Shown piece by piece: positions 1 to 34,736 of a stretch of 34,736 bases of DNA (the stretch's first letter is position 1; each line of letters starts with the position of its first letter). The DNA comes from an uncultured Alphaproteobacteria bacterium. Lineage in GTDB: Bacteria; Pseudomonadota; Alphaproteobacteria; Rhodobacterales; Rhodobacteraceae. A program made the translations under genes and the position numbers. Location of the stretch: contig CACBBC010000017.1 of assembly GCA_902537415.1 (NCBI GenBank), positions 1-34,736 on the forward strand, in the 5' to 3' direction. Under the pieces are notes generated by a model that made no database searches, was not told the origin of the DNA, and saw only the letters and a program-made list of their open reading frames with translations.

Positions 1-314
1 TCAGAAACAAGTTAAAGAAAACTAGTTACGGTAAATGTAGGCTGTCTATTCACAGATCCTCTAAGAACATTTATGCGCAAGTTATAGACGATAGACTTGG
101 AAAAACATTGGCTTCTGTATCATCACTAGAAAAGAGCTTGGGAGTAGTTGGAAAAAATAATATAGAAGTTGCTACAAAAATTGGAAAGGAAATAGCCTCA
201 AGAGCCTTAAAAAAAGGGATTAAGGAAGTGGTATTTGATAGGGGAGGATTCCTATATCATGGAAAAATTAAGGCGCTAGCAGACGCTGCTAGGGAAAATG
301 GATTAAAACTATAG
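1..314 (+). CDS. rplR: 50S ribosomal protein L18, 3' part (5' end outside window)
   Basis: L18 binds 5S rRNA and helps anchor it to the large subunit. The reading frame is open from the window edge (first full codon at position 3) to the TAG at 312-314, so the gene starts upstream. The visible part has the L18 pattern: a basic N-terminal stretch, [17 protein letters not shown], and the C-terminal [22 protein letters not shown] typical of the family in shortened form here. A TTG at 108 is only an internal leucine codon, because homologous residues continue upstream of it. It lies 11 bases before rpsE, in the usual spc-operon order rplR-rpsE-rpmD-rplO-secY. Confidence 0.95.
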
Positions 315-325
315 GGATAAGAGCT

Positions 326-841
326 TTGGAAGATAAGAGAAAATTAGATAGAGAAGAATCAGAATTTACAGACCGTCTTGTGGCGATAAACCGTGTTTCA
401 AAAACGGTAAAAGGAGGAAAGAGGTTTGGATTTGCGGCTTTAGTCGTAGTAGGTGATCTAAAAGGTAGAGTTGGGTATGGAAAAGGGAAAGCTAAGGAAG
501 TTCCTGAAGCTATTCGTAAAGCTACAGAGCAAGCAAAACGAAAGACAGTAAAGGTTCCTTTGAGGGAAGGTAGAACTCTTCATCATGATATCGACGGCAG
601 ACATGGCGCGGGAAGGGTGATTATGAGAAGTGCAAAAGCTGGAACAGGAATTATTGCAGGTGGACCAATGCGAGCTGTTTTTGAGATGCTAGGTATTCAA
701 GATGTTGTAGCAAAGTCATTAGGTTCTCAGAATCCCTATAATATGATTAGAGCGACTATCAGTGGCTTGACCAAGGAGTGGAGCCCAAGAATGGTTGCTC
801 AGCGAAGAGGTAAAAAGGTTTCTGAGATAACATTTAAATAA
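326..841 (+). CDS. rpsE: 30S ribosomal protein S5
   Basis: S5 sits at the mRNA entry side of the small subunit and affects decoding accuracy. The 171 residues carry the S5 N-terminal double-stranded-RNA-binding fold, with [18 protein letters not shown] near the N-terminus and [11 protein letters not shown] following, then the glycine-rich [18 protein letters not shown]. The C-terminal half holds the [16 protein letters not shown] segment. The start is TTG at 326; I see no in-frame ATG or GTG between the rplR stop and the conserved region. AGGG at 313-316 gives a Shine-Dalgarno sequence 9 bases away. A TTG start is uncommon for such a highly expressed gene. Length is normal for the family. Confidence 0.97.
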
Positions 842-852
842 CGGTAAAATTC

Positions 853-1032
853 ATGAATAAAAAAATAAAAATAAAAAGAGTAGGATCTCTAATACGTCAG
901 CCACAAAATCAGATTAGGGTTGTAAAAGGCTTGGGACTTAGGAAAACTAACTCAATAAGAGAAATAGAGGATACGCCGTCAGTACGGGGGATGCTTTCTA
1001 AAGTAGCACATCTGGTTAAGGTTTTAGATTGA
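853..1032 (+). CDS. rpmD: 50S ribosomal protein L30
   Basis: This short gene encodes a 59-residue L30, a small large-subunit protein. Reading from the ATG at 853, the product begins with a lysine-rich stretch, then IKRVGSLIRQPQNQIRVVKG and LGLRKTNSIREIEDTPSVRGM, which are the conserved L30 positions (the LGLRK motif and the PSVRGM segment). It ends at the TGA at 1030-1032. It lies 11 bases after rpsE and 18 bases before rplO, exactly where rpmD is expected. It was found by direct translation. Confidence 0.95.
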   Translation: MNKKIKIKRVGSLIRQPQNQIRVVKGLGLRKTNSIREIEDTPSVRGMLSKVAHLVKVLD

Positions 1033-1050
1033 AAAAGGAAGTTTAAGATA

Positions 1051-1515
1051 ATGCGTTTAAATGATATTTCAGATAACCCTGGTGCTTTTAAAAAAAGGGT
1101 AAGGGTTGGAAGGGGACCCGGGTCCGGTAAGGGTAAAACTGCTGGCCGAGGAGTAAAGGGTCAAAAGTCAAGATCGGGGGTCTCAATAAAGGCTTTTGAG
1201 GGTGGGCAAATGCCTCTTTATCAAAGGTTACCAAAACGAGGTTTCAATTCAAGAAATTCGAAAAAACTACTAGACCAAGTCAACCTAGGGTCAATCCAAA
1301 AGCTTATTGATGCGAAAAAAATTGTCGAAAATAAGGCAATAGATATAGCGGTACTTCGTAGTGTAGGTTTGATAAACAAGAATGCAGTCTCCGTAAAGCT
1401 TTTGGCAAAAGGGTCTCTCGCCTCAAAAGTAAAAATTGAAGTTCAGAGTGCTTCCGAAAAAGCGAGACAGGCAGTTGAAAAGATGGGTGGCGAACTCAAT
1501 CTTATTTCTGATTAA
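1051..1515 (+). CDS. rplO: 50S ribosomal protein L15
   Basis: L15 is a late-assembling large-subunit protein that contacts 23S rRNA through a long basic N-terminal extension. The 154-residue product shows that extension clearly, with the glycine/basic run [20 protein letters not shown] near residues 18-37, followed by [18 protein letters not shown]. The globular C-terminal half has [17 protein letters not shown]. The ATG at 1051 is preceded by AAGGAAG, a good ribosome-binding site. The gene is 18 bases after rpmD and 15 before secY and is surely part of the same transcript. Confidence 0.97.
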
Positions 1516-1530
1516 AAGGAATATTGTACT

Positions 1531-2883
1531 ATGGTATCTGCGGCAGAACAGATGGCAGCCAACTTGAGCTGGAGTTCTATTGGTAAAGCTAAAGACCTTC
1601 AGAACAGGATACTTTATGCACTATTGCTGCTTATCATTTACAGAGCGGGTACTTATGTGCCAGTCCCCGGTGTAGACGCAGAACAACTAAAAGCTTTTTT
1701 TGAGCAAAATGCTCAGGGTATAGGCGGGATGCTAAATATGTTCACTGGTGGAGCGGTGGGAAGGATGGCTGTATTTGCACTCGGAATTATGCCATATATA
1801 ACATCGTCTATTATCATGCAATTGTTAACCTCTATGGTTCCATATCTTGAGCAACTTAAAAAAGAGGGAGAGCAGGGTAGACAGAAAATAAATCAGTATA
1901 CAAGATACGGTACGGTGGTACTGGCTTTCTTTCAATCTTGGGGGATAGCCGCCGGTATTGAGTCTCAAGGTCTAGCATCAGAACCTGGGCTTTTCTTTCG
2001 AGTGTCCTGCGTTGTTACACTCGTAGGAGGCACTATGCTTTTAATGTGGCTTGGTGAGCAGATAACCCAGAGGGGTATTGGAAATGGTATCTCGTTAATT
2101 ATATACGTTGGTATAATAGCTGAATTACCTGGAGCTTTAGGACAGTTTTTTGCATCTGGTCGATCTGGAGCGCTAAGTGCCTTCACTATTATCTTTCTAA
2201 TAATTGTAGTAATTGCTGTGATAGCATTCGTTGTTTTCGTTGAGAGGGCTCTGCGTAAGGTTCCTCTACAATACCCTAGAAGACAGGTAGGAATGAAAAT
2301 ATTTGAAGGCGAAAACTCCAACCTGCCGGTAAAGGTGAATCCAGCAGGTGTCATTCCTGCGATATTTGCATCATCACTACTATTATTGCCCACAACTATG
2401 ACCGCGTTCTCATCAAACGATAGTACCGGTTTTGTTGGATTTTTAGCCGCTTATCTAGGCCCCGGCCAAGTGCTCTACTATCTGTTTTTTGGAGGTATGA
2501 TTATTTTCTTTACCTATTTTTACACACTTAATGTATCTTTCAAACCAGAGGATGTTGCAGAAAATATAAAGAAACAGGGAGGATTTGTTCCTGGAATACG
2601 GCCAGGACCAAAAACAGCTGAATACCTTGAATACGTAGTGGTGAGGCTCTTAGTAGTAGGGTCACTATATTTGGCCGCAGTCTGTCTTTTACCTGAGTTT
2701 TTAAGAGCGCAAATGAACGTTCCTTTTTACTTTGGTGGTACATCAGTATTAATCGTCGTGTCTGTTACTCTAGATACAGTAGGACAATTGCAATCGCACC
2801 TCTTAGCGTATCAATATGAGGGTTTAATTGAGAAGTCGCGCCTAGGTAAGAAGAATAAAAGGCAAAGCAGGTTTAGAAGATGA
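1531..2883 (+). CDS. secY: Preprotein translocase channel subunit SecY
   Basis: SecY forms the protein-conducting channel of the Sec translocon in the inner membrane. The 450 residues contain about ten hydrophobic membrane segments. Family landmarks are RAGTYVPVPGVD in the first helix/plug region, LGIMPYITSSIIMQLL in the second helix, the basic cytoplasmic stretch QGRQKINQYTRYG, and the loop ERALRKVPLQYPRRQVG that faces the ribosome. The C-terminus ends with a basic tail. Its TGA overlaps the ATG of adk (ATGA), so the two genes are translationally coupled. Length is normal for bacterial SecY. Confidence 0.98.
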   Translation: MVSAAEQMAANLSWSSIGKAKDLQNRILYALLLLIIYRAGTYVPVPGVDAEQLKAFFEQNAQGIGGMLNMFTGGAVGRMAVFALGIMPYITSSIIMQLLTSMVPYLEQLKKEGEQGRQKINQYTRYGTVVLAFFQSWGIAAGIESQGLASEPGLFFRVSCVVTLVGGTMLLMWLGEQITQRGIGNGISLIIYVGIIAELPGALGQFFASGRSGALSAFTIIFLIIVVIAVIAFVVFVERALRKVPLQYPRRQVGMKIFEGENSNLPVKVNPAGVIPAIFASSLLLLPTTMTAFSSNDSTGFVGFLAAYLGPGQVLYYLFFGGMIIFFTYFYTLNVSFKPEDVAENIKKQGGFVPGIRPGPKTAEYLEYVVVRLLVVGSLYLAAVCLLPEFLRAQMNVPFYFGGTSVLIVVSVTLDTVGQLQSHLLAYQYEGLIEKSRLGKKNKRQSRFRR

Positions 2884-3455
2884 TTATAATATTGTTTGGA
2901 CCTCCAGGAGCCGGAAAAGGGACGCAAGCTCAAAGATTGGTCGCTAAACACAACCTAAAACAATTATCGACTGGAGACATGCTCAGGGAGGCTATAACTG
3001 AAGGAAGCGAATTAGGTAAAAAAGCAAGCTCAATTATGGATAGAGGTGAGTTGGTTTCTGACGATATCATACTATCAATGATTAAAGATCAGTTGAGAAA
3101 AAGCGACAGTGACGGGTTTATATTCGACGGATTTCCACGCAACTTGGAGCAGGCTAAAGCACTAGATAAAATATTACATGAGTTAAAGTTAAGATTAGAT
3201 TTGGTAATCGAAATAGTAGTAAATGATGAGGTGTTAATAAACAGAATTGAAAATCGTGCTAAAGAAAGCAAAAACGTTCGAAGTGATGATAACGAAGAAG
3301 TACTTAAAAACAGGCTGAATATCTATCATGAGAGTACAGAAAGGATAAAACCATACTATTTAGAGCAAAAAAAACTCGTTAAAATAGATGGGATGAGAAG
3401 TATTGAGCAAGTTAGTAGCGATATTGAAGGTCAATTGATAAATATTGAGAAATGA
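2880..3455 (+). CDS. adk: Adenylate kinase (short-LID type)
   Basis: Adenylate kinase interconverts ATP plus AMP with two ADP in the cytoplasm. The P-loop GPPGAGKGT is at residues 7-15. The AMP-binding region follows with STGDMLREAI and the FDGFPRN motif near residues 80-86. At 191 residues it is shorter than the roughly 214-residue E. coli enzyme because the LID is a brief connection without zinc-ligand cysteines, a form common in alphaproteobacteria. The ATG overlaps the secY stop by four bases. After the stop there is a 162-base spacer before rpsM, where transcription probably restarts. Confidence 0.97.
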   Translation: MIIILFGPPGAGKGTQAQRLVAKHNLKQLSTGDMLREAITEGSELGKKASSIMDRGELVSDDIILSMIKDQLRKSDSDGFIFDGFPRNLEQAKALDKILHELKLRLDLVIEIVVNDEVLINRIENRAKESKNVRSDDNEEVLKNRLNIYHESTERIKPYYLEQKKLVKIDGMRSIEQVSSDIEGQLINIEK

Positions 3456-3538
3456 TACCATGGGTACCTAATATTGCGTCTATTGAAGAAGGCTGAGACG
3501 ACATTTTAAAGGAATAAAAGAAATATTATATTGATCTA

Positions 3539-3566
3539 TTGACCTTATTAATTTAAGCGCTATAAA
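3539..3566 (+). promoter_or_regulatory. Likely sigma-70 promoter for the rpsM-rpsK-rpoA-rplQ block
   Basis: A TTGACC -35 box (3539-3544) and a TATAAA -10 box (3561-3566) are separated by 16 bases, each one mismatch from consensus. They lie in the 162-base spacer between adk and rpsM, and the predicted start would give a leader of about 45 bases. This is the best promoter match I noticed in the window. It is a sequence match only. Confidence 0.6.
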
Positions 3567-3617
3567 GACAGTCTGGATCGTTATGTATTTTGAAAAAAAC
3601 ATAAATGGAGAGTGAGA

Positions 3618-3986
3618 ATGGCTAGAATAGCCGGGATAAATCTGCCGACAAACAAGAGGGTCTTAATTGCGCTCACTTACATACACGGTATAGGCAAAGT
3701 GACATCTAAAAGCATATGCGATGCTGCGGGAGTAAACGTATCGACGCGGGTCAACCAACTTTCCGAGCAAGAAGTAGCCTCGATAAGACAGCATATCGAT
3801 GGTAACGTAGTGGTAGAGGGTGACTTGAGAAGGGAAAGGACAATAAACATTAAAAGGCTTATGGACCTTGGATGTTACAGGGGCTTAAGACACAGGAGAG
3901 GTTTACCTGTAAGAGGGCAGAGAACGCACACTAATGCAAGAACAAGAAAAGGACCAGCAAAAGCGATTGCTGGTAAGAAAAAATAA
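3618..3986 (+). CDS. rpsM: 30S ribosomal protein S13
   Basis: S13 sits in the head of the small subunit and contacts the P-site tRNA and S19. The 122-residue product starts [10 protein letters not shown] at the ATG at 3618, with GGAG at 3607-3610 seven bases upstream. A GTG two codons earlier (3612) is in frame but has no better ribosome-binding site and does not fit the conserved S13 N-terminus. Landmarks are LTYIHGIGK, the HhH-like region, and the basic C-terminus [20 protein letters not shown]. The rpsK start follows 13 bases after the stop. Confidence 0.97.
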
Positions 3987-3999
3987 CACGGAAAATCAT

Positions 4000-4377
4000 A
4001 TGGTTAAGAAAAAAAAGAAAGAGAAGAAGAACATTACAACGGGAATTGCTCATATAAATTCCAGCTTCAATAATACCAAAGTTCTAATTTCTGACGTGCA
4101 AGGAAACGCGATAGCATGGTCTTCAAGTGGGACTATGGGTTTTAAAGGTTCAAGAAAGGCAACCCCATATGCTGCACAGTTGGCAGCGGAGGATGCTGGG
4201 AAGAAGGCGCAGGAGCATGGTATGAAGTCTCTTGATGTACACGTTCAAGGTCCGGGCTCCGGTAGAGAGTCAGCACTGAGAGCACTGTCCGCTATTGGAA
4301 TGAACGTAACGTCAATTAGAGATGTTACGCCAATTGCACATAATGGATGTAGACCACCAAAACGACGACGTGTCTAA
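4000..4377 (+). CDS. rpsK: 30S ribosomal protein S11
   Basis: S11 forms part of the platform of the small subunit and faces the E site. The 125 residues run from a lysine-rich N-terminus ([11 protein letters not shown]) through [18 protein letters not shown] to the conserved [15 protein letters not shown] and the basic C-terminus [12 protein letters not shown]. The frame is open upstream as far as 3934 inside rpsM, but that stretch is a shadow of the S13 C-terminus, so the ATG at 4000 is chosen. Its ribosome-binding site is weak (GGAA), which suggests coupling to rpsM translation. Confidence 0.97.
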
Positions 4378-4453
4378 AGACACATCGTAATTATTTTAAC
4401 CTCGGGAACGCTTAGCTGTCACGGATCGAGCTAATGTAAGAATGGAGGACTAG

Positions 4454-5470
4454 ATGATCCACAAAAACTGGCATGAACTTATAAAACCTTCGGGTTTAAA
4501 TTTAGTAAACGATGAACAAAATCCAAACTCTGCAACTATTGTTGTTGAGCCACTTGAGAGAGGGTTTGGGCTTACCTTAGGAAATGCTCTTAGAAGAACA
4601 CTTCTTTCCTCTCTTCAAGGAGCGTCAATCACTTCAGTAAAGATTAATAGTGTTTTACACGAATTTTCTTCAATACCAGGCGTGAGAGAGGATGTTACAG
4701 ATATAGTTTTAAATCTAAAAGCTATCGCAGTAGGTATGGAAGTAGAAGGTCCAAAGAAATTAACATTAAAAGAACAAGGCCCTAAGGCTGTTACCGCCGG
4801 TGATATTGTTGAGACAAATGGAATAAGCATTCTGAACAAAGATGCTATGATATGTCAGCTAGATGAAGGTGGATCACTTGATATGGAACTTACGGTTGAT
4901 ACGGGTAAAGGATATGTGCCAGGTGATAAACATAGAGATGAAGATATGGCTATAGGTTTGATATCTGTAGACGCCATGTTTTCTCCCGTGAAAAAAGTCT
5001 CATATAAGGTGGACTCCACGCGCGAAGGACAAGTTCTTGACTATGATAAACTTTCGCTATCCATAGAGACCGATGGATCAGTAAGTCCGGAGGATGCAAT
5101 TGCTTTTGCTGCTAGAATATTACAAGATCAACTTACTGTTTTTGTTAATTTTGAGGAGCCCCAAGCTGAAGAGATAGCTAGCGAAGAAGATGAACTAGCT
5201 TTTAATCCACTTTTATTGAAAAAAGTTGAAGAACTTGAGCTATCAGTAAGGTCTGCAAATTGCCTAAAGAACGATAATATTGTTTACATTGGTGACTTAA
5301 TTTTAAAAACGGAATCAGAAATGTTAAGGACGCCCAACTTCGGTAGAAAATCTCTCAATGAAATTAAGGAAGTTCTTACTTCAATGGGGCTGCATTTAGG
5401 AATGGATGTTTCTGAGTGGCCACCTGAAAACATTGAGGAACTTGCAAAAAAACATGAAGATCAATATTAA
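4454..5470 (+). CDS. rpoA: RNA polymerase alpha subunit
   Basis: Alpha dimerises to nucleate RNA polymerase assembly, and its C-terminal domain contacts UP elements and activators. The N-terminal domain (about residues 1-235) has [23 protein letters not shown], the dimerisation signature. A linker of acidic residues near 235-245 leads to the C-terminal domain, with [11 protein letters not shown] near residue 262 (the arginine that reads UP elements in E. coli) and the helix-hairpin-helix [14 protein letters not shown]. At 338 residues it is full length. The ATG at 4454 is preceded by GGAGG at 4444-4448. Confidence 0.98.
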
Positions 5471-5492
5471 ATAACTATATGAGAGATGCACT

Positions 5493-5927
5493 ATGAGACA
5501 TTCGCATGGTTACAGGAAGTTAAACAGAACGCATGAACACAGGTCAGCTATGTTTGCTAACATGGCTTGTAGCTTAATTGAGCACGAGCAAATTAAAACA
5601 ACCCTTCCTAAAGCAAAAGAACTGAAGCCGATTGTAGAAAAGTTAATAACCCTCGCGAAGAAAGGCACTTTACATTCTAGAAGAATTTTAATCTCAAGGA
5701 TCAAACAGCAAGATGCTGTAAGAAAATTGTTTGATGTTCTAGCATCACGTTATAAAGACCGACATGGAGGTTGTGTAAGAGTTCTAAAAGCTGGTCAAAG
5801 ATATGGGGACATGGCGGATATGGCTATAATTGAACTTGTCGATCGAGACGAAAACGCAAAAGGTGCAGGTGACCGAAAACGTGTAGAAGAGCAGGAAAGT
5901 GCCGTAGCCTCCGAAAATAGAGAGTAA
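5493..5927 (+). CDS. rplQ: 50S ribosomal protein L17
   Basis: L17 lies near the exit of the peptide tunnel. The product (144 residues) begins [20 protein letters not shown] and continues with [19 protein letters not shown], both diagnostic for L17. The conserved [27 protein letters not shown] ends the core. The last 25 or so residues are an acidic/basic low-complexity tail, longer than in E. coli but normal for alphaproteobacteria. It closes the ribosomal part of the operon. The next gene starts only 14 bases later with no terminator between. Confidence 0.97.
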
Positions 5928-5941
5928 TTAATTGCTTATTA

Positions 5942-6925
5942 ATGGCTGATAGCCGAGACATAATTGTTGAAGAAGATGGAATAGACTGCAGGCTGAGTAC
6001 CTGGATTAAAAGGAATGATAGGCGGCTAACCTTCAACTCGGTGAATACACTCTGTAGAAAAGGTTTGATTAAAGTTAATGGCATTAAGGCACAGGCATCC
6101 TACAGACTTGTAATGGGAGACGTAATTACGATACCTATTCCTTCATCAGGTTTCACTGGCGATGTATCAACCCCAAAAATTGAACCTAAGTTAGCAAAGC
6201 TGATACTTGATGCAATAATTTTAAAAGATAATCATCTTATTGCTTTAAACAAACCAGAGGGTTTAGCCTCACAAGGAGGTAGTAGTCAGGGAACGCGTCA
6301 TGTAGATGCATATAAATCTAAACTACAATTTGGTGCAAAGGATCCACCAAGATTAATTCATAGGCTTGATAAGGAAACTTCTGGTATTTTATTGCTAGCT
6401 AGAGACGTTAAGACCGCTAGCGCTTTTGCAACCCTATTCAGGGACAAACAGGTTGAGAAGATATATTGGGCACTTGTTGAAGGGGTACCAAAAAAAGAAA
6501 AAGGTATATTGGAAAGCTATATCGGAAACGTAGATATCTGGAAGCCGAGTCTTAATCAGGGACTTATAGAGCAAAAAAAAAGTAGGTGGAATAATGCTAA
6601 TAAAAAAAAAGCAGTCACTTTCTATAAAGTGATAGAAAAAATAGGGTCAAAATATGCGTGGCTAGAATTAAAGCCTGCTACTGGCCGTACTCATCAGTTG
6701 AGAATTCATTGTGCTGAGTTAGGAAATCCTATCATAGGAGATAGAAAATACAAAAGCAGTGAAGGTAAGAATTCTCAAGACTTTCCTTATAGCTTCAAAA
6801 AGCTCTTTCTGCATGCAAGGAGCGTTACTTTCGTGCATCCAACATCGAAAAAGACGACAAAAATTGAGGCATCTTTGCCTAAGCATATGGCTTTAGTTTG
6901 GAAGCATTTTGGTTGGAGAATTTGA
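5942..6925 (+). CDS. RluC/RluD-family 23S rRNA pseudouridine synthase
   Basis: Enzymes of this family isomerise specific uridines of 23S rRNA to pseudouridine. The N-terminal part (about residues 14-65) resembles an S4 RNA-binding domain, with LSTWIKRNDRRLT and KGLIKVNG. The catalytic domain follows, with the motif HRLDKETSGILLLARD, where D143 is the expected nucleophile. LKPATGRTHQLRIHCAELGNPIIGDRKY near the C-terminus is another family signature. At 327 residues it fits RluC or RluD, and I cannot decide which uridines it modifies. No strong ribosome-binding site precedes the ATG at 5942. The 14-base gap to rplQ suggests read-through from the ribosomal operon. Confidence 0.9.
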   Translation: MADSRDIIVEEDGIDCRLSTWIKRNDRRLTFNSVNTLCRKGLIKVNGIKAQASYRLVMGDVITIPIPSSGFTGDVSTPKIEPKLAKLILDAIILKDNHLIALNKPEGLASQGGSSQGTRHVDAYKSKLQFGAKDPPRLIHRLDKETSGILLLARDVKTASAFATLFRDKQVEKIYWALVEGVPKKEKGILESYIGNVDIWKPSLNQGLIEQKKSRWNNANKKKAVTFYKVIEKIGSKYAWLELKPATGRTHQLRIHCAELGNPIIGDRKYKSSEGKNSQDFPYSFKKLFLHARSVTFVHPTSKKTTKIEASLPKHMALVWKHFGWRI

Positions 6926-6955
6926 TCAGCAATTAAGGTTTAGAACTAAACACCG

Positions 6956-7657
6956 ATGATTATTAGTAAAGATAAATACTGGAAAACAGTCAGAAAAGAG
7001 GAGCAAGGTAAAAACATGTTCCTAATTTACTTAGATGAGGTATGCCTCAAGTCAGATAAAGGCCATAAATTAGTGCTGTCTGAACAATTAGCTAACGAGG
7101 TGGTAAGGGAGTGGAGCGCAGACGGAAAACTTAGCGCTATTAAAAATAGTTTCTTTACTAAATTCTGCTTTTCAGCAACTGATACTACAAAAAAAGAGAG
7201 GGAAGCTATTTTTGGTAGTTTGGTGGAATATGCCAACTGTGATCCTATTTGTTATATCGCATGTGAACCAACAAAATTACATTTGAAGCAAAAAAATCTT
7301 TATAGTCCTTTGATAGACTGGGCTAAAAAATTTTTCTCAATAAAATTGAATATAGGAACAGGACTTCTTTATATCGAGCAGCCACCCTTAAACGCTAACA
7401 TAATTAAAAAATACTTAGACGAGCTTGAAAATTTTCATTTAACTGCAATCCATGAGCTGACTAAAAGCCTAGGTTCTTTTTTTACTAGTCTAGCACTTTA
7501 TAAAAACGTAGTAAGTTCAGAACTCGCTTGGGAAGTTGCTAATGTTGAAGATAACTATAGAATTGAAGTCTGGGGTGAAGTTGAAGAAGAAAAGCAAAAA
7601 AAAAATGTAGATTTTGATCATTTCAAAGATCTAACAAAAATACTTCAAATGATCTAG
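6956..7657 (+). CDS. ATP12-family F1-ATPase assembly chaperone
   Basis: ATP12 proteins bind the F1 alpha subunit during ATP synthase assembly and are found in mitochondria and alphaproteobacteria. The 233-residue product matches the family: an N-terminal beta part with MFLIYLDEVCLKSDKGHKLVL (the usual V-LDGRP-K-P region), then LVEYANCDPICYIA with its acidic/aromatic turn, LYSPLIDWA, and the C-terminal helical segment SSELAWEVANVEDNYRIEVWGEVEE. The key W-G near residue 206 is present. It lies 30 bases after the pseudouridine synthase, a pairing known in alphaproteobacteria. The start at 6956 is chosen because the later ATG at 7016 would remove conserved residues. Confidence 0.85.
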   Translation: MIISKDKYWKTVRKEEQGKNMFLIYLDEVCLKSDKGHKLVLSEQLANEVVREWSADGKLSAIKNSFFTKFCFSATDTTKKEREAIFGSLVEYANCDPICYIACEPTKLHLKQKNLYSPLIDWAKKFFSIKLNIGTGLLYIEQPPLNANIIKKYLDELENFHLTAIHELTKSLGSFFTSLALYKNVVSSELAWEVANVEDNYRIEVWGEVEEEKQKKNVDFDHFKDLTKILQMI

Positions 7658-7856
7658 TTCGGGGGCTTTGAGAATCATAGTTGATTGAAGAATCAGTGTT
7701 TAAGAAGAATTATCTAAAAAAAGAAGATAAAATACCTTTTAATAGACTGATTTTAATGACTTTTTTCTATATGAATAATTAAAAGTGGAAAAAAACGTGA
7801 GAATGTTTAAACTTACCTTTTTTGAAGTGTGTATAAGTGTTTTTATTTACACGCGA

Positions 7857-7870
7857 AAGTTTCGAAACTT
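7857..7870. promoter_or_regulatory. 14-base perfect palindrome upstream of aapJ
   Basis: AAGTTTCGAAACTT reads identically on both strands and ends 25 bases before the aapJ ATG. It sits in a 238-base spacer (7658-7895) that must hold the aapJ promoter; I could not place convincing -35/-10 boxes there. A looser inverted repeat (GTGTA at 7829-7833 with TACAC at 7848-7852) lies just upstream. A palindrome of this size at this place suggests an operator for a dimeric regulator or an mRNA-leader hairpin. Which of these it is remains inference. Confidence 0.4.
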
Positions 7871-7895
7871 AAATTAGGTTAAAGAAGGAAAAAAT

Positions 7896-8909
7896 ATGAA
7901 GAAACTATTTTTGGGAGTGCTCACAGCGTTGGCTTTGGCTGCTGGTGGTACTTTTGCTGGAACATTAGATGATGTGAAGGCACGCGGAAATTTATTATGT
8001 GGTGTATCCACGGGTGCACCTGGTTTTGCTACTGTCGATGATAGCGGAAAAGATGTTGGGTTTGACGTGGACTATTGTCGAGCTCTAGCAGCGGCGATTT
8101 TTGGTGATCCAATGGCAGTAAAATTTGTCGGTTTGACCTCTGCAGTAAGATTTACAGCATTGGCAGCAGGAGAAGTTGACATACTTGCTAGAAACACAAC
8201 ATGGACATATAGCAGAGATACCGACCTGAAGCAGACATTTCTAGGTGTAAACTATTATGATGGTCAAGGCTTCATGGTTAAGAAAGAACTAGGCGTTAAG
8301 TCCACAACAGAATTAGACGGTGCAACCGTTTGTATTCAAGTTGGAACAACAACAGAACTTAACCTCGCTGACTACTTCAAGGAAAATGGTATGAGCTACG
8401 AGCCTGTGCCAACTGCTGATAATGCTGAATCTCAACAGCAGTATCTTGCTGGAGCGTGTGATACATACACAACCGATGCCTCCGCACTACACGGTACAAG
8501 AGTAAACCTTGAAAACCCCGATGACCATCTCGTTCTGCCAGAAATCATTTCAAAAGAGCCACTTGGACCTCTTGTGAGACACGGTGACGATAATTGGGCT
8601 GACATAGGACGTTGGGTGCTAAATGCTCTAGTTATTGCTGAAGAAAAAGGAATAACAAAAGCTAATATCGATAGTTGGAAAGATACTAAAGATGCCGAGA
8701 TCCATAGACTTCTTGGAACCGGTGATGATGATATTCTCGCTATGGTAGGACTTCCTAAGAACGCTATGTACAACGCGATTAAAGCGGGTGGAAACTACGG
8801 CGAAATCTTTGAAAATAATCTAGGTGCTACAAGCGGTATTAACATCGAAAGGGGTGTGAATGCGTCTTGGACTAAGGGTGGTATTCTTTATTCACCTCCA
8901 TTTAGATGA
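7896..8909 (+). CDS. aapJ: Amino-acid ABC transporter substrate-binding protein (AapJ/BztA type)
   Basis: This periplasmic protein captures amino acids for the AapQMP permease; the family is known as the broad-specificity L-amino-acid system of alphaproteobacteria. A signal peptide is clear (MKKLFLGVLTALALAAGG, likely cut after the alanine at residue 21). The mature N-terminus TLDDVKARGNLLCGVSTGAPGF is characteristic of the AapJ/BztA group, as are the ligand-pocket segments VGLTSAVRFTALAAGEVD and ARNTTWTYSRD. Length (337) is normal. AAGGA at 7885-7889 is a good ribosome-binding site. A terminator directly follows, so this subunit is probably made in excess of the permease. Confidence 0.95.
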   Translation: MKKLFLGVLTALALAAGGTFAGTLDDVKARGNLLCGVSTGAPGFATVDDSGKDVGFDVDYCRALAAAIFGDPMAVKFVGLTSAVRFTALAAGEVDILARNTTWTYSRDTDLKQTFLGVNYYDGQGFMVKKELGVKSTTELDGATVCIQVGTTTELNLADYFKENGMSYEPVPTADNAESQQQYLAGACDTYTTDASALHGTRVNLENPDDHLVLPEIISKEPLGPLVRHGDDNWADIGRWVLNALVIAEEKGITKANIDSWKDTKDAEIHRLLGTGDDDILAMVGLPKNAMYNAIKAGGNYGEIFENNLGATSGINIERGVNASWTKGGILYSPPFR

Positions 8910-8930
8910 TTTGAAAACCTACTTAAAAAG

Positions 8931-8954
8931 GGGGCGTCTTGAACGCCCCTTTTT
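8931..8954 (+). terminator. Rho-independent terminator between aapJ and aapQ
   Basis: GGGGCGT (8931-8937) and ACGCCCC (8943-8949) form a seven-pair GC-rich stem with a five-base loop, followed at once by five T residues (8950-8954). It begins 21 bases after the aapJ stop. A run of A before the stem could extend pairing with the T tract. It probably reduces, rather than abolishes, transcription into aapQMP. Confidence 0.85.
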
Positions 8955-9005
8955 CATTTACAAAAATAAGTGAATTTTTACTAAACCGAAATGTTGCAGG
9001 TTTTA

Positions 9006-9034
9006 TTAATTTATATTACCTCTGTAGATATAAT
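9006..9034 (+). promoter_or_regulatory. Possible secondary promoter for aapQMP
   Basis: A perfect TATAAT -10 box (9029-9034) has a poor -35 match, TTAATT, 17 bases upstream (9006-9011). It lies between the aapJ terminator and the aapQ start and would give a leader of about 30 bases. AT-rich spacers contain many chance matches, so this is a weak call. Confidence 0.35.
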
Positions 9035-9072
9035 TTTATAAACTATAGTCAGATGTAAGTTATGGAACTAAT

Positions 9073-10290
9073 ATGAGCTCACCAACTCTTCCACCATCAG
9101 AAAGCTTTAAATTTAGTATGTTGCTAAGTGACACACGTTATAGAGGAATGTCGCTACAAGTAATAACGTTTATAATATTTATGGCTGTGTTTTTCTGGCT
9201 AGTCGATAATACTATTAAAAACTTAGCCTTGCTTGATAAAGATGTGAGCTTCAATTTTCTATGGTTAAGAGCCGGATACGACATTAATCAACGACTAATA
9301 CCTTACACTAGCGATAGTACACACGGAATGGCAGCTTTAGTTGGCATTCTTAATACTCTACTGGTTGCATTTGTAGGGTGCATAATTGCTACAGTTCTCG
9401 GGCTTTTTGTCGGTATTTTACGCCTCTCAAAAAATTGGATTGTGGCAAAGCTGATGTCTGCCTACATAGAAGGTTTCAGAAATGTCCCAATACTTCTTTG
9501 GATTGTGATGGTTTTTGCGTTGCTTACCGAATTCACCCCTGCGCCAAGGGCTTTCAAAGGTGCTGAGCCTGAAGCTACGATGTTATTTTTCGAGAGTATA
9601 GCTATAACAAATCGAGGAACGTATTTTCCAGCACCAGTTTTGGCGGAAGGAGCCTATTGGTTACTGCTGTGCTTTGGTCTTTCGATAGTTGCCTCTATTT
9701 ATATTATTCGATATGCAAATAAACAGAAAAAAGTTACTGGAAAAAGCTTACCTACATTTTGGATTAGTGTAGCAGTAATTATTTTTCCAACATTAATACT
9801 TTTTTTCGCAATGGGTCAGCCAGTTTCACTTGAGTATCCTTATCTCAAGGGATTTAATTTTAAAGATGGAATACACCTTAGAAACTCATTTCTTGCGTTG
9901 ACCTTAGCATTGGCTTTCTACACTTCTGCCTTCATTGCTGAGATAGTAAGAGCGGGCATCATGGCAGTTTCCAAAGGCCAATCTGAGGCGGCAGCATCAC
10001 TAGGTTTGAGACCTAACAAAATAATGAGCCTTATAATCCTTCCACAGGCTTTGAGGGTTATTGTTCCTCCTCTTATCTCAAATTATCTAAATTTAACGAA
10101 AAATTCATCTCTTGCCATCGCCGTAGGATATATGGATGTAAGAGGCACTCTAGGAGGAATTACTCTTAATCAGACTGGAAGAGAGTTGGAGTCAATGCTA
10201 TTGCTCATGGGTTTTTATCTTGCAGTATCATTGTTGATATCTTCGTTTATCAATTACTTTAATCGGTCTTTTCAAATAGTGGTACGATGA
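9073..10290 (+). CDS. aapQ: Amino-acid ABC transporter permease (AapQ/BztB type)
   Basis: AapQ is one of two inner-membrane permease subunits that receive substrate from AapJ. The 405 residues contain a first membrane helix near residues 28-45, a segment near 90-145 that starts the transport domain, and a C-terminal block of helices. The cytoplasmic EAA loop that docks on the ATPase reads EAAASLGLRPNKIMSLIILP from about residue 305. The long insert between the first and last helices is typical of AapQ compared with ordinary HisM-type permeases. Its TGA overlaps the ATG of aapM, so the pair is coupled. Confidence 0.93.
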   Translation: MSSPTLPPSESFKFSMLLSDTRYRGMSLQVITFIIFMAVFFWLVDNTIKNLALLDKDVSFNFLWLRAGYDINQRLIPYTSDSTHGMAALVGILNTLLVAFVGCIIATVLGLFVGILRLSKNWIVAKLMSAYIEGFRNVPILLWIVMVFALLTEFTPAPRAFKGAEPEATMLFFESIAITNRGTYFPAPVLAEGAYWLLLCFGLSIVASIYIIRYANKQKKVTGKSLPTFWISVAVIIFPTLILFFAMGQPVSLEYPYLKGFNFKDGIHLRNSFLALTLALAFYTSAFIAEIVRAGIMAVSKGQSEAAASLGLRPNKIMSLIILPQALRVIVPPLISNYLNLTKNSSLAIAVGYMDVRGTLGGITLNQTGRELESMLLLMGFYLAVSLLISSFINYFNRSFQIVVR

Positions 10291-11570
10291 TGACTAAGAT
10301 AGCTTTCGTAAGAAAAAAAGAAATACCGCCATCAGCGCCCCCAATAACAGAGGTTGGGCTTATTGGATGGTTAAGACAAAATTTATTTTCATCATGGTTG
10401 AACTCGATACTTACAGTGTTGTCGGTATACTTTATTGTTATAATATTATGGGATTTTATACCTTGGGCTTATGGAGGACATTGGAATACTAAATCGCTAA
10501 GAGAATGTCTAGACTTAGACCCAGATGTAGCGTGCTTTTCAGTACTTACGGCTAGATGGAAACAATTGCTTTTCGGACTGTATCCTGCTGAGGAGTATTG
10601 GAGGCCTACATTAACTTTTATCTTTTTATTGCTTGCCATCGTTCCAATATTATTTCCAAAGTTTTTTCGGTTTTTTTGGTTTTCAATAATTTATCCCGGA
10701 TTAGCTGTATGGCTACTGTGGGGGGGATCGTTTTGGTCAATTAGTATAGTATATATTGGGTTAACTTTAGGAGCGTTGTTTTTTCTGACTTTGATAAGAC
10801 GGTATCTAAAAAACTATATGATAGCAGCTATCTTTGCTTTCTTATTTACTGCCGTATTTTTTCTCTTTATCTCCAATCCGTTGGTAGGTCTTCTTAACGT
10901 TATTTTGCCAATTAGTCTTCCTTTCGTTGAGTCATTAAAGATGGGTGGATTTACTTTGTCTTTGATCGTAGGAGTTACGGGAATTGTTGCGTCTTTCCCT
11001 ATTGGGATTTTATTAGCATTGGGTAGACAATCTAATTTACCAGTAATTAAGATGATTTGTGTAGGGTTTATTGAGTTTATACGGGGCGTACCGCTAATAA
11101 CATTGTTATTTGTTGCGTCCGTTCTACTAAACTACTTTTTACCTCCAGGAACCAACTTTGATATTGTGTTGAGAGTAGTGATTATGGTTACATTATTTTC
11201 AGCAGCTTATATGGCCGAGGTAATTCGAGGCGGGCTAGCAGGATTACCATTAGGTCAACATGAAGCGTCAGCGTCGTTGGGGCTCACTTACTGGCAATCA
11301 CAACGGCTTATAATTATGCCGCAGGCATTAAAAATATCTATTCCAGGTATTGTGAATACCTTTATTGGCTTGTTTAAAGATACAACTCTTGTATCCATAA
11401 TAAGTTTAAGAGATCCGGTCGGGCTTGCATCGACAATAAGAGCGGATCAAAAGTGGAATGGTATTTATTGGGAACTCTACGTTGCTATTGGATTGATGTT
11501 CTTTATTTTTTGTTGGGGTATGTCCCAGTACTCACAATATTTAGAAAGAAAATTAAAAACGGATAAATAG
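10287..11570 (+). CDS. aapM: Amino-acid ABC transporter permease (AapM/BztC type)
   Basis: AapM is the partner permease of AapQ. The 427-residue protein has a hydrophilic N-terminus, a set of extra N-terminal membrane helices (about residues 35-205), and a C-terminal HisM-like transport domain. The EAA docking loop EASASLGLTYWQSQRLIIMP begins near residue 326. Two adjacent ATG codons at 10287 and 10290 are possible starts; both overlap the aapQ stop and the choice changes one residue. The extra N-terminal helices and ILWDFIPWAYGGHWNT are typical of this subfamily. Confidence 0.93.
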   Translation: MMTKIAFVRKKEIPPSAPPITEVGLIGWLRQNLFSSWLNSILTVLSVYFIVIILWDFIPWAYGGHWNTKSLRECLDLDPDVACFSVLTARWKQLLFGLYPAEEYWRPTLTFIFLLLAIVPILFPKFFRFFWFSIIYPGLAVWLLWGGSFWSISIVYIGLTLGALFFLTLIRRYLKNYMIAAIFAFLFTAVFFLFISNPLVGLLNVILPISLPFVESLKMGGFTLSLIVGVTGIVASFPIGILLALGRQSNLPVIKMICVGFIEFIRGVPLITLLFVASVLLNYFLPPGTNFDIVLRVVIMVTLFSAAYMAEVIRGGLAGLPLGQHEASASLGLTYWQSQRLIIMPQALKISIPGIVNTFIGLFKDTTLVSIISLRDPVGLASTIRADQKWNGIYWELYVAIGLMFFIFCWGMSQYSQYLERKLKTDK

Positions 11571-11602
11571 AATTGTCTATTTAGTTTAGGAGTAAGATTG
11601 AT

Positions 11603-12367
11603 ATGGAAAAAACTAAGATAAACATAACAGATGAAGTAGCCATCCACATATCTGATATGAATAAGTGGTTTGGTAACTTCCACGTACTTAGGGATATTAA
11701 TCTGGAAGTGAGAAGAGGTGAGAGAATTGTTGTCTGCGGACCATCTGGATCTGGTAAGTCAACACTTATAAGATGCATTAATCGACTTGAAGAGCATCAA
11801 AAGGGAAGCATAATTGTTGACGGTACAGAGCTAACCACTGACCTGAAGAATATTGATAAGATCAGATCTGAAGTCGGTATGGTCTTTCAGCACTTTAATT
11901 TGTTCCCTCATTTGACAACTTTAGAAAATTGTACTCTAGCGCCGATGTGGGTTAGAGAAACTCCGGAGAAAGAAGCTACAGAGATCGCAATGGAAATGCT
12001 TGAAAAAGTGAAAATTCCTGAACAGGCTCATAAATACCCAGGTCAACTTTCTGGTGGTCAACAACAAAGAGTAGCAATTGCAAGATCTCTATGCATGAAA
12101 CCAAGAATAATGCTATTTGATGAAGTGACGTCCGCATTGGACCCTGAAATGATTAAAGAGGTGCTGGATACTATGATTCAGTTAGCTGAAGAAGGTATGA
12201 CAATGATTTGTGTTACTCATGAGATGGGCTTCGCCAGGCAGGTTGCGGATAGAGTTATATTTATGGACGACGGTCAGATTGTTGAACAAAACGAACCAGA
12301 AGAGTTCTTCAAAAACCCAAAGTCTGATCGAACAAAGCTGTTTTTGAGTCAGATATTAGGTCATTAA
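11603..12367 (+). CDS. aapP: Amino-acid ABC transporter ATP-binding protein (AapP/BztD type)
   Basis: AapP is the cytoplasmic ATPase that powers the AapQM permease. All nucleotide-binding motifs are visible in the 254 residues: Walker [10 protein letters not shown] at 46-54, the Q-loop [11 protein letters not shown], the signature LSGGQQQR, Walker [13 protein letters not shown], and the H-loop VTHEMGFAR. It resembles the GlnQ/HisP group. The ATG at 11603 lies 32 bases after aapM. The gene ends convergently against the ferredoxin-like gene with one base between the two stop codons. Confidence 0.95.
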
Positions 12368-12373
12368 CCTAAT
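12355..12373. other. Hairpin over the convergent aapP / ferredoxin-gene ends
   Basis: ATTAGGT and ACCTAAT form a perfect seven-pair stem with a five-base loop, spanning both stop codons. There is no T run on either side, so a classical rho-independent terminator is not supported. It may still slow read-through or protect the 3' ends of both messages. This is a weak functional call on a real structure. Confidence 0.35.
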
Positions 12374-13016
12374 CGCTCAGAAAAGCACGCATATGAAAAT
12401 TTGATTGTTCCTTCAGCCTTAAATTCTGACCAGAGGGGCAGGACCTTCTGACGAGGCAGCCGTTTCTACATTCCTGACCTCTAGGTGTGTTCACATATTC
12501 CTTACATCGAATAACATCATAGCCGTCTTGGTTAAGTGCACTTACTGGACAAGCAGTGAGGCATGGTTTCTCACATGGGGTGCAGATATCTTTCGAGTTA
12601 TTTGGTGATTCAATATATTCATTTATACCGAGTGCCCCTCGAAAAGAAATAAATAGGCCCCTTTCTTTATGTACTAAAAGGCGAACAGGAGATGATCCCA
12701 TTGTCGAACATTTTTGTGCCCACGTAATGAATGGCTGAAAGGGCTCTTCAAAAGGGAAAAATGATCTTGCATCAAATTTTTTTGCAATCTCCTTTATGGT
12801 CTTTTTTGACCATCTATCGAGTGGGTTTTCTTTTTTGTTCTTATATTCCCTACTTTTTTTAAATACGTCCCAAAAATTAGGCTCTTTTGGTCCTATTAGC
12901 AAAATGGTTCTCACTTTAGAGCAAACATTGTCAGACCCATCTGGGTTAAAATAGCCTACGATATCAAGGCTTTTCTTATCTAGCATTCTTTGAATTGACA
13001 GCAGGGTATCTGACAT
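12369..13016 (-). CDS. Ferredoxin-like iron-sulfur protein of unknown function
   Basis: The first 140 residues have no motif I can name. The C-terminal third is cysteine-rich: C145, C148, C152 and C156 followed by proline form the pattern C-x2-C-x3-C-x3-CP of a 4Fe-4S cluster, and C171, C183, C187 and C193 (again followed by proline) could hold a second cluster. Proteins of about 215 residues with this ending occur widely in alphaproteobacteria as uncharacterised ferredoxin-like proteins; I know of no assigned reaction. It starts nine bases after the argB stop, so it is likely co-transcribed with argB. A distant resemblance to the iron-sulfur part of epoxyqueuosine reductase is possible, but the catalytic domain is absent. 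Confidence 0.8.
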   Translation of the reverse strand: MSDTLLSIQRMLDKKSLDIVGYFNPDGSDNVCSKVRTILLIGPKEPNFWDVFKKSREYKNKKENPLDRWSKKTIKEIAKKFDARSFFPFEEPFQPFITWAQKCSTMGSSPVRLLVHKERGLFISFRGALGINEYIESPNNSKDICTPCEKPCLTACPVSALNQDGYDVIRCKEYVNTPRGQECRNGCLVRRSCPSGQNLRLKEQSNFHMRAFLSD

Positions 13017-13025
13017 TCCTAAAGA

Positions 13026-13892
13026 CTAGTCAAAAGTTTTTTTAAACAGAGTGCCTACACCGTGGCTAGTAAAGAGCTCAAGAAGACAGGCATGATCAAC
13101 TCTCCCATCGATTATAACGGATGCCCTAACACCCTCTTCAATAGCTTTTATCGACGTATTAACTTTGGGGATCATTCCCGAGTTAATAATTCCTGAGTCT
13201 ATTAAATTTTTTGCCTCTTCTATAGTCAATTGATTAATTAATTGATCTTCGCTATCTTTTACACCGACCACATCCGTTAACAGTAAGAGACGATCAGCTA
13301 AGAGGCTTGAGGCTATAGCACCCGCTGCTGTATCACCATTAATATTAAATGTTTCGCCCTTTATTCCAAAACCGATGGGGGCAATAACGGGGATAAAGTC
13401 ACTCTTTATAAAATTCTGGACTATATCAGTATCAACTTTTTTTATCTTCCCAACAAATCCAAGATTGGGATTATCTTGCTCACATTCAATCATATTCGCA
13501 TCTTTTCCGGATAGTCCAACACCTTTCCCACCTTGGCTATTGATTGCATTAACTATAGATTTGTTAACATTGCCAGATAGCACCATTTCAACAACTTCCA
13601 TAGTTTTACCATCTGTTATCCTCTTTCCCTCAGCAAATTCGCTTTCAATTTTTAAATCTGATAATACCTTATTAATCATAGGGCCACCGCCATGTACTAT
13701 TACTGGGTTGACGCCACATTGCTTTATCAAAACAATATCTCGCGCAAAATTTTCCATTGAGGGTTTGCTCGTCATGGCATGACCACCAAGCTTAATAACT
13801 ATTGTCGAGTCCTCATATCTCTGGATGTATGGTAGCGCTTCGGCCAGCGTGGCTGCCGTTTGCTTAAAATTATTTTCTATTTTACCGTTCAT
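13026..13892 (-). CDS. argB: Acetylglutamate kinase
   Basis: ArgB phosphorylates N-acetylglutamate, the second step of arginine synthesis, in the cytoplasm. The 288-residue product has the amino-acid-kinase landmarks: IVIKLGGHAM near residues 31-40 for phosphate binding, PVIVHGGGPMINKVL with the substrate-binding glycines, GLSGKDANMI, and NINGDTAAGAIA near the nucleotide site. The C-terminal GGM-equivalent is SGMIPKVN, followed by VIIDGRVDHACLLELFT. It starts 33 bases after engB. The order engB-argB is common in alphaproteobacteria, although the functions are unrelated. Confidence 0.96.
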   Translation of the reverse strand: MNGKIENNFKQTAATLAEALPYIQRYEDSTIVIKLGGHAMTSKPSMENFARDIVLIKQCGVNPVIVHGGGPMINKVLSDLKIESEFAEGKRITDGKTMEVVEMVLSGNVNKSIVNAINSQGGKGVGLSGKDANMIECEQDNPNLGFVGKIKKVDTDIVQNFIKSDFIPVIAPIGFGIKGETFNINGDTAAGAIASSLLADRLLLLTDVVGVKDSEDQLINQLTIEEAKNLIDSGIINSGMIPKVNTSIKAIEEGVRASVIIDGRVDHACLLELFTSHGVGTLFKKTFD

Positions 13893-13925
13893 AGAAAAAC
13901 CTAATGCAATTATAATGCTGATTTG

Positions 13926-14543
13926 TCAATTATTTTGATTTAAACCTAAAATTGAGAACATTACGTCTCGAATGTCACTAATACCACTTTTTTTTATCGC
14001 TGATGTCATTAAAAATTCTGGATTGCAGGCAGGATGCTCTTCTATTTTGCTATTTATTTCGTCTAGAAGTTTCGGCAACTCAGTTTTCTTAACCTTATCT
14101 ATTTTGGTCAGTATTATTTGATAATTCACAGCATAGGTATCCAAAAAGGAGAAAAATTCTCTATCATTATCTTTGAGCCCGTGTCTTGCATCGACAAGAG
14201 TAAATACCCTCTTAAGTGAACGTCTTTCCGCTATATATGACTTTATAAGAGTCTGCCAATCTGATCTTTTATCTTTTGATGCTTTTGCGTAACCATACCC
14301 TGGGAGGTCAACGATATAGCTTTTATCTCCCAATGAGAAAAAATTTAACTCTTGAGTTCGGCCTGGTGTCTTAGAAGTCCTTGCCAGGTTTCTTCTTTCA
14401 AATAGGGCATTAATTAGTGTGGATTTTCCAACATTGGATCGGCCTATGAAGCATACTTCTGCTTCTCTATCTGGAGGCAAACCATCAATCCCAGCGACTC
14501 CTTTTAAAAAAGAGACTTCATTTAATAAAGGTGATTTTGTTAT
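13926..14543 (-). CDS. engB: Ribosome-biogenesis GTPase EngB (YsxC/YihA), probable AUA start
   Basis: EngB is an essential GTPase for large-subunit assembly. G1 is GRSNVGKS, then the TSKTPGRTQELNFF switch I, DLPGYGYA as G3, LTKIDKV as G4 and TSA as G5. The first conventional codon is TTG at 14480 (184 residues). However, the frame stays open 21 codons further upstream and encodes FLKGVAGIDG, which matches the conserved EngB N-terminus ahead of LPP. That extension contains no ATG, GTG or TTG. It begins with ATA at 14543-14541, straight after a TAG, and AAAGGAG at 14556-14550 ends six bases before it. I therefore place the start at AUA. An alternative is AUU at 14489-14487, eight bases after another AAAAGGAG. 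A sequencing error is also possible. Confidence 0.85.
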   Translation of the reverse strand: MTKSPLLNEVSFLKGVAGIDGLPPDREAEVCFIGRSNVGKSTLINALFERRNLARTSKTPGRTQELNFFSLGDKSYIVDLPGYGYAKASKDKRSDWQTLIKSYIAERRSLKRVFTLVDARHGLKDNDREFFSFLDTYAVNYQIILTKIDKVKKTELPKLLDEINSKIEEHPACNPEFLMTSAIKKSGISDIRDVMFSILGLNQNN

Positions 14544-14549
14544 CTATGG

Positions 14550-14556
14550 CTCCTTT
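14550..14556 (-). promoter_or_regulatory. Shine-Dalgarno sequence that decides the engB start
   Basis: AAAGGAG on the minus strand overlaps the last bases of the yidC stop region and precedes the in-frame AUA codon at 14543 by six bases. It is the strongest ribosome-binding site in the yidC-engB junction and supports initiation at AUA rather than at the TTG 63 bases downstream. Confidence 0.55.
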
Positions 14557-14557
14557 A

Positions 14558-16357
14558 TTAGTTTTCTTTGGAGGCCCCTTCCTTTTTAAAGGAGCTCAGA
14601 ATATTTCCAAAAATATCGGGCCTGACACCCTGTGATGCCATAATAAAATACTGTTGTGCAAATGTAATAATATTATTTGCAACCCAATAGATGACAAGAC
14701 CACTAGAGAACTGTCCAAGAAGAAACATAAAAATCCAAGGCATCCAAGCAAAAATCATCTGTTGTGTTTTATCAGTAGGCGCAGGATTAAGCTTCTGCTG
14801 TAGCCACATTGTTACACCCATAAGTATCGGGTAGACCCCTATAGAAAAAATAACGAGAAAACTTTCTGGACCAGGGGGAGAGAATGGTAATAAGCCGAAT
14901 AGATTTAATATAGAGCTTGGATCGGGAGCTGAGAGGTCTGTGATCCATCCTATGAACGGAGCATGCCTTACTTCAATGGTAACAAAAAGGACTTTGTATA
15001 GTGAGAAGAATATCGGGATTTGTAAAAGTATAGGTAAACATCCGGCAGCAGGATTGACTTTTTCTTTTTTGTACAAAGCCATCATCTCTTGCTGTAATTT
15101 CATTCGATCATCGCCGGCCCTCTTTTTTATTTTTTCCATCTCTGGTTGTAGTTGCTTTAACTTCGACATTGAAACGTAAGATTTATAAGCAAGTGGCAGT
15201 AATACTGTCTTTACAACCAACGTAAGAAGAATGATCGCCCACCCCATATTCCCAACAAGCTTATTGCAATAATCAAGTAAGGAAAAAATTGGTTTAGTTA
15301 AAAAGAAAAACCATCCCCAGTCAACCGTATCTATAAAGTCAGCAAAATCGGCCTCCTTCTGATAGGTTTTTATGGTATTGACTTCTTTTGCACCCGCGAA
15401 TAGGTAGGTCTTTATTTCTGTTGACTGGCCTGACCCGATGCTCTGCAGAGGGTGGCGAATATCGGCTTGATAAATATCGTTTGCTTCATTATATTTGCTA
15501 GCCATTTTAAATTTACTTTGTGGTTCGCCAACGAGTGTGGACATCCAATATTTATCGGTAAACCCAATCCAGCCATTTTCTGTAATCTCGTAGATTTCAA
15601 GATTGGCACGCTCTCTATCGTCATACTTCTGATCTGTTATGTTGTCATACGATAACTCAACAAGTTCGCCATCATCATATCCCACGATCCCTTCATGAAG
15701 AATGTAAAAGCCAATAGTTTCGGGGGCGCTATGACGGGCTAGTATTCCATAAGCTGCCAAATCAATGGTTGCGTTTGATCGATTAAACACGCGCTGCTTT
15801 ATAGTGAAAAGAAAGTGTTCATCAATGGAAATTTCTCTTTCAAATATGACGCCCTTGGGGCTCGTCCATTGCAACGTTATAGGTGTACCGGGTGTGAGCG
15901 TTTTACCTTTTGCGAGGTTCCAGACAGTGTTCGGATTAGGTACATTTTCTCTGTCTCGCGATGACCATCCATAAACAGCATAATAGTTTTTATTTTCATA
16001 CTGAAAAAGCTCAATGTTCTTTGAGTTCTCTTCCTGCGTCTCAAAATAATCCAAGAGTTTAAGGTTATCAATTTTACCACCCTTTAAAGATAATGAACCC
16101 GATAGTCGTGATGTTTCTATTGGTACTCGCGGTGCGTCTGCAGATGTATCTATTTTTTGTTGGCTTTGATTGGTATCAACTTGCACTGGAGTGCTAAGAC
16201 CGGTACCTGTTTGGTTATCTTCTTGTGTAACTTGTTCTGTTGTTTGTTCAGGACTCACTTCCTCTATTGGCTCCGGTGGAAACATGAGCATCCAACCAAG
16301 CAGTACTAAAAAACTCAGGGACGTTGCCAATAAAAGGTTCTTATTCTGATCATCCAT
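14558..16357 (-). CDS. yidC: Membrane protein insertase YidC
   Basis: YidC inserts and folds inner-membrane proteins, alone or with SecYEG. The 599 residues show the Gram-negative layout: one N-terminal membrane helix (residues 7-26), a low-complexity Gln/Thr linker, a large periplasmic beta domain (about 80-335), then the Oxa1-like core of five helices starting near WGWFFFLTKPIF. The conserved cytoplasmic loop has KSYVSMSKLKQLQPEMEKIKKR, followed by PAAGCLPILLQIPIFFSLYKVL. The position fits the conserved rpmH-rnpA-yidD-yidC order. The yidC stop lies 14 bases before the proposed engB start. Confidence 0.97.
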   Translation of the reverse strand: MDDQNKNLLLATSLSFLVLLGWMLMFPPEPIEEVSPEQTTEQVTQEDNQTGTGLSTPVQVDTNQSQQKIDTSADAPRVPIETSRLSGSLSLKGGKIDNLKLLDYFETQEENSKNIELFQYENKNYYAVYGWSSRDRENVPNPNTVWNLAKGKTLTPGTPITLQWTSPKGVIFEREISIDEHFLFTIKQRVFNRSNATIDLAAYGILARHSAPETIGFYILHEGIVGYDDGELVELSYDNITDQKYDDRERANLEIYEITENGWIGFTDKYWMSTLVGEPQSKFKMASKYNEANDIYQADIRHPLQSIGSGQSTEIKTYLFAGAKEVNTIKTYQKEADFADFIDTVDWGWFFFLTKPIFSLLDYCNKLVGNMGWAIILLTLVVKTVLLPLAYKSYVSMSKLKQLQPEMEKIKKRAGDDRMKLQQEMMALYKKEKVNPAAGCLPILLQIPIFFSLYKVLFVTIEVRHAPFIGWITDLSAPDPSSILNLFGLLPFSPPGPESFLVIFSIGVYPILMGVTMWLQQKLNPAPTDKTQQMIFAWMPWIFMFLLGQFSSGLVIYWVANNIITFAQQYFIMASQGVRPDIFGNILSSFKKEGASKEN

Positions 16358-16423
16358 CTGCTCTGCCTTCTCTTAAATAATCTGCGACTAATATATGGTT
16401 ACTAATGACTTAATTCAATCGAT

Positions 16424-16669
16424 TTATCGAGTAATGTCTTTTGATTGTTTCTTGTTCGGTACAGGATCATAACCGGAGTATCGGCTAAATGGATGACATT
16501 TTAGTATTCGCTTTACAGACAAATAGGATCCATAAAAAATCCCATGAGTTTTTAAAGCTGTTAAGGCGTATTCGGAGCATGTTGGCTCAAAGCGACAATT
16601 CTTTCCAGTTAATGGACTAATGAAAAGACGATATATGTGAATAGGAAAGGAAATAATTTTTATAAGCAT
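16424..16669 (-). CDS. yidD: Membrane protein insertion efficiency factor YidD
   Basis: YidD is a small membrane-associated protein that assists YidC-dependent insertion. The 81 residues contain an amphipathic N-terminal helix (IISFPIHIYRLFISPL), the signature CRFEPTCSEYALTAL with C25 and C31, a later KCHPFSRYSGYDPVP, and a polar tail. The ATG follows the rnpA stop with no gap (TAGATG), so the two are translationally coupled. AGAAAGG inside rnpA serves as its ribosome-binding site. Confidence 0.95.
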   Translation of the reverse strand: MLIKIISFPIHIYRLFISPLTGKNCRFEPTCSEYALTALKTHGIFYGSYLSVKRILKCHPFSRYSGYDPVPNKKQSKDITR

Positions 16670-17032
16670 CTATTTACCTTTCTCCTGGCCATATATCTTC
16701 TTTATTCCGTTCTCTATATCATTACATAGTTCAGTAAATTTTACTTTGATCGTTGCATCCTTGCGAGCAATGAAAATATAGTTGGTTTTTTTTATACCGA
16801 TTTCCTTAAGTACAATTTTTCCTGCCTCTCTTAAGCGTCGTTTTGCTCTGTTTCGTTTGACAGCATTCCCAACTTTTTTCGAACATGTAATACCCATCAT
16901 TACGGATTCATCTGTTTCCACTACTTCATCCGTTCGCACGTAGCTTTGAATTACCACCGATGGCATAGCAGCGTAAGGTGCGTTATTACCCTTAAGAAAA
17001 TCTCTGCGCTTCTTGATTGTCTGGATATCCAA
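16670..17032 (-). CDS. rnpA: Ribonuclease P protein component
   Basis: RnpA binds the RNase P RNA and helps it remove 5' leaders from tRNA precursors. The 120-residue product starts with TIKKRRDFLKGN, has the beta strand MGITCSKKVGNAV, and carries the RNR motif KRNRAKRRLRE at residues 59-69, the RNA-binding signature. It lies 35 bases downstream of rpmH and abuts yidD. Length and basic composition are typical. Confidence 0.95.
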   Translation of the reverse strand: MDIQTIKKRRDFLKGNNAPYAAMPSVVIQSYVRTDEVVETDESVMMGITCSKKVGNAVKRNRAKRRLREAGKIVLKEIGIKKTNYIFIARKDATIKVKFTELCNDIENGIKKIYGQEKGK

Positions 17033-17067
17033 AACTACTCCCTGCAGCCGTCAAGACTACCAGAATA

Positions 17068-17202
17068 TTATGCGGATAACGTTTTTCTACCGCGTGCTCG
17101 CCTTCGGTTAAGTATCTTTCTGCCAGCACTTGTTGCTGAACGCAAACGAAACCCGTGGCGACGCTTTCTAACTCGGTTACTGGGCTGATATGTTCTTTTC
17201 AT
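17068..17202 (-). CDS. rpmH: 50S ribosomal protein L34
   Basis: Direct translation of the minus strand from the ATG at 17202-17200 gives a 44-residue, very basic protein. It begins [20 protein letters not shown] and continues with [23 protein letters not shown], which is unmistakably L34. AAGGGA lies just upstream as ribosome-binding site. The rpmH-rnpA pair is conserved in nearly all bacteria. Because the gene is short, it is easily hidden under a longer meaningless frame on the opposite strand (16946-17188). Confidence 0.97.
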
Positions 17203-17341
17203 TACACAATTCCCTTCAAGCTTTATTGATTAATGGAAACGGCCTATATTGTCAATTAGCTATTTATAATAATTGAACCATTAATAATAAGGCGAAATTT
17301 TATTTACAATTCGGTGACATCTCAGTAAATTCGCAATAACT
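17203..17341. promoter_or_regulatory. Divergent spacer between rpmH and tRNA-Arg
   Basis: This 139-base AT-rich stretch must hold promoters for rpmH (minus) and for tRNA-Arg (plus). A perfect TTGACA (minus strand, 17255-17250) is a candidate -35 box for rpmH, but no good -10 box lies 16-18 bases beyond it. A TATAAT at 17265-17270 on the plus strand lacks a properly spaced -35. I see no gene here. DnaA-box or origin features were not recognised. Confidence 0.3.
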
Positions 17342-17418
17342 GCACCGGTAGCTCAGCTGGATAGAGTACCTGACTACGAATCAGGGGGTCGGGGGTTCGA
17401 ATCCTCCCCGGTGCGCCA
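17342..17418 (+). tRNA. tRNA-Arg, anticodon ACG
   Basis: The 77 bases fold as a complete cloverleaf. GCACCGG pairs with CCGGTGC as the acceptor stem, with G as discriminator and an encoded CCA. GCTC/GAGT closes the D arm, and CCTGA/TCAGG is the anticodon stem around the loop CTACGAA. The T arm is GGGGG/CCTCC (one G-T pair) around TTCGAAT. The anticodon ACG (A usually edited to inosine) reads arginine CGN codons. The next gene starts 30 bases later on the same strand. Confidence 0.97.
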
Positions 17419-17448
17419 TAAAAAACACTATTTATTCTAAATAAATTA

Positions 17449-19281
17449 ATGTCTTCACAACTTATATTTTCTGTAAAAGCTGCCCTCGTTCGATATAAAG
17501 AGACACCCGTATTTGAGGATCTCACATTGAATATACATCAGGGTAGCCGCATTGCTCTAGTTGGCAAAAATGGTGCTGGTAAATCAACAATTATGAATAT
17601 TATAACAGGCGTTAAATCACTGGACGAAGGGGATCGCTGGGAAAATCCTGGAACAACAATAGGATATTTGGTCCAAGACTTTCAACCAGATGAAAAGGAA
17701 ACGGTGTTCGATTTTATCTTTAATAATATTAAAGGTGAAGATCGTGAACTCTATCAATATAAAGTGGATATTGCAGCCGAAGCGCTCGATTTGGATGTTA
17801 AAAAACCAATGACAATGCTATCGGGAGGGCAACTTCGAAGAGCGGGCTTAGCAAAAGCCTTTGTTGAAGAGCCCGATATTCTTTTGCTTGATGAACCAAC
17901 GAACCATTTAGACCTCGAAGCAATTAGTTGGCTTGAGGGTTATCTTAATAATTATCAGGGTGCGATACTCTGTATTTCCCACGATAAACGCTTTTTAGAA
18001 AATATAACAAATAAAGTATTTTGGTTGGATAGAGGAAGACTCAAAGTCAGTCCTAAAGGATTTAAGTTTTTTGATGAGTGGTCGACCATGCTTTTGGAAC
18101 AAGAAGAACGCGAACTTCAAAAAAGAAAACAAATTGTAGCACAAGAGGTAGAGTGGGCATCCCGTGGAGTAAAAGCACGTGTAAAGAGAAACGTACGACG
18201 TCTCAGTCAAGTGCGCGAGATGAGAGATAAGTTAAAGGCCGACGAGTCAGCGTATCGTCGCGCCACAAAAAAGATCAGCTATGAACCGATTAAAGATCTC
18301 GATAATCATACGAAAGTCATTTGTGAATTTTATAATGTGCATAAATCATTTCAGAATGATGATGAAACAATTAATATCCTCAATGGTTTTAATATCCGTA
18401 TTAAGAGAGGGGATCGTATTGGGATCATTGGTAAAAACGGATCAGGGAAATCAACATTTCTAAAACTTATTCTTAAAGAATTAGAAGCCGATCGTGGCAG
18501 TGTGAAAGTCCAAAAGACAATTGAATTTTCATACTTTGATCAAAATAGAAGTGATTTGAGACCTAACGATCGACTAAAAGATGTCATGGCCCCCAATGGA
18601 GGCGACTATATTGATGTCAGAGGAAAGACACGGCATATCTATGGCTATTTGAAAGACTTTATGTTTGATCCAAGTGTCGTGCTGGATAAAGTGGGGACAC
18701 TGTCGGGTGGCCAAAAAAATCGTTTAAAACTTGCAAAGATTTTAGCAGATCCAAAAACGTGTCTTATACTTGACGAACCGACAAATGATCTCGATATGGA
18801 AACACTCGATATGCTTGAAGATATACTCATTAATTATGAGGGCACATTATTGTTGGTTTCACATGACCGCGACTTTTTAGATCAGACGGTGACTAAAGTG
18901 TTAGCTTTTGAAGGAGATGGGAGAATTGAAGAGTGTATAGGAGGGTATTCTGATTATCTTAATCAAAAAAGATCCCCATCGAAAACCAAAGATAAGAAAG
19001 AACAAAATTTTAATCAGGTAAAAAAAGTAGAAACTAAAAAAGATTTATCTGATACTAAGAAACTAACCTACAAGCTTGAATATGAATTGAAAAATCTCCC
19101 TAAGCAAATTGAAGATAAAGAAGCCGAGATTAATACACTCACAGAAAAGTTATCGGATGGAGATTTTTATAAGAGTGATCCTGATGGCTTTGTTGAAATG
19201 ACCAAAGAGCTGAAGTTGGCAAAAGATCAACTTGAAGAATACGAGGAGCGTTGGCTTGAATTGGAAGAACTAAGTCAATAA
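17449..19281 (+). CDS. uup: ABC-F family ATPase, Uup type
   Basis: ABC-F proteins are soluble twin ATPases that act on ribosomes; the Uup branch is also linked to DNA-branch processing. Two nucleotide-binding domains are present: Walker A GKNGAGKS at 39-46 with signature LSGGQLRRAGLAK near 124, and GKNGSGKS near 327 with LSGGQKNRLKLAK near 419. Both have Walker B LDEPTN. The linker between them is basic and helical. A charged C-terminal coiled coil (about 510-610) with KLEYELKNLPKQIEDKEAEI identifies the Uup group. The ATG at 17449 has no clear ribosome-binding site. It may be co-transcribed with the tRNA. Confidence 0.88.
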   Translation: MSSQLIFSVKAALVRYKETPVFEDLTLNIHQGSRIALVGKNGAGKSTIMNIITGVKSLDEGDRWENPGTTIGYLVQDFQPDEKETVFDFIFNNIKGEDRELYQYKVDIAAEALDLDVKKPMTMLSGGQLRRAGLAKAFVEEPDILLLDEPTNHLDLEAISWLEGYLNNYQGAILCISHDKRFLENITNKVFWLDRGRLKVSPKGFKFFDEWSTMLLEQEERELQKRKQIVAQEVEWASRGVKARVKRNVRRLSQVREMRDKLKADESAYRRATKKISYEPIKDLDNHTKVICEFYNVHKSFQNDDETINILNGFNIRIKRGDRIGIIGKNGSGKSTFLKLILKELEADRGSVKVQKTIEFSYFDQNRSDLRPNDRLKDVMAPNGGDYIDVRGKTRHIYGYLKDFMFDPSVVLDKVGTLSGGQKNRLKLAKILADPKTCLILDEPTNDLDMETLDMLEDILINYEGTLLLVSHDRDFLDQTVTKVLAFEGDGRIEECIGGYSDYLNQKRSPSKTKDKKEQNFNQVKKVETKKDLSDTKKLTYKLEYELKNLPKQIEDKEAEINTLTEKLSDGDFYKSDPDGFVEMTKELKLAKDQLEEYEERWLELEELSQ

Positions 19282-19302
19282 CGGATAAATGTTAGGTAAA
19301 GA

Positions 19303-20076
19303 CTAAACAAAATCTGTAACAATAAAATCGTCAGCATCGATCAATCCAACATCCGTATTATCAATAAGGAATAGAATTTTATTGCTACTTGTATCTTTTA
19401 TTTGAACATCGCCCGAATGAGTTCCACTGGTCACTTGCGAAATTGTTAAGTCAGCGAAAGTTTTATCTTCAAGCCCAATTTTATCAGTACCGTTGGTGAA
19501 GTCAGTAATTATATCCGCAACATTTATATCTGTGCTCGCATCGGAAACGCTGCAGACAAATATATCGGCACCGCCTTCACCAGTTAGCGTATCCTTTACG
19601 CCAGCACCTGACCCTCCGTATAGCGTGTTATTCGCGCTGTTTCCTTTAATTGTATCTGAAGCAGACCCACCTTTAGCATTTTCGATTATCACATCATAGG
19701 CGATACCCATGAGACCATCCCCAGCTCCAAGATCTAAGCCCAAATCACTATCACTGTGAGATGTAATATTTCCAAAAAACGAATAGCTACCTGCGGTAAG
19801 GTCAATATTCGCAACACTATTCTGGTCATACCATGAAAAAGTATCATTCCCACCAGCATCCCAAATAGATGCATTTATGAAATTGTCATTAGAGAATGAA
19901 GATAGTTTATATTCTGTATTTCCAGCGTTATAGGACATATATCCTGGTATGATTGCACAAGTTGATATAATTAGAGGAAACAGAACTATTCTGGAATATT
20001 TTTGGCAACCAGTTGCAAAAATTAAAGATACAGCCTTTAAGGAATAGGTAAAAGTTTTGTCAATTGCTGCAGGCAA
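19303..20076 (-). CDS. Serralysin-like RTX C-terminal fragment without protease domain
   Basis: The region from about residue 53 matches the calcium-binding C-terminal part of serralysin proteases: IWDAGGNDTFSW, VIIENAKGGSASDTIKGNSANNTLYGG, then a terminal TLTGEGGADIF and DIITDFTNGTDKIGLED. Only one or two degenerate glycine/aspartate nonapeptide repeats remain. The zinc site HEIGHALGL and the catalytic domain that should precede are missing. The first 46 residues look unrelated to the family. The frame opens at TTG (20076); the ATG at 19938 (211 residues) is an alternative, consistent with a TTGACA on the minus strand at 20063. It is probably a decayed or truncated exoprotease gene. No type I secretion genes are near. 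Confidence 0.6.
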   Translation of the reverse strand: MPAAIDKTFTYSLKAVSLIFATGCQKYSRIVLFPLIISTCAIIPGYMSYNAGNTEYKLSSFSNDNFINASIWDAGGNDTFSWYDQNSVANIDLTAGSYSFFGNITSHSDSDLGLDLGAGDGLMGIAYDVIIENAKGGSASDTIKGNSANNTLYGGSGAGVKDTLTGEGGADIFVCSVSDASTDINVADIITDFTNGTDKIGLEDKTFADLTISQVTSGTHSGDVQIKDTSSNKILFLIDNTDVGLIDADDFIVTDFV

Positions 20077-20135
20077 TAACTTTTATCTTTAAATATCGAA
20101 GGCACAAAAAAAGCTCAATTAAGTTAATAAAATTC

Positions 20136-20798
20136 ATGCAAAAAAATCTATTTGAACAAAGCACTCTGAGAATGAGCGTTCTTTTTTTTCTCTATTTTTT
20201 TTGTGCGACACCTAGTATATCACAACCCCATTTCCAATTTTTTCTAGGGAATAATAAACCAATAAGTCAGATAGGGTTTGTATATGGTGAGAAATTAGGA
20301 ATTAATCCAAATAATGGTAACAACGGAAATGGTAACAACGGTTCGAGGGATCCGTATATCGTGAATCATGACATCCAACTTGGTATGCAAGCTTTTAAAA
20401 ACTTCAAGGTTAATAGGATTAATTTCAACTATGGAGCCACGGTAGCTATAGGCTCCTCGAGTATTTTTTTTAAAGATGGGATCGGGATATTTGTAGAACC
20501 AATCTCAGTTGATTCATTAAACTTAGAATTTGAGCCTGAGGTTACTTTAGATTATTCCGTATTAGATAATATTATTTTTTTCGGAGGGATCTCACAATCA
20601 CTCGTTTGGACAAATGATAACTTCGAACTTGGAAGTTGGAAAATTAAAGAGAAGCTGAATTTTAAGGAAATATACCATAATGCAGGTATAAAGTATGAAG
20701 CTGTAAAAAATAGATTTCTGATTGAGGCAAAGCTCTATAGGAATAACGATAGTGAGTTTTTTTCACTCAGGTTATTAGTTCCGGTTCAAGGCAAGTGA
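20136..20798 (+). CDS. Hypothetical secreted protein, possible beta-barrel
   Basis: I do not recognise this 220-residue protein. It has a signal-peptide-like N-terminus: a polar start, a hydrophobic run (about residues 13-24: MSVLFFLYFFCA), and a likely cleavage around SIS-Q. The ATG at 20172 (residue 13) is an equally good start. Residues 59-70 are an Asn/Gly low-complexity stretch encoded by a tandem DNA repeat. The rest alternates aromatic and polar residues (FGGISQSLVWTND, FLIEAKLYRNND), as in outer-membrane barrels or periplasmic beta proteins. It is divergent from the RTX fragment and convergent with the AEC gene. Function unknown. Confidence 0.6.
   Translation: MQKNLFEQSTLRMSVLFFLYFFCATPSISQPHFQFFLGNNKPISQIGFVYGEKLGINPNNGNNGNGNNGSRDPYIVNHDIQLGMQAFKNFKVNRINFNYGATVAIGSSSIFFKDGIGIFVEPISVDSLNLEFEPEVTLDYSVLDNIIFFGGISQSLVWTNDNFELGSWKIKEKLNFKEIYHNAGIKYEAVKNRFLIEAKLYRNNDSEFFSLRLLVPVQGK
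20313..20341 (+). repeat. Two-copy 15-base direct repeat encoding Asn/Gly
   Basis: AATGGTAACAACGG occurs at 20313-20326 and again at 20328-20341, giving a 15-base period (five codons) inside the hypothetical secreted protein gene. The period keeps the reading frame, so copy-number changes would lengthen or shorten the Asn/Gly linker without breaking the protein. Confidence 0.8.
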
Positions 20799-20856
20799 GA
20801 CGAACTTGCTAATTAGTTAGAACTAAATAGAGATTTATCAAATTCAAAATAATTTT

Positions 20857-21783
20857 TTATAAAACGTAAAGCAATACAATGGTGACAGTAATACTTGAAA
20901 CTATTGTAGTAATAGTTATTGCAGCAGCACTTTCACTCTCAAATGTTTTGTAATAATTTGCTAGAACGAAAACATTGGCGGCTACCGGTAAGCTCGCACA
21001 AACAATTGCTGTTTTAACCCACATAGGATCCATACCACTTTGAAATTGAAAAATAATAAATATCAATATCGGATGCACAACCAGTTTTATTAAAGTTATA
21101 AGAAACAAAACACTCTTTTGATTTTTGATAGACGTAACATTTAATGAGATGCCAAGTGCGATCAAAGCAACAGCAGTGGCCGATGCAGCAATAATCGAAA
21201 GTGTTCTGTCAATCGCCGTTACTATCTTGATGTCTGCAATTGAAAAAATAAAGGCTACAAAAACAGACATCATAAGCGGGTTATAAACAAAGCGCTTAAC
21301 TACTTCTTTTCCCAGCTCTTTCAGGCTTGCTTTTCTATTCTCTGTTAATTTATAAAATATTAGGGTAGTTAATAACACAAAAGTATCGGCCAAAAGGATC
21401 AAAGCTAATGGGATAGCCGCCTCCGTGCCGAACGCTAAAATGCATAAGGGGACACCTATATATCCATAATTTGGGTAGGCGGCATTCAAGCCGAAGATTG
21501 CTTTCTCCATGGTCTTGAGCTTTGTCATAAGCCCTAAAATATAGGTAAGGCCAAAGATAGATATTGTTACAATCTCATAACTAAAAATGAACTTTAAATT
21601 TAAGCTTTTACTGGCATCGCCCGAAAGAATGCTTGTGAACATAAGTGGGGGTAGCAAAATATAAAAAGCAAACTTTGATAAAACGGTGCCATCCCGTTCT
21701 GACATAAACTTTATTCTTTTCAATAGATAACCAATTCCAATTAATGAAAACATCGGAATAGTCAAATTTAAGACATCAGTCAT
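20857..21783 (-). CDS. AEC-family transporter
   Basis: The AEC family (auxin efflux carrier, including malate and malonate permeases of bacteria) moves small organic anions across the inner membrane. The 308 residues contain about ten hydrophobic helices in two halves. The N-terminal IPMFSLIGIGYLLKRIKFMSE and the sequence GLNAAYPNYGYIGVPL near residue 100, including the conserved N-x-G-x-x-G-x-P-L pattern, are typical. The C-terminal half has CASLPVAANVFVLA. The ATG overlaps the stop of the small membrane gene (TAATG), and this is the last gene of the BLUF operon. The substrate cannot be read from the sequence. Confidence 0.88.
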   Translation of the reverse strand: MTDVLNLTIPMFSLIGIGYLLKRIKFMSERDGTVLSKFAFYILLPPLMFTSILSGDASKSLNLKFIFSYEIVTISIFGLTYILGLMTKLKTMEKAIFGLNAAYPNYGYIGVPLCILAFGTEAAIPLALILLADTFVLLTTLIFYKLTENRKASLKELGKEVVKRFVYNPLMMSVFVAFIFSIADIKIVTAIDRTLSIIAASATAVALIALGISLNVTSIKNQKSVLFLITLIKLVVHPILIFIIFQFQSGMDPMWVKTAIVCASLPVAANVFVLANYYKTFESESAAAITITTIVSSITVTIVLLYVL

Positions 21784-22049
21784 TAATCACCCGATTTGAA
21801 AGGGACTGTAAGTTTTTGCATTATCAAAACAGCCATTAAGAATAATACTAATATGAATAAACTAGTTTTAAGTATTTCAAAAAAATACACTTGTATACAG
21901 TTTAAAACAGAAACCGAAAAGCGATTGATACTATAGCACCTATTTATCAGGTCATAGAATTCAAGCAAAAATACTATCAAAAAAATACAGCTTAGAACAA
22001 AACAGATAAAAGCAATAAAATACTTTAAGTAACTCATATACTTAGACAT
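21783..22049 (-). CDS. Small two-helix membrane protein in the BLUF operon
   Basis: The 88-residue product is not recognised. It contains two long hydrophobic segments, about residues 9-29 (YFIAFICFVLSCIFLIVFLLE) and 60-80, joined by a polar loop with two cysteines (RCYSINRFSVSVLNC). The C-terminus is short and polar. It starts three bases after the BLUF gene and its stop overlaps the start of the AEC permease gene. The coupling on both sides argues for a real gene acting with its neighbours, perhaps as a membrane partner of the permease or of the photoreceptor. That role is inference. Confidence 0.65.
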   Translation of the reverse strand: MSKYMSYLKYFIAFICFVLSCIFLIVFLLEFYDLINRCYSINRFSVSVLNCIQVYFFEILKTSLFILVLFLMAVLIMQKLTVPFKSGD

Positions 22050-22052
22050 TGT

Positions 22053-22463
22053 CTAAAAGTTAAAAATTGTCGCTTCTCTAGAAAGTTTAACAAAAACTTC
22101 TTCGACCTCAGCTTTAGACAAGCTTTTAACAATTCCGTTTGAAACCTCCTCCCGGCTCCACATCCATGTTTTAACGGGGTCGTCTTTCATCGCCCATGCA
22201 GGAAATAAACGCTTTTCACAAAACTGATCGAGTAGGTGATAGACGTTAATGTGACGGTCATCCTTCTGTATCTTCTCATAGATATTTTTTACCTGCTGTT
22301 CAGATCCTTCAAGGAGCTGCAGAAAAATATCGGAACGACAGATTAAAGCTCCAGTGATGTCGTGTTTCCTATTGTTTGCTCTAGAAGCAATTAATATTGC
22401 GGATAGAATCTCTAAACTATATCCAAACGGTTGAGAACAATAAACGAGCTGCATGAATTTCAT
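22053..22463 (-). CDS. Stand-alone BLUF-domain blue-light photoreceptor
   Basis: BLUF domains bind FAD and respond to blue light through a rearranged hydrogen-bond network. The 136 residues are a BLUF domain plus a short C-terminal cap. Key positions are all present: Y8 and Q49 for the photoreaction, N30/N31 in SRANN for flavin binding, ITGALI, FLQLLEG, and RLFPAWAM with W90 and M92. The arrangement closely follows the short PixD-type proteins. No output domain such as EAL is attached, so the signal must pass by protein contact. Its ATG overlaps the stop of the DUF218 gene (TAATG), and the small membrane gene follows after three bases. Confidence 0.92.
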   Translation of the reverse strand: MKFMQLVYCSQPFGYSLEILSAILIASRANNRKHDITGALICRSDIFLQLLEGSEQQVKNIYEKIQKDDRHINVYHLLDQFCEKRLFPAWAMKDDPVKTWMWSREEVSNGIVKSLSKAEVEEVFVKLSREATIFNF

Positions 22464-23236
22464 TAAAGTTTCCTTGTCAACTTATAAACCCAGTATCCCA
22501 CGGTTTCGTGTATATATATACGCCAAAGATTAATACTACCTTGCATACGTCCTGGACTCCAGTATATCGAGTTTGCCGTTTGAAAATCAACTGGTATCGG
22601 CTCGAAGACTATATCGGGGTGCTGTTTTTTAAAAGTTGCGATAGCTCTTTTCATATGGTTGGCTGAGGTCACAATCCCCCACTTTTTTATTTTCAGATCA
22701 TCAATAAACTCTCTTGTGTAAAAGGCATTCTCGTACGTATTTCGAGAGCGTTTCTCAAAGAGCATTTTTTTGGAATCTACTTTTAACGCCTTAATTAGCT
22801 TTTCTGTTATCTCTGCCTCTGATAGCCCTTCATGGTAGAGACTTCCAGAAAAGCCAGTAAAAATAACAGTACCTCGAGGTTGCTGCTGAAGAAACTGTAA
22901 ACCCTTTAAAACTCTTTCCACGTCTTGCTCGAGAGAAATGTCGTTCCGTTCTTTAGCGATTTTTCCAGAGCCCGTGCTACCTCCGAGCACAATTATACCT
23001 TCTAACTCAAGAAAGGTTTCTTCTCTATAAGAAAATTTATCTTCAAGATTTTTTACAAGAAACTCGGGTATGGGTTTATATAGAATAAGGCTCCAAAAGA
23101 GCACAAACGGTAAGGTGCCTCTAAGCTTATTTCTTTTTGCTCTAGCGATGATAAGTAAAAAAAGAAGAAAGGAAATTATTAAAAGATTTAAAGGGTCTAA
23201 AAAAAAATTAAATGTCTTTGACAAAATAAAAAACAA
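22463..23236 (-). CDS. DUF218 / ElyC-YdcF-like membrane protein
   Basis: DUF218 proteins include ElyC, SanA and YdcF, linked to envelope biogenesis; the fold is Rossmann-like. Two hydrophobic segments (LFFILSKTFNFFLDPLNLLIISFLLF and TLPFVLFWSLILY, with PIPEFLVKNLED after) precede the domain, which holds GIIVLGGSTGSGK, VIFTGFSG, SRNTYENAFYTREF and WGIVTSANHMKRAI. I place the start at TTG 23236, four bases after the upstream stop and behind AAAGG, because the protein then begins as ElyC does. An ATG at 23287 is in frame but would overlap the upstream gene by 47 bases. Its stop overlaps the BLUF start. Confidence 0.8.
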   Translation of the reverse strand: MFFILSKTFNFFLDPLNLLIISFLLFLLIIARAKRNKLRGTLPFVLFWSLILYKPIPEFLVKNLEDKFSYREETFLELEGIIVLGGSTGSGKIAKERNDISLEQDVERVLKGLQFLQQQPRGTVIFTGFSGSLYHEGLSEAEITEKLIKALKVDSKKMLFEKRSRNTYENAFYTREFIDDLKIKKWGIVTSANHMKRAIATFKKQHPDIVFEPIPVDFQTANSIYWSPGRMQGSINLWRIYIHETVGYWVYKLTRKL

Positions 23237-23240
23237 GTAA

Positions 23241-24389
23241 TCAGACCTTTCTAAAATATTTATACGAAAGCTTTTCAAAAGCCTCAAAAGCTTTGAGAAG
23301 GGTAGGAGTATAGCAGGGTAGTACTTGTGTCAAGAATACTCCAGCCATATCGCTTTTGGAGTCTACCCAAAAGTATGTATTTAATAAACCAACCCAGCTC
23401 CCACTATCTGCCGAGCGCCCTGTCGTTAGTGGTTGATTATTTAAAAGAAGACCATAGCCCCAAGTCTTTTCTATATTTGGATACATTTCATTTTCATCAA
23501 CGAGGCTTTGATTATAACTTTTTAAAGTAGAAACTCCCATATTCCCAATCTGGTTTCTGAACATTTTCGAGACCGTAGAGCTTGGCACATTAGATTTCAT
23601 ACTTTTCAATAGAAATTGAAGAAACTTTAAGTAGTCACTTAAGGTGGACGTTAATCCTCCTCCACCATAGTGGAAACGGTTTAAGCCAATGGTTATTTTG
23701 CTGCTAATGTCTGAATAAGCACCATCCGATTCCCTAAAATATAGCGGCGCAAGAGTATCTCTATTTGCTTGACTTGGATTAAATGACGTTTTCTCTAAAC
23801 CTAAGGGTTGGCACAGATACTTTTTGAGATTTTCATCCAAACTAACCCCACTTATAGCTTCTATAGCTTTTCCAAGCCAGCCATAGGAGATGCCATATCC
23901 CCAACGGCTTCCAGGCGTAAATACTAATGGCGCTTGTAGAAAGGAATCGTCACCAATCTTCATCGGAGCAATTTTTTTTTTCGACAATAACTCTGAAATG
24001 ATTGGATCGTGATGCTCATACGCATGACCGGATGTAAAGCTTAGCAAATGATGAAAAGAAATAGGCACGTCATTTTTTTTATATTTAATAGTGTCTCCCT
24101 CTTTATAGGCAATTTCCAAATTATCAATTCCGGGGACATACTTTCCAACTCTATCGTGTAGATCAATTACATTATCCTCAAGAACGGCCAAAGTCAGGTA
24201 TGCCGTTATAGGCTTAGTCATCGAAGCCATTCGAAATAATTGATTTCCATCTTGAGATAAATTGGGAAACTCCGGATTTCTGAAAATACCTTCAAGACAT
24301 ATGGAAGTGCTATTTGTTATGCCATAGTCGACAAATGGTGTTTCCAAATTCAAAAAAGTTTTGTTAATTTCTTCCTCGAACTTTTTCAT
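23241..24389 (-). CDS. Serine hydrolase of the beta-lactamase/esterase family
   Basis: This family (Pfam beta-lactamase, including EstB-type esterases and D-aminopeptidases) uses a serine nucleophile. The SxxK motif is S56-M-T-K59 in FRMASMTKPI, the second motif is likely the tyrosine of WGYGISYGWLG near residue 165, and YGGGGLTSTLSDYLKF near 255 fits the HxG-like region. There is no signal peptide, so it is probably cytoplasmic and not a resistance enzyme. The 382-residue length is usual for the esterase branch. It lies four bases after the CitE-like gene in the BLUF operon. Substrate unknown; an ester or thioester would suit the neighbourhood. Confidence 0.85.
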   Translation of the reverse strand: MKKFEEEINKTFLNLETPFVDYGITNSTSICLEGIFRNPEFPNLSQDGNQLFRMASMTKPITAYLTLAVLEDNVIDLHDRVGKYVPGIDNLEIAYKEGDTIKYKKNDVPISFHHLLSFTSGHAYEHHDPIISELLSKKKIAPMKIGDDSFLQAPLVFTPGSRWGYGISYGWLGKAIEAISGVSLDENLKKYLCQPLGLEKTSFNPSQANRDTLAPLYFRESDGAYSDISSKITIGLNRFHYGGGGLTSTLSDYLKFLQFLLKSMKSNVPSSTVSKMFRNQIGNMGVSTLKSYNQSLVDENEMYPNIEKTWGYGLLLNNQPLTTGRSADSGSWVGLLNTYFWVDSKSDMAGVFLTQVLPCYTPTLLKAFEAFEKLSYKYFRKV

Positions 24390-24393
24390 TCTA

Positions 24394-25245
24394 TCAAGAA
24401 GATTTCAATTTATTCGAAATCTCGACTGTTCTTTGCATTTGTCTCAGTACAGGTTTTTCGATTAACTTTCCATCGACCATTACAAGACCTGTATTTGCTT
24501 CTTCAAAAATACTTAGTATACGCTCCGCTTTTTTTACGTCTTCATCATTAGGAGAAAATATATCATTAATTATTGGAACTTGTTTTGGGTTTATTGAGCC
24601 TTTCCCTGTGAAACCCAGGTTGCGCGCCTGTTCGCAGTAGCGTTTAAGGCCCTCATTATCGCTGAGATCTAAATAAGGTCCGTCTATCGCATCAAGACCT
24701 TCTTTTGCAGCGGCATGTACTACTCTTGAACGCGCATACAATAAATCTTCCCAAGTTAGTTTGCAGCGAAGCTCTGCTGCCATATCAATAAGTCCAAAAA
24801 ATAAAGTTTTTATTCTTTTACTTGCGGCTGCAATTTTGAAGACATTTTCTAAACCTTTATTTGTCTCTATAATAGGGTGAAGGTCACAGTCTTTATTTGC
24901 CTCTGATAATAGATCGTCCACTATAATAATTTCTTCAGCATCCATAACTTTGGGGAGCATTAAAGCGGGAGGGGGGCTTTCACTTTTCAAAACAGCCTGT
25001 AAGTCCTCCAAACCAAATTGTGTGCGAATACTATTAATTCTAAGAATACGCTCAACGTTTTCAAATCCCTTATCATCCTTGAAAATATTTAAGGCATGCG
25101 TCCTAGCCTCGGATTTATCATGAGGCGCGATACCATCCTCTAATTCTACACAAACCATGTCAACACCGCATCCCAGAGCTTTCGGAAACATTTCAGGTTT
25201 TAATCCAGGCGTAAAAATAAAACTTCGTCTCGCTCTAATAGTCAA
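24394..25245 (-). CDS. CitE-like lyase of the HpcH/HpaI family
   Basis: The family contains citrate lyase beta subunits, malyl-CoA and citramalyl-CoA lyases and malyl-CoA thioesterases. These TIM-barrel enzymes cleave or hydrolyse CoA-thioester hydroxyacids with a divalent metal. The 283 residues show RRSFIFTPG at the N-terminus, VELEDGIAP at 33-41, RIN at 69-71, LPKV at 97-100, the metal-ligand glutamate in IIETNKG (E127), GLIDMAAEL with D154, and GKGSINPKQVPIIN. CitD and CitF are absent nearby, so it is not part of a citrate lyase complex. It sits two bases after the SnoaL-like gene and four before the hydrolase gene. Confidence 0.88.
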   Translation of the reverse strand: MTIRARRSFIFTPGLKPEMFPKALGCGVDMVCVELEDGIAPHDKSEARTHALNIFKDDKGFENVERILRINSIRTQFGLEDLQAVLKSESPPPALMLPKVMDAEEIIIVDDLLSEANKDCDLHPIIETNKGLENVFKIAAASKRIKTLFFGLIDMAAELRCKLTWEDLLYARSRVVHAAAKEGLDAIDGPYLDLSDNEGLKRYCEQARNLGFTGKGSINPKQVPIINDIFSPNDEDVKKAERILSIFEEANTGLVMVDGKLIEKPVLRQMQRTVEISNKLKSS

Positions 25246-25247
25246 AA

Positions 25248-25742
25248 TTATTCTCCTCTGGTATATAGCCTCTTTAGTTCTGTGTCTGAGTCTAGAGCTC
25301 TATCAGACCATTTTTCGAAGACGCGTTTGATCTTTCCAGCTGGGAGATTTAATTGAGCCATGGGTATCCCACCATTTACTACCTCCCCATAATATTCAAT
25401 TAGATTACCATCAAATTTAAAATAGGCCATACCGGGTACAGCTACTTTTAGGTTTTCAGAACCGATTAGTGTCGAGGTAAAAGAGAACCTATACCTAGCG
25501 TACCCTTTACTATCATTGTTAATAAGATCGTACATTTCCCACGAAAAATTTTTAGCATCTCTGTGAAAGTGGGTTGGAAGCATCATAGCAATATTTCTTC
25601 TTCCCTTAAATTCACCATAAATATAATCGTCATAGACTCCATCAACGGTAAACAAAGAGGCTAGTTTTTCTCCATCGTTATTTTCAACCGCGGTTGTAAA
25701 AGTTTTTACAATGTCACTAAATTCCAAGTTTTGGCCCTCCAT
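25248..25742 (-). CDS. SnoaL/NTF2-like protein
   Basis: The 164-residue product has the start of the SnoaL/NTF2-like cone fold: a helix with FTTAVENNDGEKLASLFTVDGVYDDYIYGEFKGR, then MMLPTHFHRDAKNFSWEMYDL and alternating strands ending in YYGEVVNGG. Such proteins act as isomerases, dehydratases, hydrolases or binding modules; the exact reaction cannot be inferred. The ATG at 25742 is preferred over the TTG at 25757, and neither has a strong ribosome-binding site. It is the first gene of the minus-strand BLUF operon and is divergent from the enoyl-CoA hydratase gene. Confidence 0.75.
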   Translation of the reverse strand: MEGQNLEFSDIVKTFTTAVENNDGEKLASLFTVDGVYDDYIYGEFKGRRNIAMMLPTHFHRDAKNFSWEMYDLINNDSKGYARYRFSFTSTLIGSENLKVAVPGMAYFKFDGNLIEYYGEVVNGGIPMAQLNLPAGKIKRVFEKWSDRALDSDTELKRLYTRGE

Positions 25743-25845
25743 TGCAGATCTTAACAAGGGAAGTCAAATACTTATAGGGAAAAATTATATTTATGTTGTA
25801 TGATTACTAAAGTTCTAATTTTGAATTACTAAAGAGGGGGCAATA

Positions 25846-26637
25846 ATGCAATTCGAGACAATTACTTTTGAGATTAAAGATAGAGTCGGAACACTTACGA
25901 TGAATAGGCCTGATGAAGCGAACGCATTGAACGCTCAGATGGCTAAAGAATTATTTGAGATATCGGTTTTATGCTCGAGAGACAAAAACTTGGGTGCACT
26001 GATTGTTACTGCAAATGGAAAAATGTTCAACGCTGGAGGCGACCTAAAGGAATTTGATAATCCTCCCGGAGGTAGACAGGATGAACATCTAAGTCGTGTG
26101 GCTTCTGATCTTCATAATGCAATTATACGTTTTCAATATATGGATGCACCGGTAATTATGGCTATTAATGGAACTGCTGCAGGCGGGGGCTTTTCTCTCG
26201 CTCTGTCAGGAGACTACATTTTGGCATCGGATAAAGCAAAATTCGTCTCTGCGTATACCGCTTCGGGGTTAACTCCTGATGGATCATCAACGTTTTTTTT
26301 GGCTAAACACGTCGGATTACTAAGAGCCAAAGAGCTTTTTCTAACGAATAGAATGTTGTCTGCAGAGGAAGCCAAGCAATGGGGCTTTGTAACCGAGGTA
26401 GTGGCTTACGATAACTTAACCACAAGGGCAAATGAAATAGCAATTCAACTTGCATCCGGACCGACCAAGGCCTATGGAGGAGTGAAGAAAATGCTTTTAT
26501 CATCCTTTTCATCTCCGATAGAGTCGCAACTTGACAACGAGACGCGACATATTGTTGGCACAATGGACACTCATGACGGTCCCCATGGGCTAAATGCATT
26601 TCTCAACAAGGAAAGGCCGAGGTTTACAGGTAGTTAG
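25846..26637 (+). CDS. Enoyl-CoA hydratase/isomerase family protein
   Basis: Crotonase-fold enzymes act on acyl-CoA thioesters. In the 263 residues the first oxyanion-hole segment is FNAGGDLKEF at 61-70 and the second GTAAGGGFSLAL at 109-120. The downstream acidic position is D145 in GLTPDGSSTFFL, while the first catalytic glutamate position is not acidic. That arrangement recalls PaaG-type isomerases more than classic hydratases. GAGGGGG upstream of the ATG at 25846 is a very strong ribosome-binding site. The gene is divergent from the SnoaL-CitE operon across a spacer of about 100 bases, and the two probably share regulation and pathway (inference). Confidence 0.9.
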   Translation: MQFETITFEIKDRVGTLTMNRPDEANALNAQMAKELFEISVLCSRDKNLGALIVTANGKMFNAGGDLKEFDNPPGGRQDEHLSRVASDLHNAIIRFQYMDAPVIMAINGTAAGGGFSLALSGDYILASDKAKFVSAYTASGLTPDGSSTFFLAKHVGLLRAKELFLTNRMLSAEEAKQWGFVTEVVAYDNLTTRANEIAIQLASGPTKAYGGVKKMLLSSFSSPIESQLDNETRHIVGTMDTHDGPHGLNAFLNKERPRFTGS

Positions 26638-26641
26638 CTTT

Positions 26642-27544
26642 TTATCCGATTAATCTTGTCTCGGCCCTCGTAACTAGATAAATACCGCCTATAACTAGTA
26701 GGCCTGCTAGAAATAATGCGCTTGATAGTTGTTCTGATAAAAGTAACCACCCAAAAAAAATACCCATAATCGGGGTTAGAAAAGAAAAGCTTGCTACGGT
26801 AGTCGCAGAATAGCGTTTGAAAAGCCAGACCCAGAATATAAATCCTATAGAGGCAAATAAGACTTGGAATGAAAAACCGGCATAATGCAGTAGTGTAAGA
26901 TCTCTCACGAAGTTTCCATAGAACATAGAAAGAATTATCAGCATTGGTGCGGATACAAGGAAAGCATAAAACATAAGAGTATCTGGTGACTCCGCACTTA
27001 ACCTTGAATTTTTTGAATAAAACGCAAAGTAGGCCCAGCCAATGGAGCCCAATAGCGCGCAGAGATCGCCGATAATAGAAGCCCTTAATCCTCCCGATGC
27101 TGTTGAAGAACTGACGGAAACAATTACTCCGATAATGGCCGCAAAAAGTCCAATTGTTTTGCCCATGGATAACTTATCATTTTTTAGTAAAAAGTGGTTC
27201 ATGAGCGCTAACCAAATCGGCATAGTATAGAACATGATCGTCACTCTAATAACAGATGTCAGATCCAGAGCAATGTAGAGGAACATAAATTCAGCCCCAA
27301 AAATCACACCGTAGAATAGGATAGCTGGTAGTAAGCTTTTCTCTACTTTAATCCTTTTGTTCGTTAAAAACAGCCAAAGCAGTATAAGAAAAGCTGCAAA
27401 TAAAGATCTCAAACCAGCACAAAAAACAGGCTGTAATCCATCATTAACAACCTTCATTACAACTTGATTATACCCGGAGATTAAAGAGAAAAAACAAAGG
27501 CCAGATATGCCAAAAGTATCAAGATTTCGTGACTCAATTTTCAA
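26642..27544 (-). CDS. EamA/DMT-family transporter
   Basis: The 300-residue protein has ten hydrophobic segments arranged as two EamA repeats (about residues 10-145 and 155-295), the drug/metabolite transporter fold. Characteristic pieces are SGYNQVVMKVV near residue 23, FCAGLRSLFAAFL, the end of the first repeat GLFAAIIGVIVSV, and PIMGIFFGWLLLSEQLS in the second. The family exports amino acids, metabolites or drugs; the substrate cannot be told. It converges with the enoyl-CoA hydratase gene (four bases apart) and is divergent from the MFS gene. Confidence 0.9.
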   Translation of the reverse strand: MKIESRNLDTFGISGLCFFSLISGYNQVVMKVVNDGLQPVFCAGLRSLFAAFLILLWLFLTNKRIKVEKSLLPAILFYGVIFGAEFMFLYIALDLTSVIRVTIMFYTMPIWLALMNHFLLKNDKLSMGKTIGLFAAIIGVIVSVSSSTASGGLRASIIGDLCALLGSIGWAYFAFYSKNSRLSAESPDTLMFYAFLVSAPMLIILSMFYGNFVRDLTLLHYAGFSFQVLFASIGFIFWVWLFKRYSATTVASFSFLTPIMGIFFGWLLLSEQLSSALFLAGLLVIGGIYLVTRAETRLIG

Positions 27545-27590
27545 TGCACTAAACTAAAACTAACTACCATCTCGTTACTATATAAAAGTT

Positions 27591-27619
27591 TTGACACATT
27601 ACCTATAACAAAATATGTA
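27591..27619 (+). promoter_or_regulatory. Possible promoter for the MFS transporter gene
   Basis: A perfect TTGACA -35 box (27591-27596) stands 17 bases from TATGTA (27614-27619), a poor -10 match. The predicted transcript would start near 27626, downstream of the earliest in-frame start codon (27620) and about 55 bases before the TTG at 27683. This supports the later start of the gene. Confidence 0.4.
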
Positions 27620-27682
27620 TTGTTTTGTATTACTGCCGGATACTTGTTTAGCACCATTTTTTACTTACATACAGGAAACATT

Positions 27683-28909
27683 TTGAACGCAACAACACCT
27701 TATTATCCAGATAGTTTTTATTCATTAACGCGCCTGATCATAACTCTATTTATCGCCATAGTCGGAAATGCCGGAATGTGGGCCATAGTGGTTATTATGC
27801 CCGATATTGGAGAGGAATTCCAGGTAACGCGATCGGTGTTATCTATCCCCTACACATTAACTATGCTTGGTTTTGCTTTAGGAAATGTGTTTTTAGGTCG
27901 GATTGTAGATCGATTTGGCATTACAAAGGCAATAGTTTTGGCGTCACTATTAAATGCATTCGGTTATGTTTTTGCATCAATTTTTGATTCATTCTTTGCG
28001 TTAGCATTGTTTCATCTTTTTATAGGGATAGGAACAGCGGTAAGTTTTGGCCCCTTATTAGCAGATATTTCTCTTTGGTTTAAGAAATATCGAGGCATCG
28101 CTGTGGCAATTACTGCGAGTGGAAACTACATTTCTGGTGCTATTTTTCCTATTTTGCTTGGAGGATTAATAAGTGATTATGGGTGGAGGATATCTTATTT
28201 CTTACTTGCCTTATCATGCATAATAATAATTTTACCTGCATCATTTTTTCTTCGTAGACGTTTGGATAAAAAATTTAGTGACGAGCAAGAAAAGCTAGCG
28301 AGTGAAATGTCAACTTCTTCTCGTTTTAAACCTTTGACGCTTCAAATAATTCTGAGCATTGCAGGGATTTGCTGTTGTGTCGCTATGTCAATGCCCCAAA
28401 TTCACTTGGTTACAATGTGTGTCGATCTTGGTTATGGGTCACAAGTTGGAGCGGAAATGTTATCTCTAATGCTATTGGGAGGCGTAATTTCAAGACTAGT
28501 ATCTGGCATTTTGGTTGATTTTATTGGTGGCGTTAAAACTTTACTGTTAGGCTCATCGCTCCAATGTATTGGATTAGTTTTGTACTACCCTACAACTGAG
28601 ATGAGTTCCCTTTATATCGTGAGCTTAATATTTGGTTTATCCCAAGGTGGTATAGTCCCAAGCTATGCAATCATTGTAAGGGAGTACATGCCACCGCAAG
28701 AGGCAGGAGCGCGTGTAGGAATCGTTATAATGGCGACCGTCATCGGTATGGCTTTTGGGGGCTGGATTTCCGGTGTGATTTTTGATGCAACTAACTCTTA
28801 TCAGCTTGCTATTCTAAATGGGATACTGTGGAACTTAATAAATATTCTGATAGTGAGTTCACTGCTATTTTTTGGGACAGTCAAGCCGATCACAAGAAAG
28901 ACAGCCTAA
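27683..28909 (+). CDS. MFS transporter
   Basis: The 408-residue product has twelve hydrophobic segments in two halves split by a basic loop (FFLRRRLDKKFSDEQEK). The loop between helices 2 and 3 carries a degenerate MFS motif, FLGRIVDRFGITKA. The second half has GVISRLVSGILVDFIGG, its counterpart. It resembles the monocarboxylate/oxalate-formate type group, but the substrate is uncertain. I choose TTG 27683 because AGGA at 27673-27676 lies six bases upstream and the protein then starts just before the first helix. A TTG at 27620 is in frame and would add 21 residues. It overlaps the aldo/keto reductase stop by four bases, convergently. Confidence 0.88.
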   Translation: MNATTPYYPDSFYSLTRLIITLFIAIVGNAGMWAIVVIMPDIGEEFQVTRSVLSIPYTLTMLGFALGNVFLGRIVDRFGITKAIVLASLLNAFGYVFASIFDSFFALALFHLFIGIGTAVSFGPLLADISLWFKKYRGIAVAITASGNYISGAIFPILLGGLISDYGWRISYFLLALSCIIIILPASFFLRRRLDKKFSDEQEKLASEMSTSSRFKPLTLQIILSIAGICCCVAMSMPQIHLVTMCVDLGYGSQVGAEMLSLMLLGGVISRLVSGILVDFIGGVKTLLLGSSLQCIGLVLYYPTTEMSSLYIVSLIFGLSQGGIVPSYAIIVREYMPPQEAGARVGIVIMATVIGMAFGGWISGVIFDATNSYQLAILNGILWNLINILIVSSLLFFGTVKPITRKTA

Positions 28910-29916
28910 CAGTATTTTTCAGGACCAAACCACTGGCCAGTCGAATAACGATCACCATGTGCCCATCCGACGGGCAATATATTTTCAATTTCTCTCATGT
29001 TACTATCGGTCAAATCTAATTCACAACCATCTATCATTTCTTTTAGATGAGTTACTGACCTAGTTCCAGGTATAGGGAGAACATGTGTATCCACCTTTAA
29101 AAGCCAAGCAATTGCAAGACCTGATGCTTTACACCCAAGATCGGCAGCATATTCACGAAATTTTTGTGTGGCTTGTATATTATTAGAGAGGTTTGGTTCT
29201 ATAAAACGGGGATTTGCTTTAAGAAACTCCATTTTTTCAATCGTTTTCGCGTTATGTGGCTTATCTGTCAAGAGGCTTCTCCCGATAGGGCTAAACGCCA
29301 CTAGTGATGTTCCTAAAGTTTTCGTTCTTTGTACGAGGCCTAATTCTGGGTATCGTGTGCTTAAAGAATATTCTGATTGCACTGCTCCAACCGGGTGAAT
29401 TGATGCAGCTTTTTCCAATGAAGTTGGTGCAATTTCCGAAAACCCAAATTGTTTGATTTTTCCAGCTTTTATAAAATCAACTAAAGTTTCTGTTACCTCT
29501 TCAATTGATCTATCTGCTTCTCTTCGATGGACATAATAGAGTTCAACGCAGTCTACCCCTAGTCGTTTGAGCGAATTATTTAATTCTTCAGTTAAAAATT
29601 CTTTTGAATTATCAAAAACAACGGTCCCCTTATCATCAAAATTTTTTCTGTCTATACCACCCTTTGTAGCTATTTTGAAAAATTGCCTATCTTTTGGGTT
29701 CAAAGTATTCAAAAACTGCCCTATTCTCTCTTCAGAAAGGCCCATTCCATAAACTTTTGCAGTGTCAATGTGATCTATTCCGTTATCGAGAGCCATTTTT
29801 AAAATTGCGTGGCTTTCTTGTGTATTTGTGGGACCATAAAAGTCAGAAAAGGACATTGCACCTATACCCAGTGCACCAACCTTCGTTCCTGTATTGCCAA
29901 GATTTCTTTTTTCCAT
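28906..29916 (-). CDS. Aldo/keto reductase
   Basis: Aldo/keto reductases reduce carbonyls with NADPH. The 336-residue TIM-barrel protein carries the full catalytic tetrad: D51 in HIDTAK, Y56 in VYGMG, K85 in IATKGG and H130 in YYVHRR. The NADPH-binding end shows PIPGTRSVTHLKE. It resembles the AKR13/YakC-type group often annotated as pyridoxal or general aldo/keto reductases. GAGGAAAA stands before the ATG. The gene converges with the MFS gene, and their last four bases overlap. Confidence 0.92.
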   Translation of the reverse strand: MEKRNLGNTGTKVGALGIGAMSFSDFYGPTNTQESHAILKMALDNGIDHIDTAKVYGMGLSEERIGQFLNTLNPKDRQFFKIATKGGIDRKNFDDKGTVVFDNSKEFLTEELNNSLKRLGVDCVELYYVHRREADRSIEEVTETLVDFIKAGKIKQFGFSEIAPTSLEKAASIHPVGAVQSEYSLSTRYPELGLVQRTKTLGTSLVAFSPIGRSLLTDKPHNAKTIEKMEFLKANPRFIEPNLSNNIQATQKFREYAADLGCKASGLAIAWLLKVDTHVLPIPGTRSVTHLKEMIDGCELDLTDSNMREIENILPVGWAHGDRYSTGQWFGPEKYC

Positions 29917-30006
29917 TATGTTTTCCTCACACGTTTTATTAACATTTTTGTAAGTGTTTATTAATCAGAGATGTAATGTTTGACAACAAATTTTTTGGGA
30001 AGATTC

Positions 30007-30450
30007 ATGAGCTGGAGAATTTATTTATCAGGAGAAATTCATACAAATTGGAGAGATGAGCTAAGATTAGCAGCAAATGAAGCTAACCTTAAGGTAGATT
30101 TTTTGGCACCTGAAACTGATCATGATCTCTCTGACAATACTGGAGCTGATATACTAGGAAGTGAGGATAAAAAGTTCTGGCATGACCATAAAGGTGCGAA
30201 AATAAACTCTATAAGAATAAGAAGAAATATTGAAAGTGCGGATCTTGTAGTGGTAAAATTTGGAGCAAAATATAAACAGTGGAATGCAGCTTTTGATGCA
30301 GGATACTCTGCTGCTAAAGGCAAATCGCTAATCATTATGCATGAAGATGATCATCAACATGCACTTAAGGAGATAGATGCGACTGCATTGGCTGTGGTTC
30401 AAAACAATCAGCAGTTAATAGAAGTTCTGAAATATGTCACGAAAGACTAA
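30007..30450 (+). CDS. YtoQ-family protein
   Basis: The 147-residue product begins MSWRIYLSGEIHTNWR and continues with FLAPETDHDLSDN, DKKFWHDHKGAKINSIRIR and SADLVVVKFGAKYKQWNAAFDAGYSAAKGKSLIIMH. This is the YtoQ pattern, a small family of unknown function related in fold to nucleoside 2-deoxyribosyltransferases (the aspartate/asparagine layout and the NAAFDAGY segment). GGGAAG is the ribosome-binding site for the ATG at 30007; an in-frame TTG at 29980 is less likely. It overlaps the CIA30-like gene by 17 bases, suggesting one transcript. Confidence 0.85.
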   Translation: MSWRIYLSGEIHTNWRDELRLAANEANLKVDFLAPETDHDLSDNTGADILGSEDKKFWHDHKGAKINSIRIRRNIESADLVVVKFGAKYKQWNAAFDAGYSAAKGKSLIIMHEDDHQHALKEIDATALAVVQNNQQLIEVLKYVTKD

Positions 30451-31006
30451 ATATCTTCTATTTGCATGCAAATTTTTGATTATGACTTTGTTTAAGGTAA
30501 GTTTAATTATGGCGTCAGAAAAACCATTCGAGACCTTTGACCCTAATAAAAATAGAAATTGGTCGTTTTTTACCGATGGGGTGATGGGTGGAGTATCAAG
30601 TGGAAAGGCATTTTTTGGAAAAAGCGGTTCAGATAATTTTGTGCGGCTTGAGGGTAGAGTTTCAACAGCTAATAACGGCGGGTTTATACAAATTAGACAT
30701 AGTCTAACTAAATACCTTGATAATGATATTAAGGGTATTTCGCTTAAGGTTAGAGGAAATGGAGAGAAGTATTATATATTTATCAGAACAACCTCAACCT
30801 TACTTCCTTGGCAATTTTATAACGCGTCGTTTAAGACTTCGAAAAACTGGAAGGTTGTAAAAATAAACCTGCAGGAATTTCAACCTTCAAGCAATTTTCT
30901 AAGAAAAACCATAAAAAGTTCATCGATTAAAAGTATAGGAATAGTTGCCTATGGTCGAGACCATGAGGCAAAAGTCGACATTTCTGAAATTTTCTTCTTT
31001 AAATAA
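30434..31006 (+). CDS. CIA30-family protein (NDUFAF1-like fold)
   Basis: CIA30/NDUFAF1 is a complex I assembly factor in mitochondria; bacterial members are mostly uncharacterised. The 190-residue product shows the family core: WSFFTDGVMGGVSSGKAFF near residues 43-61, GRVSTANNGGFIQIRH, GISLKVRGNGEKYYIFIRT, LPWQFYNASFKT and the C-terminal SIGIVAYGRDHEAKVDISEI. A hydrophobic N-terminal segment (residues 8-27) suggests a signal peptide or anchor, so it may act in the periplasm, unlike the mitochondrial protein. It starts inside the YtoQ gene (17-base overlap). Confidence 0.82.
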   Translation: MSRKTKYLLFACKFLIMTLFKVSLIMASEKPFETFDPNKNRNWSFFTDGVMGGVSSGKAFFGKSGSDNFVRLEGRVSTANNGGFIQIRHSLTKYLDNDIKGISLKVRGNGEKYYIFIRTTSTLLPWQFYNASFKTSKNWKVVKINLQEFQPSSNFLRKTIKSSSIKSIGIVAYGRDHEAKVDISEIFFFK

Positions 31007-31059
31007 TTATTAAAATATTTTTTTGTTTGTCGTTAAATGATTCTCAAGGAGATATTATT

Positions 31060-31449
31060 ATGAGAATAGCTTCAGTCTTTGTCTTTTTATTCATTTTGGG
31101 TTGTGCTTACAACCCTCAGTTGGCTAATGTAACTAACGCGAATGGAACTAGTGCTTCAGGGAAGATCTCCCAAGGAACTATACCTGCTCGAGGACTGGGT
31201 CATGTCTCTGTGCATCCAGATTTAAATTTAAGGATGAATAGTTCATGTACAAAAGTAATGAAACTCAGCTTTGGACAAACGCAAGATTATCGTAGTGTTA
31301 TGTTGGAATTAAAGAATAGAGCCTTAATTATGGGTGGTAACTCTGTTTCTTTGGTTGAGTGGTTTGAAAATAACAATACGACAGGGTATGTTGGTAACAT
31401 ATACTTATGTAAGAAGAAAACATATCACATCCACCCTCACCCTGCGTAG
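31060..31449 (+). CDS. Small putative lipoprotein
   Basis: The ATG at 31060 follows AAGGAG at 31046-31051 and encodes MRIASVFVFLFILGC, a lipoprotein signal with C15 as the likely lipidated residue. An upstream in-frame start at 31027 would misplace that signal. The mature part (about 114 residues) has two further cysteines, C63 and C117, which could form a disulfide, and a segment VMLELKNRALIMGGNSVSLVEW that recalls the alpha/beta core of RcsF/DUF4156-type envelope lipoproteins. The similarity is loose. It ends with a His/Pro tail, and its stop is five bases from the convergent lepA stop. Confidence 0.65.
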   Translation: MRIASVFVFLFILGCAYNPQLANVTNANGTSASGKISQGTIPARGLGHVSVHPDLNLRMNSSCTKVMKLSFGQTQDYRSVMLELKNRALIMGGNSVSLVEWFENNNTTGYVGNIYLCKKKTYHIHPHPA

Positions 31450-31454
31450 TTAGG

Positions 31455-33254
31455 TCAATCAGACATTTTTAGCGCATCTATGAAAGCTTGTTGAGGGATT
31501 TCCACTCGTCCAAATTGGCGCATTTTCTTTTTACCAGCCTTTTGTTTCTCAAGTAGCTTTCTTTTTCTCGTAATATCACCCCCATAACATTTAGCAGTAA
31601 CATCTTTTCTGAGAGCGGATATTGTTTCTCGCGCTATTACTCGGCCTCCAATGGCCGCTTGGATAGGGACTTTGAATAAGTGCTGTGGAATTAGCCCCTT
31701 AAGCTTCTCACACAAACTACGTCCACGACTCTCTGCCTTGGATCTATGCACCATCATTGAAAGAGCATCAACGGGTTCGTCATTAACAAGAATTTGCATC
31801 TTTACTAAATTATCCTCTTGATAGCCCTCAATCTGGTAGTCAAAGCTCGCGTATCCTTTTGTTACTGACTTTAGTTTGTCATAAAAATCAAAAACTACCT
31901 CATTAAGAGGTAAGTCATATATAGTCATGGCGCGACTACCAACATAGGTTAAGTCTTTTTGGGTACCTCGTCTTTCCTGACAAAGTTTCAGTACATCTCC
32001 TAGATATTCGTCTGGCACCAAAATTGTTGCCTTAATTCGGGGCTCCTTTATGCAGGTGATTTTGGAGGCATCTGGAAGGTCAGCGGGATTGTGGATATTA
32101 AGCAATTGATTGTCAGTGGTCTCAACACTGTAAACGACGCTCGGAGCAGTCGTGATTAAATCAATATTAAACTCACGCTCTATTCGATCTCGTATGACCT
32201 CGAGGTGTAGCAATCCAAGAAAACCACATCGAAACCCAAACCCTAAAGCTAATGAAGTTTCAATCTCATAGGTAAATGAGGAATCATTTAACGCCAATTT
32301 TTCAATAGATTCCCTTAGGTTTTCAAATTCGGAACTGTCAACAGGAAAAAAACCGCAAAATACAACTGGTTTTGCCGGCTCATATCCGGCAAGGGGTTCA
32401 ATACAAGGTCTTCCTTCATGCGTTATAGTGTCGCCTACACGCGTATCCCTAACTTGCTTTATAGAGGCAGTAAAAACCCCTATCTCACCTGCGGATAAAA
32501 AATTTACATTTTGAATTTTTGGTTTCAAGACACCTACTGAATCTATGGTATACTTGGCTCCACTCTGCATCATTATTATTTTGTCACCTTTTTTTAGAAT
32601 TCCATCAACTATTCGTATCATAACCACTACACCTAGGTAGCTGTCATACCAACTGTCTATCAGCATAGCTTTAAGGGGACTTTTTTGAACTCCTTGTGGG
32701 GGGGGTAGTGAAGTCACAATTGCTTCTAATACTTCATCAATTCCTTGGCCAGTCTTTGCAGATATTTGCAGTGCGCATGAGGCGTCTAAACCAATAACTT
32801 CTTCTATTTGTTGTGCAACTCTATCACAATCAGAGGCAGGCAGGTCTACTTTATTAAGTATTGGAAAGATTTCGTGATCAGCCTCTAAGGCAGTATATAC
32901 ATTGGCTAAAGTTTGGGCTTCTACGCCTTGACTCGCATCGACTACTAGCAAAGAACCTTCTACAGCACGCATTGAGCGGGAAACCTCATAAGAAAAGTCA
33001 ACATGTCCAGGAGTATCAATCAAATTCAATATGTATTCTTCACCATCTTTTGCATTGTAAGATAACCTGACTGAGTTGGCTTTTATCGTAATTCCACGTT
33101 CTCTCTCCAAATCCATCGAGTCGAGAAGTTGTTCTTTCATATCCCTAGATGACACCGTATTAGTGAATTGGATCAATCTGTCAGCTAACGTGGACTTTCC
33201 ATGATCTATATGAGCTATAATTGAAAAATTTCTAATTTTTTCAATTGGCTGCAT
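31455..33254 (-). CDS. lepA: Elongation factor 4 (LepA)
   Basis: LepA is a ribosome-binding GTPase linked to back-translocation and initiation quality. The 599 residues have the GTPase domain with [14 protein letters not shown] near residues 14-27, [30 protein letters not shown] and NKVDLP. Domain II, EF-G-like domains and the LepA-specific C-terminal domain follow, with [26 protein letters not shown]. Length is typical (about 600). The start ATG at 33254 is followed by [15 protein letters not shown] as expected. It lies 54 bases downstream of rpmB. Confidence 0.98.
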
Positions 33255-33308
33255 ACGTCACTCTTATTATTCTCTAATATCTATACGATTTTTGCGTATT
33301 ACTTTTAA

Positions 33309-33605
33309 CTAGTTAGACGCTTTTTCTACTTCTATTTTCTCAATGTCTTTCTTAATCTTTGTAGCGTTTGGCGATAGATTATCTATTGCTGACTTTCTGA
33401 GAAAAGAATCTAGACCTCCGACTTTATCAATCGTTCGAAGAGCAGAAGCAGACACCTTAAGTTGAAAATCCTTTCCTAACACTTCAGAATTCAGTGTGAC
33501 GTTATTTAAATTTGGAAAAAACCTTCTTTTAGTCCTATTCTTAGCGTGACTGACATTATTGCCACTCATTGCTTTTTTACCTGTTAATTCACACGTTCTG
33601 GACAT
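33309..33605 (-). CDS. rpmB: 50S ribosomal protein L28
   Basis: The 98-residue product starts MSRTCELTGKKAMSGNNVSHA and continues with KNRTKRRFFPNLNNVT, the L28 signature, then KVSASALRTIDKVGGLDSFL. The C-terminal 25 residues are a charged tail found in alphaproteobacterial L28. GAGAGG precedes the ATG. It is divergent from glmS. Confidence 0.96.
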   Translation of the reverse strand: MSRTCELTGKKAMSGNNVSHAKNRTKRRFFPNLNNVTLNSEVLGKDFQLKVSASALRTIDKVGGLDSFLRKSAIDNLSPNATKIKKDIEKIEVEKASN

Positions 33606-33627
33606 TATTACCTCTCACTGTCGTGCT

Positions 33628-33656
33628 TTTTTACTGTGAGTATTTTTCTCTGTCAA
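33628..33656 (-). promoter_or_regulatory. Likely promoter for rpmB
   Basis: On the minus strand a perfect TTGACA (33656-33651) is followed after 17 bases by TAAAAA (33633-33628), a four-of-six -10 match. The transcript would start about 15 bases before the rpmB coding region, leaving room only for the ribosome-binding site. It is a sequence match only. Confidence 0.5.
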
Positions 33657-33666
33657 GACATTTAGC

Positions 33667-33696
33667 TAGACTTATGCCGTATCGGTGATTTATAAC
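33667..33696 (+). promoter_or_regulatory. Possible promoter for glmS
   Basis: TAGACT (33667-33672) and TATAAC (33691-33696) are 18 bases apart, four and five matches to consensus respectively. They face glmS, with a leader of about 22 bases that contains the GGTGGAG ribosome-binding site. The match is modest. Confidence 0.35.
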
Positions 33697-33724
33697 AAGA
33701 GGGCTAATTGGGTGGAGACTACTC

Positions 33725-34736
33725 TTGTGCGGTATTATTGGCATAGTTTCAAAGAAACAGGTTGTTGACCGGTTAATAGATGGCTTAGAATGTCTCGAAT
33801 ACCGGGGGTATGATAGTGCGGGGATAGCCACTGTTAATAATTCGGAGATTGTTTACAGTAAGAGCACAGGCAAACTTGTCTTTCTAAAGAACAAATTAAG
33901 ACAAAAGCCAATAGACGGATATATTGGAATTGGTCACACAAGATGGGCTACTCACGGCGAACCAATTGAATTTAACGCACACCCGCATGTTACAAAAAAT
34001 GTGGCAGTGGTGCATAATGGGATTATTGAAAATTTTGCAGAGTTTAAAGATGGATTGCTTGAGAAGGGAATAAACTTTGAATCGCAGACTGACACTGAAG
34101 TTATCGCTAAGCTAGTAGATGAAAAAATATCTAAGGAAAAGTGTCGACCTTTAGAAGCAGTGAGACTTACTGTTGAAAAATTACGTGGATCTTTTGCTTT
34201 GTGCTTTATTTTCAAGGGACATGAGAATTTCATGTTAGCAACCAGAAGAGGATCTCCATTAGCTCTTGGCTTTGGCGATGGAGAGAATTTTGTCAGTTCA
34301 GACGCGTTATCTTTATCAATTTTTTCTCAGAAAGTATGTTATTTAGAAGAAGGTGACCTCGCTAAAATTACTTCTGATGAAGTGAAAATTTATAACAGCT
34401 ATGGCAACAGCGTTTCTAGGGACATTCATATATTATATACCGATCCAGTCAATCTTAGTAAAGGTCAGTATAAGCACTTTATGGAAAAAGAGATTTTTGA
34501 GCAACCTGAGGTGATTTCACAAGTACTGGGTACTTATTTGAATGCATCTAAGGAGACGCTATCTTTACCATCTTTGCCTCTATCCACTGAAATTAAGAGA
34601 ATTATATTGATAGGTTGTGGAACTGCTTTCTATTCATGTTTGGTCGCAAAATATTGGTTCGAAAGCTTGAGTAGTATACCAACGCAAGCTGAGCTAGCAT
34701 CGGAGTTCAGATACCCTCTCCTGTTAGAGACGATAA
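33725..34736 (+). CDS. glmS: Glutamine-fructose-6-phosphate aminotransferase, 5' part (cut by window end)
   Basis: GlmS makes glucosamine 6-phosphate for peptidoglycan and lipopolysaccharide precursors. The start is TTG at 33725, seven bases after GGAG, and gives M-CGIIGIVSKK, with the cysteine after the initiator as the glutaminase nucleophile. Further motifs are LEYRGYDSAGIAT, GHTRWATHGEP, HNGIIENFAEF and the glutaminase end LATRRGSPLALG. The first SIS domain begins with ILIGCGTAFYSCLVAKYWFE and runs to the window edge. About 337 of the usual 600 or so codons are present and no stop is reached. The TTG start is required because the nucleophile cysteine must be residue 2. Confidence 0.96.
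   Translation, partial: MCGIIGIVSKKQVVDRLIDGLECLEYRGYDSAGIATVNNSEIVYSKSTGKLVFLKNKLRQKPIDGYIGIGHTRWATHGEPIEFNAHPHVTKNVAVVHNGIIENFAEFKDGLLEKGINFESQTDTEVIAKLVDEKISKEKCRPLEAVRLTVEKLRGSFALCFIFKGHENFMLATRRGSPLALGFGDGENFVSSDALSLSIFSQKVCYLEEGDLAKITSDEVKIYNSYGNSVSRDIHILYTDPVNLSKGQYKHFMEKEIFEQPEVISQVLGTYLNASKETLSLPSLPLSTEIKRIILIGCGTAFYSCLVAKYWFESLSSIPTQAELASEFRYPLLLETI

Follow-up and report, generated by a model that had tools for sequence, protein, structure and literature searches.

PixD of cyanobacteria acts with a partner, PixE. AppA of Rhodobacter sphaeroides is reported to be an alphaproteobacterial BLUF sensor that works via the repressor PpsR (PMC10890935). BlsA is described in similar terms, binding the repressor AcoN in blue light so that acetoin catabolism is derepressed (PMC6595428). 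The gene for AnBLUF46 of Acinetobacter nosocomialis is flanked by genes that both run in the opposite direction, and the authors who described it see no operon (PMC9020721).

The locus studied here lies in a window of 34,736 nucleotides, the whole stretch of DNA that was analysed. It holds seven tightly packed minus-strand genes, all verified in the window, that code in order for a SnoaL-like protein, a CitE-like lyase, a serine hydrolase, a DUF218 protein, a BLUF protein, a two-helix membrane protein (TM2) and an AEC permease. The reading we hold with a little more belief than doubt is that this is a lineage-specific metabolic operon of one genus, carrying a short BLUF protein that acts through a partner protein. 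The host genus comprises small-genome, Rhodobacteraceae-like bacteria and the host is probably marine. The features are as follows.

25846 to 26637, plus strand: enoyl-CoA hydratase/isomerase family gene, divergent and outside the operon (Pfam ECH_1, 171 bits)
25728 to 25845, no strand: intergenic region from which the SnoaL-like and hydratase genes diverge, with good conservation in 11 of the 12 loci aligned
25248 to 25727, minus strand: SnoaL-like protein, first operon gene (Pfam SnoaL_2, 38 bits; start from an alignment of 12 loci)
24394 to 25245, minus strand: CitE-like CoA-ester lyase of the HpcH/HpaI family, with RipC/Ccl and CLYBL as its closest kin (Pfam HpcH_HpaI, 119 bits)
23241 to 24389, minus strand: serine hydrolase with a class-C beta-lactamase/esterase fold (Pfam Beta-lactamase, 129 bits; PDB matches are esterases and transesterases)
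22463 to 23236, minus strand: DUF218 protein, likely start TTG 23236 (Pfam DUF218, 92 bits)
22053 to 22463, minus strand: short single-domain BLUF photoreceptor, 136 aa (Pfam PF04940, 93 bits, residues 4-93)
21783 to 22049, minus strand: TM2, an 88-aa two-helix membrane protein (alignment of 12 of 14 loci; AlphaFold model)
20857 to 21783, minus strand: AEC-family permease, last operon gene (Pfam Mem_trans, 96.5 bits against a cut-off of 25.7)

An earlier note on this DNA had described an operon-like run of seven genes with gaps of 2-4 bases or one-base TAATG overlaps, and the gene calls and spacings bear it out. The SnoaL-like and lyase genes are 2 bp apart, the next two gaps (lyase to hydrolase, hydrolase to DUF218) are 4 bp each and 3 bp separate BLUF from TM2, with TAATG overlaps of one base from DUF218 to BLUF and from TM2 to the permease. 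Counting overlaps, all six codirectional pairs inside the operon have gaps of at most 5 bp versus 4 of 20 outside it in the window (Fisher P = 0.0009, a rough figure because some starts outside the operon are mechanical). The operon is packed more tightly than its local background, beyond what chance would give. Six of the seven proteins pass a curated Pfam cut-off, the exception being TM2, which had no match in Pfam or NCBIfam. The enoyl-CoA hydratase/isomerase gene noted as diverging from the operon is also present; its product exceeded no NCBIfam cut-off among the 25 of 73 models listed.

The set occurs beyond the one genome in which it was noticed. All seven genes stand side by side in 11 of the 22 genus genomes (our own, G003, G005, G007, G008, G010, G012, G014, G018, G019 and G021), in G008 with a broken DUF218, and the set is cut by contig ends in five more (G002, G004, G006, G011 and G013). 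No counter-example was seen among the 22 genomes: none whose assembly reaches the locus was observed to lack the set. The operon is real and common to the genus. The eight relatives compared keep every scorable adjacency along the window and, because the whole window is collinear among relatives, conservation inside the genus is weak evidence for the set. A search for rhodopsin (PF01036) gave no match in the 22 genus genomes, but it gave none in the control genomes either and so does not establish absence. No 16S gene turned up in our own assembly.

From the alignments, the SnoaL-like gene most likely starts at TTG 25727, which has GGAGG in front of it and is ATG in locus L014. The start previously placed at ATG 25742 fared poorly: among 11 aligned relatives that codon is GTG in three and TTG in three, and it is missing in L014. 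The mechanical DUF218 ORF runs 47 bp into the hydrolase gene, and the start is likely TTG 23236 instead. A stop lies about four codons upstream of this position in 9 of 13 relatives, the most divergent locus (L014) has a methionine there, and the TTG itself is seen in L009-L013, whose long DUF218 spacings are an artefact, likewise from an over-extended start. In 13 of the 14 loci DUF218 has a long open frame that runs up to BLUF; in L008 it is broken.

The region 25728-25845 is likely the promoter region for both the operon and the hydratase gene. It contains no consensus sigma-70 match, and promoter and terminator scans gave no yield above chance. TGTN12ACA is the PpsR-type site motif. The window has 13 copies of it against 7.7 expected, none of them inside 25728-25845, and a PpsR-type repressor site upstream of the operon was rejected for that reason. 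No transcription regulator was found among the 22 window proteins compared with Pfam or NCBIfam.

The flavin pocket of BLUF domains, as known from AppA and PixD, is formed by Tyr, Asn, Gln, Trp and Met residues. Here Y8, N31, Q49, W90 and M92 are invariant among 31 chosen relatives. The model (mean pLDDT 83) has the BLUF fold. In structure it comes closest to single-domain PixD proteins and then to AppA, both with E ~1e-10, and BlsA is matched too; when only sequence is compared, the closest solved BLUF is that of the photoactivated cyclase 5mbh. With these pocket residues and a PixD-like fold the protein looks like a photoactive receptor. Its frame is open in all 14 genus genomes holding the gene, and its dN/dS is 0.055, compared with 0.043 for an ABC-F-like gene, 0.045 for the CitE-like lyase and 0.077 for the permease. 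BLUF is thus under strong purifying selection on par with neighbouring core genes; DUF218 (0.30) and TM2 (0.48, the weakest constraint in the set) are not. Sequences that had an internal stop in the aligned part or fell below 80% coverage were dropped, leaving 11 rows for TM2, 8 for DUF218, 6 for an MFS gene and 11-14 of 14 for the others; most DUF218 dropouts arose because the alignment extended beyond the true start. Pairs with dS outside 0.02-2.5 were also dropped, with for example 73 of 91 BLUF pairs kept.

The lyase, hydrolase, permease and SnoaL-like protein may form an uptake-and-cleavage module, presumably for an organic acid, though none of the first three exceeds a curated NCBIfam cut-off. 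The closest curated model of the lyase is RipC_Ccl (258 bits, equivalog cut-off 375), and its closest solved structure is PDB 3qll (E 2e-50), which we take to be RipC. Citrate lyase beta subunit CitE proper was rejected (TIGR01588, 176 bits versus a cut-off of 443), as was AcmB methyl acetate hydrolase for the serine hydrolase (closest model NF052559, 216 bits versus 550). The permease scored 88 bits against subfamily TIGR00946 (cut-off 246) and a sequence search matched no solved structure. Where an ElyC-like DUF218 protein had been named, the DUF218 part stands and ElyC is a weak fit (NF007794, 71 bits versus 205).

The earlier note had also proposed a light-tuned unit for acid uptake and CoA-thioester breakdown. 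Its components survive (the AEC permease, the RipC/CLYBL-type lyase and the BLUF pocket residues), but the light tuning is unsupported, given an upstream region free of TGTN12ACA and the loose constraint on TM2, the proposed membrane partner. We consider light tuning of this particular pathway possible, with doubt prevailing.

A compact genome could instead pack unrelated genes into one transcript, with the targets of BLUF acting in trans having nothing to do with its neighbours; this is the strongest rival, and we give it a real though minority chance. The operon could contain unrelated genes. Co-occurrence of the set in other genera was not found among the family, class and phylum loci sampled. 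In the family sample, the 60 BLUF places examined (of 101) and the 18 CitE places examined (of 28) lack the combination. Close BLUF genes were found in 6 of 385 genomes in the class sample (E up to 1e-20) and 11 of 398 in the phylum sample (E up to 1e-15), our own included in each. For the 11 loci from outside the genus in these samples, the other window queries found no homolog within 1.5 kb on each side (E 1e-3). BLUF relatives in other genera lie beside unrelated genes, among them those for a TRAP transporter, Phe-tRNA synthetase, COQ9, LysE and a 2OG-Fe(II) oxygenase, which speaks against an operon "built around" BLUF. For 18 of these loci the neighbour lists are rough, since in 7 of them the simple ORF caller picked a frame antisense to BLUF. 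Three pairs of BLUF loci have common neighbours (L100/L112, L110/L118 and L019/L035), none of them common to the operon. Scattered homologs do occur: hydrolase homologs of 26-27% identity 0.2 kb (L131) and 2.5 kb (L101) from BLUF, an AEC homolog (25%) 4.7 kb away in L116, generic matches to ABC ATPases and a single MFS match, all within the 60 family BLUF loci. Orthologs of the lyase in 11 other genera also sit at other places, a further point for packing of unrelated genes; among the 18 CitE loci, L144 has a hydrolase homolog (26%) about 1.8 kb off and L138, L147 and L150 have hydratase homologs. Plasmid records matched BLUF (3), CitE (29, 15 listed), AEC (5) and the hydrolase (45, 15 listed), and among the matches listed no BLUF record recurs in the CitE, AEC or hydrolase searches. 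The broken DUF218 of one species that keeps the remaining genes and the fast evolution of TM2 and DUF218, unlike BLUF, also favour the packing of unrelated genes. Against this stand the spacing, tighter than the local background, and the fact that no genus genome reaching the locus was seen to lack the set, a weak point given the collinearity.

Light-gated transport, in which BLUF binds TM2 and thereby opens or closes the permease in blue light, is improbable. In 13 of 14 loci 3 bp separate BLUF from TM2, and the one-base overlap of TM2 with the permease gene is kept in 11 of 13 (8 bp in L008, 17 bp in L014; L013 is cut). The AlphaFold model of TM2 (mean pLDDT 73.6) has helices at 2-42 and 48-81, and in the alignment, from which L008 and L013 were left out, a C38-x4-RFSV-x4-C51 motif is conserved, C38, RFSV and C51 being invariant even in an ortholog of 26% identity. 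The spacings and the invariant motif favour the idea, but TM2 is the least constrained protein and is missing from all 60 family BLUF loci examined, and in L099 an AEC homolog (30% identical) lies 1.6 kb from BLUF on the opposite strand. Slimmer still is the chance that BLUF, bound via the Cys/RFSV protein TM2 to a permease translated from one mRNA with it, directly sets organic-acid uptake by blue light without a transcription factor. A BLUF gene decaying without function can be dismissed, being contradicted by the invariant photoactive residues, the low dN/dS and the open frames, with no support found.

For the lineage-specific operon with a BLUF protein acting through a partner, a single mRNA would probably start in the conserved region between the diverging genes and extend over the whole set of seven, in which several genes look coupled in translation. 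Lacking an output domain, the BLUF protein would have to work by binding a partner in a light-dependent way, as BlsA, AppA and PixD do; most likely this partner is a regulator encoded elsewhere. Mixed neighbours of its relatives are expected if the protein acts in trans. Its placement in the operon would link the amount of receptor to that of the catabolic enzymes. If light controls the operon, small-genome surface-water bacteria would match carbon uptake to daily light via one small receptor. Even without such control the locus is a clean test case, with BLUF in one operon with clonable, assayable enzymes and a permease.

RipC/Ccl citramalyl-CoA lyase of itaconate breakdown remains the closest curated relative of the lyase, but the score falls short and the operon has no CoA-transferase gene. 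AppA continues past its BLUF domain (406-residue construct 4hh0), whereas the protein here stops at 136 aa, and the operon differs from the AppA/PpsR system in its motif-free upstream region. Like PixD (Slr1694, Tll0078), the protein is a single-domain BLUF, at about 25% identity. At the AnBLUF46 locus a BLUF gene is likewise close to catabolic and transport genes (PMC9020721). BlsA of Acinetobacter is 25-27% identical in structural alignments and here no repressor gene is seen, but it too consists of one BLUF domain, comparable in length and fold (6w72, 6w6z), without an output domain. It sets a precedent for a carbon-catabolic operon placed under light control via a repressor (PMC6595428).

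Seven minus-strand genes, running from a SnoaL-like gene to an AEC permease gene, are spaced by 2, 4, 4, -1, 3 and -1 bp, and a gene of the enoyl-CoA hydratase family diverges from them; this packed arrangement is as the earlier note described it. The spacings use TTG starts for DUF218 (23236) and SnoaL (25727); the choice rests on relatives, the most divergent of which carries a methionine codon at both sites. Codirectional pairs at most 5 bp apart or overlapping account for all six pairs inside the operon and 4 of 20 elsewhere in the window (Fisher P = 0.0009, a rough value as some starts outside the operon are mechanical). The window, with a G+C content of 38%, is contig C17 of a 1.61-Mb assembly (57 contigs, 65% complete). 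The close relatives are AG- isolates, presumably single cells from the surface ocean.

We searched 22 genomes of the genus. The operon-type BLUF gene, the hydratase gene and a close AEC ortholog (at least 69%; G002 included) are each encoded in 14 genomes, and CitE in 15, with a partial copy in G011. The seven genes are contiguous in 11 genomes, DUF218 being a remnant in G008, so BLUF and its neighbours occur together beyond a single genome. Contig ends interrupt the operon genes in G004, G006 and G013. Only a fragment is found in G011 and G002, the latter having AEC and part of TM2, the two-helix membrane protein gene, at a contig end. In six genomes (G001, G009, G015, G016, G017 and G020) neither the three operon genes searched (operon-type BLUF, CitE and close AEC) nor the flanking hydratase gene was seen. 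The ABC-F-like gene that flanks the AEC end is present in G016, where the match covers it up to residue 495 of 610 and probably breaks off with the contig. The BLUF gene of G017 is of another type (L019, 50%). No counter-example to the operon was seen among the 22 genomes. The ABC-F-like gene is broken in one locus (L009, G013:C39:8887-10715), into two overlapping pieces with four stops inside one.

As a control, gene order across the whole 34.7-kb window was compared with eight relatives, a test in which genes foreign to the window are invisible. Every scorable adjacency was kept, including those of ribosomal-protein and other unrelated genes, and order varied only between the ABC-F-like gene and AEC, in an RTX/hypothetical stretch. 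Conserved order within the genus is therefore background and no mark of a special bond. In that variable stretch (19303-20798), RTX/M10_C pieces differ in length or are missing in relatives.

We also surveyed 248 genomes from 247 genera of the family. BLUF is encoded in 85 (own genus counted); of its 104 places, 101 lie outside the genus. The co-occurrence raised in the earlier note did not extend there: the gene set was absent from all 60 BLUF loci fetched of these 101 (up to 6 kb each side), and none of 11 further BLUF loci from class and phylum samples had operon neighbours. Four of the 60 had a homolog of a single operon neighbour, AEC (L099, L116) or the hydrolase (L101, L131). Full-length BLUF relatives in 15 of the 60 (39-50% identity, at least 112 bits) shared no context with the operon, judged on rough gene calls. 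Pfam matched 17 of 20 neighbours from 10 BLUF loci (eight of these 15, plus L015 and L035) to unrelated families, for example DctPQM, RACo, Phe-tRNA synthetase and COQ9, as well as LysE, EamA, class II aldolase and 2OG-Fe(II) oxygenase. At one locus from another genus (L124:5995-10290, G111), a full-length BLUF relative 48% identical precedes a TRAP-type (DctPQM) transporter set, from which a single unknown ORF separates it.

CitE matches (E up to 1e-40) were found at 28 places outside the genus. Of the 18 fetched, 11 are orthologs (57-66% identity) in 11 other genera; BLUF, AEC, SnoaL, DUF218 and TM2 were absent from the fetched stretch of all 18. Near the orthologs of four other genera (L136, L141, L142, L144) is an SBP56-type gene, which we take to be of the methanethiol oxidase family. 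Three of the four also have a 2Fe-2S ferredoxin-type gene (both assigned by Pfam on the L141 copies only) and a gene presumably for a CoA-binding protein. These neighbours are a possible clue to the pathway of the lyase.

The CitE-like protein itself is nearest to 3qll and to the RipC_Ccl model, scoring 258 bits against a cut-off of 375; it thus probably works like a CoA-ester lyase, without being classed as RipC. The hydrolase is similar to esterases and transesterases. TM2 is modeled as two helices flanking a stretch in which C38, R43-V46 and C51 are invariant even at 26% identity.

In BLUF, Y8, N31, Q49, W90 and M92, which we take from the AppA and PixD literature to belong to the flavin pocket, are invariant in 31 chosen sequences. 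PixD structures are the best matches of the BLUF model (mean pLDDT 83), ahead of AppA, and BlsA is matched too. Judged by sequence, the closest BLUF domain of solved structure belongs to a photoactivated adenylyl cyclase. Besides this BLUF, the genus encodes another paralog, which has about 144-148 aa, is 30-37% identical and was examined at 14 of 15 places (L018, L020, L023, L024, L026, L031, L034, L037, L039-L044). In most it diverges from a gene we assume to be thiolase-like (10 long matches, two short, two none), and an aminopeptidase-like gene adjoins it in 13 of the 14.

Median pairwise dN/dS within the genus:
ABC-F-like flank gene: 0.043
CitE-like gene, minus strand: 0.045
EamA gene: 0.051
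MFS gene: 0.051
BLUF gene, minus strand: 0.055
Hydratase gene, plus strand: 0.069
AEC permease gene, minus strand: 0.077
SnoaL-like gene, minus strand: 0.083
Hydrolase gene, minus strand: 0.154
DUF218 gene, minus strand: 0.304
TM2 gene, minus strand: 0.478

BLUF is constrained as tightly as the flanking genes, unlike its direct neighbours TM2 and DUF218, the latter being disrupted in one locus (L008). This contrast speaks for BLUF being a working receptor and against TM2 or DUF218 as its tightly fitted partners. TM2 (21783-22049) and the DUF218 and hydrolase genes (22463-24389) evolve much more quickly than the genes that lie between or around them. At 1.05, dS is highest for the hydrolase, a value that may reflect allele exchange.

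In the open-licence literature, no paper has 'BLUF domain' together with 'auxin efflux carrier'; BLUF and auxin efflux carrier are co-mentioned in the available part of 'Plant Flavoprotein Photoreceptors', and HpcH and citramalyl-CoA in that of a paper on an M. tuberculosis enzyme for itaconate and leucine. No such operon appears in the accessible portions of open-licence work on BLUF in Rhodobacteraceae, marine bacteria or operons, on gene context, or on single cells of the surface ocean. PMC12661815, in excerpt, concerns Roseobacter MAGs and SAGs. PMC4148974, in excerpt, names BLUF genes in HIMB11, a marine roseobacter, as candidate sensors of light for phototrophy.

At 136 aa and without an output domain, BLUF must act by binding. 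That the catabolic module is itself the BLUF target seems to us possible but less likely than not. We favour a BLUF receptor that would work in trans, with its amount tied to the catabolic module, on the lack of an output domain and the precedents of BlsA and AppA. The AppA target is PpsR (PMC10890935, in excerpt). The closest worked precedent for a BLUF in metabolism is BlsA, which binds AcoN in blue light, freeing the acetoin genes (PMC6595428).
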